The notes: generated by a model from the letters alone, not told the origin. A DNA stretch of 64,000 nt from Pelagerythrobacter marinus (GCF_009827515.1 NZ_WTYO01000001.1:477501-541500), one strand, 5' to 3'. Counted from the stretch's first letter, positions 1-64,000 are shown. Numbers and translations: made by a program.

Positions 1-456
1 CCGGTTTTCCCGCGCAGCCTGTTCGATGCCGCGCTCGACGTGCTGGAGGGGGACATCCTGACCGTGTTCGACGGCGAAAGCCCGGTCGCCAGCGTGCTTT
101 CGTTCTACCACGGCGGCACGGTCATGCCCTACTGGGGCGGCGGAACTTTCGCTGCGCGGCATCTGCGCGCGAACGAGCGGATGTATTACGAACTGATGCT
201 CCACGCCCGGCGGCGCGGCTGTACGCGGTTCGATTTCGGCCGGTCGAAGACGGGCAGCGGGCCGGCAGCCTACAAGAAGAACTGGGGTTTCACGCCCGAG
301 CCGCTGACATATGCCCACTGGTCGGCCCCCGGCAGCGCGCGGCGCGACATCGACCCGACGAACGACAGCTATTCGGCCAAGATCGCGCTGTGGAAACGGC
401 TTCCGCTGTCGGTCGCCAACCGCCTCGGCCCGCCGATCGCGCGCGGACTCGGCTGA
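1..456 (+). CDS. FemAB-like XrtA/PEP-CTERM-associated protein, C-terminal part
   Basis: The frame is open at base 1 and ends at TGA 454-456, so only the last 151 residues are present and the start lies outside the window. The segment FDFGRSKTGSGPAAYKKNWGF followed by P-E-P-L is typical of the C-terminal acyltransferase (GNAT-like) half of FemAB-related proteins that travel with exosortase A. Family members are thought to take part in exopolysaccharide or surface-protein processing; the exact reaction is not established. The stop overlaps the next start (TGATG), so it is translationally coupled to the glycosyltransferase. The assignment rests on this motif plus the neighbouring xrtA genes. Confidence 0.8.
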   Translation, partial: PVFPRSLFDAALDVLEGDILTVFDGESPVASVLSFYHGGTVMPYWGGGTFAARHLRANERMYYELMLHARRRGCTRFDFGRSKTGSGPAAYKKNWGFTPEPLTYAHWSAPGSARRDIDPTNDSYSAKIALWKRLPLSVANRLGPPIARGLG

Positions 457-1694
457 TGCAGGGAGAGATCCTCTTCCTCGCGCACCGGGTCCCGTTCCCC
501 CCCGATCGCGGGGACAAGATCCGTTCGCACCACCTTCTTGCCGCGCTTGCGCGTATCGCCCCGGTGCATGTCGGCTGCCTCGGCGAGACGGAGCAGGACA
601 TGGCACAGGGCGGCGCGCTGGCCGCGCTGGCCGCCAGCCATTGCCTCGTGCGGCGCAGGCGCAGCCTGGCGCTGGCGGGGGCGGAGGCGCTGGTGCGCGG
701 CATCCCGGTCAGCCTCGCGGCCTTCGACGATCGCCGGTTGCGCCGCTGGGTCGCCCGCACGATCGCGGAACGGCCCGTATCGACGATCTTCGTGTTCTCC
801 GGCCAGATGGGCCAATACGTCCCGGACGACTTCCGCGGGCGGGTGGTCACCGACTTGTGCGACGTCGATTCGGCCAAGTTCGAAGCATACGGCCGGCAGG
901 GGCGCGGGCCGCGCGCCTGGATCGACCGGCGCGAGGCGCGGCTGCTGTCGCGCGAGGAGGCGCGCCTCGCCCGCCGGTCGGCCACCACGCTGCTCGTCAG
1001 CGAGGCGGAAGCGGCCCTCTTCCGCAGTCGGCTGGGCGATCGCGCGGCCGCCGATGTCCGCGCGCTGCGCAACGGAATCGATACCGCGGCCTTCGATCCG
1101 GCAGGCACCGGGCCGCATCCGGCGCTGGCGAACGCGGCCGGACCGCACGTCGTCTTCACCGGGCAGATGGATTACGCCCCCAATGTCGCCGCGGTCGAAC
1201 GCGCGGCGCAGCATATCCTGCCGGCGATCCGGCGGCACCATCCCGGCGCGACCTTCCACGTCGTCGGGCGTGCCCCCACGGCGGAGGTCCGCGCGCTCGA
1301 CCGGAATGCCGGCGTGCGCGTCTGGGGCGAGGTACCCGACGTGCGCCCCTTCCTTGCCGCGGCGGACCTGGTGCTCGTCCCCCTGGCGATCGCGCGCGGG
1401 ATCCAGAACAAGGTACTCGAAGCCATGGCCATGGCCCGCCCCGTAGTGCTGACGCCCGAGGCGGCGACCGGGATCGAGGCGGAGGACGGCGCGCATTTTG
1501 CCGTCGCAGGCGACGACGCGGCGCTCGCGCACCGGGCGCTGGCCCTGCTTGGCGACGCCTGCGCGGCGCGGGCGATGGGCGAGGCGGCGCGCGCTTTCGT
1601 CCAGGCGGAGCAGGGATGGGCGGCGATGCTCTCCCCGCTGCCGGCGATCCTGGGTGCCGGCGAACCGGCCGGAAGGCAGCGCGATGCCGCCTGA
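456..1694 (+). CDS. XrtA/PEP-CTERM system glycosyltransferase (TIGR03087-like, GT4 fold)
   Basis: A 412-residue protein. The start chosen is ATG 456, which overlaps the FemAB stop as TGATG; a longer open frame upstream gives only arginine-rich shadow sequence. The N-terminus (ILFLAHRVPFPPDRGDKIR) and the C-terminal donor-binding region, with VWGEVPDVRPFLAAADLVLVP followed by ARGIQNKVLEAMAMA-RPVV, are typical of GT-B sugar transferases of the exosortase-A cluster. It probably adds a sugar during assembly of the exopolysaccharide linked to the XrtA system, on the cytoplasmic face. It overlaps xrtA by 11 bases, so the locus reads as a coupled operon. Donor and acceptor cannot be told from sequence. 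Confidence 0.88.
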   Translation: MQGEILFLAHRVPFPPDRGDKIRSHHLLAALARIAPVHVGCLGETEQDMAQGGALAALAASHCLVRRRRSLALAGAEALVRGIPVSLAAFDDRRLRRWVARTIAERPVSTIFVFSGQMGQYVPDDFRGRVVTDLCDVDSAKFEAYGRQGRGPRAWIDRREARLLSREEARLARRSATTLLVSEAEAALFRSRLGDRAAADVRALRNGIDTAAFDPAGTGPHPALANAAGPHVVFTGQMDYAPNVAAVERAAQHILPAIRRHHPGATFHVVGRAPTAEVRALDRNAGVRVWGEVPDVRPFLAAADLVLVPLAIARGIQNKVLEAMAMARPVVLTPEAATGIEAEDGAHFAVAGDDAALAHRALALLGDACAARAMGEAARAFVQAEQGWAAMLSPLPAILGAGEPAGRQRDAA

Positions 1695-3243
1695 TGCCGC
1701 GCTCTCCTGGCGCAGGGACGCTCTCGTCGAGGCGATCCCTGCCGGCTGGCGCAAGCCGCTGGCGCGGATCGCGCTCGCCTGGCTGGCGCTGGCGGTCGTC
1801 GCCGCCGCCGACTGGGCGACGATGGCGGGCAAGTGGTGGAACGTTTCCACGTATAACCACGTCCTGTTCGTGCCGCTGATCGTGGGCTGGCTGGCCTGGG
1901 TCCGCCGCCGGCAGGTCGGCGCTCTGGTGCCCCGCGCCTGGTGGCCGGGCCTTGCCGCGCTGGCGGGCGCACTGTTCCTGTGGCTGCTGGGCCGCCTGGC
2001 GGGCGTCAACAGCGCCAGCCAGCTGGGCGCCGTCCTCGCCCTGCAGGCCGCGGTTCCGGCCTTGCTGGGCCCGCGGGTGGCGGCGGCGCTGCTGTTTCCG
2101 CTGGCCTACATGCTCTTCCTCGTGCCTTTCGGCGACGAGCTGGTGCCGGCCCTGCAGATGATCACGGCGGACATCGTGATCTGGCTGACGCGCGTCAGCG
2201 GCGTTCCCGCGCATATAGAAGGCGTCTTCATCGATACGCCCGTCGGCCTGTTCGAGGTGGCGGAAGCCTGTTCGGGCGTGCAGTTCCTCGTCGCCATGCT
2301 GGCGCTCGGGGTTCTGATCGCGCAGACCTGTTTCCGGGGCTGGGGGCGGCGTATCGCCTTCCTGGCTTTCGCGCTGTCCCTGCCGATCCTCGCCAACGGC
2401 GTGCGCGCCTGGGGCACGATCTACATCGCCCAGTTCCAGGGGATCGAATTTGCCGAGGGCTTCGATCACATCTTCTACGGCTGGATATTCTTCGCGCTGG
2501 TCGTCGCCGTCCTGCTGGGCGTTACCTGGCGCTGGTTCGACCGCGATCCGGAGGACCCGGGCGTCGATGTCGAAAGGCTGCAGCGTTCGCGCCTGCTCGA
2601 CCGGCTGGGCCGCGCGACAATGCCGGCCGGCGCGGCGCTGGCCGCCGTCCTCGCGCTTGCCGGCGGTTTCGCGCTCTGGGCCGGGCTTGCCGCGCGCGTC
2701 GAGGCCGAGGTGCCTGCACGCCTCGCCTTGCCCGAGGTGCCGGGATGGGAGCGGGTCGACTATGCCCCGCAGGTGCCCTGGATGCCGCGCGCGACCGGCG
2801 CGGCGCACCGGCGGATCGCGCGCTATCGCAGCGAGGCGGGGGAGGAAGTCGATCTGTTCTACGCGCTCTATGCCGCGCAGGACGATGCCCGCGACGCTTC
2901 GGCTTATGGCGAGGGGGCGCTGGTTCCCGACACGCCCTGGCGCTGGGTCGAACCGGGGCGCAGCATGCCGCAGGCCGCGGGCGCGGTCCTCCTCGCCCAT
3001 GGCAACCTGCGGCGCGTGGCGGAAACGACCTGGCGCTCGGGCGATCTCACGACCGGCAGCGCCGCCCGGCTCAAGCTGGAGGCGATGGCCAGCCGGCTCC
3101 TGCTGCGGCGGCAGCCGACGGCAACCCTGATCCTGTCCGTGGAAGGGAGGCCCGCCGATGAAAGCGCGGCGGCGATCGACCGCTTCGTCGCGGCGATGGG
3201 CGGACGCGACGCGTGGATGGACCGCGCGGCCGGCCTGCGATAA
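1684..3243 (+). CDS. xrtA: Exosortase A with fused EpsI-type C-terminal domain
   Basis: A 519-residue inner-membrane protein starting at ATG 1684 inside the end of the glycosyltransferase gene. Residues about 25-290 form a multi-pass membrane domain with the exosortase catalytic triad: Cys196 in EACSGVQFLVAM, Arg241 in NGVRAWG and His262 in DHIFYGW. These are the residues expected of the archaeosortase/exosortase transpeptidase superfamily, which cleaves PEP-CTERM proteins after their sorting signal. From about residue 310 follows a soluble domain after another membrane segment, resembling EpsI (DUF3485), which in other bacteria is a separate gene of the exopolysaccharide locus. No PEP-CTERM substrate is visible in the window. 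Confidence 0.92.
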   Translation: MPPDAALSWRRDALVEAIPAGWRKPLARIALAWLALAVVAAADWATMAGKWWNVSTYNHVLFVPLIVGWLAWVRRRQVGALVPRAWWPGLAALAGALFLWLLGRLAGVNSASQLGAVLALQAAVPALLGPRVAAALLFPLAYMLFLVPFGDELVPALQMITADIVIWLTRVSGVPAHIEGVFIDTPVGLFEVAEACSGVQFLVAMLALGVLIAQTCFRGWGRRIAFLAFALSLPILANGVRAWGTIYIAQFQGIEFAEGFDHIFYGWIFFALVVAVLLGVTWRWFDRDPEDPGVDVERLQRSRLLDRLGRATMPAGAALAAVLALAGGFALWAGLAARVEAEVPARLALPEVPGWERVDYAPQVPWMPRATGAAHRRIARYRSEAGEEVDLFYALYAAQDDARDASAYGEGALVPDTPWRWVEPGRSMPQAAGAVLLAHGNLRRVAETTWRSGDLTTGSAARLKLEAMASRLLLRRQPTATLILSVEGRPADESAAAIDRFVAAMGGRDAWMDRAAGLR

Positions 3244-3253
3244 GGGCCGGGCC

Positions 3254-5152
3254 ATGTGCGGCATCGCCGGGATTTTCCATTGCGGCACCCCCAAGCCGGT
3301 CGATCCCGAGCGCGTCGCGCGCATGACGGACGCGCTCGCCCATCGCGGACCAGACGGGTCGGGCGTCTGGACCGGCCCCGGGGTCGGGCTGGGCCACCGC
3401 CGGCTGTCGATCATCGACATCGCCGGCTCGCCCCAGCCGATGCATTCGGCCGATGGCCGTGCGGCGATCGTGTTCAATGGCGAGATCTACAATTTCCGGG
3501 AGCTTCGCCGCGAGCTGGAGGCCGGGGGTGCCCAGTTCCGCACCGATGGCGATACCGAGGTGATCCTGGCCGCCTGGTCGCGCTGGGGCGTCGAGTGCCT
3601 TGCGCGCCTGCACGGCATGTTCGCGTTCGCGCTCTACGACGCCCGGCGCCGGGAACTCGTGCTGGCGCGCGACCGCCTGGGGGTGAAACCGCTTTTCACC
3701 GCGCAGCTCAGCGATGGCAGCGTGGCTTTCGCTTCCGAGCTCAAGGGCCTGCTGGCCCATCCGCTCCTGCGGCGCGAGGTCGATCCGCTGGCGATCGACG
3801 ATTATCTTGCCTGGGGCTACGTCCCCGATCACCGTTCGATCCTGAAGGGCGTCGGCAAGCTCGCGGCCGGGCACTACCAGGTCCTGCGCCACGAGGCGCC
3901 GCCCCCGCCGCCGGTGCAGTGGTGGGATGTCGATTTCAGCCATCGGCGCAGCGGCAGCACGGCCGACCTTTCGGCCGAACTGCTGCACCACATGCGCGAG
4001 GCGGTGGGATCGCGCATGGTGGCCGACGTGCCGCTGGGCGCGTTTCTTTCCGGCGGGGTCGATTCGTCCTCGGTCGTCGCGCTGATGGCGGAATCGAGCC
4101 GCGACCCGGTCAGCACCTGTTCGATCGGGTTCGACGTGGCCGAACTGGACGAGACGCGACACGCGGAAAAGGTCGCCCGGCTGTTCGGGACCGATCACCA
4201 CGCCCGCTCGGTCGATCCCGACGATTTCGCGGCGGCGGACCGGATCGCGTCGATGTTCGACGAACCCTTTGCCGATGCGTCCGCCCTGCCGACCTGGCGC
4301 GTGTGCCAGCTCGCGCGCGAGCACGTGACGGTCGCCCTCTCGGGCGACGGGGCGGACGAGGCGTTTGCCGGCTATCGGCGGCAGGTCTTTCACGCCCGCG
4401 AGGAGCAGGCGCGCGCGGTCCTGCCCGGCGCGTTGCGCGGCCCGATGTTCGGCGCGCTCGGTGCCGCCTGGCCCAAGGCCGACTGGGCGCCGCGCCCGCT
4501 CAGGGCCAAGGCGACCCTGCTCTCGCTCGCCCGCGACGGGGCAGAGGGATATGCGCGTGCCGTGGGCGTCGTGCCGGCGGAGATGCGCGCGCGCCTCTAT
4601 GCCGACAGCTTCGCCGGGAGGCTCGACGGCTATCGCGCCGAAGACGCCTTCGTGCGCACGATGCGCGCGGCCCCGGCGCGCAGTGGCCTCGACCGGGCGC
4701 AATATGCCGATCTCAAGTTCTGGTTGCCCGGCGACATCCTGACCAAGGTCGATCGCACCAGCATGGACGTGAGCCTGGAGGCGCGCGAGCCGCTGCTCGA
4801 TCACCGGCTGATCGAATTTGCCGCCCAGTTGCCCCTCCGCCAGCGGATAAGGGGGCGACAGGGCAAGTGGCTGCTCAAGCATACGATGCGCCGATACCTG
4901 CCGGACGACGTGCTGTTCCGGCCCAAACAGGGCTTCGTTACCCCGATCGCCCAGTGGCTGCGCGGGCCCCTGGCGGGGGAGGCGCGGGCGATCGCCACCG
5001 GCGCGCGCCTCGCCCGCACCGGATGGTTCGATGCCGCGCAGCTTTCGCGCATTGCCGAGGCCCATATCGCCGGCCGGGCCGACAATTCGCGCCTGCTATG
5101 GCAATTGCTGATGCTCGACCGGTCGCTCGACCGGCTCGGCATTTCGGGCTGA
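3254..5152 (+). CDS. XrtA-associated amidotransferase, asparagine synthase-like
   Basis: A 632-residue protein. The start ATG 3254 is chosen because it places Cys2 (M-C-G-I-A-G) as the N-terminal nucleophile of a class II glutamine amidotransferase; upstream in-frame ATGs would bury it. Residues 2 to about 200 are the glutaminase domain. The ATP-pyrophosphatase loop SGGVDSSS lies at 266-273, and LSGDGADEAFAGY is the second synthetase signature. Length and context match the exosortase-A-associated amidotransferase 1 family rather than housekeeping AsnB. It probably amidates a sugar or amino-acid substituent of the exopolysaccharide. It follows xrtA by 10 bases and is the last gene of the locus. 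Confidence 0.9.
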   Translation: MCGIAGIFHCGTPKPVDPERVARMTDALAHRGPDGSGVWTGPGVGLGHRRLSIIDIAGSPQPMHSADGRAAIVFNGEIYNFRELRRELEAGGAQFRTDGDTEVILAAWSRWGVECLARLHGMFAFALYDARRRELVLARDRLGVKPLFTAQLSDGSVAFASELKGLLAHPLLRREVDPLAIDDYLAWGYVPDHRSILKGVGKLAAGHYQVLRHEAPPPPPVQWWDVDFSHRRSGSTADLSAELLHHMREAVGSRMVADVPLGAFLSGGVDSSSVVALMAESSRDPVSTCSIGFDVAELDETRHAEKVARLFGTDHHARSVDPDDFAAADRIASMFDEPFADASALPTWRVCQLAREHVTVALSGDGADEAFAGYRRQVFHAREEQARAVLPGALRGPMFGALGAAWPKADWAPRPLRAKATLLSLARDGAEGYARAVGVVPAEMRARLYADSFAGRLDGYRAEDAFVRTMRAAPARSGLDRAQYADLKFWLPGDILTKVDRTSMDVSLEAREPLLDHRLIEFAAQLPLRQRIRGRQGKWLLKHTMRRYLPDDVLFRPKQGFVTPIAQWLRGPLAGEARAIATGARLARTGWFDAAQLSRIAEAHIAGRADNSRLLWQLLMLDRSLDRLGISG

Positions 5153-5154
5153 CC

Positions 5155-5175
5155 GCCGCCAGCCGCCAGCCGCCA
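5155..5175. repeat. Three tandem 7-bp units (GCCGCCA)
   Basis: Three perfect copies of GCCGCCA lie immediately after the stop of the amidotransferase gene, in the 188-base gap before the RpfF-like gene. Too short to say more than that it is a simple repeat, possibly from slippage. Confidence 0.6.
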
Positions 5176-5243
5176 GCTGTCGCTCCCATCGGGGATGTCA
5201 CCCGCGGGGCAGGGACTGGCCCAGATCGGGACTGGCGCGAAGG

Positions 5244-5251
5244 ATGGTTAA
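5244..5251 (-). promoter_or_regulatory. CtrA-like half-site (TTAACCAT)
   Basis: On the minus strand the octamer TTAACCAT is exact, inside an AT-rich patch (GGTTAATTAATCG) that stands out in this GC-rich gap. TTAACCAT is a known alphaproteobacterial CtrA half-site; the full TTAA-N7-TTAA form is not present. It lies about 90 bases upstream of the RpfF-like gene. Binding is an inference. Confidence 0.3.
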
Positions 5252-5340
5252 TTAATCGTTTGCCAGACGAGTCGGCCTTCGATTACCCTTCGGGCCATCG
5301 GTAGAGAGAGCGATGCCGCCTGACGAGCGGGGGGATCCAC

Positions 5341-6297
5341 ATGGATCGGTTGAGTTCACGGCTGGACAGCACGCAAGCCGGGGAGGCTTCGGAAACCCCG
5401 GCCATCCCCCTGGGGGAGGGCGAGGAACCGCTGGTTACCGAGAGCAGGCGGCACGCGGCGATCCCGGAAGGGCTGTTCAACCTGCACGAGCTCGACGTTT
5501 TCTACGAAGACGACACGCAGACGCTGTGGACTTACATGAACCCGGCGGGGCGTCCCAGCTTCACGCCCCGGATGCTGAGCGATTTCGAGAACTGGCAGGT
5601 CTATATCGAGCAGGGGTTCGGGCCGGAGAAAGTGCCGCTGCGCTTCCTCGTGCTCGGCAGCCGGGCGCCGGGCGTCTTCTGCTTCGGCGGCGACCTCGAC
5701 CTGTTCCAGCGGCTGATCCGCGAGCGCGACCGCGAGGCGCTGGTCCGTTACGGGCACCGGTGCTGCAAGATCCTGCACCGCAACATGGCCTCGCTCGATC
5801 TCCCGATGCTGACCGTCGGGCTGGTCCAGGGCGCGGCTCTCGGCGGCGGGTTCGAGGCGTTGCTGTCGTTCGATTACATCGTTGCCGAGCGGGGGGCGAC
5901 GTTCGGCCTGCCCGAGATCATGTTCGGCCTGTTTCCCGGAATGGGTGCCCACGCGCTGTTGAGCCGCAAGCTCGGCGGGGCGATGGCCGACCGGCTGATC
6001 GTTTCGAACGAGACGTATACCGCGGAACAGATGTACGACATGGGGCTGGTCCACAAGCTGGCCGAGAACGGGGAAGGGCTGTCCGCCTGCCGCGACTTCA
6101 TCAAGAAGTCGGAGCGGCGCCATGCCGGGCTGGTCAACGCGCGCCGGGCGATGAAGGTCGCCTGGGATCTCGAACTGGCGGAACTGAATCGTATTACCGA
6201 GCTTTGGGCCGATTCCGCCCTGCAGCTGCGCGAACAGGACCTGAAGGTCATGGGCCGCCTGGTCGCGGCGCAGGCGCGCCTCGCCAGGGCCGCCTGA
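5341..6297 (+). CDS. Crotonase-family protein resembling the DSF synthase RpfF
   Basis: A 318-residue crotonase with an N-terminal extension of about 45 residues. The order GGDLDLFQRLIRERDR, LVQGAALGGGFEALLS, GLPEIMFGLFPGMGA and, near the C-terminus, RITELWADSALQLRE closely follows Xanthomonas RpfF. The two acids essential in RpfF have counterparts here, Glu172 (GGFEA) and Glu192 (GLPEI), with the same 20-residue spacing. RpfF makes cis-2-unsaturated fatty acid signals (DSF) from acyl-ACP. By that analogy this is a candidate signal synthase rather than a beta-oxidation hydratase. No RpfC/RpfG-type receptor lies nearby. It stands alone after the exopolysaccharide locus, with GGGGGATCCAC before ATG 5341. 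Ordinary enoyl-CoA hydratase activity remains possible. Confidence 0.75.
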   Translation: MDRLSSRLDSTQAGEASETPAIPLGEGEEPLVTESRRHAAIPEGLFNLHELDVFYEDDTQTLWTYMNPAGRPSFTPRMLSDFENWQVYIEQGFGPEKVPLRFLVLGSRAPGVFCFGGDLDLFQRLIRERDREALVRYGHRCCKILHRNMASLDLPMLTVGLVQGAALGGGFEALLSFDYIVAERGATFGLPEIMFGLFPGMGAHALLSRKLGGAMADRLIVSNETYTAEQMYDMGLVHKLAENGEGLSACRDFIKKSERRHAGLVNARRAMKVAWDLELAELNRITELWADSALQLREQDLKVMGRLVAAQARLARAA

Positions 6298-6321
6298 AAG
6301 CGCCCGCGCACCCGGGGCGGC

Positions 6322-7437
6322 TTACCCTTGCGCGCCGTGTCCCAGGGCCATGTAATCGGCGCTGCGCATTTCCTCCAGTCGGCTGACGGTGCGGGCGAAT
6401 TCGAAACTGCCGTCGCCCGCGGGGTAGAGGCCATCCGGCTCCGCGTCGGCGGTGGCGAACAGCTTGACCCTCAGTTCGTAGAGCGCATCGACCAGCTTGG
6501 TGAAGCGGATGGCCTCGTTGCGGCGGTCGGGCCCCATGACGGGAATGCCGACGACGATCACCGTGTGATAGGCGCGCGCGATCGCCAGGTAGTCCGCCGC
6601 CCCGCGATTCTCGCCGCACAGCCGCTTGAAACTGAACACGGCCACGCCCTTCAGGCTCTTGGGAACGTGGAGCGCGCGCCCGCCGCCGAGATCGAGCTCG
6701 GCGCTCGGCACGTGGGCGGCGTCTTCGGGCTTGTAGTCGGTCAGGCGGAAGAAGGCCTCGCGCACCTGGGCGGTCGCTTCGGGCCCCAGTGGCGTGTGCC
6801 AGGTGTCGATCTCCCCCAGCCGGTCGAGCCGGTAATCGACCGGGCCGTTGAGCGCGAGGACGTCGAGCTCGTCCTCCACCAGGTCGATGAAGGGCAGGAA
6901 CAGCGAACGGTTGAGGCCGTCCTTGTAGAGATCGCGCGGGGGGCGGTTGCTGGTGGTGACGACGGTGACCCCCTCGTCGCGGATCAGGGCGGTGAACAGC
7001 CGGCTCATGATCGCGGCATCGGCGGTGTTGTTGACCACCATCTCGTCGAACGCCAGGCAGCGGACCCCTTGCGCGATCCGGGCCGCTGCCGGAGCGACGG
7101 GATCGCCGGTTTCCTTCGCCCGTTCCTCGCGGATCAGCGCGTCGACCTCCAGCATGAAGGCGTGGAAATGGACGCGGCGCTTATGCTCGATGTCGAGCGT
7201 CTCGACGAACAGGTCCATCAGCATCGACTTGCCGCGGCCCACGCCGCCCCACATGTAGATGCCGCGCGGTCGCGCCGGCGCGCGTGTGAACAGGCGGTCG
7301 AGCAGGCCCGGCTCGCGGTGCCGCTCGAGCGCTTCCTGGAGCGATTGCAGCCGTTCGGCTGCCTCGCGCTGCTGCGGATCGGGGCGCAGTTCGCCCGCGG
7401 CGACCAGCGCCTCGTACCGCGCGAGCATTGCGCTCAC
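6322..7437 (-). CDS. zapE: Cell division protein ZapE (AFG1-like ATPase)
   Basis: A 371-residue AAA-type ATPase, the usual length of ZapE. The Walker A motif is GGVGRGKS at 64-71 and Walker B is CLAFDE ending at Asp131-Glu132. TTSNRPPRDLYKDGLNR after Walker B is the sensor region of the AFG1/ZapE family. ZapE acts at the constricting Z ring in E. coli and is related to mitochondrial Lace1/Afg1. The start is GTG 7437, overlapping the thioesterase stop as GTGA; an ATG three codons later is the alternative. Last gene of an sdhB-thioesterase-zapE run. Confidence 0.9.
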   Translation of the reverse strand: MSAMLARYEALVAAGELRPDPQQREAAERLQSLQEALERHREPGLLDRLFTRAPARPRGIYMWGGVGRGKSMLMDLFVETLDIEHKRRVHFHAFMLEVDALIREERAKETGDPVAPAAARIAQGVRCLAFDEMVVNNTADAAIMSRLFTALIRDEGVTVVTTSNRPPRDLYKDGLNRSLFLPFIDLVEDELDVLALNGPVDYRLDRLGEIDTWHTPLGPEATAQVREAFFRLTDYKPEDAAHVPSAELDLGGGRALHVPKSLKGVAVFSFKRLCGENRGAADYLAIARAYHTVIVVGIPVMGPDRRNEAIRFTKLVDALYELRVKLFATADAEPDGLYPAGDGSFEFARTVSRLEEMRSADYMALGHGAQG

Positions 7438-7889
7438 TTGCGGCTGGCCTTGCGCACCAGGGCGGTGAAACCGGCCACCAGGTGATCGCTCTGGACGACC
7501 TCACCGCGCAGGAACAGCAGGCGCCCGGTCTCGCGCAGAACCTCGACCACCGCGTCGAGCGGCTCGTCGACTTTCCCCGCACCGATAAACTGGGTCGACA
7601 GCTCCAGCGTCACCGCCGGCCCGGCATCGCCATCGGTCAGCGTGCGCATCGCCGCGAACAGCGAGATATCGATCAGCGCCAGCGTCACCGCGCCGTGGAT
7701 CATGTCCTGCAGGTTGGTGTGCCGCCGTTCGGGGAACATCCGCAGGCGGCACCTGTCCCCTTCGGTCCGTACCAGCAGCTCGCCCATGACGACCGGATTG
7801 AAGCGCGTTTCGTCGCGCAGGCGCCAGGTGTGCCAGCCCGGATGGTCGGGGTGCTCGCGGTATTCGAACGCCGAAGATTCGCTGTTCAC
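7434..7889 (-). CDS. Hotdog-fold thioesterase (PaaI family)
   Basis: A 151-residue protein if it starts at GTG 7889, two bases after the sdhB stop; upstream in-frame ATGs lie inside sdhB. The central DMIHGAVTLALIDISLFAAM is the helix and HG-containing loop of PaaI-type hotdog thioesterases, which hydrolyse acyl-CoA (often aryl-CoA) thioesters. VTLELSTQFIGAG matches the following strand. The substrate cannot be read from sequence. The gene is coupled to zapE downstream by a 4-base overlap. The link to succinate dehydrogenase is positional only. Confidence 0.8.
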   Translation of the reverse strand: MNSESSAFEYREHPDHPGWHTWRLRDETRFNPVVMGELLVRTEGDRCRLRMFPERRHTNLQDMIHGAVTLALIDISLFAAMRTLTDGDAGPAVTLELSTQFIGAGKVDEPLDAVVEVLRETGRLLFLRGEVVQSDHLVAGFTALVRKASRK

Positions 7890-7891
7890 GC

Positions 7892-8674
7892 TCAGATCTG
7901 GCGCTCGACCAGCATCTTCTTGGTCTCGGCGATCGCCTTGGCGGGGTTCAGCCCCTTGGGGCACACGTTGGCGCAGTTCATGATCGTGTGGCAGCGGTAG
8001 AGCCGGAACGGGTCCTCCAGCGCGTCGAGCCGCTCACCGGTCATCTCGTCGCGGCTGTCGGCCAGCCAGCGATAGGCCTGGAGCAGGATCGCCGGGCCGA
8101 GGAACTTGTCCGAATTCCACCAGTAGCTGGGGCAGGCGGTCGAGCAGCAGGCGCACAGGATGCATTCGTAGAGGCCGTCCAGCTTCTCGCGCTGTTCGGG
8201 GCTCTGCAGGCGTTCCTTGCCGCTGGGCGTGGTCGAAACGGTCTGCAGCCACGGGCGGATCGACGCGTACTGGGCGTAGAAGTGCGAGAAATCGGGCACC
8301 AGGTCCTTCACCACGTCCATGTGGGGCAGGGGGGTGATCCGGATTTCGCCCTTCAGGTCCTCCATCGCGGTGGTGCAGGCGAGGCCGTTCTTGCCGTTCA
8401 TGTTCATCGAGCACGAACCGCAGATCCCCTCGCGGCAGGAACGGCGGAAGGTGAGCGTGGGATCGACTTCGTTCTTGATCTTGATCAGCGCGTCGAGGAC
8501 CATCGGCCCGCAATCGTCGAGGTCGATCTCGAACGTGTCGTAGCGCGGGTTTTCGCCGCTATCGGGATCGTACCGGTAGATCCGGAACTTCTGCACCCGC
8601 GCGGCGCCTTCGGCCCGGTGGACATTGCCCTTGCGCGAGATCTTCGAGTTCTTCGGGAGGGTGAAGGTCGCCAT
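7892..8674 (-). CDS. sdhB: Succinate dehydrogenase iron-sulfur subunit
   Basis: A 260-residue protein with all three cluster motifs: the plant-type [2Fe-2S] ligands in [12 protein letters not shown] plus the Cys of NGLAC, then [12 protein letters not shown] and [14 protein letters not shown] for the [4Fe-4S] and [3Fe-4S] centres. It carries electrons from SdhA flavin to the membrane quinone in complex II. The start is ATG 8674, beginning [15 protein letters not shown], preceded by an AGGA ribosome site. sdhC, sdhD and sdhA are not adjacent: the next gene upstream is an unrelated ATP-grasp gene. A plausible promoter of its own lies at 8701-8728. Confidence 0.97.
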
Positions 8675-8700
8675 AGTTCGATCCTGTTGCTTCGGCAGTC

Positions 8701-8728
8701 TCTCTAGCGCTTCGCATTGCGCTGGCAA
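8701..8728 (-). promoter_or_regulatory. Candidate sigma-70 promoter of sdhB
   Basis: On the minus strand TTGCCA (8728-8723), a 16-base spacer, then TAGAGA (8706-8701). Transcription would begin about 20 bases before the sdhB ATG. The same TTGnCn/TAGnnn pattern recurs before several genes in this window. Inferred by eye. Confidence 0.45.
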
Positions 8729-8744
8729 GGGCGCGGCGCAAACT

Positions 8745-9734
8745 TCACCGGGCCATGAGCCCGTGCCGCGCGAGGCTTTCGGCGAGGATGGTCTCGATCA
8801 GTTCGGGCTGGCTCCAGCCTGCCAGCGCCGCCGCGCGGCCGAAGACCTTCTGCGACCAGAGGTTGCAGTTGAGGTTGAGCTCGAGGAACGTGATCTCGCC
8901 GGTGTCCTCGTTCACGCGGAATTCGAACCGGCCATAGTCGAACGGCCGATACTCGTTCCACGCCTTGCGCGTCAGGTCGGCGATCCGCGCGGCCATGTCC
9001 GCGTTCTCGAACGGGTCGAGCGAGTATTTCTGGCTCCGGTCCACGAGATCGCGCTTCTCCCGGTAGGTGCGCAGGTGCGAGGGATCGGCCTGGCGGAAGA
9101 TCATCATCGGCAGGATCGTCGGCTCCCCCCTGACGGTGATAACCGGCACTTCGACGTCGCTGCCTTGCAGGAACGGTTCGACGATCGCGTCGTGACCCAG
9201 CGCGTGGACATCGGCGACGGCGCGCTCCACGCTGGCGAGGTCGGTCGCATCGTTGACGCCCCAGCTGGCCGACGAGGCATTGGGCTTCACCACGTAGCGG
9301 GTGGCCGGCGGCACGGCGGACAGGTCCACCGGGGCGCCGCGGCGAAAGATCGCCCAGGGCGCGGTCGGCACGTCGGCCGCGCGCGCCGCCCGCTTGGCCA
9401 GGTGCTTGTCGTCCGCCAGCCCGCGCAGGATCGGGCTGGCCCCGAGGTAGGGTATGCCCTTGCGCTCGCACAGCAGCGGACAGAGCATTTCCGAATTGAA
9501 GAAACCGGCCCGGTTGAGCAGGGGGAAGACGAAATCGATCTCGGGGTTTTCGAACAGAACCTCGAACCGGTCGGCGATGACGAGGTTCAGGCCCAGGCCT
9601 TCGAGCACCTGGCGCATCTCGCGGTGATAGAGCGCGTGATTGCCGTCTTCGGGGTGCAGTTCGCCGTCCCACAGGGCGTTCTTGGCGATGAAGAGGATGC
9701 GGAGCCGCTCCCGGGCCGCGGCATCGATGGTCAT
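8745..9734 (-). CDS. ATP-grasp ligase, D-Ala-D-Ala ligase-like, paralogue 1
   Basis: A 329-residue protein from ATG 9734 ([18 protein letters not shown]). [12 protein letters not shown] carries the ATP-binding Lys of the ATP-grasp fold, and [10 protein letters not shown] followed by [11 protein letters not shown] holds the acidic and Asn metal ligands that sit near the C-terminus in D-Ala-D-Ala ligases. The usual NTxPG is replaced by NLNCNLW, so this is not a housekeeping Ddl. It is paralogous to the gene at 11373-12389; in the stretch from HPEDGNHA to DDK about 59 of 84 positions agree by eye. It is divergent from the PLP enzyme at 9866. It probably joins a carboxylate to an amine; the substrates are unknown. 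Confidence 0.8.
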
Positions 9735-9781
9735 GGGACGCAGTGCGGTCACGAACGATTGCCCTTGTTGCGCTGCGGCGT

Positions 9782-9834
9782 TTGTCGCGGTGCAGCAAAT
9801 TCGCTGGAATGCGTCCCTAGGTCTGTTAGGTCTG
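9782..9834 (+). promoter_or_regulatory. Candidate promoter and 8-bp direct repeat before the PLP enzyme
   Basis: TTGTCG (9782-9787), a 17-base spacer and TGGAAT (9805-9810) could drive the PLP gene. Just after, TAGGTCTG occurs twice (9818-9825 and 9827-9834), overlapping the expected start of transcription. That arrangement would suit an operator. Both parts are inferred by eye in the 131-base divergent gap. Confidence 0.3.
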
Positions 9835-9865
9835 CACGCAAGCGAAAAAGCCATCCGGGTCGTCG

Positions 9866-11359
9866 ATGCGAACAGCCACCAGCCAGATGTCGCGCGAGTT
9901 CGCGGACGATCCACGCGCCCATGAACTGGTCGCCCGGCTTTGCAGCGGCGGCGACGAGCGGCTGGCACTCGATCCGCAAACCGGCCTCAACCGCTACATG
10001 TCGGGTCCGTACCCGCGCGACATCGTCGCCTATGCTTCCTCCACGGCCAACGACATCTCGCGCGATGCCTTCCGCCACCTGCTCGGCCAGGGTCGGCCGG
10101 CGGACGGGGACTATGGCGCCTTGCTGGAGGGCATGCGCGGGCGCCTGCGCGGCGCGTTCGGGCTGGGCGGCGATGTCGATGTCGTCTTCGCGCCGTCGGG
10201 GACCGACCTCGAATATGTGGCGCTGGCCGCGACGATCGATCGCTCGCCCGGGGGCGTCCACAATGTCCTGCTCGGCGCGGACGAGGTGGGGCGGGGGTGC
10301 GTTCATTCGGCGGCCGGGCGTTATTTCAACGATCGCACCGCGCCCGGCCGCACCGTCGTACCCGGCGAAAGCGTGCCCGGGCTGGAGGCCGTGTCGCTGA
10401 CCGACATCCCGGTGCGCTGCGGGCGGGGGCTGGCGCGCACCAGCGGCCAGATCGCCGCCAGCATCGAGGGGGAGATCGCGCGCGCTCGCGCCGGCGGACG
10501 CCACGCGCTGGTCCATGTCGTCCACGGATCGAAGACCGGCCTGATCCTGCCCGCGCTCGACGACCTGGACCGCCTGCTGGCTCGCTGGGGACAGGCGATG
10601 ACGCCCGTGGTCGATGCGTGCCAGGTCCGCCTGTCGCCCGGCGATGTCGCGGCCTATCTGGACCGCGGGGCGATCGTGCTGATGACCGGTTCCAAGTTTG
10701 CCGGCGGCGTCGCGTTCAGCGGCTGGGCGCTCGTGCCCGCCGCCCTCGTGCGCCGCGCGCCGCCGCTGCCCGCCGGGTTCGATGCCCTGTTCCGCCGGGC
10801 CGAATGGCCACAAGGCTGGAACGGGCGCGAGGCGCTGCCCGATCGGGGCAACCCGGGGCTGGCCACGCGGCTGGAGGGGGCGCTGTTCGAACTGGAGCGG
10901 TTCCGCGCCCTGCCGGCGGATGCGGTCTCGCGCGTGATCGATGCCTTCCAGCGTGCCCTGCGGCAGGGCCTGGTCGCGCCGCTGCACTTGCGCGAAGTCG
11001 AACGCTCCGCCGACCCCGACCCCGACACCGACACCGACACCGGCCAGCGCGCCGCGCCGCACGCCGATCTCCTCGCCACGCTGGCGACCCTCGACGTCTC
11101 GGCCCTGCCGGCGGCGCGGAGCTTCGATGGCGCCGTATCGCTGCACGCGCGGCTCGCGCGTGGGGGCATCCGGCTGGGCCAGCCGGTCAGGAGCGTGCGC
11201 CTGCCCTGCGGGGGCTGGGGCGGGACCTTGCGCCTCGGCCTGTCGATGCCGCAGATCGCCGCTCTCGCGCCCCTGTCGCAGTCTGCCTGCGAAGCGGCCT
11301 TTGCCGCGCATTTCGAGCTCGTGACGGAGGCCCTGCGCCAGTGCGAAGCCGTCGCCTGA
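9866..11359 (+). CDS. Fold-type I PLP-dependent enzyme of unknown specificity
   Basis: A 497-residue protein. FAPSGTDLEYVALAA resembles the phosphate-loop region of class V aminotransferase-like enzymes. Asp250 (VVDACQ) is placed to bind the pyridine nitrogen, and Lys277 in TGSKFAGG is the likely PLP Schiff-base lysine 27 residues later. HVVHGSKTGLILP precedes the Asp. I do not recognise the exact family: decarboxylase, aminotransferase and lyase are all possible. Residues 383-392 are an Asp-Pro/Asp-Thr repeat encoded by a hexanucleotide tract. No good ribosome site is visible; ATG 9887 is an alternative start. It lies between two paralogous ATP-grasp genes, divergent from one and convergent with the other, suggesting shared chemistry. 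Confidence 0.75.
   Translation: MRTATSQMSREFADDPRAHELVARLCSGGDERLALDPQTGLNRYMSGPYPRDIVAYASSTANDISRDAFRHLLGQGRPADGDYGALLEGMRGRLRGAFGLGGDVDVVFAPSGTDLEYVALAATIDRSPGGVHNVLLGADEVGRGCVHSAAGRYFNDRTAPGRTVVPGESVPGLEAVSLTDIPVRCGRGLARTSGQIAASIEGEIARARAGGRHALVHVVHGSKTGLILPALDDLDRLLARWGQAMTPVVDACQVRLSPGDVAAYLDRGAIVLMTGSKFAGGVAFSGWALVPAALVRRAPPLPAGFDALFRRAEWPQGWNGREALPDRGNPGLATRLEGALFELERFRALPADAVSRVIDAFQRALRQGLVAPLHLREVERSADPDPDTDTDTGQRAAPHADLLATLATLDVSALPAARSFDGAVSLHARLARGGIRLGQPVRSVRLPCGGWGGTLRLGLSMPQIAALAPLSQSACEAAFAAHFELVTEALRQCEAVA
11012..11041 (+). repeat. In-frame hexanucleotide repeat (GACnCC) in the PLP-enzyme gene
   Basis: Five GAC codons alternate with CCC or ACC, encoding Asp-Pro/Asp-Thr at residues 383-392. 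It would sit in a surface loop between the large and C-terminal domains and could vary in length without shifting frame. Confidence 0.7.
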
Positions 11360-11372
11360 CAGGCGGCGCGGG

Positions 11373-12389
11373 CTAGCCCGCGATCAGCGCGTTGCGCCGC
11401 CAGGATTCGGCCAGGAGCGTCTCGATCAGGTCGCCGTGGCTGAAGCCGGCCTGGGCCGCCGCCTTGGCCATGACCTTTTCCGACCACAGGTTGCAGTTGA
11501 GATTGATCTCGATGAAATTCACGTCGCCGGTGGCGAGATCCAGCCGGAACTCGATCCGGCCATAGTCGAAGGGCACGAATTCCTGCGCGACCTTGCGGGC
11601 CATGGCCTCGATCCGCGGGGCGAACTCGGCATGGTCGAAACGCTTCAGCGCCGCCTTCTCGGTGTTCTGGACCAGATCGCGCTTCTCGTAATAGGTCCAC
11701 AGCTTCTGCGTGTCCTCGCGCTCGTACCACAGCATGGGCAGGGCGACCGGCTCGTCGCGGATGGTGATGAACGCGCACTGGATGTCGTAACCGTCGAGGT
11801 AGGGCTCCACGATCGCGTCGTGGCCCTGGCCGTGGATGTCGGCGATGGCATTGGCCACCCCGTTCCAGTCGGAGGCATCCGAGATGCCCCAGCTGGCGGA
11901 GGAGGCATTGGGCTTGATCACCCACCGGCCCCCGGGCGCGGGCGGCAGGTCCTTTTCCAGCACGGGGCCGCCCCGGCGATAACAGAACCACGGGGCAGTG
12001 GGCACGCCGGCGTGGGCGGCCGCCAGCTTCGACACCGACTTGTCGTCGCCCATCCCGCGCAGGAACGGCATCGCGCCGAGATAGGGGATGCGGTGCATGT
12101 TGCACAGCAGCGGGATCAGCATCTCGCTGTTGACGAAGCCGCCACGGTTGAGGAGCGGGAAGACGAAATCGACCTCCGGCCGCTCGAACAGCGCCTTGTA
12201 CGTATCCGCGAACCGGAGGTTGAGGCCGAGGCTTTCCAGCGTCGTGCGCACTTCGTGGTGATAGATCGCGTGGTTGCCGTCTTCGGGATGCATCCCGCCC
12301 CCCCACAGGACGTGCTTGGCCATGAACAGCAGGCGGACGCGCTCCTTGGCGTCGTCGGGAATGCGCAGGGGCTGGGGAGAATCGGGCAT
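11373..12389 (-). CDS. ATP-grasp ligase, D-Ala-D-Ala ligase-like, paralogue 2
   Basis: A 338-residue protein from ATG 12389 (PDSPQPLRIPDDAKERVRLLF); open sequence further upstream is a shadow of RNase E. It repeats the plan of the gene at 8745-9734: [45 protein letters not shown] for ATP, and IEFRLDLATG with [14 protein letters not shown] for metal binding. It ends 14 bases from the end of the convergent PLP gene. Conserved pocket residues with differing surfaces suggest that the two paralogues run related but distinct ligations, or form a heteromer. The product is unknown; housekeeping D-Ala-D-Ala ligase is unlikely given the altered C-terminal motif. Confidence 0.8.
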   Translation of the reverse strand: MPDSPQPLRIPDDAKERVRLLFMAKHVLWGGGMHPEDGNHAIYHHEVRTTLESLGLNLRFADTYKALFERPEVDFVFPLLNRGGFVNSEMLIPLLCNMHRIPYLGAMPFLRGMGDDKSVSKLAAAHAGVPTAPWFCYRRGGPVLEKDLPPAPGGRWVIKPNASSASWGISDASDWNGVANAIADIHGQGHDAIVEPYLDGYDIQCAFITIRDEPVALPMLWYEREDTQKLWTYYEKRDLVQNTEKAALKRFDHAEFAPRIEAMARKVAQEFVPFDYGRIEFRLDLATGDVNFIEINLNCNLWSEKVMAKAAAQAGFSHGDLIETLLAESWRRNALIAG

Positions 12390-12505
12390 CGGGGGGTCTC
12401 GTCGGTTGGGACAGGCCCGCCATCTAGGCGCGAACGCGGCGCGCCGCCAGAGCCCTCTTGCACCGGCTCGCTGGGCAGGGATCGCGGCAGCGGTGCGAAC
12501 AGCGA

Positions 12506-12558
12506 GAAGGGGCGGAACGATCCGCGTGCACGCAACACGCGGGCCATTCCGCCCCTTC
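12506..12558 (-). terminator. Long hairpin downstream of rne, without a U tract
   Basis: Two perfect 12-base arms (12506-12517 and 12547-12558, GAAGGGGCGGAA and its complement) enclose a second 7-base stem (12522-12528 with 12536-12542). It lies just after the rne stop on the minus strand. No T run follows, so it may be an mRNA 3'-end stabiliser or a Rho-assisted stop rather than a classical terminator. Confidence 0.5.
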
Positions 12559-12576
12559 GTCGGCGCCTGTTGCGGC

Positions 12577-15396
12577 TTACTGCCCGAAAGTGCGCTGCCA
12601 CCAGCCGCGGCGCGGAGAGGACGTCTTGCCTTCCTCCTGCGCGGCGGGCGCGGTCTCGGCCTCGCTCTCGTCTGCCGGTGCGGCGGCATCGGCGGTCTGG
12701 GGCGCGGAGGCCGGCTCCTCGCGGCTTTCCGCAGGCGGGGCTTGCGGGGCCGGTTCATCGTCGGCCTTCTTGCGCCGGCGCGTGCGCTTGGGCTTTTCAG
12801 CCGGTGCCTCGGCCTCCGCTTCGGCTTCGGCCTTGGCGGGGCCAGCGCTTTCGGCTGCGGGTGCCTGCGCCTCCTCGGCCTTCTTGCGCCGGGTGCGCCG
12901 CTTGGGCTTCGGAGCCTCCTCGGTCTCGGCTTCGGCCGCCGGGGTTTCCGCGGGGGAGTCGCCGGCCGGCTCTTCCGCCGCCGCGTCCTTGGCCTTCGCC
13001 TTGGCACGCGGCTTGCGCTTGGCCGGCGGAGCAGCCTCCTCCCCGTCTTCGGCCTTCTTGCGGCGCGTGCGCTTCTTCGGCTTGGGTTCTTCCTCGGCCC
13101 CGGCCGGCTGGTCCGGCGCGTCCGCGGTCGCTTCGGCGCCCGGGGCGACGGCCATGTCCTCGCTCACGCGTTCGGCGACCGCTTCGGGCGTCTCGATCTC
13201 GCTTTCGCCGGCGTTATCGCCGTCCTCGCGATCGCGGCCGCCGCGCCGCCGGCGTCCGCCCCGGCGGCGGCGCTTGCGCGGCTTGCCCTCGTCCTCTTCC
13301 GAGGCGGGGCCGCCGTCGCTGTCGCCGTCCTCGTTACCGGTGGATTCGTCGCCGGCGGTTTCGTCGTCGTCCCTGTCGTCGCCGCCCTCGTCGCCGTTGC
13401 GGCCCTTGTTGCGGCCGCGGCCACCCCGGCGGCGGCGCTTGCGCTTGCGGTTGCCGTTGTCGTCGTCCTCGTCGTCGCGGTCCTCGGCCTGTTCGTCGGC
13501 CTCGGGCTCGTCCTCGTCGTCGACGATCGGTTCGAACTTCGGTGCCTGCGCCGGCTTGGGCCCGGAGCTGGAGACGCTCATCTTCGCGCCTTCTTCCTCA
13601 CCCTCGGGCACGACTTCGACGGTGACGCCGTAACGGCGCTCGATCTCGACCAGGTCGTCGCGCTTGGAATTGAGCAGGTAGACCGCCGCCTCGGTGCTGG
13701 CGGCCAGCGTGATGACCGTGCCCTTGCCCTTGGCCGCTTCGTCCTCGATCAGGCGCAGGGCCGAAAGGCCCGCGCTCGATGCCGTGCGGACAAGGCCGGT
13801 GCCGTCGCAGTGCGGGCATTCGCGGGTGGTCGCTTCCAGCACGCCCGTGCGCAGGCGCTGCCGGCTCATCTCCATCAGGCCGAAGCCGGAAATGCGGCCG
13901 ACCTGGATCCGCGCCCGGTCGCTCTTCAGCGCGTCTTTCAGCGCGCGTTCGACCTTCCGGTTGTTGGAGTTGTACTCCATGTCGATGAAGTCGATCACCA
14001 CCAGGCCGGCCATGTCGCGCAGGCGCAGCTGGCGCGCGATTTCCTTGGCCGCTTCGAGGTTGGTGGACAGGGCCGTCTGCTCGATCCCGTGTTCCTTGGT
14101 CGAACGGCCGGAGTTGATGTCGATCGAGACGAGCGCCTCGGTCGGGTTGATGACCAGATAGCCGCCGCTCTTCAACTGCACGACCGGGTCGTACATCGCG
14201 CGCAGCTGGTCCTCCGCGCCATAGCGCTGGAACAGGGGGACCGGGTCGGAATAGGCCTTCACCCGCCGGGCGTGGCTGGGCATCAGGAGCTTCATGAACT
14301 CCTTCGCCGAGCGGTAGCCGGCTTCGCCCTCGACCACGACTTCCTCGATCTCGCGGTTGTAGATGTCGCGAATCGCCCGCTTGATCAGGTCGCTGTCCGA
14401 ATGGATCAGCGTGGGGGCGCTGGAGGAAAGCGTCTTCTCGCGGATCTCGTCCCACAGGCGCGCGAGATAGTCGAAGTCGCGCTTGATCTCGGTCTTGGTG
14501 CGCTGGAGGCCGGCCGTGCGGACGATCAGGCCCATCGTGCGCGGCAGCTTGAGATCGCCGACGATCTGCTTCAGCCGCTTGCGATCGCTGGCGCTGGAAA
14601 TCTTGCGCGAGATGCCGCCGCCGTGGCTGCTGTTGGGCATCAGCACGGTGTAGCGGCCGGCGAGGCTGAGGTAGGTCGTCAGCGCGGCACCCTTGTTGCC
14701 GCGTTCTTCCTTGACCACCTGGACCAGCAGGACCTGCCGGCGCTGGATCACGTCCTGGATCTTGTAGCGGCGGCGCAGCGCCTGGCGCCGGGCGCGGACC
14801 TCGTCCACTTCCTTGGCCCGCGCGCGGCCCTTGCCCTGGCGGCGGCCGCGACCCCGGCGGCCGCGGCGCGAACCGTTGCCTTCTTCCTCGTCGTCGCTGT
14901 CGTCGTCGCCATCGTCGTCGCCGTTCGCGACCTGGCCTTCCTCGATCGTGGCGACCTTGTCCTTCTCGGACGTGTCGATTTCCTCGACCCCGTCCTCGGC
15001 GAATTCCTCGACCAGCGATTCGCCGGTCTCGTCGTCGGCGTCGTACTCGTCGCCCGGAACGTCGCCGCGTTCCTCTTCCTCGGCGCGCAGGCGCGCTTCT
15101 TCCTCGGCAGCCTCGGCCTCTTCGGCCAGGAGCTGTTCGCGGTCTTCCTTCGGGATCTGGTAGTAGTCGGGGTGGATCTCGCTGAAGGCGAGGAACCCGT
15201 GCCGGTTGCCGCCGAAATCGACGAAGGCCGCCTGGAGGCTGGGTTCGACCCGGGTTACCTTGGCGAGGTAGATATTGCCCTTGATTTGCCGATGTTCGGC
15301 GGATTCGAAATCAAATTCCTCGATCCGGTTGCCCTTGAGCACCGCCACCCGCGTTTCTTCCGGGTGGCGCGCATCGATAAGCATGCGCGTTGCCAT
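12577..15396 (-). CDS. rne: Ribonuclease E
   Basis: A 939-residue endoribonuclease. The start is ATG 15396 (ATRMLIDARHPEETR), preceded by GGAGATTTTTAC. The N-terminal S1 domain begins about residue 40 and is split by an insertion of about 110 residues that is first strongly acidic (poly-Asp/Glu) and then arginine-rich (RRGRRGRGRRQGKGR). The RNase H-like and DNase I-like catalytic regions follow, with DINSG and VVIDFIDME acids. The Zn-link Cys527 and Cys530 lie in CPHCDGTG. After about residue 625 comes a disordered non-catalytic tail with Arg-rich patches and three similar copies of KPKRRTRRKKAEE, the expected scaffold for degradosome partners and RNA. It acts in mRNA decay and rRNA/tRNA processing. 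Confidence 0.95.
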   Translation of the reverse strand: MATRMLIDARHPEETRVAVLKGNRIEEFDFESAEHRQIKGNIYLAKVTRVEPSLQAAFVDFGGNRHGFLAFSEIHPDYYQIPKEDREQLLAEEAEAAEEEARLRAEEEERGDVPGDEYDADDETGESLVEEFAEDGVEEIDTSEKDKVATIEEGQVANGDDDGDDDSDDEEEGNGSRRGRRGRGRRQGKGRARAKEVDEVRARRQALRRRYKIQDVIQRRQVLLVQVVKEERGNKGAALTTYLSLAGRYTVLMPNSSHGGGISRKISSASDRKRLKQIVGDLKLPRTMGLIVRTAGLQRTKTEIKRDFDYLARLWDEIREKTLSSSAPTLIHSDSDLIKRAIRDIYNREIEEVVVEGEAGYRSAKEFMKLLMPSHARRVKAYSDPVPLFQRYGAEDQLRAMYDPVVQLKSGGYLVINPTEALVSIDINSGRSTKEHGIEQTALSTNLEAAKEIARQLRLRDMAGLVVIDFIDMEYNSNNRKVERALKDALKSDRARIQVGRISGFGLMEMSRQRLRTGVLEATTRECPHCDGTGLVRTASSAGLSALRLIEDEAAKGKGTVITLAASTEAAVYLLNSKRDDLVEIERRYGVTVEVVPEGEEEGAKMSVSSSGPKPAQAPKFEPIVDDEDEPEADEQAEDRDDEDDDNGNRKRKRRRRGGRGRNKGRNGDEGGDDRDDDETAGDESTGNEDGDSDGGPASEEDEGKPRKRRRRGGRRRRGGRDREDGDNAGESEIETPEAVAERVSEDMAVAPGAEATADAPDQPAGAEEEPKPKKRTRRKKAEDGEEAAPPAKRKPRAKAKAKDAAAEEPAGDSPAETPAAEAETEEAPKPKRRTRRKKAEEAQAPAAESAGPAKAEAEAEAEAPAEKPKRTRRRKKADDEPAPQAPPAESREEPASAPQTADAAAPADESEAETAPAAQEEGKTSSPRRGWWQRTFGQ

Positions 15397-15833
15397 GTAA
15401 AAATCTCCGTGCGCGTCCGGGCGGGCTGTCGCCGGCCGGGATCGTCTGCGCAAATAAGTGGGATCCGCCGATCGCCTGGCGATGGGCGGCAATGTCGAAC
15501 CGGACGCCGCGAACCTTTTCGCGGTGCCGGAATGATGTGTCTGCAATCATGCGAATGCGCCTGTGTCGCGCCGCCCGGCCCGCCAGCGCGACGACGCCCG
15601 CCTGTGGCGGGGTGGTCATGCTCGGGGAGAGGCTTCTCATGAACTGCATCAACCTGTTGCGAGCGCCGGAGCAGGAAGCTGCCGGCGAGCCTGGGGCCCG
15701 TTTGGTTCCCGCGCCGGATAGCGGCGTCGGGCTGTGGCGGGCCGGAATTTCGGCCTTGCAGAGCTAGCATCCCGCCATTCGTTCGGCAACCATGTTGCGC
15801 ATCCTGCCCGCAACACCCTAACAACCGGGCGCA
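15397..15833. other. 437-base divergent gap: rne leader and amidase upstream region
   Basis: No convincing gene lies here: open frames on both strands lack family features and have shadow-like composition. Next to rne is the AT-rich ribosome site AGATTTTTAC. CCGCGAACCTTTTCGCGG (about 15507-15524) can form a short hairpin in the rne leader. RNase E is known in E. coli to control its own mRNA through its 5' leader, so a long structured leader would be expected, but that is inference. The amidase promoter is at the right end. Confidence 0.6.
15795..15824 (+). promoter_or_regulatory. Candidate promoter of the amidase gene
   Basis: TTGCGC (15795-15800), 18 bases, then TAACAA (15819-15824). The ATG at 15834 is only nine bases further on, so the transcript would have almost no leader. 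There is no strong ribosome site, which fits. Confidence 0.35.
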
Positions 15834-16703
15834 ATGTCCATGCGGCTTCAGATATGGCTGATCTTCCTGGCGCCGCCGGTTTTCCTGGCGGCGCTGTACC
15901 TGCTCGGCCTGTCGATCCCGGTGCCGCACCTGGGGCGCGACTACGTGGTGCGCGTGGCCCTGCCCGAGGCGGGCGACCCGGTCGGCCTGCCCACGATCCA
16001 CGGCCCGCCGGACCGGTCGCGGCCGCTGGTGGTGATCGACCCCGGCCACGGGGGGAAGGACCCGGGCGCCAGCGTCGAGGGGTACCGGGAAAAGGACATC
16101 GCCCTGGCGCTCGCCATGGCCCTGCGCGACAGGCTGGTGGCGGACGGCGGGGTCAGGGTCGCCCTGACGCGCGAGGACGATCGTTTCCTCGTGCTCGACG
16201 AACGGCCCGAGATCGCCCGCCGGCTCGACGCCGACCTGTTCGTGTCGATCCACGCGGATTCGGCCGGCGAAGCGAGCCGCGCGAGCGGGGCGAGCATCTA
16301 TACCCTTTCGGCCCGGGCCTCGAGCGAGGCCGCGGCGCGCTTCGCCGAACGGGAGAACGAGGCCGACCGGGTCAACGGCGTGCGGATCGAAGGGCAGGAT
16401 GCCGATGTCAGCGCGATCCTGGTCGAACTGTCGCAGCGCCGGGTGCAGGAGGCATCGGCCGAGTTCGCCGGGCTGATCGTGCGCGAGGGGGAAGGGGAAC
16501 TGGTCTTCCACCCGCGCCCGCGCCGGTCGGCGGCGCTGGCCGTGCTGCGCGCGCCCGACGTGCCGGCCGTGCTTTACGAAGCCGGCTTCATCACCAATCC
16601 GGAAGACGCGCGGCGCCTCGCCAGCCCCGAGGCGCGCGAGCGTTTTGCCGGCGTCATGGCGCGTGCGATCCGGATCTACTTCGCCCGCCAGGCCGGCACC
16701 TAA
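15834..16703 (+). CDS. N-acetylmuramoyl-L-alanine amidase (Amidase_3, AmiC-like)
   Basis: A 289-residue protein with one N-terminal membrane segment (about residues 6-28), which is either an uncleaved anchor or a signal sequence. The zinc ligands of the Amidase_3 family are visible: His72 in DPGHGG, Glu86 in REKDI and His140 in SIHADS, with the catalytic Glu249 in LYEAGFITN. It cleaves the amide bond between muramic acid and L-Ala of the peptide stem in the periplasm during cell separation. A second start, two codons in, is also possible. It precedes PBP1A by 46 bases, pairing a peptidoglycan hydrolase with a synthase. Confidence 0.93.
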   Translation: MSMRLQIWLIFLAPPVFLAALYLLGLSIPVPHLGRDYVVRVALPEAGDPVGLPTIHGPPDRSRPLVVIDPGHGGKDPGASVEGYREKDIALALAMALRDRLVADGGVRVALTREDDRFLVLDERPEIARRLDADLFVSIHADSAGEASRASGASIYTLSARASSEAAARFAERENEADRVNGVRIEGQDADVSAILVELSQRRVQEASAEFAGLIVREGEGELVFHPRPRRSAALAVLRAPDVPAVLYEAGFITNPEDARRLASPEARERFAGVMARAIRIYFARQAGT

Positions 16704-16749
16704 ACCATATGGCATTCCGCCGAAGCTGCGTGCTAGAGACGCCTCGACC

Positions 16750-19266
16750 ATGGCCGAACCCTCTACAACCGAATACTTTCGCTACCGCATTCGTCGCGAC
16801 GCCTCGGGCGCGCTGAACTGGCTCGCGACGAGCTGGCGCGAAAGGCGCTGGTTCCGCTGGGGAGCGGTCGCGCTGGGCGCGCTGCTGGTGCTGTGGCTGG
16901 CTGTCTGGGCCCTGCTGGCGCGCGGGCTGCCCGATGCGGAGATGCTGCTTGAATACGAACCGCCGCTGCCGACGATGGTGCGCGCGGCCGACGGGGAGAT
17001 CGTCCATTCCTACGCACGCGAACGGCGGGTGCAGTTGCAATATGCCGATTTCCCCGAGACCCTGATCGAGGCCTACCTTGCGGCCGAGGACAAGACCTTC
17101 TTCAGCCACGGCGGCATCGACATCGGCGGCCTGACCGGGGCCGTGATCGACTATGTCAGCAAGCTGGGATCCGGCGAACGCGCGGTGGGCGGTTCCACCA
17201 TCACCCAGCAGGTGGCGAAGAACATCCTGCTGTCGAACGAGTATTCGATCACTCGCAAGCTCAAGGAAATGATCCTGGCCCGGCGGATCGAGGGCGCGCT
17301 GACCAAGGAGCAGATCCTCGAGCTCTACCTGAACGAGATCCCGCTGGGGCGGCGCAGCTTCGGCGTCCAGGCAGCGTCGCGGGCCTATTTCGACAAGGAC
17401 GTGGGCGAGCTGGCGCTGCACGAGATGGCGTTCCTGGCGATCCTGCCCAAGGCGCCCGAGCGTTACGGGCGCAGCCAGCATCACGACCTGGCGCTGGCGC
17501 GGCGCAACTTCGTGCTCGACCAGATGGCGGCCAACGACTTCATTACCGAGGCGCAGGCGGCCGAGGCGCAGGCGCAGCCGCTGGGCCTGCAGCCCAGCCG
17601 GGCGCAGTACAGTTCCGCCGATGCCGGCTATTTCTTCGAGGAAGTGCGCCGCCAGCTGATCGAGGATTTCGGCGAGAACGCCGAAGACGGGCCGAACAGC
17701 GTCTATGCCGGCGGCCTGTGGGTGCGCACCTCGCTCGATCCGGAAATGCAGGCGGCGGCGCGCGACGCGCTGCGCGGCGGCATGATCCGCTATCACGGCA
17801 ACCGGGGCTGGCCCGGACCGGTGGCCACGATCGATCCGGACAACGGCGAGCTGATCGCGCAGCTGCGCTCCTCCAACCTCGGCATCAATTACCGCGGCTG
17901 GCGGATCGGCGTCGTCACGGCGCGCAGCGGATCGTCGGCCACGATCGGCCTGACCAATGGCGAGAGCCACCCGCTGTCCGGCTTTCCCGACGCGCTGAAG
18001 GTCGGCGACGTCGTGGCGGTGGAGAAGGCCGGGGCCGGTTATCGCCTGCGCTCGGTGCCGGAAGTTTCCGGCGGCTTCGTGGCGATGGACCCCCTGACCG
18101 GGCGTGTTCTGGCAATGCAGGGCGGGTTCGACAGCCGGCTGGGCGATTTCAACCGCGCCACCCAGGCCGAACGCCAGCCGGGCTCGACGATCAAGCCCTT
18201 CGTCTATGCGACTGGCCTCGACCACGGGATGACGCCGGCCTCGCAGGTGCCGGACCAGACGTTCTGCTATTACCAGGGCGCACGCCTGGGTGAAAAGTGC
18301 TTCCGCAACTTTGGCGGCGGCGGGGGCGGCGTCCACACGATGCGCTGGGGGCTGGAGCAGAGCCGCAACCTGATGACGGTGCATATCGCGATGGACGCGG
18401 GCATGCCGCAGGTCATCAGGACCTTCGAGCGGGTCGGCATCGGCAGTTACGAACCTTATCCCGCCTTCGCGCTGGGGGCGGGGGACACGACTGTCCTCAA
18501 GATGGTCAACGCCTATGCGGCGCTGGCCAACCACGGGCGCCAGAACGCGCCGACGGTGATCGATTACGTGCAGGACCGGCGCGGCAAGGTCATCTGGCGG
18601 GCGGATCGCCGGCCCTGCGACCGGTGCAACATGCCCGAATGGGACGGGAAGCCGATGCCGCGCGCGGGGCTGAGCGGCAAGCAGGTGATGGACCCGCGCA
18701 CCGCCTACCAGGTCGTTCACATGCTGCAGGGCGTCGTCACCCGCGGCACCGCGGTGCGGCTGCGCGATCTCGGCCTGCCGCTGTTCGGGAAGACGGGCAC
18801 GACGACGGGCCCCACCAATGCCTGGTTCGTGGGCGGCTCGCCCGAGGTCGTGGCGGGCGTCTATCTCGGCTTCGACCAGCCGCGCAACATGGGCGGGTGG
18901 GTCCAGGGCGGCAACACGGCGGCCCCGATGTTCAAGGATTTCGTCCGCAAAACGCGGGCGCGGTGGTCCGACGATCCCTTCGTCGCGCCCGCGGGGATAC
19001 GCATGGTGCGGATCGATCGCCGTTCCGGCAAGCGCGTGCTCGACGGCTGGCCGAGCGACGATCCGCGCGCGGCGATCATCTGGGAGGCGTTCAAGCCCGA
19101 TACCGAGCCGCCGCGGCGCACCCGGGCCGACGCGATCGAGGCCAAGCGGCGCGAGATCCTGGAACTGATCCGGCGCGGGCAGTCGGCCGGGCAATCCGCC
19201 GGCCCCGGGGCGGGCGATCACAACGAGCCGTCCGATTTCGTCGAGGACCAGGGCGGCATCTATTGA
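16750..19266 (+). CDS. mrcA: Penicillin-binding protein 1A, bifunctional transglycosylase/transpeptidase
   Basis: An 838-residue class A PBP starting at ATG 16750 (AEPSTTEYFRYRIRRD). A cytoplasmic segment is followed by one transmembrane helix at about 36-58. The GT51 domain carries the catalytic Glu113 in AAEDKTFFSHGG and then STITQQVAKN. The transpeptidase domain has Ser479-Thr-Ile-Lys482 (SxxK), Ser538-Arg-Asn540 (SxN) and Lys681-Thr-Gly (KTG). It polymerises lipid II and cross-links the glycan in the periplasm. TAGAGA at 16734-16739 is only 10 bases before the ATG, hinting at a near-leaderless transcript, although no good -35 is seen. The tail is Gly/Asp-rich. Confidence 0.96.
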   Translation: MAEPSTTEYFRYRIRRDASGALNWLATSWRERRWFRWGAVALGALLVLWLAVWALLARGLPDAEMLLEYEPPLPTMVRAADGEIVHSYARERRVQLQYADFPETLIEAYLAAEDKTFFSHGGIDIGGLTGAVIDYVSKLGSGERAVGGSTITQQVAKNILLSNEYSITRKLKEMILARRIEGALTKEQILELYLNEIPLGRRSFGVQAASRAYFDKDVGELALHEMAFLAILPKAPERYGRSQHHDLALARRNFVLDQMAANDFITEAQAAEAQAQPLGLQPSRAQYSSADAGYFFEEVRRQLIEDFGENAEDGPNSVYAGGLWVRTSLDPEMQAAARDALRGGMIRYHGNRGWPGPVATIDPDNGELIAQLRSSNLGINYRGWRIGVVTARSGSSATIGLTNGESHPLSGFPDALKVGDVVAVEKAGAGYRLRSVPEVSGGFVAMDPLTGRVLAMQGGFDSRLGDFNRATQAERQPGSTIKPFVYATGLDHGMTPASQVPDQTFCYYQGARLGEKCFRNFGGGGGGVHTMRWGLEQSRNLMTVHIAMDAGMPQVIRTFERVGIGSYEPYPAFALGAGDTTVLKMVNAYAALANHGRQNAPTVIDYVQDRRGKVIWRADRRPCDRCNMPEWDGKPMPRAGLSGKQVMDPRTAYQVVHMLQGVVTRGTAVRLRDLGLPLFGKTGTTTGPTNAWFVGGSPEVVAGVYLGFDQPRNMGGWVQGGNTAAPMFKDFVRKTRARWSDDPFVAPAGIRMVRIDRRSGKRVLDGWPSDDPRAAIIWEAFKPDTEPPRRTRADAIEAKRREILELIRRGQSAGQSAGPGAGDHNEPSDFVEDQGGIY

Positions 19267-19306
19267 GGCCGCGCCGATCCGCGCCCGGCCGGCAGGGAGA
19301 GACGAC

Positions 19307-19846
19307 ATGCGCAAGGTGCTGATCGCCGCAATCCTGGCGGTTTTCTGCGCGGCGCCGGCGGCGGCCGAGCTTCCGGTCGGTGCGAAGGCGCCGGCATTCA
19401 CGACGCGGGCCGCGCTCGGCGGCGAGGCGATGGCGTTCAGCCTGCGCGCCGCGCTCGCCCGGGGGCCGGTCGTCCTCTATTTCTACCCCAAGGCCTTCAC
19501 CAGGGGGTGCACGCTCGAAGCGCGCCAGTTTGCCGAGGCGTCCGAAGCTTTCTCCGCCGCCGGCGCGACGGTGATCGGCATGTCGGCCGACGACCTGGAA
19601 ACGCTGAAGCGGTTTTCGACCGAGGAATGCCGCGATCGCTTTGCCGTCGGCGTCGCCACCCCGCAGATCGTGCGCGCATACGACGTTGCGCTGCAGCGCG
19701 AGGGCCGCGACACCGGGCTGACGCAGCGCGTCAGCTACGTCATCGATCGCAGCGGCCGTATCGCCTTCGTCCACTCGGATGCCGATTACCGCGATCACGT
19801 TCGCCTGACCCTCTCCGCGGTGCGCAGGCTGGCCGCCGGCGATTGA
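19307..19846 (+). CDS. Exported peroxiredoxin (AhpC/Bcp type)
   Basis: A 179-residue protein with a clear signal peptide (MRKVLIAAILAVFCAAPAAA, cut after Ala20), so it works in the periplasm. The peroxidatic Cys68 lies in PKAFTRGC, matching the PxxxTxxC signature of thiol peroxidases. A second Cys108 (STEEC) is a possible resolving residue. The canonical DFTPGC of Bcp is altered to AFTRGC. Family members reduce hydrogen or organic peroxides. The gene follows PBP1A by 40 bases, with GGGAGAGACGAC in front of the start as a ribosome site. Confidence 0.88.
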   Translation: MRKVLIAAILAVFCAAPAAAELPVGAKAPAFTTRAALGGEAMAFSLRAALARGPVVLYFYPKAFTRGCTLEARQFAEASEAFSAAGATVIGMSADDLETLKRFSTEECRDRFAVGVATPQIVRAYDVALQREGRDTGLTQRVSYVIDRSGRIAFVHSDADYRDHVRLTLSAVRRLAAGD

Positions 19847-19917
19847 GGCGGCACCCTTTCCCAATCGGGCGCGCTCGGCTAAGCGGGCGGCCAAATTCCT
19901 GATCGGAGAAGAAATTC

Positions 19918-21045
19918 ATGCGTGCCGAGGGGCAGGCCCATATCGACCGTATCGATGCCGCGCTCGCGCTCGTCCGCCAGTCGCTCGACTGGGACCGCGC
20001 CCTGCGCCGGCTCGACGAACTGAGCGCGCGCGTGCAGGACCCGACCTTGTGGGACGACCCGAAGGAAGCGCAGGCGATCACGCGCGAACAGAAGCGCCTC
20101 GAGGACGCCGTGCGCACCGTGCGCGAGATCGAGAGCGAGAAGAGCGATGCGATCGAATTCGTCGAGATGGGCGAGGCGGAAGGCGACGACGACGTCGTTG
20201 CCGACGGCCTGGCGAGCCTCGAGAAGCTGGCCGAAAGGGCAGATGCCGACAAGGTCCAGGCCCTGCTGGCGGGCGAGGCCGATGCCAACGACACCTATCT
20301 GGAAATCCACGCCGGGGCCGGCGGCACCGAGAGCCAGGACTGGGCGGAAATGCTGCTGCGCATGTATGCCCGCTGGGCCGAGCGGCGCGGGTTCAAGGTC
20401 GAGACCGTCGAATACCAGGCGGGCGAGCAGGCCGGGATCAAGAGCGCGACCCTGCTGCTGAAGGGCGAGAACGCCTATGGCTATGCGAAGACCGAGAGCG
20501 GGGTCCACCGGCTGGTCCGCATCAGCCCCTACGACAGCGCGGCGCGGCGGCACACCAGCTTCAGCTCGGTCTGGGTCTATCCGGTGATCGACGACAATAT
20601 CGCGATCGAGATCAATCCCGCCGACCTCAAGATCGACACCTACCGCGCCAGCGGCGCCGGCGGGCAGCACGTCAATACGACCGACTCGGCCGTGCGGATC
20701 ACCCACGTGCCGAGCGGCATCGTGGTCGCGAGCCAGAACGACCGCAGCCAGCACAAGAACCGCGACACGGCGATGAACATGCTGCGCGCCCGCCTTTACG
20801 AGGAGGAGCTGCGCAAGCGCGAGGAGGCCGCCAGCGCCGAACACGCGAGCAAGAGCGACATCGGCTGGGGCCACCAGATCCGCAGCTACGTCCTCCAGCC
20901 CTACCAGATGGTCAAGGACCTGCGCACGGGCGTGACCTCCACCTCGCCCGACGACGTGCTCGACGGGGCGCTCGACCCGTTCATCTCGGCCGCGCTGGCC
21001 CAGCGGGTCACCGGCGAGGCGGTCGAGGTCGAGGACGTCGACTGA
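19918..21045 (+). CDS. prfB: Peptide chain release factor 2 (RF2)
   Basis: A 375-residue release factor for UGA and UAA codons. The peptidyl-transferase motif GGQ is at 248-250 ([14 protein letters not shown]). The codon-reading loop reads Ser203-Pro-Tyr205 where E. coli has SPF; SPY is, as I recall, common in alphaproteobacteria. The N-terminus aligns with E. coli RF2 from about its residue 25 and the whole gene is in one frame, so there is no programmed +1 frameshift. GGAG lies before ATG 19918. A weak promoter (TTTCCC 19857-19862, 17 bases, TAAGCG 19880-19885) is possible. Confidence 0.97.
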
Positions 21046-21067
21046 CAGTCCGCCATGCCGAAGGTTT

Positions 21068-21096
21068 TTGCCACCCGCGCCGCGGCGCGCTAGGTC
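21068..21096 (+). promoter_or_regulatory. Candidate promoter of the lipoprotein methyltransferase
   Basis: TTGCCA (21068-21073), a 17-base spacer, then TAGGTC (21091-21096). The ATG at 21105 falls within two or three bases of the expected transcription start, and no ribosome site is visible, so the mRNA may be leaderless. Confidence 0.45.
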
Positions 21097-21104
21097 CCGG
21101 GATC

Positions 21105-21848
21105 ATGCGGAAGCTCCTGCCTCTTCTGTGCGGCGCCACGCTGCTGGCCCTGGCAGGCTGCGAGCCCGTCGATTCCGACCGGCCGGAAACGGCGCAGCCG
21201 TTCCCCACGCCCGACCGGCCGGTGTCCGAACTGGGCGGCAACCAGTTTTCCACCGAGACGGCGCGCGACAGCGTCGGCGAAGCGCGCAAGGTCATGGACC
21301 TGGCGGAGATATCGCCGGGGATGAGCGTGGCCGACATCGGCGCGGGCGAAGGCTATTACACGGTGCGCCTGGCGGGCCGCGTTGGGGAGGACGGGCGCGT
21401 CCTCGCCCAGGATATCGACCGCGAGGCGCTCGACCGGCTGGCGCTGCGGGTCGAGCGGCAGCGGCTCGACAATGTGTCGATCAAGCTGGGGGCGGGGGAC
21501 GATCCCAAGCTGCCGCCGGCGAGCTTCGATCGCGTCTTCATGGTGCACATGTATCACGAGGTGCGCGAACCCTACGCCTTCCTGTGGCGGTTGTGGCCGG
21601 CGCTGCGCGAAGGCGGGCGGGTGATCGTGGTCGACGTCAACCGTCCGGCCGACCAGCACGGGATAGAGCCCCTGCTGCTTGCCTGCGAATTCAAGGCCGT
21701 AGGGTTCGAGCTCGACACGTTTCACGACGCGCCGGAGCTGGCCGGGTACTATGCACAGTTCAAGCGGGCCGCTAAGAGGCCCGAACCGGAAGAGATCAAG
21801 CCGTGCCGCGGATCGGCGGGGCAGGGTAATGGAAACGCGGCCCGGTAG
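21105..21848 (+). CDS. Putative lipoprotein with a class I SAM methyltransferase domain
   Basis: A 247-residue protein. The N-terminus MRKLLPLLCGATLLALAGC is a lipoprotein signal peptide with lipobox Leu16-Ala-Gly-Cys19. After a Pro-rich linker comes a Rossmann-type methyltransferase fold: VADIGAGEGYYTVRLAG is the SAM-binding motif I, AQDID the following acidic motif, FDRVFMVHMYHEV a later motif, and GGRVIVVDVNRP motif IV-like. Export of a SAM-dependent enzyme is odd because SAM is cytoplasmic, so it may bind another ligand, or the signal may serve as an anchor. The C-terminal 25 residues are charged and disordered. The substrate is unknown. It follows prfB with its own likely promoter. Confidence 0.75.
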   Translation: MRKLLPLLCGATLLALAGCEPVDSDRPETAQPFPTPDRPVSELGGNQFSTETARDSVGEARKVMDLAEISPGMSVADIGAGEGYYTVRLAGRVGEDGRVLAQDIDREALDRLALRVERQRLDNVSIKLGAGDDPKLPPASFDRVFMVHMYHEVREPYAFLWRLWPALREGGRVIVVDVNRPADQHGIEPLLLACEFKAVGFELDTFHDAPELAGYYAQFKRAAKRPEPEEIKPCRGSAGQGNGNAAR

Positions 21849-21872
21849 GCCGCTACGAGGATAACAGGTTCA

Positions 21873-23279
21873 ATGGCATTCAAGGGGCTCAGCCCGATAG
21901 TTTACGGCGGACGCGAGGTCTGGCCGCTGATCGAAGGCGGCAAGGGCGTTTCGGCGACCAATCACATGAGTTCGGGGGCCTGGGCTGCGGCCGGCGGCAT
22001 CGGCACCGTCAGCGCGGTCAACGCCGACAGCTACGATGCCGAAGGCAAGATCGTGCCGCAGGTCTATGACCAGCTTACGCGCAAGGAGCGCCACGAGCAG
22101 CTGATCCGCTACGCCATCGACGGCGCGACGGAACAGGTGCGCCGCGCCTACGACGTCGCCGGCGGCAAGGGCGCGATCAACATCAACGTCCTGTGGGAAA
22201 TGGGCGGCGCGCAACAGGTGCTGGAAGGCGTGCTGGAGCGGACCCGCGGCCTCGTCACCGGCGTCACCTGCGGGGCGGGCATGCCCTACAAGCTGGCCGA
22301 GATCGCGGCGCGTTTCAACGTCAGTTACCTGCCGATCATCAGTTCCGCCCGGGCCTTTCGCGCGCTGTGGAAGCGCAGCTATCACAAGGTGAGCGAGCTG
22401 ATGGCCGCCGTGGTCTACGAAGACCCCTGGCTCGCCGGCGGGCACAACGGCCTTTCCAACGCCGAAGACCCGACCCGGCCCGAAGATCCCTATCCCCGCG
22501 TCAAGGCGCTGCGCGAGACGATGCGCAAGGAAGGCGTGTCGGAAGACGTGCCGATCGTCATGGCCGGCGGTGTCTGGTTCCTGCGCGAGTGGGAGAACTG
22601 GATCGACAACCCCGAACTGGGCAAGATCGCCTTCCAGTTCGGCACCCGTCCGCTGCTGACGGAAGAAAGCCCGATCCCGCAGCAGTGGAAGGACATGCTG
22701 CGCACGCTGGAGCCGGGCGACGTGCTGCTGCACAAGTTCTCGCCCACCGGTTTCTATTCCTCCGCGGTCAAGAACCCGTTCCTGTGGGATCTCATCCACC
22801 GCAGCGAACGGCAGGTCCCCTATTCGAAGGTCGAGGCCGGCGAACACACGGTCCAGCTCGATGTCGGGGTGAAGGGCAAGAACTTCTGGGTGACGCCCAA
22901 GGATCGCGACCGGGCCCGCGGCTGGGCGGCGGAAGGCTATACCGAGGCGTTGAAGACCCCCGACGACACGGTCGTCTTCGTGACGCCCGAAAGCCGTGCC
23001 GAGATCCGCAAGGACCAGGCCGACTGCATGGGCTGCCTGTCGCACTGCGGGTTCTCGTCGTGGAAGGACCACGACGACTATACCACCGGGCGCCTGGCCG
23101 ATCCGCGCAGTTTCTGCATCCAGAAGACGCTGCAGGACATCGCGCACGGCGGCGACGTGCAGCAGAATCTCGCCTTCGCCGGGCACGCGGCCTACCGCTT
23201 CAAGCAGGACCCGTTCTATTCGAACAACTTCACCCCGACGGTGAAGCAGCTAGTCGATCGCATCCTGACCGGGGATTGA
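21873..23279 (+). CDS. Nitronate monooxygenase-like flavin oxidoreductase
   Basis: A 468-residue protein. The TIM-barrel elements ATNHMSSGAWAAAGGIGTVS, GVTCGAGMPYKL and IVMAGGVWFLREW followed by FQFGTRPLLTEES match FMN-dependent nitronate monooxygenases (2-nitropropane dioxygenase family). It is longer than the roughly 320-residue class I enzymes. The extra C-terminal part carries a Cys cluster, DCMGCLSHCGFSSW, which looks like a metal or disulfide site. The substrate (nitronate or another) is unknown. An ATG at 21873 follows ACGAGGATAACAGG. It sits 24 bases after the methyltransferase gene and may share its transcript. Confidence 0.8.
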   Translation: MAFKGLSPIVYGGREVWPLIEGGKGVSATNHMSSGAWAAAGGIGTVSAVNADSYDAEGKIVPQVYDQLTRKERHEQLIRYAIDGATEQVRRAYDVAGGKGAININVLWEMGGAQQVLEGVLERTRGLVTGVTCGAGMPYKLAEIAARFNVSYLPIISSARAFRALWKRSYHKVSELMAAVVYEDPWLAGGHNGLSNAEDPTRPEDPYPRVKALRETMRKEGVSEDVPIVMAGGVWFLREWENWIDNPELGKIAFQFGTRPLLTEESPIPQQWKDMLRTLEPGDVLLHKFSPTGFYSSAVKNPFLWDLIHRSERQVPYSKVEAGEHTVQLDVGVKGKNFWVTPKDRDRARGWAAEGYTEALKTPDDTVVFVTPESRAEIRKDQADCMGCLSHCGFSSWKDHDDYTTGRLADPRSFCIQKTLQDIAHGGDVQQNLAFAGHAAYRFKQDPFYSNNFTPTVKQLVDRILTGD

Positions 23280-23294
23280 TCGGCGGGCGAGCGA

Positions 23295-24599
23295 TCAGGC
23301 GGCGGGGTCGCGATGGCGCGACGCATCGAGCCCCGCCCGCTCTTCCTCCTCGCTCACCCGCATGGGCACGACCAGGCTGACCATGAGCGCCGCGATCGCG
23401 GTCGCCACCGCGCTCCAGCCCGCGACAACCGCGGTTCCCAGGACCTGGGCGAGCAGTTGCGAGCCCATGGTCATGCCCTCGGCATAACCGACGCCCCCCA
23501 GCGATTCGGAAAGAAACAGGCCCAGCAGTACCGAGCCGATCGCGGCCCCTGCGCCGTGGACGGCGAAGACGCCCAGCGTATCGTCGATCGCCAGCCGGTC
23601 GCGCACGAGGATCGCGACACCGCGGCCCGCGACGGCGGCAAGGGCGCCCAGGACGATCGCTGCGCCCGGCGATACGAAACCCGAAGCCGGCGTAGCGGCC
23701 GCCAGGCCGGCAAGCACGCCCTTCGCCCATCCCGAAACGGTCGTGCGGCCGGTCGCCAGCCGTTCCTGCCCCAGCCAGGCGAGCGCGCCGGCGCAGGCGG
23801 CGAGGTGCGCGTTGAGCATCGCGCTCGACGCATCGTCGGTTGCGGCCAGCGCGCTCCCTCCGTTGAGGACGAGCCACGCGATCCACATCGTGCCGGCCCC
23901 GGCGGCGACGAGTTCGGGGCGCGCGTCGAACGCGTCCCCCGCCTGCAGGCCGGCGCGCCGGCCGAGCAGGAGCGCCACGACCAGCGCGGAGACGCCCGCG
24001 GTCACGTGCATCGTCAGGCCGCCGGCGAAATCGAGCGTTCCCAGCGTACTGGCGATCCAGCCGCCACCCCAGAGCCAGTGCGTCACCGGCGCCTGGACCA
24101 GCAGCGACCAGAGGCCGGCAAAGGCGATCACCCATCCCAGCCGTGCGCGTCCGGCCCAGCTGCCCGCCATCAGGCAGGCCGCGATGACCGGGAAAAGCAT
24201 CTGGAACAGGACGAAGGCGCTTTCCGGCAGCAGCGTGCCCGGCCGCACGTTGCCCAGGTTGGCCAGCATCCAGTGCGCGTGGTTGCCCAGCCAGCCCAGC
24301 GTCACCGGGCCGAAGGCGAGCGTGTAGCCGATCGTGACCCAGGCGAGCGATACCATGGCCGCGATCGCGCCGACCTGGAGCGCGATCGAGGCGGCGGCAT
24401 GGGGCGGCGTACGGCCGGCGTAATAGAGTGCAAGGCCGGGCAATGCGGCGAGCAGGGCGATCGCTGCCGCGGCCAGGATCCAGGCCGTGTCGCCCCCGTC
24501 GTTGGCGGCGAGCTGCACCAGTTCCTGCGCGCTTGCCGGCGCGGCCGCGAGGGCGACGACGAGGAGGGCCAGGGCCTTGGCGGTCACGCCTGCGCGCAT
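23295..24599 (-). CDS. Ammonium transporter-like protein (Amt/Rh family)
   Basis: A 434-residue membrane protein with a signal-like N-terminus (to about Ala24) and about eleven helices. Aligned with E. coli AmtB, the key pore residues are Asp190 (D160), His198 (H168), Ser249 (S219), Phe136 (F107) and His348 (H318). The second gate phenylalanine (F215) is replaced by Leu245 in VLNGGSA. Start ATG 24599 is chosen over upstream ATGs because it opens the signal peptide. No glnK lies next to it, although glnK usually accompanies amtB. It follows a 2-hydroxyacid dehydrogenase gene by 16 bases. Ammonium transport is likely but the gate change leaves room for another substrate or a sensor role. Confidence 0.82.
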   Translation of the reverse strand: MRAGVTAKALALLVVALAAAPASAQELVQLAANDGGDTAWILAAAAIALLAALPGLALYYAGRTPPHAAASIALQVGAIAAMVSLAWVTIGYTLAFGPVTLGWLGNHAHWMLANLGNVRPGTLLPESAFVLFQMLFPVIAACLMAGSWAGRARLGWVIAFAGLWSLLVQAPVTHWLWGGGWIASTLGTLDFAGGLTMHVTAGVSALVVALLLGRRAGLQAGDAFDARPELVAAGAGTMWIAWLVLNGGSALAATDDASSAMLNAHLAACAGALAWLGQERLATGRTTVSGWAKGVLAGLAAATPASGFVSPGAAIVLGALAAVAGRGVAILVRDRLAIDDTLGVFAVHGAGAAIGSVLLGLFLSESLGGVGYAEGMTMGSQLLAQVLGTAVVAGWSAVATAIAALMVSLVVPMRVSEEEERAGLDASRHRDPAA

Positions 24600-24615
24600 C
24601 GATACCCTCCCGGCG

Positions 24616-25632
24616 TCATACCAATGCTTCGAGTACCTGGTCGGGCGGTCGGTGCCCGTCGGCCCAGAAGCGGATATTGGCGATGACTTTCTCGCCCGAA
24701 GCCTCCCGCCCCTCCACCGTCGCGCTGCCGATATGCGGCTGGGCGATAACGTTGGGCAGGGCGACCAGCCGGGCATCGACTTTCGGTTCGTGCGGGAAGA
24801 CGTCGAGGCCGGCCCCGCCGAGGTGGCCGCTTTCCAGGGCGTCGATCATGGCCTCGTAATCGACCAGCGAGGCGCGCGCCGTATTGATCAGGGCCGCGCC
24901 CGGTTTCATCAGCGCGATGCGGCGGGCATCGACCAGCCCCTGCGTCTGCGGGGTTGCCGGGCAGTGCAGGGAGACGATGTCCGCTTCGGCCAGGAGGCGG
25001 TCAAGATCTTCCTCGAAGCGGGCGCCGAACATCGTTTCGACCGCCTCGGGCAGGCGGTGGCGATTGTGATAGCGGATTTCGAGACCGAAGGCGCGGGCCC
25101 GCGAGGCCACGGCCTGTCCGATCCGCCCCATGCCCACGATGCCCAGGACCTTGCCGCCAAGCTTGCGGCCCAGCATGGCCGAGGGGGCCCAGCCGGTCCA
25201 GCGTTCGCGCCGGATCAGGGCCGTGCCTTCGCGCAGTCGGCGCGGCACACCGATGATCAGCGCCATGGTGAGATCCGCGGTGTCGTCGGTGAAGACGCCC
25301 GGGGTATTGGTGACCATGATTCTGCGCGCGGCCGCGGCGGCCAGGTCGATATGATCGGTGCCGGCACCGAAGCTGGCGATCAGGCCCAGCCGGTCGCCGG
25401 CCCCCGCGATCAGTTCCGCGTCGATCCGGTCCGTGACGGTGGGGACCAGCACGTCGCATTCGTGCATGGCGGCGGCCAGGTCGTCGCGGGACATCGGCGT
25501 GTCTTCGCGGTTGAGCCGGACGTCGAACAGCTCCTCCATCCGGGCTTCGACCGAGGGAAGGAGATGTCGTGTCACGATCACGCGCGGCTTGCCCGCGACG
25601 CGCCGGTTCGAGTCCGATCCCGCCTTTTCCAT
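24616..25632 (-). CDS. D-isomer-specific 2-hydroxyacid dehydrogenase
   Basis: A 338-residue NAD(P)-dependent enzyme. The coenzyme loop is GIVGMGRIGQA. The catalytic trio is present: Arg in LINTARASLVD, Glu in FPHEPKVD and His in QPHIGSAT. Overall it resembles the glyoxylate/hydroxypyruvate reductase branch rather than SerA, which has C-terminal ACT domains that are absent here. Substrate assignment is uncertain. The start ATG 25632 lies six bases after a likely -10 (TAGCGC), so the message may be leaderless. The ammonium transporter follows in the same direction. Confidence 0.87.
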   Translation of the reverse strand: MEKAGSDSNRRVAGKPRVIVTRHLLPSVEARMEELFDVRLNREDTPMSRDDLAAAMHECDVLVPTVTDRIDAELIAGAGDRLGLIASFGAGTDHIDLAAAAARRIMVTNTPGVFTDDTADLTMALIIGVPRRLREGTALIRRERWTGWAPSAMLGRKLGGKVLGIVGMGRIGQAVASRARAFGLEIRYHNRHRLPEAVETMFGARFEEDLDRLLAEADIVSLHCPATPQTQGLVDARRIALMKPGAALINTARASLVDYEAMIDALESGHLGGAGLDVFPHEPKVDARLVALPNVIAQPHIGSATVEGREASGEKVIANIRFWADGHRPPDQVLEALV

Positions 25633-25638
25633 GCCTTC

Positions 25639-25668
25639 GCGCTAGGACGCCGGGGGCCTCGCGGTCAA
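25639..25668 (-). promoter_or_regulatory. Candidate promoter of the hydroxyacid dehydrogenase
   Basis: Minus strand TTGACC (25668-25663), 18 bases, TAGCGC (25644-25639). The expected transcription start coincides with the A of ATG 25632, which would make the transcript leaderless. Confidence 0.45.
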
Positions 25669-25723
25669 GCGGCGTTCAAGGTCCCTTGATGACCGCCCCC
25701 GTCACGATTTATGGACGTCGCGC

Positions 25724-26191
25724 ATGCATAGGCTGTTTATCGTTCTTTTCGCGGCATTTATCGCCGGAGCTTCACCCGCCTTCGGGCAGGAGCGGGAGGT
25801 GCCCTACTGGGCGACGATCGATACGAGCGAGCTGAACATGCGCGTCGGCCCGAGCGTCAATTACAGGATCGAGTGGGTCTATCGCCGCGAAGGGCTGCCG
25901 GTGAAAGTCGTCCGCGTGATCGACGGCTGGCGGCTGATCCGCGATCCCGACGGCGCCCAGGGGTGGGTCGTCGCCCGCCTGCTCAGCGCGAGGCGGGGGG
26001 CGATCGTCGTCGGCGAAGGCCTCGCCGCGCTGCGCGAGGCGCCGGCCGACAACGCGCAGCTGAAATGGAATGCCGAGCCCGGCGTGGTCGGCAAGCTCGG
26101 CGAATGCGAGGCCGGGTGGTGCCGCTTCGATGTCGCCGGGCGGGTCGGCTGGATCAGGGCCGAACGGCTCTGGGGCGCGGGCGAACCCTGA
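25724..26191 (+). CDS. Exported SH3-like domain protein
   Basis: A 155-residue protein with a signal peptide (cut near Ala-Phe-Gly-Gln, residues 19-22). The mature part holds two bacterial SH3-like repeats: SELNMRVGPSVNYRIEWVY with GWRLIRDPDGAQGWVVARLLS, then EGLAALREAPADNAQ with GWCRFDVAGRVGWIRAERLWG. Such modules (SH3b, COG3807 type) bind cell-wall or protein ligands in the periplasm. No catalytic domain is attached. It stands alone, divergent from the dehydrogenase gene, with a 91-base gap. Confidence 0.85.
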   Translation: MHRLFIVLFAAFIAGASPAFGQEREVPYWATIDTSELNMRVGPSVNYRIEWVYRREGLPVKVVRVIDGWRLIRDPDGAQGWVVARLLSARRGAIVVGEGLAALREAPADNAQLKWNAEPGVVGKLGECEAGWCRFDVAGRVGWIRAERLWGAGEP

Positions 26192-26218
26192 CACTGGCCG
26201 CCGGCCCGGGCGCCAGAG

Positions 26219-26283
26219 ACGAAGGCCAGAAACGAAGGCCAGAAACGACGGGCCGGAACGATGGCCGGAAACGAGGGGCGGCA
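26219..26283. repeat. Five degenerate 13-bp tandem units
   Basis: The unit ACGAAGGCCAGAA occurs twice perfectly (26219-26231 and 26232-26244). Three diverged copies follow (ACGACGGGCCGGA, ACGATGGCCGGAA, ACGAGGGGCGGCA). The array sits in the 175-base gap between two convergent genes. Confidence 0.75.
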
Positions 26284-26366
26284 CGCGGCCGCCCCTGCTT
26301 CCATGCGATGTTCCCATGCGATGATCGGCTTGGCAGTCGGGCGGCCGGCGGCCTGCGCCGACCCGT

Positions 26367-26786
26367 TCAGACCCCGTCGTCAGCCGTCTTGCGGGCCACG
26401 GTCACCGTCGTCCCGTCTTCGGCCGTGGCGGTCCAGCTGCCGTCTTCCGCCGGCGGGCTGTCGGTCCAGCACAGCTCGGCCCCGCCTTCGGGCGTCAGGC
26501 AGTTCCGGTCGTCCCTGACCACCCAGCTGCCGCGCGCCGTCTCTTCCCCGTCCATCGTGTCGACGTAAGTGCCGTCGGCATTGATCGTGGTGGTGGTCAC
26601 CGTGCCGTCGGCCCAGGTCACCTCGTAATCCCCGGCCGCATCGTCGCTGGCGAGGGCGGCAGTGCCGCTGCCGGCGGCAGGGGCCGCGGCGGTATCGGCA
26701 GCAGGCGCGTCGGCGGGCGTTTCGTCCCCTTGTCCGGAACAGGCGCACAGTGCCGCGACGGCCGCGGTCAGAACGATATTTCTCAT
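26367..26786 (-). CDS. Small putative lipoprotein
   Basis: A 139-residue protein of unknown function. Start ATG 26786 gives MRNIVLTAAVAALCACSG, a lipoprotein signal with a loose lipobox before a Cys. An Ala/Asp-rich linker (about residues 20-50) leads to a compact beta-rich domain: GDYEVTWADGTVTTTTINAD, GSWVVRDDRNCLTPEGGAELC and SWTATAEDGTTVTV. The two Cys of this domain could form a disulfide. The strands look like repeated short hairpins. A GGAG ribosome site precedes the start. Similar small lipoproteins are frequent in sphingomonads, but I know no function for this one. Confidence 0.75.
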   Translation of the reverse strand: MRNIVLTAAVAALCACSGQGDETPADAPAADTAAAPAAGSGTAALASDDAAGDYEVTWADGTVTTTTINADGTYVDTMDGEETARGSWVVRDDRNCLTPEGGAELCWTDSPPAEDGSWTATAEDGTTVTVARKTADDGV

Positions 26787-26879
26787 CTCCCAGAACTCCT
26801 TATCTCGTGGAGGTCGGGCGATGATACTCCGCTCGAACCGCGGCGGCAAACGGCACCGGCGCGCTTGTCCCCCGGTGGC

Positions 26880-28076
26880 TCAGGCCAGTTCTACCGCGAC
26901 GGCGGTGGCTTCACCGCCCCCGATGCAGAGCGAGGCCACGCCTCGCTTCTTGCCCTGGCGCTTGAGCGCGTTCAGCAGGGTTACCAGGATCCGCGTCCCG
27001 CTGGCGCCGATCGGATGGCCCAGCGCGGTTCCCCCGCCGTTGATGTTGATCCTGTCGTGCGGGATCCCGATGTCGCGCATGGCGAACATCGCGACGCAGG
27101 CGAAGGCCTCGTTCACTTCCCACAGGTCCACCTCGTCAACCGACCAGCCGGACTTGTCGAGCACCTTCTGGATCGCGCCGATCGGTGCCACCGTGAACTG
27201 CGCCGGTTCCTGGGCATGGGCGGCCATGGCCACGATCCGGGCGACCGGCTCCACCCCCTTCGCCGCGGCCACGCTCTCGCGCGCGAGGACCACCGCGGCC
27301 GCACCGTCGGAGATCGAGCTGGAGGTGGCGGCCGTGATCGTGCCGTCTTTCGCGAAGGCGGGCTTCAGGGTCGGGATCTTGTCCGGCTTGCCGCGGCCGG
27401 GCTGCTCGTCGGTATCGACCACCGTTTCGCCCGCGCGGGTGGTGAAGGAAACCGGAACGATCTCGTCCGCGAAGGCGCCGCTGTCGATCGCGGCATTGGC
27501 CCGGCGCAGCGATTCGATGGCGTAATCGTCCATCTCCTCGCGCGACATCTGGTAATCGTTCGCGGTGGACTGGGCGAAAGTGCCCATCGCCCGGCCTTCC
27601 TCGTAGGCATCTTCCAGCCCGTCGAGGAACATGTGGTCGTAAGCCGTGTCGTGGCCGATCCGCGCGCCCGACCGGTGCTTCTTCAGCAGGTAGGGGGCGT
27701 TCGTCATGCTTTCCATCCCGCCCGCGACGACCACGTCGATCGTCCCGGCGGCAAGCGCTTCGGCGCCCATGATCACGGTCTGCATTCCGCTGCCGCAGAC
27801 CTTGTTGACCGTGGTCGCCTGGACCGACTTGGGCAGGCCCGCCTTGATCGCCGCCTGGCGCGCCGGGGCCTGGCCCAGGCCCGCGGGCAGGACGCAGCCC
27901 ATGTAGATGCGATCGATATCGTCGCCGGCCACGCCGGCCCGCTCGACCGAGGCCTTGACCGCGGTTGCGCCGAGCTCGGTCGCGCTGACCGGTGCCAGCG
28001 CCCCCTGCATTCCGCCCATCGGTGTGCGGGCGTAGGAAAGAATGACGACGGGATCGTTGGCGGAAAACTGGGCCAT
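26880..28076 (-). CDS. Acetyl-CoA C-acetyltransferase (thiolase)
   Basis: A 398-residue thiolase. The nucleophile is Cys94 (NKVCGSGMQ). WEVNEAFA, NINGGGTALGHPIGASG (catalytic His) and the final Cys in ASLCIGGGEATA complete the active site. It condenses two acetyl-CoA to acetoacetyl-CoA or runs the reverse, in fatty-acid breakdown or polyhydroxybutyrate-type metabolism. It lacks close partners here: the aldehyde dehydrogenase is divergent. The length is that of biosynthetic/degradative acetoacetyl-CoA thiolases. The choice between acetyl-CoA and longer acyl substrates cannot be made by motif alone. Confidence 0.93.
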   Translation of the reverse strand: MAQFSANDPVVILSYARTPMGGMQGALAPVSATELGATAVKASVERAGVAGDDIDRIYMGCVLPAGLGQAPARQAAIKAGLPKSVQATTVNKVCGSGMQTVIMGAEALAAGTIDVVVAGGMESMTNAPYLLKKHRSGARIGHDTAYDHMFLDGLEDAYEEGRAMGTFAQSTANDYQMSREEMDDYAIESLRRANAAIDSGAFADEIVPVSFTTRAGETVVDTDEQPGRGKPDKIPTLKPAFAKDGTITAATSSSISDGAAAVVLARESVAAAKGVEPVARIVAMAAHAQEPAQFTVAPIGAIQKVLDKSGWSVDEVDLWEVNEAFACVAMFAMRDIGIPHDRININGGGTALGHPIGASGTRILVTLLNALKRQGKKRGVASLCIGGGEATAVAVELA

Positions 28077-28248
28077 GGAAACAATGCCTTTCGCTGGAAG
28101 TCCTTATCGGCGTGCTACCTAATGTTGCACTGCGGCAAAGGCAAATGCCCGGCAGCGCTTGCCAAGAGGGGCCGGGTGGTGGACATTCGGTGGCAAAGCG
28201 AAACGAATGGGCCGGATGACTGGGCCGAGACGATTGGGAGAGATATCG

Positions 28249-29679
28249 ATGAGCCAGCAGGACAAGACCGCGCTGCGCGAGCTTCTGCAGAAGCAGCGCG
28301 AGGCCTTTACCCTGGCGAGGCCCGAAGGCCTCGACCTGCGGCGCGACCGGATCGGGCGGGCCATCGCGCTCCTCAAGGAGAACGCGGATGCCCTGTGCCA
28401 GGCGATGAGCGCCGATTTCGGCAATCGCAGCCCGCACCAGTCGATGATCACCGACATCGCCGGCACCGTCGCCTTCGGCAAGTACTGCCTGAAGCACCTC
28501 GAAAAGTGGGCGCGGAGCGAGAAACGGCACGTGCAGTTCCCGCTCGGCCTGCTCGGCGCGAAGGCGGAACTGCGATACGAGCCCAAGGGCGTCGTCGGCA
28601 TCCTCAGCCCGTGGAACTTCCCGGTCAACCTGAGCTTCGGCCCGTTGATGCAGGTGCTGGCCGCGGGCAACCGGGCGATGATCAAGCCGAGCGAGTTCAC
28701 CGAGCGCACGTCCGCGCTTTCGGCGGAGCTCTGCGCGAAATATTTCGACGAGCGCGAGGTCGCCTTCGTGACCGGCGGGCCGGAGGTGGCGCAGGAATTC
28801 TCCTCGCTGCCTTTCGATCACCTCGTCTTCACCGGCTCGACCGCCACCGGACGCAAGGTGATGGAGGCCGCCGCGCGGAACCTGTGCCCGGTCACGCTGG
28901 AACTGGGCGGCAAGTCGCCGGTCTTTCTTGGGCGCGGGGCCGACCTGGAGCGCGCGGGCGAACGAATCGCGATGGGCAAGATGATGAACGCGGGCCAGAT
29001 CTGCCTCGCGCCCGATTACATGTACGTCCCGCACGACCAGGAGGATGCGGCGATCGCCGCGGTCGAGCTGGGCGTCCACCGGATGTACCCGACCCTGCTT
29101 GAGAACGACGACTATGCCTCGGTCGTGACCGATCGCCATTTCGACCGGCTCAAGGCCATGGTCGAGGATGCCCGGGACAAGGGCGCCGAGGTGATCGAGG
29201 TCAATCCCGGCAAGGAAGATTTCTCGAACACCAATGCCCGCAAGATGCCGCTGACGATCCTGCGCAACGTGACCGACGAGATGCAGGCGATGCAGGAGGA
29301 GATTTTCGGCCCCGTCCTGCCGGTCAGGACATACCGCGAGATCGGCGAGGCGATCGATTACGTCAACGATCGCGACCGGCCGCTCGGCCTCTACTACTTC
29401 GGGGGCGACCCCGGCGAGCGCGAAGAGGTGCTGACGCGCACGATTTCGGGCGGGGTGACGGTGAACGACGTGATCTTCCATGTCTCGATGGAAGACCTGC
29501 CGTTCGGGGGCGTGGGGCCCAGCGGGATCGGCGCCTACCACGGGGTCGAGGGCTTCCGCGAGTTCAGCCATGCGCGCGCCGTCTATACCCAGCCGAAGAT
29601 CGACGTGGCCAAGCTCGGCGGGTTCAAGCCGCCCTATGGCCCGGCGACCGAAAAGGCGGTTCGCGGCCTGATGAAATAG
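28249..29679 (+). CDS. Coniferyl-aldehyde dehydrogenase-like NAD(P)+ aldehyde dehydrogenase
   Basis: A 476-residue aldehyde dehydrogenase. Start ATG 28249 is supported by GGGAGAGATATCG in front; the frame stays open upstream to 28159 but without family similarity. PWNFP (121-125), Glu218 in ELGGK and the catalytic Cys252 in NAGQICLAPDY are present. The C-terminus with GPSGIGAYHGVEGFREFSH is characteristic of the coniferyl/long-chain (CALDH/ALDH3-like) branch, which oxidises aromatic or aliphatic aldehydes and may be membrane-associated. The true substrate is not known. A terminator-like hairpin follows. Confidence 0.88.
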   Translation: MSQQDKTALRELLQKQREAFTLARPEGLDLRRDRIGRAIALLKENADALCQAMSADFGNRSPHQSMITDIAGTVAFGKYCLKHLEKWARSEKRHVQFPLGLLGAKAELRYEPKGVVGILSPWNFPVNLSFGPLMQVLAAGNRAMIKPSEFTERTSALSAELCAKYFDEREVAFVTGGPEVAQEFSSLPFDHLVFTGSTATGRKVMEAAARNLCPVTLELGGKSPVFLGRGADLERAGERIAMGKMMNAGQICLAPDYMYVPHDQEDAAIAAVELGVHRMYPTLLENDDYASVVTDRHFDRLKAMVEDARDKGAEVIEVNPGKEDFSNTNARKMPLTILRNVTDEMQAMQEEIFGPVLPVRTYREIGEAIDYVNDRDRPLGLYYFGGDPGEREEVLTRTISGGVTVNDVIFHVSMEDLPFGGVGPSGIGAYHGVEGFREFSHARAVYTQPKIDVAKLGGFKPPYGPATEKAVRGLMK

Positions 29680-29683
29680 GCGC

Positions 29684-29717
29684 CCCGGCGGGCGGCCCGC
29701 GCCGGGCCCATTTTATT
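29684..29717 (+). terminator. Probable Rho-independent terminator after the aldehyde dehydrogenase
   Basis: A GC-rich stem of about nine pairs with one bulge (29684-29692 with 29697-29706), then CCCATTTTATT. It lies just after the stop at 29679 and upstream of the nuo promoter region. Confidence 0.5.
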
Positions 29718-29742
29718 GCGAAAGGTTCGCATTTCCGCGCCC

Positions 29743-29771
29743 TTGCGCCACTCGCGCGACGGGCCTAGAGG
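29743..29771 (+). promoter_or_regulatory. Candidate promoter of the nuo operon
   Basis: TTGCGC (29743-29748), a 17-base spacer and TAGAGG (29766-29771), leaving a leader of about 55 bases before nuoA. Matches to consensus are modest; chosen for spacing and for the TAG-type -10 shared with other genes here. Confidence 0.35.
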
Positions 29772-29831
29772 CGGGCGCGAAATATCCGCCTCGCGGGAAT
29801 CGCCCCTGGGAAAACCGCTCAAGGAACAATC

Positions 29832-30206
29832 GTGGTCGACCTGAGCCAATATCTTCCGATCCTGATCTTCCTGATCATCGCGCTGGGACTCTCGGCCCTG
29901 TTCGTGTTCCTGCCGATGGGCGTCGCGCGCCTGACCGGGGCGCACAACCCCGATGCGGAGAAGCTGAGCGAGTACGAGTGCGGCTTTCCCGCGTTCGAGG
30001 ATCCGCGCAGCCAGTTCGACGTGCGATTCTACCTCGTCGCGATCCTGTTCATCATCTTCGATCTCGAGGCGGCCTTCCTGTTTCCCTGGGCCGTCACGGT
30101 GTTCGATCTCGGCTGGTCCGCGTGGATCGGGATGATGATCTTCCTCGGCATCCTGACCGTCGGCTTCGTCTACGAATGGAAGTCCGGCGCGCTGGATTGG
30201 GAATAA
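29832..30206 (+). CDS. nuoA: NADH-quinone oxidoreductase subunit A
   Basis: A 124-residue inner-membrane protein with three helices, starting at GTG 29832 after the ribosome site AAGGA. The loop [31 protein letters not shown] is cut short here to its key parts: the Cys-bearing EYECGF and the FDVRFYLVA that lie near the quinone site of complex I. Acidic residues in the third helix are typical. It is the first gene of the nuoA-N cluster and ends three bases before nuoB. Confidence 0.96.
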
Positions 30207-30209
30207 GTT

Positions 30210-30752
30210 ATGAACCAAGTCACACCCGCAGCCCGCCCCGGCGAGGTACGCCAGCCCGACGCGGACTATTTCCGCGCGCTGCAGACCGAGGTGAACGACA
30301 AGGGCTTCCTCGTCACCAGCACCGAGGAGCTGTTCCAGTGGGCGCGCACCGGCTCGCTCTGGTGGATGACTTTCGGCCTCGCCTGCTGCGCGGTCGAAAT
30401 GATCCACGTCAACATGCCGCGTTACGACATGGAGCGTTTCGGCGTCGCCCCGCGCGCCAGCCCGCGGCAGAGCGACGTGATGATCGTCGCCGGCACGCTG
30501 TGCAACAAGATGGCCCCGGCGCTGCGCAAGGTCTACGACCAGATGTCGGACCCGAAATACGTCATCTCGATGGGCAGCTGCGCCAATGGCGGCGGTTACT
30601 ACCACTACAGCTATTCCGTCGTGCGTGGCTGCGACCGGATCGTGCCGGTCGATATCTATGTCCCCGGGTGCCCGCCGACTGCGGAGGCGCTGCTGTACGG
30701 CGTGATGCAGCTGCAGCGGAAGATCCGGCGCGAAGGGACGATCGAAAGGTGA
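30210..30752 (+). CDS. nuoB: NADH-quinone oxidoreductase subunit B
   Basis: A 180-residue peripheral subunit that carries the terminal cluster N2. Its four ligands are Cys59 and Cys60 (GLACCAVEM), Cys124 ([10 protein letters not shown]) and Cys154 ([10 protein letters not shown]). N2 passes electrons to quinone at the junction with NuoD. An extended N-terminus precedes the conserved [13 protein letters not shown] region. It begins three bases after the nuoA stop and is followed by nuoC after ten bases. Confidence 0.97.
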
Positions 30753-30762
30753 TTGCCCGACA

Positions 30763-31611
30763 ATGACCGTTCTCCATTCCGCCCCCAGGTTCGCCTCCAA
30801 CGAAGGCGTGAAGGACGCGCTGTCCGCGGCGCTCGGCGCGATGCTCGTCGATGCGCACGAGGAGCATGGCGAGATCCTGCTGACCGTGAAGCGCGATTCG
30901 ATCGAGGACGCGCTGCGCCTGCTGCGCGACGAGCATGAATACCAGCAGCTGATGGAAATCGCCGGGGTCGACTATCCCCAGCGGGCCGAGCGGTTCGAAG
31001 TCGTCTACATGCTGCTCAGCGTCACGCGCAATCACCGGGTCATGGTGAAAGTCACCGCCTCGGAAAAGACGCCGGTGCCGACGGTGACGACGCTGTGGCC
31101 CAATGCCGGGTGGCTCGAACGCGAGGTGTTCGACCTCTACGGCGTGCTGTTCGAAGGCAACACCGACTTGCGCCGCATCCTCACCGACTACGGGTTCGAA
31201 GGGCATCCGTTTCGCAAGGATTTCCCGCTCACCGGGTACCACGAGCTGCGCTATTCCGAGGAGGAAAAGCGCGTGGTCTACGAACCGGTCGACCTGCCGC
31301 AGGACTTGCGCCAGTTCGATTTCATGAGCCCGTGGGAAGGGGCGGACTACGTCCTGCCCGGCGACGAAAAGGCCGCCACCCCGCCGGTCGCCGAGCCGAA
31401 GACGACCGGCAAGCCGGGCGAGACCGGCGCCGGGGCGAAGGCCGACGAGGAAGCCGCCGACAAGGTCAGTGCCGGTCCGCCGGCCGAAGACGATACCGCG
31501 ATCGACGAGACCGCTCCGGAGCCGACCGAAGACCGTGCCGATCGCCCGGCGCGCGAAGGCGGGACGAGCGAGACCAAGTCCGCGACAGAGCCGAAGGAGA
31601 AGGGCGAATGA
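30763..31611 (+). CDS. nuoC: NADH-quinone oxidoreductase subunit C with a long acidic tail
   Basis: A 282-residue subunit of the peripheral arm. Residues 1-200 are the usual 30-kDa domain, including [36 protein letters not shown] and [16 protein letters not shown]. Residues 201-282 are an added low-complexity tail rich in Glu, Asp, Lys, Pro and Ala with no predicted fold. Ordinary NuoC is about 200 residues. The tail is in frame and ends in a coupled ATGA overlap with nuoD, so it is not a frameshift product. Its function is unknown; it may be a flexible surface extension. Confidence 0.95.
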
Positions 31612-32822
31612 GCGGCCTCGTAGCCGAGAGCTCGCCGACCACCGAAGGCGAGGTGATCTCCAACTACACGATCAACTTCGGGCCGCAGCACCCTGCCGCG
31701 CACGGCGTGCTGCGCATGGTGATGGAGCTCGACGGCGAGATCATCGAACGGATCGATCCGCATGTCGGCCTGCTCCACCGCGGCACCGAGAAACTGATCG
31801 AGCACAAGACCTACCTCCAGGCTCTGCCCTATTTCGACCGGCTCGATTACTGCTCGCCGCTGTGTCAGGAACACAGCTACGTCCTCGCGATCGAGAAGCT
31901 CCTTAACCTCGAGGTGCCGCTGCGCGCCCAGTATCTGCGGGTCCTGTTCGCGGAGCTGACGCGCATTTCGAACCACATGCTGAACATCGGCGCGCACGTG
32001 ATGGACGTGGGCGCGATGACCCCCAACCTGTGGGTGTTCGAGCTGCGCGAAGACTGCATGAACTTCTTCGAGCGGGCCTCTGGCGCGCGGATGCACAGCG
32101 CGTGGTTCCGCCCCGGCGGCGTCCACCAGGACGTGCCGCTGAAGCTGCTGACCGACATCGGCGACTGGGTCGAGGGGCGCCTGCCCGAACTGTTCGGCGA
32201 CGCGATGAGCCTCGTGCTCGACAACCGCATCTTCAAGCAGCGCAACGTCGATATCGCGGTGGTCAGCAAGGAAGACGCGCTGCGCTGGGGTTTCTCCGGC
32301 CCGCTGATCCGGGCCGCCGGCATCCCGTGGGATCTGCGCAAGTCGCAGCCCTACGACGTCTACGACCGGATGGATTTCGAGATTCCCGTCGGCACCAATT
32401 CGGACTGCTACGACCGGTTCATGGTGCGGGTGAAGGAAGTCTACGAAAGCGCGAAGATCATCAAGCAGTGCCTGGCCGAAATGCCCGAAGGGCCGGTCGC
32501 CAGCACCGACGGCAAGGTCTCCCCGCCCAGGCGCGGTGAGATGAAGCAGTCGATGGAAGCGCTGATCCACCACTTCAAGCTCTATACCGAGGGCTTCCAC
32601 GTGCCCGCGGGCGAAGTCTACGTCGCGACCGAGAGCCCCAAGGGCGAATTCGGCGTGTACCTGGTCAGCGACGGGTCGAACAAACCCTATCGCTGCAAGA
32701 TCCGCCCGACGGCCTTCAGCCATCTTCAGGCAATGGATTTCATGTCGAAAGGCCACATGCTGCCCGATGCCACCGCCATCCTCGGCGCCATCGACGTCGT
32801 CTTCGGGGAGTGTGACCGCTAA
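31608..32822 (+). CDS. nuoD: NADH-quinone oxidoreductase subunit D
   Basis: A 404-residue 49-kDa subunit that forms the quinone-reduction pocket with Nuo[19 protein letters not shown] holds the His-containing loop, and [15 protein letters not shown] and [10 protein letters not shown] are family signatures. The C-terminal FGECDR is the conserved end of this subunit. It starts within nuoC (ATGA) and ends overlapping nuoE (TAATG), so translation is coupled at both sides. Length is normal. Confidence 0.97.
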
Positions 32823-33490
32823 TGGCCGACCGCACCCCCGCACCCGACACCCCCGAGCTGCGCGAGCGCTGGGGATCGTTCGAATTCACGGCGGACTACA
32901 AGGCGAAGGCGGACAAGGCGATTGCGCGTTATCCCGAGGGACGACAGCGCTCCGCCGTGATGCCGCTGCTCGACCTTGCGCAGCGCCAGGTGGGCGAGGA
33001 AACCGATACGCAGGGCTGGCTGCCGCTGCCGGTGATCGAATACGTCGCGCGCTATCTCGACATGCCGGTGATCCGCGTGCTCGAGGTCGCGACCTTCTAT
33101 TTCATGTACAACCTGAAGCCGGTCGGTAAGTACCACGTGCAGGTCTGCGGGACGACGCCCTGCATGCTGCGCGGCTCCGACGGCCTGTTCGAAACCTGCA
33201 AGAAGCGCGGCATGAAGAAGGGCGCGGTGTCGGAAGACGGCCTGTGGACCCTCACCGAGGTCGAATGCATGGGCAATTGCGCGACCGCGCCGATGGTCCA
33301 GATCAACGACGACAATTACGAGGATTTGACGCCGGAGCGGCTCGATACCATTCTCGACGCGCTCGCCCGGGGCGAGCAGCCCAAGACCGGCACGCAGGAG
33401 CCCGGCCGCCATACCAGCGAGCCGCTCGGCGGGCCGACCACGCTGAAGGAAATGGTCGAGGCGAACCACGATTACCGGGGCGAGTGGTAA
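32822..33490 (+). CDS. nuoE: NADH-quinone oxidoreductase subunit E
   Basis: A 222-residue thioredoxin-like subunit with the N1a [2Fe-2S] cluster. The ligands are in [11 protein letters not shown] (two Cys, four residues apart) and [12 protein letters not shown] (two Cys, three apart). It sits beside NuoF in the NADH-oxidising module. The C-terminal 40 residues are a polar extension ([20 protein letters not shown]). The stop overlaps the start of the small membrane ORF (TAATG). Confidence 0.96.
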
Positions 33491-33630
33491 TGGATATCGT
33501 CGCCATCATCGTCGCGCTGATCCTGGTGTTTATCGCGTGGAAGGTTCTCGTCGGCCTGGTGAAGTTCGGCGCGATCGCGCTGATCGTCGTCGCGGCGGTC
33601 TGGTTCGTTTCGCAGGGAGGTTTCGCGTGA
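33490..33630 (+). CDS. 46-residue membrane protein between nuoE and nuoF
   Basis: An in-frame ORF of 47 codons that exactly fills the gap between nuoE and nuoF. Its ATG overlaps the nuoE stop (TAATG), and its TGA overlaps the GTG start of nuoF (GTGA). The product is two hydrophobic stretches around a short [11 protein letters not shown] hinge: [16 protein letters not shown] and [13 protein letters not shown]. It has no cluster ligands and is not a known bacterial core subunit. Coupling on both sides argues that it is translated. It may be an accessory or assembly factor for complex I. An unknown function; existence is likely, role is inference. Confidence 0.7.
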
Positions 33631-34922
33631 GTCTCGCTGACAAGGATCGCATTTTCACCAACCTTTACGGCTTCCAGGACTGGGGCCTGAAGGCGGCGCA
33701 GGCGCGCGGTGACTGGGACGACACCAAGTCGCTGATCGCGCGCGGGCAGGATTCGATCATCGAGGAGATCAAGGCCTCGGGCCTGCGCGGGCGTGGCGGA
33801 GCCGGCTTCCCGACCGGTCTCAAGTGGTCGTTCATGCCCAAGGAAAGCAAGGACGGCCGGCCCAGCTTCCTGGTGATCAACGCCGACGAATCCGAACCCG
33901 GATCGTGCAAGGACCGCGAGATCATCCGGCACGATCCGCACAAGCTGATCGAAGGCGCGCTCTGCGCCGGTTTCGCGATGCGCGCGCGCGCGGCCTATAT
34001 CTACATCCGCGGCGAGTTCATCCGCGAGGCGGAGACGCTGCAGGCGGCAATCGACGAGGCCTATGACGCCGGTCTGATCGGCAAGAACGCCAGCGGCAGC
34101 GGATACGATTTCGACGTGTTCATGCACCGCGGCGCCGGCGCCTATATCTGCGGTGAAGAAACCGCGATGATCGAGAGCCTCGAAGGCAAGAAGGGGCAGC
34201 CGCGCCTGAAGCCGCCGTTCCCGGCCGGGGCCGGCCTCTATGGCTGCCCGACCACGGTCAACAACGTGGAATCGATTGCCGTCGTCCCCACGATCCTGCG
34301 GCGCGGCGCGAGCTGGTTCTCCGGCTTCGGGCGCGAGAACAACGCGGGCACCAAGCTGTTCCAGATTTCCGGCCATGTCGAAAAACCCTGCGTGGTCGAG
34401 GAAGCGATGAGCATCCCGTTCCGCGAGCTGATCGAGAAGCATTGCGGCGGCATTCGCGGCGGGTGGGACAACCTGCTCGCCGTCATCCCCGGCGGCTCGT
34501 CGGTGCCGCTGGTGCCGGCAGAGCAGATCATGGACGCGCCGATGGATTTCGACGGGCTGAAGGAGCTCGGCTCGGGCCTCGGCACGGCGGGCGTGATCGT
34601 GATGGACAAGTCCACCGACGTGGTCCGCGCGATCAGCCGGATCAGCTATTTCTACAAGCACGAGAGCTGCGGCCAGTGCACCCCCTGCCGCGAGGGCACC
34701 GGGTGGATGTGGCGCGTGATGGAGCGCCTGCGCACCGGCGATGCCGCGATCGAGGAAATCGACATGCTGCACCAGGTGACCAAGCAGGTCGAAGGGCACA
34801 CCATCTGCGCGCTGGGCGACGCGGCGGCCTGGCCGATCCAGGGCCTCATCCGCCACTTCCGCCCCGAGCTGGAGCGCAGGATCGAAGAACACAACGCGAA
34901 ATTCGCGGAGGCCGCGGAATAA
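33627..34922 (+). CDS. nuoF: NADH-quinone oxidoreductase subunit F
   Basis: A 431-residue subunit that oxidises [17 protein letters not shown] is the NADH/FMN-binding loop, and [12 protein letters not shown] with a later Cys (TICALGD) ligates the N3 [4Fe-4S] cluster. The start is GTG 33627, overlapping the stop of the small ORF by four bases; the next residues [14 protein letters not shown] match family N-termini. Its stop overlaps nuoG (TAATG). Confidence 0.97.
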
Positions 34923-36925
34923 TGCCTAAAGTCACCGTAGACGGTCAGGAAATCGAGGTCCCCGACGGCGCGACCGTGTTGCAGGCGTGCGAGCTGGCGG
35001 GGAAGGAGATTCCGCGTTTCTGCTATCACGAACGGCTCAGCATCGCCGGCAATTGCCGGATGTGCCTGGTCGAAGTGAAGCCCGGGCCGCCCAAGCCGCA
35101 GGCGAGCTGCGCGCTGCCGGCGACCGAGGGGCAGGAAATCCGCACCGACAGCCAGATGGTCAAGACCGCGCGCGAAGGCGTGATGGAGTTCCTGCTCATC
35201 AACCATCCGCTCGACTGCCCGATCTGCGACCAGGGCGGCGAGTGCGACCTGCAGGACCAGGCGGTCGCCTATGGCCGCGGCGGCTCGCGCTATCACGAGA
35301 ACAAGCGCGCGGTGACCGAGAAGTACATGGGCCCGCTGATCAAGACGATCATGACCCGCTGCATCCACTGCACCCGCTGCGTGCGCTTCTCCGAAGAGGT
35401 CGCCGGGGTGGACGAGATCGGCGCGCTCTATCGCGGCGAGGACATGCAGATCACGACCTACCTCGAGCAGGCGGCCCAGCACGAGCTTTCTGCCAACGTG
35501 ATCGACCTGTGCCCGGTCGGCGCGCTGACCAGCCGCCCCTATGCGTTCGAGGCGCGGCCGTGGGAGCTGAAGAAGACGCTTTCCATCGACGTCAGCGACG
35601 CGGTGGGCGCGAACATCCGGCTCGACAGCCGCGGGCGCGAGGTCATGCGCGCGCTGCCCCGCATCAACGACGACGTCAACGAGGAATGGCTGTCGGACAA
35701 GGGCCGTTACATGGTCGACGGCCTGACCCGCCGCCGGCTCGACAAGGTCTGGATCCGCAAGCGCGGCAAGCTGCAACAGGCCACCTGGGAAGAGGCGTTC
35801 AAGGCCATTGCCCGCGCCAAGCCGGGCAAGAGCATCGCGGCGATCGCCGGCGACCTGGTCGATTGCGAGACGATGTTCGCGGCCAGGAAGCTGCTCGGCG
35901 CGATGGGGTCGGGCCTGCTCGAAGGGCGGCAGACGGGGATGGACTACCCGGCCGACAACCTGGCCGCGATGGCGTTCAATTCCACCTTCGCCGGGATCGA
36001 GACGGCCGATGCGATCCTGATCGTGGGCAGCCAGGTCCGGCACGAGGCGGCGCTGGTCAACGTGCGGCTGCGCAAGGCGGCCAGGCGCGGGGCGAAAGTC
36101 TTCGTGGTCGGCCCGCAGTGGGAAACGACTTATCCGGCCGAGTTCCTGGGCGAGGACGTGAGCGTTCTCGGCAATCTTCCGGCGGAAGTCGCCGAGGTAT
36201 TCGACAAGGCCGAACGCCCGGCCGTGATCGTCGGGGCCGGCGGCCTCGCCGCGGGCGCGTTCGAGCCGGCTCTCGCGCTTGCCCAGGGCTGGAGCCGGGA
36301 AGGGTGGAACGGCTTCAACGTCCTCCACACCGCCGCCGCGCGCATGGGCGGGCTCATGCTCGGCTACGCGCAGAAGGGCGGTATGGCCGAGGTGGCGAAG
36401 GCCGAACCCAAGGTGGTCCTCGCGCTTGGCGCGGACGAGGTCGACTGGTCGGCATTCGACAAGAGCCTCAAGGTCTATATCGGCCATCACGGCGACAAGG
36501 GCGCGCACGCGGCCGACATCATCCTGCCGGGCGCGACCTATGCCGAGAAGGACGGCACGTACGTCAACACCGAAGGGCGCGTGCAGTTCGCCGAGAAGGC
36601 GGTCTTCGCGCCGGGTGACGCGCGCGAGGACTGGACGATCCTGCGCGCGTTGGCCGACGCCCTGGGGGTGGAGGTCGGCTTCGACAGCTTCGCCGAACTG
36701 CAATCCGCGATGATCGCGGAGGTCCCCGCGCTGGGTGTCGAGGGCCTGGCCGATCTCGGCCCGCTGCCCAAGGCCGCGAAAGGCGGCAAGGGCAAGGGGG
36801 GCACGATTTCCTATCCGGTCGCGGACTTCTACCTGACCAACCCGATCGCCCGAGCCAGCGCCGTGATGCAGCGGTGCTCGGCCGAGCTGGCCCGGGGTGA
36901 AGAGATTCTGGAGGCGGCGGAATGA
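34922..36925 (+). CDS. nuoG: NADH-quinone oxidoreductase subunit G
   Basis: A 667-residue subunit. The N-terminal ferredoxin domain has [2Fe-2S] ligands in [19 protein letters not shown] plus a later Cys. [17 protein letters not shown] supplies the His/Cys-ligated N5 cluster and [10 protein letters not shown] with CPVGAL another [4Fe-4S]. The rest is the molybdopterin-oxidoreductase-like domain, without catalytic cofactor ligands, as usual for NuoG. A Gly/Lys-rich linker ([10 protein letters not shown]) precedes the last 45 residues. It is coupled to nuoF and to nuoH. Confidence 0.97.
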
Positions 36926-37980
36926 CCGCGTTCTTCCAATCGCTCGGCATGAATTACGAGTGGGCGTGGTTCGTCGCCACGGTCGCCGGCATCCTGCTGA
37001 TCGCGCTGCCGCTGATGCTGGCCGTCGCGATGATCATCTACGTCGACCGCAAGGTCTGGGCCGCGATCGCGCTGCGTCGCGGACCCAACGTTGTCGGCCC
37101 GTTCGGCCTGCTGCAAAGCTTTGCCGACGGGCTCAAGGTCTTCCTGCAGGAGACGATCATCCCCTCGGCCGCGAACAAGGGCCTGTTCCTGATCGCGCCG
37201 ATCGTGACGTTCACCGTCGCGCTGCTCGCCTGGGCGGTCATTCCCTTCGGGCCCGAGGCGGTGCTGGCCGACATCAACATCGGCCTGCTCTACGTGCTCG
37301 CGATCAGCTCGCTCGGGGTTTACGGCGTGGTCGTTTCCGGCTGGGCCTCGAACTCGAAATACCCGTTCTTTTCCGCCATGCGCGCTGCGGCACAGATGAT
37401 CAGTTACGAGGTCTCGATCGGGTTCCTCCTCGTCTGCGTGATCCTGTGGGCGGGCACGAGCAACATGAACGGCATCATCGAGGCGCAGCGCGGCCATGGG
37501 CTGGGGATCGTCAACGGGTTCTTCTTCAACCCGCTGCTGTTCCCGATCTGGGTCATGTTCCTGATCTCCGCCCTGGCCGAGACGGCGCGCGCGCCGTTCG
37601 ACCTGACCGAGGCGGAGAGCGAGCTCGTGGCCGGTTACCAGACCGAGTATTCGAGCATGAGCTTCGCGCTCTTCTGGCTGGGCGAATATGCCAATGTCCT
37701 GCTGATGTGCGCGCTCAACGCGATCCTGTTCTTCGGCGGCTGGCTGCCCCCGCTGAACGTGGACCTGATCCCGTGGTTCGACATCCCGGGCTGGATCTGG
37801 CTCTTCGCCAAGATCTTCATGTTCTTCTTCATCTTCAGCTGGGTGAAGGCCACCGTTCCGCGCTTCCGTTATGACCAGCTGATGCGCCTGGGCTGGAAGG
37901 TCTTCCTGCCGCTGAGCCTCCTGTTCATCGTGCTGGTGAGCGGCTGGCTGATGCTTACCCGTTACGGAGTCGCCGCATGA
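36922..37980 (+). CDS. nuoH: NADH-quinone oxidoreductase subunit H
   Basis: A 352-residue membrane subunit with about eight helices that connects the quinone site to the proton-pumping arm. [20 protein letters not shown] and the acidic loop [20 protein letters not shown] with TEYSSM are the family signatures near the quinone channel. ATGA overlaps exist with nuoG and nuoI. Length is a little above that of E. coli NuoH (325). Confidence 0.97.
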
Positions 37981-38462
37981 GCGTCGCCCATCTCATAAAG
38001 TCGTTCACCCTGTGGGAATTCGTGAAGGCCCATGCCCTCACGCTGAAGTATTTCTTCAAGCCCAAGGCGACGATCAACTACCCGTTCGAGAAGAACCCGA
38101 TCAGCCCGCGGTTCCGCGGCGAACACGCGCTGCGTCGCTATCCCAACGGGGAAGAGCGCTGCATCGCCTGCAAGCTGTGCGAGGCGGTGTGCCCGGCGCA
38201 GGCGATCACGATCGAGAGCGAACCGCGCGAAGACGGCAGCCGCCGCACGACGCGTTACGATATCGACATGACCAAGTGCATCTATTGCGGGTTCTGCCAG
38301 GAAGCCTGCCCGGTGGATGCGATCGTCGAGGGGCCGAACTTCGAATACGCGACCGAAACGCGCGAGGAACTGCTCTACGACAAGGCGAAACTGCTGGCCA
38401 ACGGCGACAAGTGGGAGCGGGCGATTGCCGCGAACCTTGAAGCCGATGCGCCCTACCGATAG
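37977..38462 (+). CDS. nuoI: NADH-quinone oxidoreductase subunit I
   Basis: A 161-residue subunit with two [4Fe-4S] clusters (N6a, N6b). The ligand sets are [12 protein letters not shown] and [15 protein letters not shown]. It relays electrons from NuoG to NuoB. The N-terminal helix ([19 protein letters not shown]) lies along the membrane. The start overlaps the nuoH stop; 15 bases separate it from nuoJ. Confidence 0.97.
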
Positions 38463-38477
38463 GGGCCGCGCCGACCC

Positions 38478-39101
38478 ATGATCCAGACTCTCGCCTTCTA
38501 CCTGTTCGCGTTCCTCGTGCTCGCCAGCGGCGTGTTCACGATACTGGCGCGCAACCCCGTGCACTCGGTCCTGTGGCTGATCCTGGCGTTCTTCAATGCC
38601 GCCGGCCTGATGATCCTCGTCGGTGCGGAATTCATCGCCGCGCTGCTGGTGATCGTCTATGTCGGCGCGGTCGCGGTGCTGTTCCTGTTCGTCGTCATGA
38701 TGCTGGACATCGATTTCGCCGAACTGCGCGCCGGGTTCGTGAAGAACTTCCCGCTCGGCATCGCGATCGCGCTCGTCCTGCTGGCCGAGCTGATCCTGGG
38801 GATCGGCGCATACCGCGCCGGCGCACTGGAGCTGGGCGTTCCCGATGGCAGCGCGGCCCCGCTGATGGACCGCAGCAATCTCGAGAACCTGGGCACCGTG
38901 CTTTACGGCAAGTACCTGTTCCTGTTCGAAGCCGCGGGCATCATCCTGCTCGTCGCCATGGTCGGGGCGATCGCGCTGACCCACCGCGGCCGGCCCGAGG
39001 GCGCGCGCGGCCACCAGGACATCGGCAAGCAGGTGCGCCGCCGCCCGGGCGAGGCGACCGAAATGAAGAAGCCGGAAATCGGCAAGGGGGTCGAGCTGTG
39101 A
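38478..39101 (+). CDS. nuoJ: NADH-quinone oxidoreductase subunit J
   Basis: A 207-residue membrane subunit with five helices. [20 protein letters not shown] is the pi-bulge helix at the third segment, typical of the ND6 family and involved in the active/deactive transition. The C-terminal 40 residues are polar ([21 protein letters not shown]). It is followed by nuoK with a GTGA overlap. Confidence 0.95.
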
Positions 39102-39403
39102 TCGGCATCGAACACTATATCGTGGTCAGCGCGGTCCTCTTCGTGCTGGGCGTCCTGGGGATCTTCCTCAACCGCAAGAACGTGATCGTCATCCTGATGG
39201 CGATCGAGCTGATCCTGCTCGCGGTGAACATCAACCTGGTCGCCTTCAGCGCCTTCCTCGGCGACATGACGGGACAGGTCTTCGCCATGTTCGTGCTGAC
39301 CGTCGCCGCGGGCGAGGCCGCGATCGGGCTCGCCATCCTGGTCATCTATTTCCGTGGCCGGGGCACGATCGCGGTCGACGACGTCAACCGGATGAAGGGA
39401 TAA
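39098..39403 (+). CDS. nuoK: NADH-quinone oxidoreductase subunit K
   Basis: A 101-residue, three-helix subunit of the ND4L family. The start is GTG 39098 ([17 protein letters not shown]), overlapping the nuoJ stop. The conserved acids lie in [16 protein letters not shown] and [11 protein letters not shown]; both Glu are essential for proton pumping in E. coli NuoK. The length matches the family. Six bases separate it from the nuoL start. Confidence 0.96.
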
Positions 39404-39409
39404 GCACCG

Positions 39410-41473
39410 GTGGAAACGTCGATTCTCCTCATCGTCTTCCTGCCCCTGCTCGCGGCCATTGTCGGCGGGCTGGGCAATCGGGCCCTTGGCAACACCGTGG
39501 TGAAATCGCTCACCACCGGCGCCCTGTTCGTTTCCTGTGCGCTGTCGTGGCCGATCTTCCTCGGCTTCGTCGCCGGGACCGCCGAGGCGCAGGTCGTGCC
39601 GGTGCTCCAGTGGGTCCAGTCGGGCGCGCTGAGCTTCGACTGGGCGCTGCGGGTCGATACGCTGACCGCGGTCATGCTGGTCGTGATCACCAGCGTTTCC
39701 GCGCTCGTCCACCTCTACAGCTGGGGCTACATGGAGGAGGACCCGGACCAGCCGCGGTTCTTCGCCTATCTCTCGCTGTTCACGTTCGCGATGCTGATGC
39801 TGGTGACGGCGGACAACCTGGTCCAGATGTTCTTCGGCTGGGAAGGGGTCGGCCTCGCCAGCTACCTGTTGATCGGCTTCTGGTTCCGCAAGCCGAGCGC
39901 CAACAAGGCCGCGATCAAGGCCTTCGTGGTCAACCGCGTCGGCGACCTCGGCTTCATGCTCGGCATCTTCGGCACGTTCCTCGTGTTCCAGACGACCTCG
40001 ATCCCCGAGATCCTCGAGGCCGCGCCGGGGATGAGCGGGAGCTCGATCGGCTTCCTCGGCATGCGCCTGCAGACGATGGACGTGCTGTGCATCCTCCTGT
40101 TCATCGGGGCGATGGGCAAGTCGGCGCAGCTCGGCCTGCACACCTGGCTGCCCGACGCGATGGAAGGCCCGACGCCGGTGTCCGCGCTGATCCATGCGGC
40201 GACGATGGTCACCGCCGGCGTGTTCATGGTCTGCCGCCTGTCGCCGATGTTCGAAACCGCGCCGGTCGCGCTGGCGCTGGTCACCTTCATCGGGGCGGCG
40301 ACGTGCTTCTTCGCGGCCACGATCGGCACGACGCAGTGGGACATCAAGCGGGTCATCGCCTATTCCACCTGTTCGCAGCTCGGCTACATGTTCTTCGCGG
40401 CGGGCGTCGGCGCCTATGGCGCGGCGATGTTCCACCTGTTCACGCACGCCTTCTTCAAGGCGCTGCTGTTCCTCGGCGCGGGTTCGGTCATCCACGCGAT
40501 GCACCACGAACAGGACATGCGTTATTACGGCGCGCTGCGTAAGCACATCCCGCTGACGTTCTGGGCCATGATGGCCGGCACGCTGGCGATCACCGGAGTC
40601 GGCATCTACTGGCTGCACGCCGGCTTCGCGGGCTTCCATTCGAAGGACGCCATCCTCGAGGTGGCCTTTGCCCGCGGCACGGAGATGGGCACGTTCGCCT
40701 TCTGGATGGGCGCGGTCGCGGCGCTGCTGACCAGCTTCTATTCCTGGCGGCTCATGTTCCTCACCTTCTGGGGCAAGCCGCGCTGGGCGGGCAGCGAGCA
40801 TATCCGGCACGCCGTCCACCACGGTCACGACGATCCGGAAGACGCCAATCCCCCGGCGCAGGAAGACGCGGGCGACGATGCCGTGCATCACGTCCCCTCG
40901 ACCGAGCAGAGCGACGGCACTGCGGGCTACCATCCCCACGAAAGCCCGGTTTCCATGCTGGTCCCGCTCGGCGTGCTGACGGTGGGCGCGGTCTTCGCGG
41001 GCTGGGTGTTCAGCCACGCCTTCCTCGACGATCCGGCCTTCTGGGGCGGCTCGATCTTCTACAACGAGGCGCTGATCCACGAGATGCACGCCGTGCCGCT
41101 GTGGGTGAAGCTGACGGCGAGCTTCGTCATGCTGCTGGGCCTGTTCGGCGCGTGGCTGGCCTATATTCGCGACACCTCGATCCCCGGCAAGTTCGTCGAG
41201 CAGTTCCGCTACGTCCACAACTTCGTCTACCGGAAATGGTACTTCGACGAGCTTTACGACCTCGTGTTCGTGAAGCCGGCGTTCTGGTTCGGCCGGCAGT
41301 TCTGGAAGCGCGGCGACAAGGGCCTGATCGACCGCTTCGGACCCGACGGGGCCGCCTGGGTCGTCGCGCGCGGCGCGGTCGTCGCGCGCAAGGTGCAGTC
41401 CGGATATCTCTATAGCTACGCGCTGATCATGCTGCTTGGCCTGGTCGCCGCGATCACCTGGGTGCTGATGTAA
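39410..41473 (+). CDS. nuoL: NADH-quinone oxidoreductase subunit L
   Basis: A 687-residue antiporter-like subunit, the distal proton pump with the lateral helix. The start is GTG 39410. [22 protein letters not shown] carries the essential Glu, and [35 protein letters not shown] the key Lys and His; these are given in shorter parts here: [26 protein letters not shown] and [10 protein letters not shown]. Residues about 465-510 form a His/Asp/Glu-rich loop ([19 protein letters not shown]) that is longer than in E. coli. The stop overlaps nuoM. Confidence 0.97.
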
Positions 41474-43035
41474 TGGGGGGCTTCCCGATCCTTTCGCTGA
41501 TGCTGGCGATCCCGCTTCTGGCGGGCATCGCGTGCCTGTTCGTCGAGGCGAAGGCGGCGCGCACGATCGCGCTCGCCGCGACGCTGGTCGACCTGGCCCT
41601 GGGCATCGTGCTGTGGCTCAACTTCGATATCGGCGGCGCGCAGTGGCAATATACCGAGCGCTACGAGCTGTTCGCCGGCTTCAGCTACGCGCTGGGCATC
41701 GACGGCATTGCGCTTCTGCTGATCGTTCTCAGCACGTTCCTGATGCCGATCTGCATCCTCGCGAGCTGGGAATCGATCACCCGGCGCGTGGGCGAGTACA
41801 TGGCGGCGTTCCTGCTGATGGAAGTCCTGATGATCGGCGTCTTCGCCGCGCAGGACCTGTTCCTGTTCTACATCTTCTTCGAAGCCGGCCTGATCCCGAT
41901 GTACCTGATCATCGGCATCTGGGGCGGGCAGGACCGGATCTACGCCAGCTACAAGTTCTTCCTCTACACCCTGCTCGGATCGGTCCTGATGCTGATCGCG
42001 ATGCTGTGGATGGTGAACGAGGCGGGAACGACCGACATTCCCGCGCTGATGCAGTACGATTTCCCGCCGGCGGCGCAGACCTGGCTGTGGCTCGCGTTCT
42101 TCGCCAGCTTTGCGGTGAAGATGCCGATGTGGCCGGTGCATACCTGGCTGCCCGACGCCCACGTCCAGGCGCCCACGGCCGGCTCCGTGATCCTGGCCGG
42201 TGTCCTCCTCAAGATGGGCGGCTACGGCTTTATCCGCTTCAGCCTGCCGATGTTCCCCGAAGCGAGCGCGCAGTTCGTCTGGCTGGTCTGGGGCCTGTCG
42301 ATGGCGGCGGTCGTCATCACCAGCCTGATCGCACTGGTGCAGCAGGACGTGAAGAAGCTGATCGCCTATTCCTCGGTCGCGCACATGGCGATCGTGACGG
42401 TCGGGCTGTTCGCGTTCAACGTCCAGGGCCTGGAAGGCGCGATGATCGTCATGCTCAGCCACGGCCTCGTGTCGGGTGCGCTGTTCCTGTGCGTCGGCGT
42501 GATCTACGACAGGCTGCACACGCGCGAGATCGATCGGTACGGCGGGCTCGCGATCAACATGCCGAAATACGCAGTGTTCTTCCTCCTCTTCACGATGGCC
42601 AGCATCGGCCTGCCGGGCACGAGCGGGTTCGTCGGCGAATTCCTCAGCCTGGCCGGGATCTACCAGGCCAATTCCTGGGTCACGCTGGTCTGCACGACCG
42701 GGATCATCCTCGGGGCCGGTTACATGCTCTATCTCTACTGGCGGATCGCCTTCGGCGTTCAGAAGAACGCCGATGCCGCGGCCATGCCCGATCTCAACCC
42801 CCGCGAATGGGCCATGCTGGCCCCGATCGCCGCGGCGGTGCTGTGGATGGGCGTCTATCCGGAAAGCTTCCTCGCGCCGATGCGCCAGGATATCGCCGCG
42901 CTCGATGCGCGCCTCGCGCGGGCCGCGCCCGATGGCGATGCGGACCTGGCCGCGGGCACCCCGCGGGCGGAGGCGGCCAATGCCGTTGCCGGCGCACATG
43001 ACGCCGCAGATGGCGAGGCGGAGGGAGCGCACTGA
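41473..43035 (+). CDS. nuoM: NADH-quinone oxidoreductase subunit M
   Basis: A 520-residue antiporter-like subunit with about fourteen helices. FYIFFEAGLIPMYLIIG contains the conserved Glu, and FFASFAVKMPMWPVHTWLP the conserved Lys of the pumping path. LIAYSSVAHMAIV matches the broken helix 12 region. The last 35 residues are Ala/Asp-rich (DADLAAGTPRAEAANAVAGA). It is coupled to nuoL and nuoN by TAATG and TGATG. Confidence 0.97.
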   Translation: MGGFPILSLMLAIPLLAGIACLFVEAKAARTIALAATLVDLALGIVLWLNFDIGGAQWQYTERYELFAGFSYALGIDGIALLLIVLSTFLMPICILASWESITRRVGEYMAAFLLMEVLMIGVFAAQDLFLFYIFFEAGLIPMYLIIGIWGGQDRIYASYKFFLYTLLGSVLMLIAMLWMVNEAGTTDIPALMQYDFPPAAQTWLWLAFFASFAVKMPMWPVHTWLPDAHVQAPTAGSVILAGVLLKMGGYGFIRFSLPMFPEASAQFVWLVWGLSMAAVVITSLIALVQQDVKKLIAYSSVAHMAIVTVGLFAFNVQGLEGAMIVMLSHGLVSGALFLCVGVIYDRLHTREIDRYGGLAINMPKYAVFFLLFTMASIGLPGTSGFVGEFLSLAGIYQANSWVTLVCTTGIILGAGYMLYLYWRIAFGVQKNADAAAMPDLNPREWAMLAPIAAAVLWMGVYPESFLAPMRQDIAALDARLARAAPDGDADLAAGTPRAEAANAVAGAHDAADGEAEGAH

Positions 43036-44495
43036 TGCAACTGCAGTCTTCCCTCGCGCTCATCGCGCCTGAAATCGTGCTGAGCCTGGCCGGCCTGGCC
43101 CTGCTCCTGATCGCGGCGTGGAGCCGCAATGCCGGCCGGCTGGTCACGATCCTGGCCGCCGTCGCGCTGGGCGGGGCGAGCGTCCTCGTCGCGCCGGCGC
43201 TGTGCAGCGGGGCCATGGGCCCCGACACGCTGGCCTTCGAAGGGCAGTTCGCGGCCGATGCCTTCGCATCGTTCGCGAAGATCCTGATCTTCGTCTCGGC
43301 GATCGCCTGCCTGATGGTCGCGCCGCGGTTCTTCGATCGCGACGGGGCGATAAGGGCGGAATACCCGGTGCTGATGCTGTTCGCCGCGCTCGGCATGGCG
43401 ATCATGGTCTCGGCGACCGACTTCATGACGCTCTACATCGGGCTCGAACTGAACAGCCTGGCGGCTTACGTCCTCGCCTCCTTCATGCGCAGCGACGACC
43501 GTTCGGCGGAAGCGGGCCTGAAGTATTTCGTGCTCGGCGCGCTGGCGAGCGGGATCCTGCTCTACGGCATCAGCCTGGTCTATGGCTTCACCGGCACGAC
43601 CTCGTTCGAGGGCGCGCGCGCTGCCATGTCGGGCGAACTGTCGATGGGGATGCTGTTCGGCCTGATCTTCGTGCTGGCCGGGCTGGCGTTCAAGATAGCT
43701 GCCGTGCCGTTCCACATGTGGACGCCCGACGTCTACGAAGGCGCGCCGACGCCGGTGACGACCTTCTTCGCCACCGCGCCGAAAGTCGCCGCCGTCGCGC
43801 TGACCGCGCGGGTCGCGCTGGATGCCTTCGGCATGCAGATGGACGCCTGGCGCCAGATCGTGATCTTCGCCGCGCTCGCCTCGATCGTGGTCGGCGCGCT
43901 CGGCGCGATCGGGCAGAGCAATCTCAAGCGCCTGCTGGCCTATTCGTCGATCAACAACGTCGGCTTCATCCTGATCGGCCTCGCGGCCGGCACGGCCGCC
44001 GGGGTCTCGGCGATGCTGGTCTACCTCGCGATCTACGTCGCGATGTCGCTGGGCAGCTTCGTCGCCGTGCTCATGCTGCGCAACGCGCAGGGCGAGCAGG
44101 TCGAAGGGCTTGCCGATATCGCCGGCCTGTCGAGCACGCGCCCGCTGCTGGCGCTCTGCCTGGCGGTGATGATGTTCAGCCTGGCCGGCATTCCGCCGCT
44201 GTTCGGCTTCTGGGGCAAGTTCGTGGTGTTCTGGGCCGCGGTCGAGGCCGACCTCGTCGCCCTGGCCGCCATCGGCATCGCGGCCAGCGTGATCGGCGCG
44301 TTCTATTACATCAAGGTCGTGAAGGTGATGTATTTCGACGAGCCGGCAGGCGTCGTCACGGGCAGGAGCGACTGGGCGCACTGGCTGATCCTGGGCGTGA
44401 CCACGGCCGCCATGTCGCCGCTCGGCTATCTCCTGACGCGCGTGCTGGGCGACCTCGCCGACCGCGCGGCAGAGGCCCTGCTGTTCGTCGCTTGA
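43035..44495 (+). CDS. nuoN: NADH-quinone oxidoreductase subunit N
   Basis: A 486-residue antiporter-like subunit. MTLYIGLELNSLAAYVLASF carries the conserved Glu, GLAFKIAAVPFHMWTPDVYE the Lys and His, and LKRLLAYSSINNVGF the later Lys. Length is normal. The stop overlaps the TTG start of birA (TTGA), so the transcript clearly continues past complex I. Confidence 0.97.
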   Translation: MQLQSSLALIAPEIVLSLAGLALLLIAAWSRNAGRLVTILAAVALGGASVLVAPALCSGAMGPDTLAFEGQFAADAFASFAKILIFVSAIACLMVAPRFFDRDGAIRAEYPVLMLFAALGMAIMVSATDFMTLYIGLELNSLAAYVLASFMRSDDRSAEAGLKYFVLGALASGILLYGISLVYGFTGTTSFEGARAAMSGELSMGMLFGLIFVLAGLAFKIAAVPFHMWTPDVYEGAPTPVTTFFATAPKVAAVALTARVALDAFGMQMDAWRQIVIFAALASIVVGALGAIGQSNLKRLLAYSSINNVGFILIGLAAGTAAGVSAMLVYLAIYVAMSLGSFVAVLMLRNAQGEQVEGLADIAGLSSTRPLLALCLAVMMFSLAGIPPLFGFWGKFVVFWAAVEADLVALAAIGIAASVIGAFYYIKVVKVMYFDEPAGVVTGRSDWAHWLILGVTTAAMSPLGYLLTRVLGDLADRAAEALLFVA

Positions 44496-45202
44496 TCGAA
44501 ACCGTCGCCGAAACCGGCTCGACCAATGCCGATCTCGCCGCGCGTCTGCGCAATGGCGAGCGCGTGGCCGAGGGGGACTGGCTCATCGCCGATCGCCAGG
44601 TCGCCGGCCGCGGCCGGCAGGGGCGCCCCTGGTCCGATGGCGCCGGCAATTTCATGGGCTCTACGCTGGTGCGGCCGGGGCCGGGCGATCCCCCGGTCCA
44701 TACGTTGACGCTGATGGCGGCGCTGGCGGTTTACGACGCGGTCCTGCCTCTCCTGGCGGAGCCGCAGGCGCTGGCGATCAAGTGGCCGAACGATCTTCTT
44801 TTGCGCGGCGCGAAGCTCTCGGGCATATTGCTCGAACGGGTCGGCGAGGCGGTCGTGGTCGGCATCGGGGTGAACCTTGCCCAGGCGCCGGACCTGCCCG
44901 ACCGGCCGGCCGTGGCGCTGGCGCAGCTCGGCCCCGCTCCCGACCGCGATGCCTTCGCGGCGACCCTGGCCGAGGCGTTCGACCGCGAACTGGAACGCTG
45001 GCGCACGTTCGGCATCGAGCCACTGGTCCGGCGCTGGCTGGCCGCCGCGCACCCGGTGGGGACCGCGCTGCGCGTTCACGATGCCGAAGGGCAGCCGACC
45101 AGCGGCCGTTTCGCCGGGCTCGCCGCCGATGGCTCGCTGCTGCTGCGCTTGGAAGACGGGACGACCCGTGCCATCCATGCCGGTGACGTCACGCTCGGTT
45201 GA
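44492..45202 (+). CDS. birA: Biotin-[acetyl-CoA-carboxylase] ligase, catalytic form only
   Basis: A 236-residue biotin protein ligase. The start is TTG 44492 ([15 protein letters not shown]), overlapping the nuoN stop; no ATG or GTG lies before the conserved ETGSTN motif. [10 protein letters not shown] (38-47) is the biotinyl-AMP loop and IKWPNDLLL the next signature. The N-terminal DNA-binding domain of E. coli BirA is missing, so it is a group I ligase with no repressor role. It attaches biotin to BCCP of acetyl-CoA carboxylase. The gene position after nuoN is common in alphaproteobacteria. Confidence 0.93.
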
Positions 45203-45213
45203 AGGATACGGTC

Positions 45214-46005
45214 ATGCTGCTCGCCGTCGATGTCGGGAATACCAATGTCGTTTTCGCGCTCTTCTCCACGCTGGAGGAGGGCGGGCGCGAGATCCGGGCG
45301 CGCTGGCGCATTGCCACCGATCCGCGGCGGACCGGGGACGAATATGCCGTCTGGCTGCTGCAACTGATGAAGATCGAGGGCATTGCCCGCGAATCGATCA
45401 CGCAGATCATCTTCGGATCGGTCGTCCCGCGGGCGGTGCACAACCTCACCGTCCTGGCAGAAAAGTACTTCGGTCTCGAGCCGCTGATCGCGGGGGAAGG
45501 GGCGGCCGAATGGGGCATCGCGATCGACGTCGACGAACCGCGCTCGCTCGGCGCGGACAGGGCGCTCAACGCCATTGCCGCGCACGCGCGCTATCCCGGC
45601 GATCTGATCGTCGTCGATTTCGGCACGGCGACGACGTTCGACGCGGTCGATTTCAACGGCGCCTACAAGGGCGGGATCATCGCGCCGGGCATCAACCTGT
45701 CGCTCGACGCGCTGGTCGGCAACACGGCGAAGCTGCCGCGGATCGCGATCGAGGCGCCGCGCGGGGCCAGCGTCATCGGCACCAATACCGAAGACCAGAT
45801 GCTGATCGGCGTCTTCTGGGGCTATGTCGCGATGATGGAGGGGCTGATCGCCCGGATGCGCGAAGAGATCGGACGACCGGCAAACGTGGTGGCGACCGGC
45901 GGGCTCGCGATCCTGTTCGATGAACACACCCGCATCTTCGATGCGGTCGATGCCGACCTGACGCTGGAAGGGCTGGCGATACTGGCCGAAAGGGCCGCAC
46001 GATGA
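45214..46005 (+). CDS. coaX: Type III pantothenate kinase
   Basis: A 263-residue kinase for the first step of coenzyme A synthesis. The start is ATG 45214, preceded by GAAGGA with seven bases spacing; a TTG at 45199 overlapping birA is less likely. DVGNTN near the N-terminus is the ATP phosphate loop, and [10 protein letters not shown] and [13 protein letters not shown] are further CoaX motifs; [12 protein letters not shown] contains the catalytic Asp. Its stop overlaps the RNase J start (ATGA). Confidence 0.96.
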
Positions 46006-47648
46006 AAAAGAACTTCGCTCCGGAAAACGAACTGCTGTTCCTCGCGCTCGGTGGCTCGGGCGAGATCGGCATGAACGTCAACCTCTACGGCTGCAACGGC
46101 AAGTGGCTGATGGTCGATCTCGGCATGACCTTTTCCGGCGGGGAATATCCGGGCGTCGACCTGGTCTTCGCCGACCTTGAGTTCATCGAGGATCGCGCGA
46201 AGGACTTGGTCGGAATCGTGCTGACCCACGCGCACGAAGACCATATCGGCGCCGTCCCCTATTTCGCCGCCGAGCTGGGCGTGCCGCTCTACGCCACGCC
46301 GTTCACGGCCGACCTGGTGCTGCGAAAGCTGGCGGAGGCGGGCCTGACCGGCGAAGTCGACCTGCGGATCGTGGAAGACGGCGATCCCATCGCGCTTGGC
46401 CCCTTCACCGTTTCCTACCTCCCCTTGGCCCATTCGATCGCCGAAGGGCACGCGGTGCTGATCGATACGCCCCATGGCCGGGTGTTCCACACCGGCGACT
46501 GGAAGCTGGACGAAGACCCGATCGTCGGCGTTCCGACGACGGAGGAAGAGCTGACCGCCATCGGCGACGAGGGCGTGCTCGCGCTGGTGTGCGATTCGAC
46601 CAATGTCTTCAACCCGGCGCCGAGCGGCTCGGAAGGCGCGGTCTATGCGGGCCTGATGGAAGAGGTGAAGCGCCACGGCGGGCGGCGCGTGCTGGTCACG
46701 ACATTCGCCTCCAACGTCGCGCGCCTGCACACGCTGGGCGAGGTGGCCAAGGCCACCGGGCGGCGGCTCTGCGTCGCCGGGCGCTCGCTCGACCGCATCA
46801 TCGAGGTGGCGCAGGACAACGGCTATCTCGAGGATTTGCCCGAGCTGGTCGATTTCGATACCGCGATGGGCCTGCCGCGGGGGGAAGTCCTGTTCATCGC
46901 CACCGGCGGGCAGGGCGAACCGCGCGCCGCGCTGGCCCGGATCGCCGAGGGCAATCACCCGATCGAGCTGGCCGCGGGCGATGTCGTGCTCTTTTCCAGC
47001 CGCCAGATCCCGGGCAACGAGCTCGCGATCGGGCGGGTGCAGAACCAGCTCGCCGAACGCGGTATCGTGATGGTGACCGACCGGCAGAGCGAGATCCACG
47101 TTTCCGGACATCCCGGCCGGCCCGAGCTGGAGGCGCTCTACGACTGGCTCCGGCCCGAGATCCTGCTGCCCGTCCACGGCGAAATGCGCCACATGCAGGA
47201 ACAGGCCCGGCTGGGGCTGGCATGCGGCATTCCCAGCGCCGTCGTCCAGAAGAACGGCGACATCGTGCGCCTGGCCCCGGGCGAGCCGGGGACGATCGCG
47301 CAAGTGCGCGCCGGGCGGCTCGTGCTCGACGGCGACATCATCGCCCCGTCCGATGGCGAAGGCGTGGTGATGCGCCGGCGCATTGCCGCCGAAGGGGCGA
47401 TGGTCGTGGTGCTGGGGCAGGGGTTGAGCGTGGAGGTGGAGACGTTCGGCCTGCCGCTGGAGGAAGACATGGACGATTTCCTGGCCGAGGCGAAAACCGA
47501 CATACGCGATGCCATCGGCAAGCTGCGCGGCCGCGCGCGCAACGACCGGGAGGACGTTTCGGAAGCCGCGCGGCTCGCCGCGCGCCGGGCCGCGCGCCGG
47601 TGGTCGGGCAAGAGCCCCCAGGTCAAAGTCGTGATAGTGGGGGGCTGA
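46002..47648 (+). CDS. rnj: Ribonuclease J
   Basis: A 548-residue metallo-beta-lactamase/beta-CASP RNase. The Zn ligands are in [11 protein letters not shown] (His76, His78, Asp80, His81), with later [30 protein letters not shown] is the beta-CASP region. It has 5'-3' exonuclease and endonuclease activity and takes part in mRNA turnover and rRNA end processing. Having both RNase E and RNase J is usual in alphaproteobacteria. Four bases of overlap couple it to coaX; a DUF1467 gene follows by four bases. Confidence 0.96.
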
Positions 47649-47652
47649 CGCG

Positions 47653-47922
47653 ATGCAGTGGACTTCCTTCCTCGCGATCTATCTCCTCGTCTGGGTTCTC
47701 AGCGCCTTCGTCATGCTGCCGCTCGGCATCCGCACGCACGACGAACTGGGGATCGAGAAAGTGCCGGGCCAGGCCGACAGCGCGCCGGCCAATTTCCGGC
47801 CCTGGCGCGTCGTCCTGCGGGCGAGCATCCTGGCGGCCGTGCTCACGGGCCTCTTCGCGCTCAATTACCAGTATGGCTGGATCGGCGTGTCGGACCTCGA
47901 TCTCAGCCGCCTGTTCGGCTAG
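47653..47922 (+). CDS. DUF1467 family membrane protein
   Basis: An 89-residue protein with two helices (about residues 4-24 and 55-73). Between them GIRTHDELGIEKVPGQADSA is the conserved loop of the DUF1467 family, whose function is unknown. It is often found just after RNase J in this group, so it is probably the last gene of the nuo transcript. Its TAG stop overlaps, on the opposite strand, the stop of the coiled-coil gene (47919-47922). Confidence 0.88.
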   Translation: MQWTSFLAIYLLVWVLSAFVMLPLGIRTHDELGIEKVPGQADSAPANFRPWRVVLRASILAAVLTGLFALNYQYGWIGVSDLDLSRLFG

Positions 47923-50579
47923 CCGCGCAGGCGGCGGATCGCCTGCGCCAGCGCGACGTAGAGCTTGCCCATGTCCGAACTCAGCAGGGTCACGCCCAGC
48001 GCGTTGCCGTCGCGGGTGGAGAGCATCGTGCGCAGCATCCCCTCGAAATCGGCGACGTAGCGATTGACGTTTTCCTGGAAGTCGGGCTCGCTCTCGTAAA
48101 GCTCGGCGATGGCGCGCGCCTCGGTATTGTCCAGCAGGCGCACGGCCCGGCGGGTGAAGATGCCGCGGTCGCCGCGCATGTAGGACGCCCAGGCCGTGTC
48201 GGTCACGTCGCTCGACAGCGCCTTGGCAATATCGATCGCGTTCGAATTGAGGCTCTCGGTAATCAGGGCCATGCGCCGGGCGAAGTCGTTGTCCACCCGC
48301 TCCTCGGCCCGCTCCCGCGCCTGCGCGACGCGCGCCTCGAGGTTGCCGGCCAGCTCGTCGACCTTGGCCAGCTGGTCGCGCAGCTGGATCGCCGCCTGGC
48401 GGCTGGAATCCGACGCGCGCGAGGCAGCCTTTTCGAGCTGGCCGATCGATTCCTCGGCCTTTTCGCGCAGGACGGCATCGAGCGTTTGCGATGTTTCCGC
48501 GCCGATCCGTTCGGCCAGCTCGCGAATGCTCTCGCTCGCGTCCTCTCCGATGGCGGCGCGGGCGGAGCGCGCCGCGATCTCGAGCGCCTCGATCGCCGCG
48601 CGAAGATCGTCCTGCGCCTTGCCGGCAACGGCGGCGCCGTCGTCGCCAAGGCCGGCGACGGCATCGCGCAGGCGGGCGATCTGCTCGCCGTAAGTCTCGT
48701 TGGCCTGCGCCAGCCGCTCGTGCAGCGCGTCGATCTCCGCGATCGTTTCACGCCCGGTGCCCTGTGTCCCGGTGACCAGCTCGGCCAGGCGGGCGCCCGT
48801 GGCGCCGGCATCGTCGACGGTGGCCTTGAGCGCGGCGGCACGCTCCTCCACTTCGGCGAGGCGCGTTTCCGCCTCCCCGATCGCGGCCGGCAGTTCTTCG
48901 CGCGAGTGCTGGCTGCTCGCCTGGAGCAGTTCGAGCAGGCGCACGCTTGCCTCGGTCAGGCCGGCCACGGCCTCGTCCGTCCCGGCCAGCGAGGCGCGGC
49001 TCGCGTCGAGGCGGGACTCCAGCCGTGCGAGGCTCGCCGCCAGGGTTTCCTCGGTCTCGGAACCGTGACGCGCGATTTCCTCCACCGCCTCGCGCATCTG
49101 CGTGATCCGCCCGGTGATCGCTTCCCCCTTGCCGGCGAGGGCATCGGTCTCGGCCAGGTGCTCGGCGCGCCGTTCGGCGATCGCCGCATCGAGTTCGGCA
49201 AGCCGGGTTGAGAGCGCTTCCGCCACCTCGCCCTGCGCCGCCTCGAGCGCGGCGAGCCGCTCGGCCATGCGTTCCTCCAGCTCGCGGTCGCGTTCCTCGA
49301 TCCCGCGATCGATCGCCTCGGCCTCGGTCTTCAGGGCCTGCAGCTTGCGGCTGGCGGAGGCGAGCGCGTTCTCGTCGATCCCCTTGATGACATCGATCGC
49401 CTCGGACAGGCGCGCCTGCATGGCCTCGACCTGGCCGTTCCAGGCCTCGAGCGCGGTTTCTTCGCCTTCGCGCAGGGCATTGCCGATCGTCTTCGCCTCG
49501 TCGCGCAGCCCGCCGAGCCGCGCGCGCAGCGAAACGAGCGCTTCCTCTTCTTCGGAGGCCAGGGCCTCGTGCGCGGTGCGAAGTTCCTGCGACAGGGCGT
49601 CCGCCCGGCGGCGCAGCGCCGCGAGCGTCTCGATCTCGCGCCCTTCCAGGTCGACCCGGAACGCCTCGCTCTTTTCGCGCAGGGCGGCGAAGCGGTCGGC
49701 CGTGGCCCGGTCGAGCTGCTCGCCATGTTCCTCGAACAGGCGCAGGGCCTCGTCCACCCGGCTGCACAGCGATTCGACCCGCTGCTCGCTCGCCTGCCCG
49801 GACTCGTCGAGCCGGGCGAAGCCGCTTGCCAGCGCATCCACGTGGTCGCGGGCCACTCGCCCGGCATTGCCGATCTGGTTCGACACGTCCTTCGCCGAAT
49901 TGGCGATCACGGGCAGGTCGTCGCGCAGGCGGTTCATGTTCTCCAGCGCGGTCGCGCTGACCGAAGCGAGCGCATCCACCCGCTGGCCATTGTCCTCCAC
50001 CAGCCCGTGAAGGCGGTCGGCATGGGTCGAAAGCCGCTCGGTCGCCAGGCGGCCGAGGCTGTCGAGTTCGCGCGATTGCGAAGCGAGGAACTCGCGCGCG
50101 AGGCTCAATTCGCGGTTGATCGTGCCGAGGCGCGTCTCGAGTCGGTCCGACTCTGCGGCCAGCGAACGGGCGACTTCGCCGAAGCGACGCGCCTCGTGCC
50201 GGCTGTTGTGCCGGGCCAGCATCCACAGCACCGCGACCAGCGCGGCGGGTGCCGCCCACTGGCCGATCCAGCCGGTCCACTGGGCGGGGGAGGCCCCTGC
50301 CAGCATGGCCTCGCGGTGAACCCACGCGAAGGCGGCGGTCCAGCCCAGGATCGCGATCACGGCGAGGGTGGGCACGACCCAGCGGCGGCGCAGGCTCTCG
50401 TCATCCTCCACTACCGCCTCGGCCCAGTCGTCCGGCTCCGCCTCGTGGCCGTCGCCCGGTTCCGTACCGGGCGCGCCGAGGTGCGCCGCAGGCGTTGATT
50501 CCCCGCCCGCGCCGCCTTCCGGCCGCACCTGGTCGGGTGTTTCGGGCCCGACGGCCCTGATCTTGGTTCCCCCGCTCAT
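47919..50579 (-). CDS. Large coiled-coil membrane protein, TipN-like architecture
   Basis: An 886-residue protein. After about 65 acidic, disordered residues come two transmembrane helices (about 68-87 and 103-122). A long Glu/Ala/Arg-rich coiled coil follows to about residue 760, then a compact C-terminal domain (SYMRGDRGIFTRRAVRLLD, FEGMLRTMLSTRDGNALG). The size and plan match Caulobacter TipN (888 residues, two N-terminal helices, long coiled coil), a pole-marking factor, but by-eye similarity of sequence is not proof. An unrelated scaffolding or chemoreceptor-like role is possible. It is divergent from the HPt-like gene, with a 71-base gap holding a CtrA-like half-site. Confidence 0.6.
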   Translation of the reverse strand: MSGGTKIRAVGPETPDQVRPEGGAGGESTPAAHLGAPGTEPGDGHEAEPDDWAEAVVEDDESLRRRWVVPTLAVIAILGWTAAFAWVHREAMLAGASPAQWTGWIGQWAAPAALVAVLWMLARHNSRHEARRFGEVARSLAAESDRLETRLGTINRELSLAREFLASQSRELDSLGRLATERLSTHADRLHGLVEDNGQRVDALASVSATALENMNRLRDDLPVIANSAKDVSNQIGNAGRVARDHVDALASGFARLDESGQASEQRVESLCSRVDEALRLFEEHGEQLDRATADRFAALREKSEAFRVDLEGREIETLAALRRRADALSQELRTAHEALASEEEEALVSLRARLGGLRDEAKTIGNALREGEETALEAWNGQVEAMQARLSEAIDVIKGIDENALASASRKLQALKTEAEAIDRGIEERDRELEERMAERLAALEAAQGEVAEALSTRLAELDAAIAERRAEHLAETDALAGKGEAITGRITQMREAVEEIARHGSETEETLAASLARLESRLDASRASLAGTDEAVAGLTEASVRLLELLQASSQHSREELPAAIGEAETRLAEVEERAAALKATVDDAGATGARLAELVTGTQGTGRETIAEIDALHERLAQANETYGEQIARLRDAVAGLGDDGAAVAGKAQDDLRAAIEALEIAARSARAAIGEDASESIRELAERIGAETSQTLDAVLREKAEESIGQLEKAASRASDSSRQAAIQLRDQLAKVDELAGNLEARVAQARERAEERVDNDFARRMALITESLNSNAIDIAKALSSDVTDTAWASYMRGDRGIFTRRAVRLLDNTEARAIAELYESEPDFQENVNRYVADFEGMLRTMLSTRDGNALGVTLLSSDMGKLYVALAQAIRRLRG

Positions 50580-50621
50580 GTCCTTGAATCTATCACGAAA
50601 CCGGCGCGCTGAAACCCTGCT

Positions 50622-50629
50622 TTAACCAG
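50622..50629 (+). promoter_or_regulatory. CtrA-like half-site (TTAACCAG)
   Basis: Seven of eight bases of TTAACCAT, in the 71-base divergent gap between the coiled-coil gene and the HPt-like gene. A related octamer (TTAACTAT, 52302-52309) lies before the gene at 52329. Neither has the second TTAA seven bases on. An inference. Confidence 0.25.
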
Positions 50630-50650
50630 ACTTGCGATAGAGCGGGCAGG

Positions 50651-50959
50651 ATGGTCCACGAAAACGGCACTCTCGATGCGACACTGGCCGCGGCGGCGGG
50701 CGACGATCCCGCGCTCCTCGCCGAGCTGCGGGCCGCTTTCGTCGAGAGTCTGGAGCGCCAGATCGACTTGCTGCGCCGCGCGCGCTGCGACGGCAACTGG
50801 GAGGTCGCCGCCCTGCGGCTGCGGGGGTTGGCGGCCAGTTTCCACGCCACCGCCTTGCTGCAACTGGCGGACGAGGCCGTGGCCGCCGCGCCCGGCGATC
50901 CGGCGATCCTGCGCAAGCTCGAGGATTTTACCCGCGCCTTCGCCGCCGACCCGGCCTGA
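50651..50959 (+). CDS. HPt-like protein lacking the phosphoacceptor histidine
   Basis: A 102-residue all-helical protein. LRAAFVESLERQIDLLRRA and WEVAALRLRGLAASFHA follow the histidine-phosphotransfer (HPt) fold, in which the second helix reads A-H-x-L-K-G-x-A. Here the sequence is A-L-R-L-R-G-L-A, so Leu55 stands at the phosphoacceptor position. It cannot carry a phosphate in the usual way and may bind a kinase or receiver as an adaptor, or be a decayed module. The nearby kinase-like protein at 53292 has also lost its His. It is followed by three genes in the same direction. Confidence 0.7.
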   Translation: MVHENGTLDATLAAAAGDDPALLAELRAAFVESLERQIDLLRRARCDGNWEVAALRLRGLAASFHATALLQLADEAVAAAPGDPAILRKLEDFTRAFAADPA

Positions 50960-50991
50960 CCGGGCAGGTGGGCAGGCGGTCGCCAGGCCGC

Positions 50992-51020
50992 TTGGCAGCA
51001 GGCCCGGCCGGGCCTAGAAT
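50992..51020 (+). promoter_or_regulatory. Candidate promoter of the 51048 operon
   Basis: TTGGCA (50992-50997), a 17-base spacer and TAGAAT (51015-51020), the best consensus match in the window. The start at 51048 follows GGGAG by seven bases. It would drive 51048-54710 as a unit. Confidence 0.55.
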
Positions 51021-51047
51021 CGCGCGCTTTCAGGCGGGAGTCATCAT

Positions 51048-52319
51048 TTGCGCGTCGCCATCCTCTCGGCAATGCATCCCACCGGCTCGCACGGCGAGGG
51101 GCCGATCCGCGGCCTCCTGGCGGTCGCGGGCCGCAGCGCCGCGGCCCTGCAGCTCGATCTGGCGCTGCGGCTCGGGTGCGAACGGATCGTCTGCTTCGCC
51201 GAGGGGCTGGACGACGGGATACTGCCGCTGCTCCACCGGGCCGAACAGGGCGGGGCGAGCTTTCATGCGCTTGCCAGCGCGCGTGCGCTTTCGGGCCTCG
51301 TGCGTGCGCAGGACGAGCTGTTCCTCTTCGCCGAGGGGGTCGTGCCCGATCCGCTCGCGGCGGGCGAGATGCTGGGCGAGCGGTCGGGCGTCGTCGCCCT
51401 GCCGGCCGATGCGGGAATGGAGGCGGGGTTCGAACGGATCGACCGCGACCATGCCTGGGCCGGCATGGCGCGCCTGCCGGGCGCGGCGGTGGAGCGGCTG
51501 GCCGAAATGCCGATCGACGTCGAGGCGATCCCGGCGCTCCTGCGCCTGGGGCTGCAATCGGGCGTGCGGCTCGTCCCGTTGCCGCGGGCGGTGCTGACCG
51601 ACCGGCGGTGGACCCTGCTGCGCGACGAGGAGCACGCGCGCGCTTTCGAGACCGCCTGGCTGCACCAGCGGATCGTCCCCGCCCCGTTCACCGCGCCTCT
51701 CCATGCCGTGGCCGACCGGCTTTCGACCGCGCTGGCACCGCGGGTCCTCGCGCGGAAGGGGCGCGCGGTCCTGCCGTTCGCGGGCGGGGCCATCGCACTG
51801 GCCGGTGCGCTCGCCGCGGCCCACTGGGGCACGGGCACGGGCACGGGAACGGGCGCGGGCACGGGAACGGGCGCGGGCGCGGGAACGGGGGCCGGGGCCT
51901 TCGCTGCGGTCGCCCTGGGCGCCTTCCTCCTGCGCATGGGCGGGACCCTGGCGGCCCTGTCGCGCGACCGCGTGGCGGAAGGCGTTGCCGCGCGGGCCCG
52001 GCGCGCGCTGCCCGGCCTCGCGATCGATTTGACGCTCGTGGCCGTGGCCGGTTTCCTCGCGCCGGTCGCTGCGCTGGCGGAATGGCTGTTCGCCGCGGGC
52101 GCGCTGGTCCTGACGCTGCGCGCGCTTCAGCGGCTTGCCGGCGGCGCGGTGGCGGCGACAGCCTCCGACCGGGCGAGCCTTGCCGTCGTTCTCGCGGCGG
52201 GGGCGGCGCTGGGCCAGCCCCTGCCGGCGATCCAGCTCCTGACGCTCCTCGGCCTTGCCGTTCTCGCCTGGCCGCGCCCCGGCCCGACGGATAACGCTGG
52301 CTTAACTATGTCGCGCTAA
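51048..52319 (+). CDS. Uncharacterised protein: N-terminal Rossmann-like domain, C-terminal membrane helices
   Basis: A 423-residue protein. The start is TTG 51048, seven bases after GGGAG; ATG 51072 is an alternative. Residues 1-220 resemble a nucleotidyltransferase-like alpha/beta domain (MRVAILSAMHPTGSHGEG, LALRLGCERIVCFAEG, DELFLFAEGVVPD) but lack a clear metal-binding acid pair. Residues about 245-410 contain several hydrophobic helices. They are interrupted by a Gly-Thr/Gly-Ala repeat. There is no CDP-alcohol phosphotransferase motif. I do not recognise the family. It leads a three-gene run ending in the kinase-like protein. Confidence 0.65.
   Translation: MRVAILSAMHPTGSHGEGPIRGLLAVAGRSAAALQLDLALRLGCERIVCFAEGLDDGILPLLHRAEQGGASFHALASARALSGLVRAQDELFLFAEGVVPDPLAAGEMLGERSGVVALPADAGMEAGFERIDRDHAWAGMARLPGAAVERLAEMPIDVEAIPALLRLGLQSGVRLVPLPRAVLTDRRWTLLRDEEHARAFETAWLHQRIVPAPFTAPLHAVADRLSTALAPRVLARKGRAVLPFAGGAIALAGALAAAHWGTGTGTGTGAGTGTGAGAGTGAGAFAAVALGAFLLRMGGTLAALSRDRVAEGVAARARRALPGLAIDLTLVAVAGFLAPVAALAEWLFAAGALVLTLRALQRLAGGAVAATASDRASLAVVLAAGAALGQPLPAIQLLTLLGLAVLAWPRPGPTDNAGLTMSR
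51828..51899 (+). repeat. Hexanucleotide tract encoding Gly-Thr/Gly-Ala repeats
   Basis: Twenty-four codons alternate Gly with Thr or Ala, built on GGCACG/GGCGCG/GGAACG units. It lies between two hydrophobic segments of the 51048 gene product. The unit length keeps the frame, so copy number could vary without inactivating the gene. Confidence 0.8.
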
Positions 52320-52328
52320 GGCCGGGCG

Positions 52329-53288
52329 ATGACCGAATCCGGCATGAACCAGGCACCCCAGTCGCCGATCGAGAGTGTTCTCGCCGACGAACTCGCGCGC
52401 GGCGACGTCGTGCTCGGCACCGCCGGGCCGATGCTCGGCATGCTCCTGGCCAATTATGGCCATGGCCTTTTCAGCGACGAAGTCGTCGCCCGCGTGCGCG
52501 GCATGGTGTCGCACGCGGCGCGCCAGCTCCTCTATGCCCAGGCGAATGCCGCCGGGCTGGAGGACCCCGCCGAATTCGCGGCCCCCCGGTGCGACGACCT
52601 GGCCGAGGCCATCGGGCGCGAGCTGCGGTTTCTCGGCCATTGCCACGCGCTCGCCCTCGAATACCGGCTGGCGATCAAGCTGGAGGCGCGCAGCACGATC
52701 GACCCGGTCCTGTCGCCGGGTCTCCAGGCGATGATCGCTTCGCCCGATGGCGAAACGGCGCGGCTCGCCATGCAATTGCTGGCATCGCAGGCGCGGTTCA
52801 TCCAGCAGCAGCGCCGGATGGAGCTGCCGCTCGACGAACTGCCCCGGGCCCTGTTCGACCATGTCCTCGCCACCTGGCGCGGGCAGGCCGACGGGACGGA
52901 CGAGAACGCGATCGAACAGGCGAGCCAGCGGCTTCGCGATGGCCACGCCGAGCGCGCGCGCCGCCTCGATCTGCTGGCCAAGGCCGCGGCGGCGGTGACG
53001 GGCGGGGGCCAGCCGCTGGCCATCGGCCATTTCGGCGTGGCCCTGTTTCTTTCGGTCCTGGCCGAGCAATCGGGACAGGAACGCGAGATCGTGGCGCTGG
53101 CGACCGATGAAAGCCAGGTCGGCCGGCTGGCGCTGGCGTTGCGCGCGGCGGGGCTGAAGCACGACCAGGTGGCCGAGCAGTTTCTGCTCGTGCATCCCGA
53201 AATCACTTTGCCCGACGCGTTCGACACGTTGAGGGCGGATCGCGCGGCGACCCTGCTAGCCGGATCGGGCCGGAAGGAGCTGGGCTGA
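52329..53288 (+). CDS. Conserved-looking helical protein of unknown function
   Basis: A 319-residue, soluble, almost wholly alpha-helical protein. No signal peptide, membrane segment or Cys motif is seen. LLASQARFIQQQRRMELPLDELPRALF and the helical-repeat character recall the DUF2336-type proteins of alphaproteobacteria; written in parts, ARFIQQQRRMELPLDELP is the key stretch. That assignment is weak. A second ATG at 52344 is possible. It lies nine bases after the 51048 gene and three bases before the kinase-like gene, so it probably works with the latter. TTAACTAT at 52302-52309 precedes it. Confidence 0.65.
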   Translation: MTESGMNQAPQSPIESVLADELARGDVVLGTAGPMLGMLLANYGHGLFSDEVVARVRGMVSHAARQLLYAQANAAGLEDPAEFAAPRCDDLAEAIGRELRFLGHCHALALEYRLAIKLEARSTIDPVLSPGLQAMIASPDGETARLAMQLLASQARFIQQQRRMELPLDELPRALFDHVLATWRGQADGTDENAIEQASQRLRDGHAERARRLDLLAKAAAAVTGGGQPLAIGHFGVALFLSVLAEQSGQEREIVALATDESQVGRLALALRAAGLKHDQVAEQFLLVHPEITLPDAFDTLRADRAATLLAGSGRKELG

Positions 53289-53291
53289 GCC

Positions 53292-54710
53292 ATGAACGCG
53301 CAGGCCCCCGGATACCTCGCCCGCGGACGGATCGACGGCGACGACTGCCTGGTCGAGGCGGACGAGCCCGTGGCCAGCCTGCAGCGCGAATGCGGCGGCG
53401 AAGTGCCCGGCGCGCTGGCGATCCCCGGCCTCCTGGCCGAAATCGGCAAGGCGCGCGCCGCCGGCGCCCGTTATGCCACCGCGTTCGAAGCGCAGGCCGA
53501 CAGCGAGATCGTGAGCGCCCGGGTGGAGATATTTCCCCATGCCGGCGAAGACGGCACGTGCTCGATCGGGATAACCGACTGGCAGGTCGCGCCCGCGCCG
53601 GTGGACAGCGATGCCCAGGCCGCGAGCCGCCGGCTCGAGATCGGCCGCAATGTCGCCGAGCTATGGGCCCGGCTCGATTCGGCGCAGTGCGTGCTGGCGG
53701 TCGAAGTGCGCGCAAGCGATCTCGAGCCGCTCGGCCGGCGCATGGCCGGCGCGCTGGGCCATCCGTGGACCGACTTCGTCGATCTGCCCGGCACCGTTCA
53801 CGAACAGCCGATGCACTGGCGCCTGCTCGACGATGCCGAAGTGCGGGTGGCCGAATCGCAACGGACCTGGCGCGCGATGCTTGCCCCGGTGGCTCCGGCG
53901 AGCGCGGGGAAGGGCGGGTTCGAGCTCCTGCTCGTGGCCGATTCGGCGCTCGACACAAGCACTCGCGACGGCGATGAGTCGCAGGACAGCGGCGTTGCTG
54001 CTCCGCCGCCGCCTTCGCGGCGGATCGGGCAGGAGCTCTCGCCCGTCCTGCGCCAGCCGATCGCGCGCATCATCGCCAACGCGGAAACGATCCGCACCCG
54101 CCTGGCCGGGCCGCTGGCCGAGGAATACAGCAATTACGCGGCGGATATCGCCGCTGCGGGGCAGCACCTGCTGGCCCTGCTCGACGACCTTTCGGACCTC
54201 GAAGTTGTCGAATCGGAGGATTTCGACACCGCGCCGGACGAGATCGACCTGGCCGATGTCGCGCGCCGGGCCGCGGGTATCCTCGCGGTCCGGGCGAAGG
54301 AACGGCACATCGAGATCGCCGGCCCGGCCGACGACGTTTCCGTGCCTGCCATCGCCGAGTTCCGGCGCGTGCTGCAGATCCTGCTGAACCTGCTGGGCAA
54401 CGCGATCCGCTACGCGCCCGAGGGGACGAGCGTGCGCCTCAAGCTATCGGACAGGAAGGGGCGCGCGCGGGTCAGCGTGATCGACGAGGGCCCCGGCCTC
54501 TCGGCCGAGCAGCAGGCGCGCGTGTTCGAGAAGTTCGAACGGCTGGGCCGCAGCGGGGACGGCGGGTCGGGCCTCGGCCTCTACATTTCGCGCCGCCTGG
54601 CGCGGGCCATGGGTGGCGACCTGTCGGTCAAGAGCAAGCCGGGGCAGGGCGCGAGCTTCCGTCTCGACCTGCCGCCCAACCCGGCGAAGCGCAGGCGACC
54701 GGCGGATTGA
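53292..54710 (+). CDS. Histidine-kinase-like protein with Pro in place of the H-box His
   Basis: A 472-residue soluble protein. Residues 1-240 are a sensory region without clear PAS motifs. At 248-257 the sequence ELSPVLRQPI aligns with the H-box (LSHELRTPL): Pro251 replaces the phosphoacceptor His and Val252 the following Glu. The dimerisation helices otherwise continue normally (ARIIANAETI, AAGQHLLALLDDLSDLE). The ATPase domain is intact: N-box NLLGNAIRYAPEG, G1 DEGPGLS, F-box FEKFERL, G2 GSGLGLYISRRLA. It is thus a pseudo-kinase by phosphoacceptor, reminiscent of DivL (Tyr for His). It may regulate another kinase allosterically. Confidence 0.78.
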   Translation: MNAQAPGYLARGRIDGDDCLVEADEPVASLQRECGGEVPGALAIPGLLAEIGKARAAGARYATAFEAQADSEIVSARVEIFPHAGEDGTCSIGITDWQVAPAPVDSDAQAASRRLEIGRNVAELWARLDSAQCVLAVEVRASDLEPLGRRMAGALGHPWTDFVDLPGTVHEQPMHWRLLDDAEVRVAESQRTWRAMLAPVAPASAGKGGFELLLVADSALDTSTRDGDESQDSGVAAPPPPSRRIGQELSPVLRQPIARIIANAETIRTRLAGPLAEEYSNYAADIAAAGQHLLALLDDLSDLEVVESEDFDTAPDEIDLADVARRAAGILAVRAKERHIEIAGPADDVSVPAIAEFRRVLQILLNLLGNAIRYAPEGTSVRLKLSDRKGRARVSVIDEGPGLSAEQQARVFEKFERLGRSGDGGSGLGLYISRRLARAMGGDLSVKSKPGQGASFRLDLPPNPAKRRRPAD

Positions 54711-54822
54711 TGGCGCCGGCTGCCGCCCGCCAAGGGCGCGGCTCCGCAACATCTTTCCCAAGGCGCCCGCAGGCCGCCGGCGCGCATCAGCGCGATGCCG
54801 GCGACCCGGGGCCAACCTTGCC

Positions 54823-56109
54823 TCAGCGCTTGTCCATCGGGACGTAGTCGCGCTCGGTCGGGCCGGTGTAGAGCTGGCGCGGACGGCCGATGACCTGGCC
54901 GGGATCGGAAATCATCTCGTTCCACTGCGCGACCCAGCCGACCGTGCGGGCGAGGGCGAAGAGCGCGGTGAACATCGTGGTCGGGAAGCCGATCGCGTTG
55001 AGGATGATGCCCGAGTAGAAATCGACGTTCGGGAAAAGCTTCTTTTCCTTGAAGTAATCGTCGTTGAGCGCGTGCTCTTCGAGCTTCAGCGCGGTCTCGA
55101 ACACCGGGTCGTCGACGTTCAGCGCCTCGAACACCTCGCGCAGCGTCTGCTGCATCACGGTCGCGCGCGGATCGTAGTTCTTGTAGACGCGGTGGCCGAA
55201 GCCCATCAGGCGGAACGGGTCGTTCTTGTCCTTCGCGCGCTCGATATAGTGCGGGATGCGATCGGGCGTCCCGATTTCCTGCAGCATGTTGAGCGCGGCC
55301 TCGTTGGCGCCGCCGTGCGCCGGGCCCCACAGGCAGGCGATGCCCGCGGCGATGCAGGCAAAGGGATTGGCGCCCGACGAACCGGCCAGGCGCACGGTCG
55401 AGGTCGAGGCGTTCTGCTCGTGGTCGGCATGGAGGATGAAGATGCGGTCCATCGCCCGTTCGATGGCGGGGTGGATCTCGTACTCCTCTGCCGGCACGCC
55501 GAACGTCATGCGCAGGAAGTTGCCGGTGTAGCTGAGCGAGTTGTCGGGATAGAGGAACGGCTGCCCGATCGAATACTTGTAGGCCATGGCCGCGATCGTC
55601 GGCATCTTCGCGATCAGGCGATGGCTGGAAATCTTCCGGTGCTCCGGATCGGAAATGTCGGTGCTGTCATGGTAGAACGCCGACAGCGCGCCGACCACGC
55701 CGCACATGATCGCCATCGGATGCGCGTCGCGCCGGAAGCCGCGATAGAACGTCATCAACTGCTCGTGCAGCATCGTGTGGCGCGTGATCGTGTAGTCGAA
55801 ATCGTCCAGTTCCTGCTGCGTCGGCAGTTCGCCGTTGAGCAGCAGGTAGGCGACTTCCATGAAGCTCGACTGTTCGGCCAGCTGCCCGATCGGGTAGCCG
55901 CGATGGAGCAGGACACCTTCCTCCCCGTCGATATAGGTCAGCGCGCTTTCGCAACTGGCGGTGGACTTGTAGCCGGGATCGAACGTGAACGCGCCGGTGC
56001 TGCCGTAGAGCTTGCGGATGTCGATCACGTCGGGTCCGACGCTGCCCTCGAGGACCGGGAACTCGTAACTGTTGCCCCCGAAATCGAGTTTCGCCTGCTT
56101 GTCCGCCAA
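54823..56109 (-). CDS. gltA: Citrate synthase (type II)
   Basis: A 428-residue enzyme that condenses oxaloacetate and acetyl-CoA at the entry of the TCA cycle. [15 protein letters not shown] and [16 protein letters not shown] hold the two catalytic His, and the Asp lies in [14 protein letters not shown]. Length and the N-terminal beta domain fit the hexameric, NADH-sensitive type of Gram-negative bacteria. The start is TTG 56109 ([12 protein letters not shown]), with GAAGGAG just upstream; no ATG fits. The 112-base gap to the convergent kinase-like gene has no obvious feature. It follows gltX in the same direction by 41 bases. Confidence 0.96.
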
Positions 56110-56150
56110 ATTCGTTCTCCTTCTCGCTATCTTGTCGTTCGGCTGCCGGC

Positions 56151-57563
56151 TTATCGTTCAGCTGCCGGAGCGGCTTGCGCGTCCAGCCGCGCGAGAGCCT
56201 CTTCCCGTCCGAGCAGGACCAGCACATCGAAAATTCCGGGCGACGTCGTCGTCCCCGTCAGCGCCGCGCGCATGGGCTGCGCGAGCTTGCCGAGACCCAG
56301 TGAGAGTTCTTCGGCGAGTGACTTGGTAGTGGCTTCGAGAGCCTCGATTGTCCAGTCATTTTCGGCCCGCAGCCGGGTGCTCACCTGGTGCAAAATTGCG
56401 CGGGCATCGTCGTTCAGCAGCGATTGCGCCTTCTCGGTCATGGCGAGGGGCCGGGTCTTGAACAGGAAGGCCGCCCCTTCGGCCAGTTCGTCGAGGTCGC
56501 GCGCGCGCGTCTTGAGCACCGGCATGGCCTGCGTCAGCAGGGCCTCGTCGGTCGGCAGGTCGATCCGCCCCGCGACCAGCCGCGCCAGGCGCGCGTCGTC
56601 GGCCGCGCGGATGTAATGGCCGTTGAGGTTCTGCAGCTTCTTGAGATCGAAGCGCGACGGGCTCTTGCCCACGCCGTCGAGGTCGAACAGCGCGATCGCC
56701 TCGTCCCGGTCGATCTCTTCCCGGTCGCCGTGGCCCCAGCCCAGGCGCAGGAGATAGTTGAACAGCGCCTCCGGCAGGATGCCGAACTCGTCGCGATAGG
56801 TTTCCGCCCCCAGCGCGCCATGGCGCTTCGACAGCTTGGCCCCGTCGCTGCCGTGGATCAGCGGGATATGGGCATATGCCGGCTCCGCCCAGCCCATCGC
56901 GCGGTAGATCGGGAGCTGGCGGAAGGCGTTGTTGAGGTGATCGTCGCCGCGGATGACATGGGTGACGCCCATGTCATGGTCGTCCACCACGACCGCGAGC
57001 ATGTAGGTCGGGCTGCCGTCGGCGCGCAGCAGGACGTAATCGTCCAGTTCGGCATTGCGCACGGTCACGCGGCCCTGGACCCGGTCCTCGATTGCCGTTT
57101 CCCCTTCCTGCGGGGTCTTCAGGCGGACCACGTAGGGCGCGCCGGTCGGCGCATCGGCCGGGTCGCGGTCGCGCCAGCGCCCGTCGTAGCGCAGCGGCTG
57201 CTTCGCCGCGCGCTGGGCGGCGCGCATCTCCTCCAGCTCCTCCGGCGTGGCATAGCACTTGTAGGCATGGCCGCCCGCGAGCAGCTGTTCGGCGACTTCG
57301 ACATGGCGCGCGCCGCGTTCGGACTGGAACACGACGTCCTCGTCCCAGTCGAGCCCCAGCCAGGCCAGCCCGTCGAGGATCGCGTCGATCGCCTCGGGCG
57401 TGGACCGCTTGCGATCGGTATCCTCGATCCGCAGCAGCGCCTTGCCCCCGTGGTGGCGGGCATAGAGCCAGTTGAACAGGGCCGTGCGGGCCCCGCCGAT
57501 GTGCAGGAACCCGGTCGGCGAGGGGGCAAAGCGGGTAACGACCTGTCCGCTATTGCTTGCCAT
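56151..57563 (-). CDS. gltX: Glutamyl-tRNA synthetase
   Basis: A 470-residue class I synthetase. [20 protein letters not shown] contains the HIGH-type motif (HIGG) and KLSKRHG the KMSKS-type motif. [11 protein letters not shown] is the glutamate-binding region. It charges tRNA-Glu, and in many alphaproteobacteria a related copy or the same enzyme also serves tRNA-Gln before amidation; which applies here cannot be seen. ATG 57563 is 20 bases from the divergent comEC start. Confidence 0.96.
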
Positions 57564-57583
57564 ATCCGAGCTGTTCCTTTCCT

Positions 57584-59785
57584 ATGATGGGCATGGCGAC
57601 GGGGGTGCCCGAAGTTCCGCTGGGGGGCGGGCCCGAGCGGCCCGATGTTGCGGTGCAGCGCAATTGGCGCAGCGCAGCCCGTTTGTCCAGTGCCCCGGGC
57701 AAGCTCGCCGCGCGGGCAGAGGCCTTTCTGGCCGCTGCCGGGGTGGACCGCGGGCCATGGCTCGCGGTGGCCTTCGCGGCCGGGATCGGCGCCTGGTTCG
57801 TGCTCGATGGGCCGGCGGAGTGGCTCGCGGCGATGGCGGCCGCGGCCATGGCGGCGCTGGGGGCCGCCGCGGCCTGGCGCGGCCGCGAGGACAGGGCGGG
57901 GCTGCGGCTCGCCGTCACCTCGCTTTCGATCATGGTCCTCGCCGGGCTCGTCGTGGTCTGGGTACGTTCCGCCACGGTCGGTGCGGAGCCGATCGAGCGG
58001 CCGCGGGTCGAACGGATCGAGGCGCGCGTGCTCGACCGGATCGAGCAGCCGGCCGAAGGGCGCTTGCGTCTCGTGCTCGCCTATCGCGAGGGCGATACGG
58101 GGCAGGCGCGCAAGGTGCGGGTGAACGTGCCGCTGGCCCGCGACGCGCCGGGCCTGGGCGAAGGGGCGGTGGTGCGGCTGCGCGCGCGGCTGATGCCGCC
58201 GGCCCCGCCGATGCTGCCGGGGGGATACGACTTCGCCCGCGCGGCTTGGTTCCAGGGCCTTGCCGCGACCGGGTCGCTGATCGGGGAGGTGGACGTCGTC
58301 GCGCCGGCCGAGGCGGGCGGCTCGCTGGCGGCGCTGCAGCGCCGTCTCGCCGCGCACGTGCGTGCCAGCCTGCCCGGATCGCCGGGGACGATCGCGGCAG
58401 CTTTCGCCAGCGGGGACCGCGGAGCGATCGCCCAGGCCGACGAGGCGGCGATGCGCGATGCCGGGCTGACCCACCTGCTGGCGATCAGCGGGCTCCACGT
58501 CAGCGCGGTGATCGCGGCGGCCTACGTGCTCGCGATCAGGCTCCTCGCGCTCTGGCCCTGGCTCGCGCTGCGGGTTCGCCTGCCGATCGTCGCCGCGGCG
58601 CTCGCGGCCGGGGCGGGCGTGGCCTATACCCTGCTGACCGGGGCGCAGGTCCCGACCGTGCGCAGCTGCATCGGCGCGCTGCTGGTGCTGGTCGCGCTGG
58701 CGCTGGGGCGCGAGCCGCTCTCGCTCAGGATGGTGGCCGTGGCCGCGATCTGCGTCCTCCTGCTCTGGCCCGAGGCGCTGGTCGGGCCGAGCTTCCAGAT
58801 GAGCTTCGCCGCCGTCCTTGCGATCGTCGCCCTGCACACCAGCGCGCCGGTAAAGGCCTTCCTCGCCCCGCGCGAGGAGGGGTGGATCGCCTGGTTCGCC
58901 CGCCGCGCGGCCATGCTGCTGGCGACCGGCCTGGTGATCGAGATCGCGCTGATGCCGATCGTGCTGTTCCATTTCCATCGCGCCGGGGTCTACGGCGCGC
59001 TGGCGAACATGGTGGCGATCCCGCTCGTCACTTTCGCCTCGATGCCGCTGATCGCGCTCGCCCTCGCGCTCGACGTCGTGGGCGCCGGTGCGCCGGCCTG
59101 GTGGATGGCGGGCAAGTCGCTCGACCTCCTGCTTGCCATCGCCCATTTCACCGCCGAGCGCCCCGGGGCGGTCAAGCTGGCGCCGCAGATGGGGGCGGGC
59201 ACGATGGCGCTGTTCGTTGCCGGGGGGCTGTGGCTGGCGCTGTGGCGGGGCCGGGCGCGGCTGTTCGGGCTGGTCCCGGCGATCATGGCGACTGTCCTCC
59301 TGCTGGCGGCGACCCCGCCGCCCGATGTCCTCGTTTCGGCCGACGGGCGGCATGTCGGGATCGCCGGGGAAGGCGAGCGTCTGCTGGTCCTGCGCGACAG
59401 CCGCAGCGCCTATGCGCGCGACAACCTGCTCGAACTCGCCGGTATCGAGGGGGAGCCGGTCCCGCTCGCGCAGTGGCCGGGCGCGCGGTGCAGCCGCGAC
59501 TTCTGCGTCCTCACCATCAGGCGCGACAGTCGCCGCTGGACGCTGCTGATGGCGCGCAGCGCGGTGCTGGTGGAAGAAGGCGCGCTGGCCCGGGCTTGCG
59601 CGCAGGCCGACGTGGTCGTGGCCGATCGCTTCCTGCCGCGCAGTTGCCGCCCGCGCTGGCTCAAGGCAGACCGCCGCCTCTTGCGGCAGACCGGCGGGCT
59701 GGCGCTCCACCTCGACCGGCCCCGCGTCGTCACGGTCGCGCAGGGCCAGGGGCAGCACGGCTGGTGGCGGGGCTTCGGCGACTGA
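57584..59785 (+). CDS. comEC: ComEC/Rec2 family DNA-uptake channel
   Basis: A 733-residue membrane protein. Residues about 45-115 are helices, then an OB-like DUF4131 domain (RVERIEARVLDRI to VVRLRARLMPP). The competence domain carries LLAISGLHVSAVIAAAY and GAQVPTVRSCIGALL and about ten helices. The C-terminal 200 residues look like a reduced metallo-beta-lactamase-type region (DVLVSADGRHVGIAG) without the HxHxDH motif. ComEC moves single-stranded DNA across the inner membrane. The start is uncertain: ATG 57584, 57587 or 57593, none with a clear ribosome site. It is divergent from gltX. Confidence 0.88.
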   Translation: MMGMATGVPEVPLGGGPERPDVAVQRNWRSAARLSSAPGKLAARAEAFLAAAGVDRGPWLAVAFAAGIGAWFVLDGPAEWLAAMAAAAMAALGAAAAWRGREDRAGLRLAVTSLSIMVLAGLVVVWVRSATVGAEPIERPRVERIEARVLDRIEQPAEGRLRLVLAYREGDTGQARKVRVNVPLARDAPGLGEGAVVRLRARLMPPAPPMLPGGYDFARAAWFQGLAATGSLIGEVDVVAPAEAGGSLAALQRRLAAHVRASLPGSPGTIAAAFASGDRGAIAQADEAAMRDAGLTHLLAISGLHVSAVIAAAYVLAIRLLALWPWLALRVRLPIVAAALAAGAGVAYTLLTGAQVPTVRSCIGALLVLVALALGREPLSLRMVAVAAICVLLLWPEALVGPSFQMSFAAVLAIVALHTSAPVKAFLAPREEGWIAWFARRAAMLLATGLVIEIALMPIVLFHFHRAGVYGALANMVAIPLVTFASMPLIALALALDVVGAGAPAWWMAGKSLDLLLAIAHFTAERPGAVKLAPQMGAGTMALFVAGGLWLALWRGRARLFGLVPAIMATVLLLAATPPPDVLVSADGRHVGIAGEGERLLVLRDSRSAYARDNLLELAGIEGEPVPLAQWPGARCSRDFCVLTIRRDSRRWTLLMARSAVLVEEGALARACAQADVVVADRFLPRSCRPRWLKADRRLLRQTGGLALHLDRPRVVTVAQGQGQHGWWRGFGD

Positions 59786-59796
59786 TCGCCTGCCCG

Positions 59797-59897
59797 CCGG
59801 CCAGGGCCGGCAAGATAGCTGTCCTCCGGCCAGGGCCGGCAAGATAGCTGTCCTCCGGCCAGGGCCGACACGACAGCTGTCCTTCGGCCAGGGCCGG
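59797..59897. repeat. 29-bp tandem repeat, about 3.5 copies
   Basis: Units start at 59797, 59826 and 59855, each beginning CCGGCCAGGGCCG and ending AGCTGTCCT. A partial fourth starts at 59884. Units 1 and 2 are identical and unit 3 is slightly diverged. Each unit begins with a small palindrome that can fold back. It lies in the gap between convergent comEC and lexA, where a bidirectional terminator would be useful. Confidence 0.85.
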
Positions 59898-59931
59898 TGC
59901 GGATGGATGCCCCGGCGACCCGCCCGGGCGA

Positions 59932-60645
59932 TCAGTGATAGCGGCGCAGGAGGCCCGAGAGCTTGCCCTGGACCTGGACTTCGTCCGGCCGGTAGACCTG
60001 CGGATCGTAGGCGCCGTTGGCCGGATCGAGCCGGACCATGCCGTTTTCGCGCCGCAGGTACTTCAGCGTCGCTTCCTCGTTCCGCACCAGGGCGACCACG
60101 ATTTCCCCGTCGCGCGCGACATCGGTGCGGCGCACGAGCGCGAAATCGCCGTCGAAGATCCCCGCCTCGATCATCGAATCGCCCGAAACCTCCAGCGCGT
60201 AGTGTTCTCCCGGGCCGAGCAGGGCGGCGGGGACGGGCAGGCTGTTCTGTCCTTCGAGCGCCTCGATCGGCGCGCCCGCGGCGATCCGGCCGTGGAGCGG
60301 AATCTCGATCACGTCGTTCGCCGGCTCGGGCACGGCCTTTTCCGCGCGGGCGGCGGCGGCCCCTTGCAGGTCCACTACATTGTCGGCCGCGGCCCCGCCG
60401 GCCTTCGCGCCGCGCGCGGCAGGGGTCGAATCCTCCGGCTGGCGCAGAACCTCCAGCGCGCGGGCGCGGTTGGGCAGGCGACGGATGAAGCCGCGTTCCT
60501 CGAGCGCGGAAATCAGGCGGTGAACGCCCGACTTGCTCTTGAGATCGAGCGCTTCCTTCATTTCCTCGAACGAAGGCGATATCCCGGTTTCCTCCAGCCT
60601 TTGCTGGATGAAACGGATCAGCTCGTGCTGCTTTGCCGTCAGCAT
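59932..60645 (-). CDS. lexA: LexA, SOS-response repressor
   Basis: A 237-residue repressor. Start ATG 60645 ([19 protein letters not shown]) is chosen by family alignment. The winged-helix domain ([20 protein letters not shown]) is followed by an Ala-rich linker (about 72-108). The protease domain has the cleavage pair Ala123-Gly124 (IAAGAP), Ser157 (SGDSM) and Lys195 (ATLKYL). RecA-stimulated self-cleavage induces DNA-repair genes. An SOS box and promoter lie just upstream, so it is autoregulated. The linker is longer than in E. coli (202 residues in total there), as expected for alphaproteobacteria. Confidence 0.96.
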
Positions 60646-60688
60646 GGCGAAATCTCCCTGGTCGCCTGACACGATCGTGCGCGGTTGC

Positions 60689-60703
60689 GAACGAATGCGG
60701 AAC
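60689..60703 (-). promoter_or_regulatory. SOS box (GTTC-N7-GTTC) of lexA
   Basis: On the minus strand GTTC, seven bases, GTTC, an exact match to the alphaproteobacterial LexA operator. It ends 43 bases upstream of the lexA ATG and overlaps the end of the -10, so bound LexA would block transcription initiation. Confidence 0.9.
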
Positions 60704-60731
60704 AATTAGGCAACCCGGCTTGGCAAGTCAA
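60703..60731 (-). promoter_or_regulatory. Candidate lexA promoter
   Basis: TTGACT (60731-60726), a 17-base spacer and TAATTG (60708-60703). The -35 overlaps the moeA stop codon. The position relative to the SOS box supports it. Confidence 0.55.
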
Positions 60732-61909
60732 GCAATTGCGCCGTTTTCGAGGCGATAGACCGGAACATCCGTTCCCCCTTTCGTCCCGGCGCAGTGCGGC
60801 GGGTGCCAGATCAGCGCATCGGCGCGGGCGAGCTGGGCGAGCAGGCTGCTGTCGCGCTGGCGGATCGGGTCGGCCCGGCCTTCGCGCAGCACGGCGCGCG
60901 TGAACTCCCCCCGCGCGCCGCCGGGCGGCAGGTCCGCCCCCGCGGGCACGGGCACCGCCCGCGGCAGCGGATCGGGCGCGCCGAGCATGGCGCGCAGCGC
61001 CGGCAGGGCGAACAGGAACCCGGTCACGAAGGCGGAGACCGGGTTGCCCGGCAGGCCGAGGACGAGGGTGTCTTCGCGCCGGGCGACGAGCAGCGGCTTG
61101 CCCGGCCGGATCGCCACGCGCCAGAAGGCGATCCGCGCGCCCCAGGCTTCGAGCGCCGGGCGCACGAGGTCGTGGTCGCCGACCGAGGCGCCCCCGCTGG
61201 TCAGGACGAGGTCGCAGTCCGCGCAGGCGGCAAGCGCCGCGCCGAGCGCGCCGGCATCGTCGGCGACCGGCCCGATCCGGCGCACGGTGCAGGGCAGGCC
61301 GGCCGCCATCGCCGCGAGCATCGCGCCGTTGCTCGCCGGAACCGAGCCGTCGACCAGCTCGTCGCCGCAGTCGAGGATCGCCACGCGCGGCGCGTGGTGG
61401 ACCGCGACCCGCGCGATCCCGGCCGACAGCGCGAGCGCGACCTGCCGCGCACCCAGCCGGCTGCCGGCGGGCAGCAGCCTGTCGCCCCGCTCGAAGTCGA
61501 TCCCGCGCCGGCGCACGTTCGCGCCGGCTTCGGGCGGTTCGGCGGCCAGCGAGAGGCGGTCGCCGTTGCGCAGCGCCTCTTCCTGCACCAGAACCCGGTC
61601 GGCACCTGCCGGCATGGCGGCGCCGGTGGAGATCCGCACCGCCTGCCCGGCCGACAGCGTGCCGCCGAACGGCGCGCCGCAGCGGCTTTCGCCGGCCAGG
61701 GCCCAGGGCCCCGGGCCCGACAGGGCATAGCCGTCCATCGCCGAGAGGTCCGCCGCCGGGCGCGTGGCCGCGGCCGTCAGCGGCGCGGCGAGATGGCGGC
61801 CGAGCGCATCGGCGACCGGCAGCGTTTCCGCCGGCAGCGGCCGGACGCTTTCGAGCAGGCGGGCCCAGGCCTCTTCCAGCGGTATCGGCGACGGGGCCGG
61901 GCCGCTCAT
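60728..61909 (-). CDS. moeA: Molybdopterin molybdenumtransferase
   Basis: A 393-residue enzyme of molybdenum-cofactor synthesis that inserts molybdate into adenylylated molybdopterin. [28 protein letters not shown], and [16 protein letters not shown] with [10 protein letters not shown] are MoeA signatures; [16 protein letters not shown] is the late GNPVS motif. Start ATG 61909 ([15 protein letters not shown]) overlaps the moaC stop (ATGA). The frame continues upstream only as arginine-rich shadow sequence. It lies between moaC and lexA. Confidence 0.95.
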
Positions 61910-62391
61910 CCCCGCGCCCGGTCGTCGTAGCGCCAGTCGCCGGACTTGCCGCCGGTCTTCTCGATCAGGCGCACGTGTTCGATCGTCATGTCCTTCTGCA
62001 CCGCCTTGGCCATGTCGTAGATCGTGAGGAGCGCGGTGCAAGCCGCTGTCAACGCTTCCATTTCCACGCCGGTTCGCCCGGTCAGCGAGGCCCGGGCGGT
62101 GACGTCCAGCCCATCGTCGCGGAACGCGAAGTCGATCGTCACCGCGTCGAGCGCGAGCGGGTGGCACAGCGGGATCAGGTCGCCGGTCTTCTTCGCCGCC
62201 ATGATCCCGGCGATGCGCGCGGCGGCGAGCACGTCGCCTTTCGGCAGGTCGCCGTCGCGGATCGCGGCGAGCGTTTCCGGGCGCATGGCGATTCGTCCGC
62301 GCGCCGTGGCCGAGCGCGTGGTTTCGGCCTTGCCGCCGACATCGACCATGCGGGCCGCGCCACTTGCATCGAGATGGGTCAGCCCGGCCAT
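61906..62391 (-). CDS. moaC: Cyclic pyranopterin monophosphate synthase
   Basis: A 161-residue enzyme, exactly the E. coli MoaC length from ATG 62391 ([18 protein letters not shown]); an ATG at 62418 would add nine residues. It acts with MoaA to make cPMP from [16 protein letters not shown] and [20 protein letters not shown] contain the catalytic Lys/His and metal-site residues. It is coupled to moeA by a four-base overlap. A terminator separates it from trpC. Confidence 0.95.
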
Positions 62392-62445
62392 AGGGGCCCC
62401 CGCTTTCCTGTTGGACATGGACCGCGTGTTACACTGTCCTGGAGC

Positions 62446-62471
62446 AAAAAAGGGGCCGCTGCATCGGCCCC
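62446..62471 (-). terminator. Rho-independent terminator between trpC and moaC
   Basis: On the minus strand GGGGCCG (62471-62465), a six-base loop, CGGCCCC (62458-62452) and then six T (62451-62446). It is a textbook terminator at the end of trpC transcription, so moaC-moeA need their own promoter or read-through. Confidence 0.85.
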
Positions 62472-62616
62472 CGCAGCCGCCCCGCCGATGGCGCGCGCGA
62501 AGCGGCCGGCGCCGGGGGCGCGGCGGGGCGCGCGGCATGCGAGGCGCGGGGGCGAGGAGGGGGCGGGCAGGGCCATCGGCCGCAGGTCTTGCCAGATGCG
62601 GCCGGTGTAGGAAAGT

Positions 62617-63402
62617 TCAGCCTTCGAGCAGGCTGCGCGTCGCGCGTTCGACGTCGTCCTGGCGCATCAGGCTCTCGCCGACCAGGAAGGCGCGCACCCC
62701 GGCTGCGGCCAGCCGCCGGCAATCGGCGTGGGTGGCGATCCCGCTTTCCCCCACCAGCAGCGCCCCTTCGGGCGCCCGCGGGGCGAGCCGCTCGGTCGTG
62801 GCGAGATCGGTTTCGAAGGTCCGCAGGTCGCGGTTGTTGACCCCGATCAGGCGCGAGCGCAGCCGCGCGGCGCGCTCCATCTCCGCCTCGTCGTGGACTT
62901 CGACCAGCACGTCCATCCCGCGTTCGAGCGCGGCCGCCTCGATCTCCGCCATGGCGCCATCGTCCAGCGCGGCGACGATCACCAGGATCGCGTCGGCGCC
63001 GATCGCGCGCGCTTCGGCCACTTGCCAGGGATCGACCATGAAATCCTTGCGCAGTACCGGCAGGTCGCAGGCGGCGCGCGCGTCCACCAGGTAATCCTCG
63101 TGCCCCTGGAAATGGGGGGCGTCGGTCAGGACCGAAAGGCAGGCCGCGCCCCCGGCCTGGTAGGCCAGGGCATGTTCGGCCGGGCGAAAATCGGGCCGGA
63201 TCAATCCCTTGGACGGCGATGCTTTCTTGATTTCCGCGATCAGGGCGAAGCCGCGATGCGCCTTTTCGGCCAGGGCGCGGGCGAACCCGCGCGGGGGCGT
63301 GCCCGCGGCGGCGGCGCGGTCGAGATCGTCGAACGTGGCGCGCGCCCGGCGGGCGGCCACTTCCTCGCGCTTGACGGCGCAGATCTGGTCGAGCTTGTTC
63401 AT
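62617..63402 (-). CDS. trpC: Indole-3-glycerol-phosphate synthase
   Basis: A 261-residue TIM-barrel enzyme of tryptophan synthesis, single-function (no TrpF fusion). [20 protein letters not shown] holds the substrate-binding Glu and Lys, [13 protein letters not shown] the catalytic Lys, and [12 protein letters not shown] and [13 protein letters not shown] the phosphate-binding loops. Length is normal. trpD, usually next to it, is not on its upstream side here within the window; a repeat-filled gap and a short-chain dehydrogenase occupy that place. A weak promoter (TCGACA, 17 bases, CATAGG) can be read just upstream. Confidence 0.96.
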
Positions 63403-63457
63403 CGGGTGTGCCTATGGCCTGCCCGCGCGCGCCTGTCGACGGGCAGTTTGTTGAAGC

Positions 63458-63537
63458 GGCACCAGCCCGCACCCCCGCCCGGCCACCCAACGACAGGGTA
63501 TTCTATGGGTGGCCGGGCGGGGGTGCGGGCCGGTGCC
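63458..63537. repeat. Large inverted repeat (32-base arms)
   Basis: Arms 63458-63489 and 63506-63537 are complementary with one mismatch, around a 16-base loop. The right arm is the first unit of the 41-bp tandem array. As RNA or extruded DNA it would be a very stable hairpin, between trpC and the dehydrogenase gene. Confidence 0.85.
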
Positions 63538-63629
63538 GCCCCAAAGGGGGTGGCCGGGCGGGGGTGCGGGCCGGTGCCGCCCCAAAGGGGGTGGCCGGGT
63601 GGGGGTGCGGGCCGGTGCCGCCCCAAAGA
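63507..63629. repeat. Three tandem 41-bp GC-rich units
   Basis: Units begin at 63507, 63548 and 63589, each starting GGGTGGCCGGG and ending GCCGCCCCAAAG plus one base. They are almost identical (single differences in the third). They fill most of the 235-base gap upstream of trpC. No unique spacers occur, so it is not a CRISPR array. Confidence 0.9.
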
Positions 63630-63637
63630 GAATCACG

Positions 63638-64000
63638 CTAGAGCGAATAGCCGCCGTCGGTCACCAGCACGGCGCCGGTGGTGGAAGCGGCCGCGTCGGA
63701 CAGGAGGAAGCCGACCTGGCCGGCGATTTCCTCCGCCGCGGCATAGCGGCCGAGCGGGGTCGCCATTTCGGCCATCGCCTTCAGCGCCGCCGCGCGGTCG
63801 CCGCCGTGTTCGCGCACGAGATCCTGGAAGAAGGGGGCCTGGTCCCAGATCGGGGTATCGACTCCGCCCGGTGCCACCGCATTGACGCGCAGCCCCTGCG
63901 GCGCGCCTTCTTTCGCCGCGACTTTGGCCAGCTGGATCAGCGCCGCTTTCGATGCGCCGTAGGCGGCGGTGCCCGGTTCGGCCTTCACCCCGCTGATGGA
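63638..64000 (-). CDS. Short-chain dehydrogenase/reductase, C-terminal part
   Basis: The frame runs off the right end of the window; the last 120 codons and TAG (63640-63638) are present. Tyr-Gly-Ala-Ser-Lys (AAYGASKAAL) is the YxxxK catalytic pair, and NAVAPGGVDTPIWD the NAxAPG nucleotide-site loop. PLGRYAAAEEIAGQVGFLLSD and ending VLVTDGGYSL are typical of classical SDR enzymes. Substrate unknown. A GTG at 63988 is not the true start, because conserved sequence (S-I-S-G) continues to base 64000. Confidence 0.9.
   Translation of the reverse strand, partial: SISGVKAEPGTAAYGASKAALIQLAKVAAKEGAPQGLRVNAVAPGGVDTPIWDQAPFFQDLVREHGGDRAAALKAMAEMATPLGRYAAAEEIAGQVGFLLSDAAASTTGAVLVTDGGYSL

Follow-up and report, generated by a model that had tools for sequence, protein, structure and literature searches.

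An ATP-grasp ligase (AG1) and a PLP-dependent enzyme of Pelagerythrobacter marinus belong, by linkage and co-occurrence, to a gene set that also contains the nucleotidyltransferase NTP1 and a Wzx-type flippase, and we see an even chance that this set is a sphingomonad-specific module for an envelope precursor. The two genes travel with those for NTP1 and the flippase, so the set's probable role is to build a cell-envelope molecule and export it. Its product would be an amide-containing, nucleotide-activated envelope head group, the most specific proposal being a sphingolipid head group. A search of the literature found no account of this combination of ligase, PLP, nucleotidyltransferase, and flippase genes.

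Gene arrangement in the window

The window, meaning the whole stretch of 64,000 nucleotides that was analysed, contains the following features, bracketed by sdhB and rne.

8745–9734, minus strand: AG1, a Ddl-fold ATP-grasp ligase of 329 amino acids, with its ATG at 9734
9735–9865, no strand: intergenic region of 131 bp between the divergent AG1 and PLP genes
9866–11359, plus strand: PLP, a fold-type-I PLP enzyme of 497 amino acids from a family without a name, with motifs SGTD, GSKTG, DACQxR, and TGSK277F
11373–12389, minus strand: AG2, a paralogous Ddl-fold ATP-grasp ligase of 338 amino acids, convergent with PLP

The first-pass annotation had described a PLP gene flanked by two paralogous ATP-grasp genes, and this arrangement is confirmed by the coordinates, by the matches of both ligases to PF07478 (Dala_Dala_lig_C) above the Pfam cut-off, and by their 58% identity over 324 residues (E=1e-140). 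The strands rule out a single operon, AG1 and AG2 lying on the minus strand and PLP on the plus strand, and the 131-bp spacer between AG1 and PLP probably holds one promoter for each gene. The corresponding gap is mostly 53–250 bp in 30 loci, with start codons set heuristically, and an Rfam scan of window positions 7000–16000 gave no match, i.e., no riboswitch or RNA element. Elsewhere in the window (1684–5149), a membrane protein gene is followed by an asparagine synthase-like gene whose synteny with the sdhB region recurs among relatives; this segment looks like an exosortase/EPS-type locus.

The ATP-grasp ligases

The predicted structure of AG1 falls on the Ddl fold, according to an AlphaFold model compared with Ddl structures by Foldseek. 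Residues K114, K150, E186, R269, E271, E285, and N287 are invariant in the AG alignment (A2), and in a profile alignment they coincide with the Lys, Lys, Glu, Arg, Asp/Glu, Glu, and Asn of Ddl, which we take from the Ddl literature to be the ATP/Mg residues; the earlier reading that the ligases keep the ATP-binding lysine and the metal-site residues agrees with this. The NTxPG...S-L segment of Ddl, presumably that for the second D-Ala, is replaced in the same kind of alignment by NLNCNLW..K-V, in which K296-V297 stand at the S-L position and the lysine is conserved. The NLNCNLW end that had been pointed out in place of NTxPG extends well beyond the window, as N[LI][NQ]CNLW occurs in 99 of the 115 AG proteins, with the remainder mostly carrying NLxANLW or NLSCNLW. 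The AGs thus share with the Ddl/Van enzymes (TIGR01205, PF07478) the fold, the ATP-binding lysines, and the Mg-binding E/E/N, but differ from them in this lysine-containing segment and in being practically limited to Sphingomonadales; a single match was found beyond that order, among 190 sampled genomes of the class, and it has no partner genes nearby.

Against the 245.65-bit cut-off of TIGR01205, the two AGs score only 73.3 and 68.8 bits, and both fall under every NCBIfam Ddl/Van cut-off. Another gene of the same genome, lying between those for MurB- and FtsQ-like proteins, encodes its own Ddl (murB-ddl-ftsQ, L003; read by eye), and AG1 and AG2 lie outside the dcw/mur cluster. The two ligases are distinct from the Ddl of their own genome and belong to an ATP-grasp clade apart from Ddl, an outcome that had been named as support for the first reading, and a Ddl role for them is rejected on the sub-cut-off scores and the separate Ddl. 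It could still be asked whether the two ligases serve peptidoglycan synthesis as auxiliary D-Ala-D-Ala (or D-Ala-D-X) ligases together with an alanine racemase-like PLP enzyme, as Ddl enzymes are their best characterised relatives by both HMM and fold. We regard this as very improbable, given a score of 73 of 245 bits, the separate Ddl, the replaced second-substrate segment, and a PLP model of fold type I with no alanine-racemase barrel. A ribosomal peptide, as in graspetide-like systems, was also considered as a ligase substrate.

In two genomes (G258 and G279), the AG alignment contains one in-frame TAG while PLP is open; the alignment may overrun the gene end, or AG may be broken.

The PLP enzyme

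The PLP protein had been described as belonging to no recognised family, and this description stands: nothing in Pfam or NCBIfam matches it at E<=1, the class-V aminotransferase model PF00266 included, and profile searches of PDB sequences returned no significant match. Its AlphaFold model nevertheless belongs with confidence to fold type I of the PLP enzymes (mean pLDDT 90.5; Foldseek E=1.4e-13, probability 1.00), although the TM-score to class-V-like enzymes is only about 0.5 at about 15% identity. Among 23 diverse members of the family, K277 (TGSK), D250 and Q253 (DACQ), S111-G-T113, and K223 (SKTG) do not vary, and by their motif positions K277 would be the Schiff-base lysine, D250 would contact the pyridine nitrogen, and S111-G-T113 would hold the phosphate. 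With the class-V enzymes considered here (cysteine desulfurases, 2-aminoethylphosphonate and pyridoxamine-pyruvate aminotransferases, and C-S lyases), the PLP enzyme shares its overall fold, a DxxQ motif, and the lysine presumed to form the Schiff base, but it lacks a sequence-family match and carries the invariant K223 of SKTG at the position, in a weak alignment, of the SNTxG motif of a cysteine desulfurase. It is a member of a previously unnamed vitamin-B6-dependent family. One metagenome-assembled contig (L106, 6001–7384) has a PLP match in two pieces, possibly reflecting a frameshift or an assembly error.

Distant relatives of the PLP enzyme share 22–33% identity with the window protein (alignment A4), and a plasmid search returned only distant rhizobial relatives (about 29–37% identical). 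In several lineages such relatives adjoin an AADC-type decarboxylase and a protein of ~410 amino acids (A3), whose assignment as ATP-grasp-like comes from weak RimK (E=3e-4), Ddl, and GSH-S matches, the Pfam hits being scattered, and at another locus (L140) a relative lies beside an ATPgrasp_ST protein. That members of this one PLP family recur next to ligases of different ATP-grasp families supports a role for the PLP enzyme in supplying or editing a ligase substrate, and the initial proposal of an amine-handling PLP enzyme working with a carboxylate-amine ligase is consistent with it. Because this family, for which Pfam and NCBIfam have no model, recurs beside several ATP-grasp families, a single biochemical assay could explain many loci.

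Several of the distant loci have features of their own. At five of them (L139, L141, L142, L144, and L146), from one genus with 7–8 Mb genomes, the PLP relative, the ATP-grasp-like gene, the AADC-type decarboxylase, and a putative glycosyltransferase-like protein lie together among flagellin/FlgK/FlgL-like genes, possibly for flagellin modification. Two others (L148, 8122–10395; L149, 8278–10494) encode a PLP-family domain extended by a long N-terminal region, with a double ATP-grasp protein close by, and L148 has an AADC-type decarboxylase gene between the two. On the Sinorhizobium medicae plasmid pWSM1115_3 (L136, 9998–11530), the PLP-family gene overlaps the gene that ends an NRPS operon, and a 4'-phosphopantetheinyl transferase is encoded nearby.

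Conservation of the AG1/PLP pair

PLP occurs in 36 of 299 Sphingomonadales genomes, and AG is also present in 35 of these (Fisher p about 4e-20 for genome co-occurrence); the lone exception, G215, has a divergent PLP and no AG. AG1 lies divergently beside PLP in 78 of 80 named loci, the remaining 2 ending at a contig edge. The distances of AG1 and PLP co-vary (Mantel r=0.72 versus a null maximum of 0.13), a correlation that shared species history explains in part. AG2 forms its own clade, set off by a long derived branch, next to the Erythrobacteraceae AG1 group, and it flanks PLP in only a handful of loci. Of the three genes that were expected to stay together, AG1 and PLP do so, but AG2 does not. 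Since AG2 seldom adjoins PLP, the AG1-PLP-AG2 triplet is rejected as the functional unit, and what is conserved is the pair of divergent AG1 and PLP genes. AG2-type genes occur mostly in genomes without PLP, whereas genomes with PLP also have AG1; the duplication is therefore real, and the AG-PLP-AG layout is local and rare. PLP is in turn accessory, as it is missing from more than half of the genomes with AG and NTP.

Nucleotidyltransferase and flippase partners

Where PLP is missing, the gene that follows AG is commonly NTP1, which encodes a MobA-like nucleotidyltransferase (NTP_transf_3 in Pfam), and in Sphingopyxis-like loci the stop and start codons of the two genes touch. A strong NTP1 homologue is found in 87 of 89 genomes with AG versus about 28 of 210 without it; the thresholds for a strong match were picked by hand from tables, and three cut-offs give similar significance. 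NTP adjoins AG in 27 of the 80 PLP loci. In many loci a Polysacc_synt flippase is the neighbour of PLP or NTP, and NTP, AG, PLP, and flippase genes are contiguous in 14 loci, with outer neighbours that vary by lineage. In the genome of the window, NTP1 and the Polysacc_synt flippase are adjacent on another contig (G000:C12, at about 180 kb). No fifth conserved neighbour was found among 35 loci, nor any constant glycosyltransferase or CDP-alcohol transferase neighbour. The new observation is that the standing partner of AG is a MobA-like nucleotidyltransferase, often accompanied by a Wzx-type flippase, and these recurrent partners suggest that the product is an envelope precursor that is activated and exported across the membrane.

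Some observations weigh against the envelope module. Linkage of the flippase extends to only some of the loci, and its family is a broad one; PLP has the accessory distribution described above; about 28 genomes have NTP1-like genes but no AG; and one genome with both AG and PLP (G060) has no strong NTP1. The lack of a constant CDP-alcohol transferase or glycosyltransferase neighbour counts in the same direction, as does the fact that no phosphosphingolipid-type CDP-alcohol transferase was found in the genome of the window.

The first-pass annotation had favoured a small modified peptide or amide, and a soluble natural product of this kind, made by AG1, PLP, and AG2, would suit the logic of a PLP enzyme working with an amide ligase, as well as the distant PLP relatives that adjoin AADC-like decarboxylase and ATP-grasp-like genes or, in S. 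medicae, close an NRPS operon. However, AG2 is not a conserved partner, the constant partners are the nucleotidyltransferase and the flippase, and no additional biosynthetic gene recurs nearby, so that this product is unsupported and the reading appears rather unlikely.

For the envelope-precursor module, four steps may be envisaged. Starting from an amino acid, the PLP enzyme would make or remodel an amino compound, and AG1 would use ATP to join this amine to a carboxylate via an acyl-phosphate, as Ddl does, while AG2, where present, might serve a second substrate. NTP1 would then turn a phosphorylated intermediate into a nucleotide derivative, and the flippase would carry the finished lipid-linked product over the inner membrane.

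Possible connection to sphingolipids

Sphingomonads use envelope sphingolipids, whose head-group chemistry is known in part. Linked genes for a ligase, a PLP enzyme, a nucleotidyltransferase, and a flippase, differing from species to species at a chromosomal position that recurs, offer a genetic handle on this envelope chemistry.

In some sphingomonads NTP2, a paralogue of NTP1, is accompanied by DAGK_cat, Metallophos, CDP-OH_P_transf, LicC-like NTP, HAD, and flippase genes, and in other Alphaproteobacteria it lies near proteins that read by eye as LptF/LptG and Spt. The slot between rne and sdhB, which holds AG genes in Erythrobacteraceae, is occupied in L199 by NTP2, a flippase, a 395-amino-acid protein without assignment, and a HAD protein; the slot can thus take either AG or an NTP2-flippase set. 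In Caulobacter, the CofC-like nucleotidyltransferase CC_1153 is described, in the relevant passages, as required for CPG2 (PMC11324152).

These observations allow a more specific version of the envelope-precursor module, in which the set modifies a phosphosphingolipid head group: AG1 would amidate a glycerate-like carboxylate with the PLP-derived amine, and NTP1 and the flippase would stand in for the CofC-like nucleotidyltransferase and flippase of Caulobacter CPG2. The NTP2 clusters, the need for CC_1153 in CPG2, and the shared rne-sdhB slot speak for it, as does Spt (ceramide synthesis), which is encoded in the genome of the window (G000:C10, 52% identical) and was found in all 18 genomes tested, and is therefore non-discriminating. 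On the other side, identity between NTP1 and NTP2 is only about 30%, and both types co-exist in some genomes. The CC_1159/CPG-type CDP-alcohol transferase is present in only 2 of the 18 genomes and was not found in the genome of the window with a sphingomonad query (L201), where the candidate ceramide kinase is a weak DAGK-type match (G000:C10, 36% identical). The tie between the AG/PLP module and sphingolipids is suggestive, and the head-group version is tentative, its probability being a share of that given to the envelope-precursor module as a whole.

Comparison with known systems

The module resembles Wzx-dependent surface glycan export in that a flippase is encoded with the AG, PLP, and NTP genes, but no conserved glycosyltransferase or polymerase occurs in the AG/PLP cluster (35 loci). 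With the CPG/CPG2 region of Caulobacter (CC_1152-CC_1168), as presented in part of its description, it has in common a MobA/CofC-like nucleotidyltransferase and a flippase (PMC11324152). The NTP2 clusters resemble the CPG2 region of that description, the likeness between NTP2 and CC_1153 being one of gene context. In contrast to the module, ATP-grasp enzymes are not mentioned in the Caulobacter paper, and its passages on the head-group steps propose no PLP enzyme (PMC11324152).

It is conceivable, though somewhat doubtful, that sphingomonads make a new envelope lipid whose amide head group depends on a Ddl-derived ligase, a PLP-made amine, CofC-like activation, and Wzx-type flipping, with the PLP family acting as a general amine supplier for several ATP-grasp ligases. 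The PLP, decarboxylase, and ATP-grasp-like trio of other Proteobacteria (L139-L155) likewise places the PLP family beside an ATP-grasp-like gene, but it differs from the AG1/PLP pair in using another ATP-grasp-like family (A3) and in including an extra AADC-type decarboxylase.
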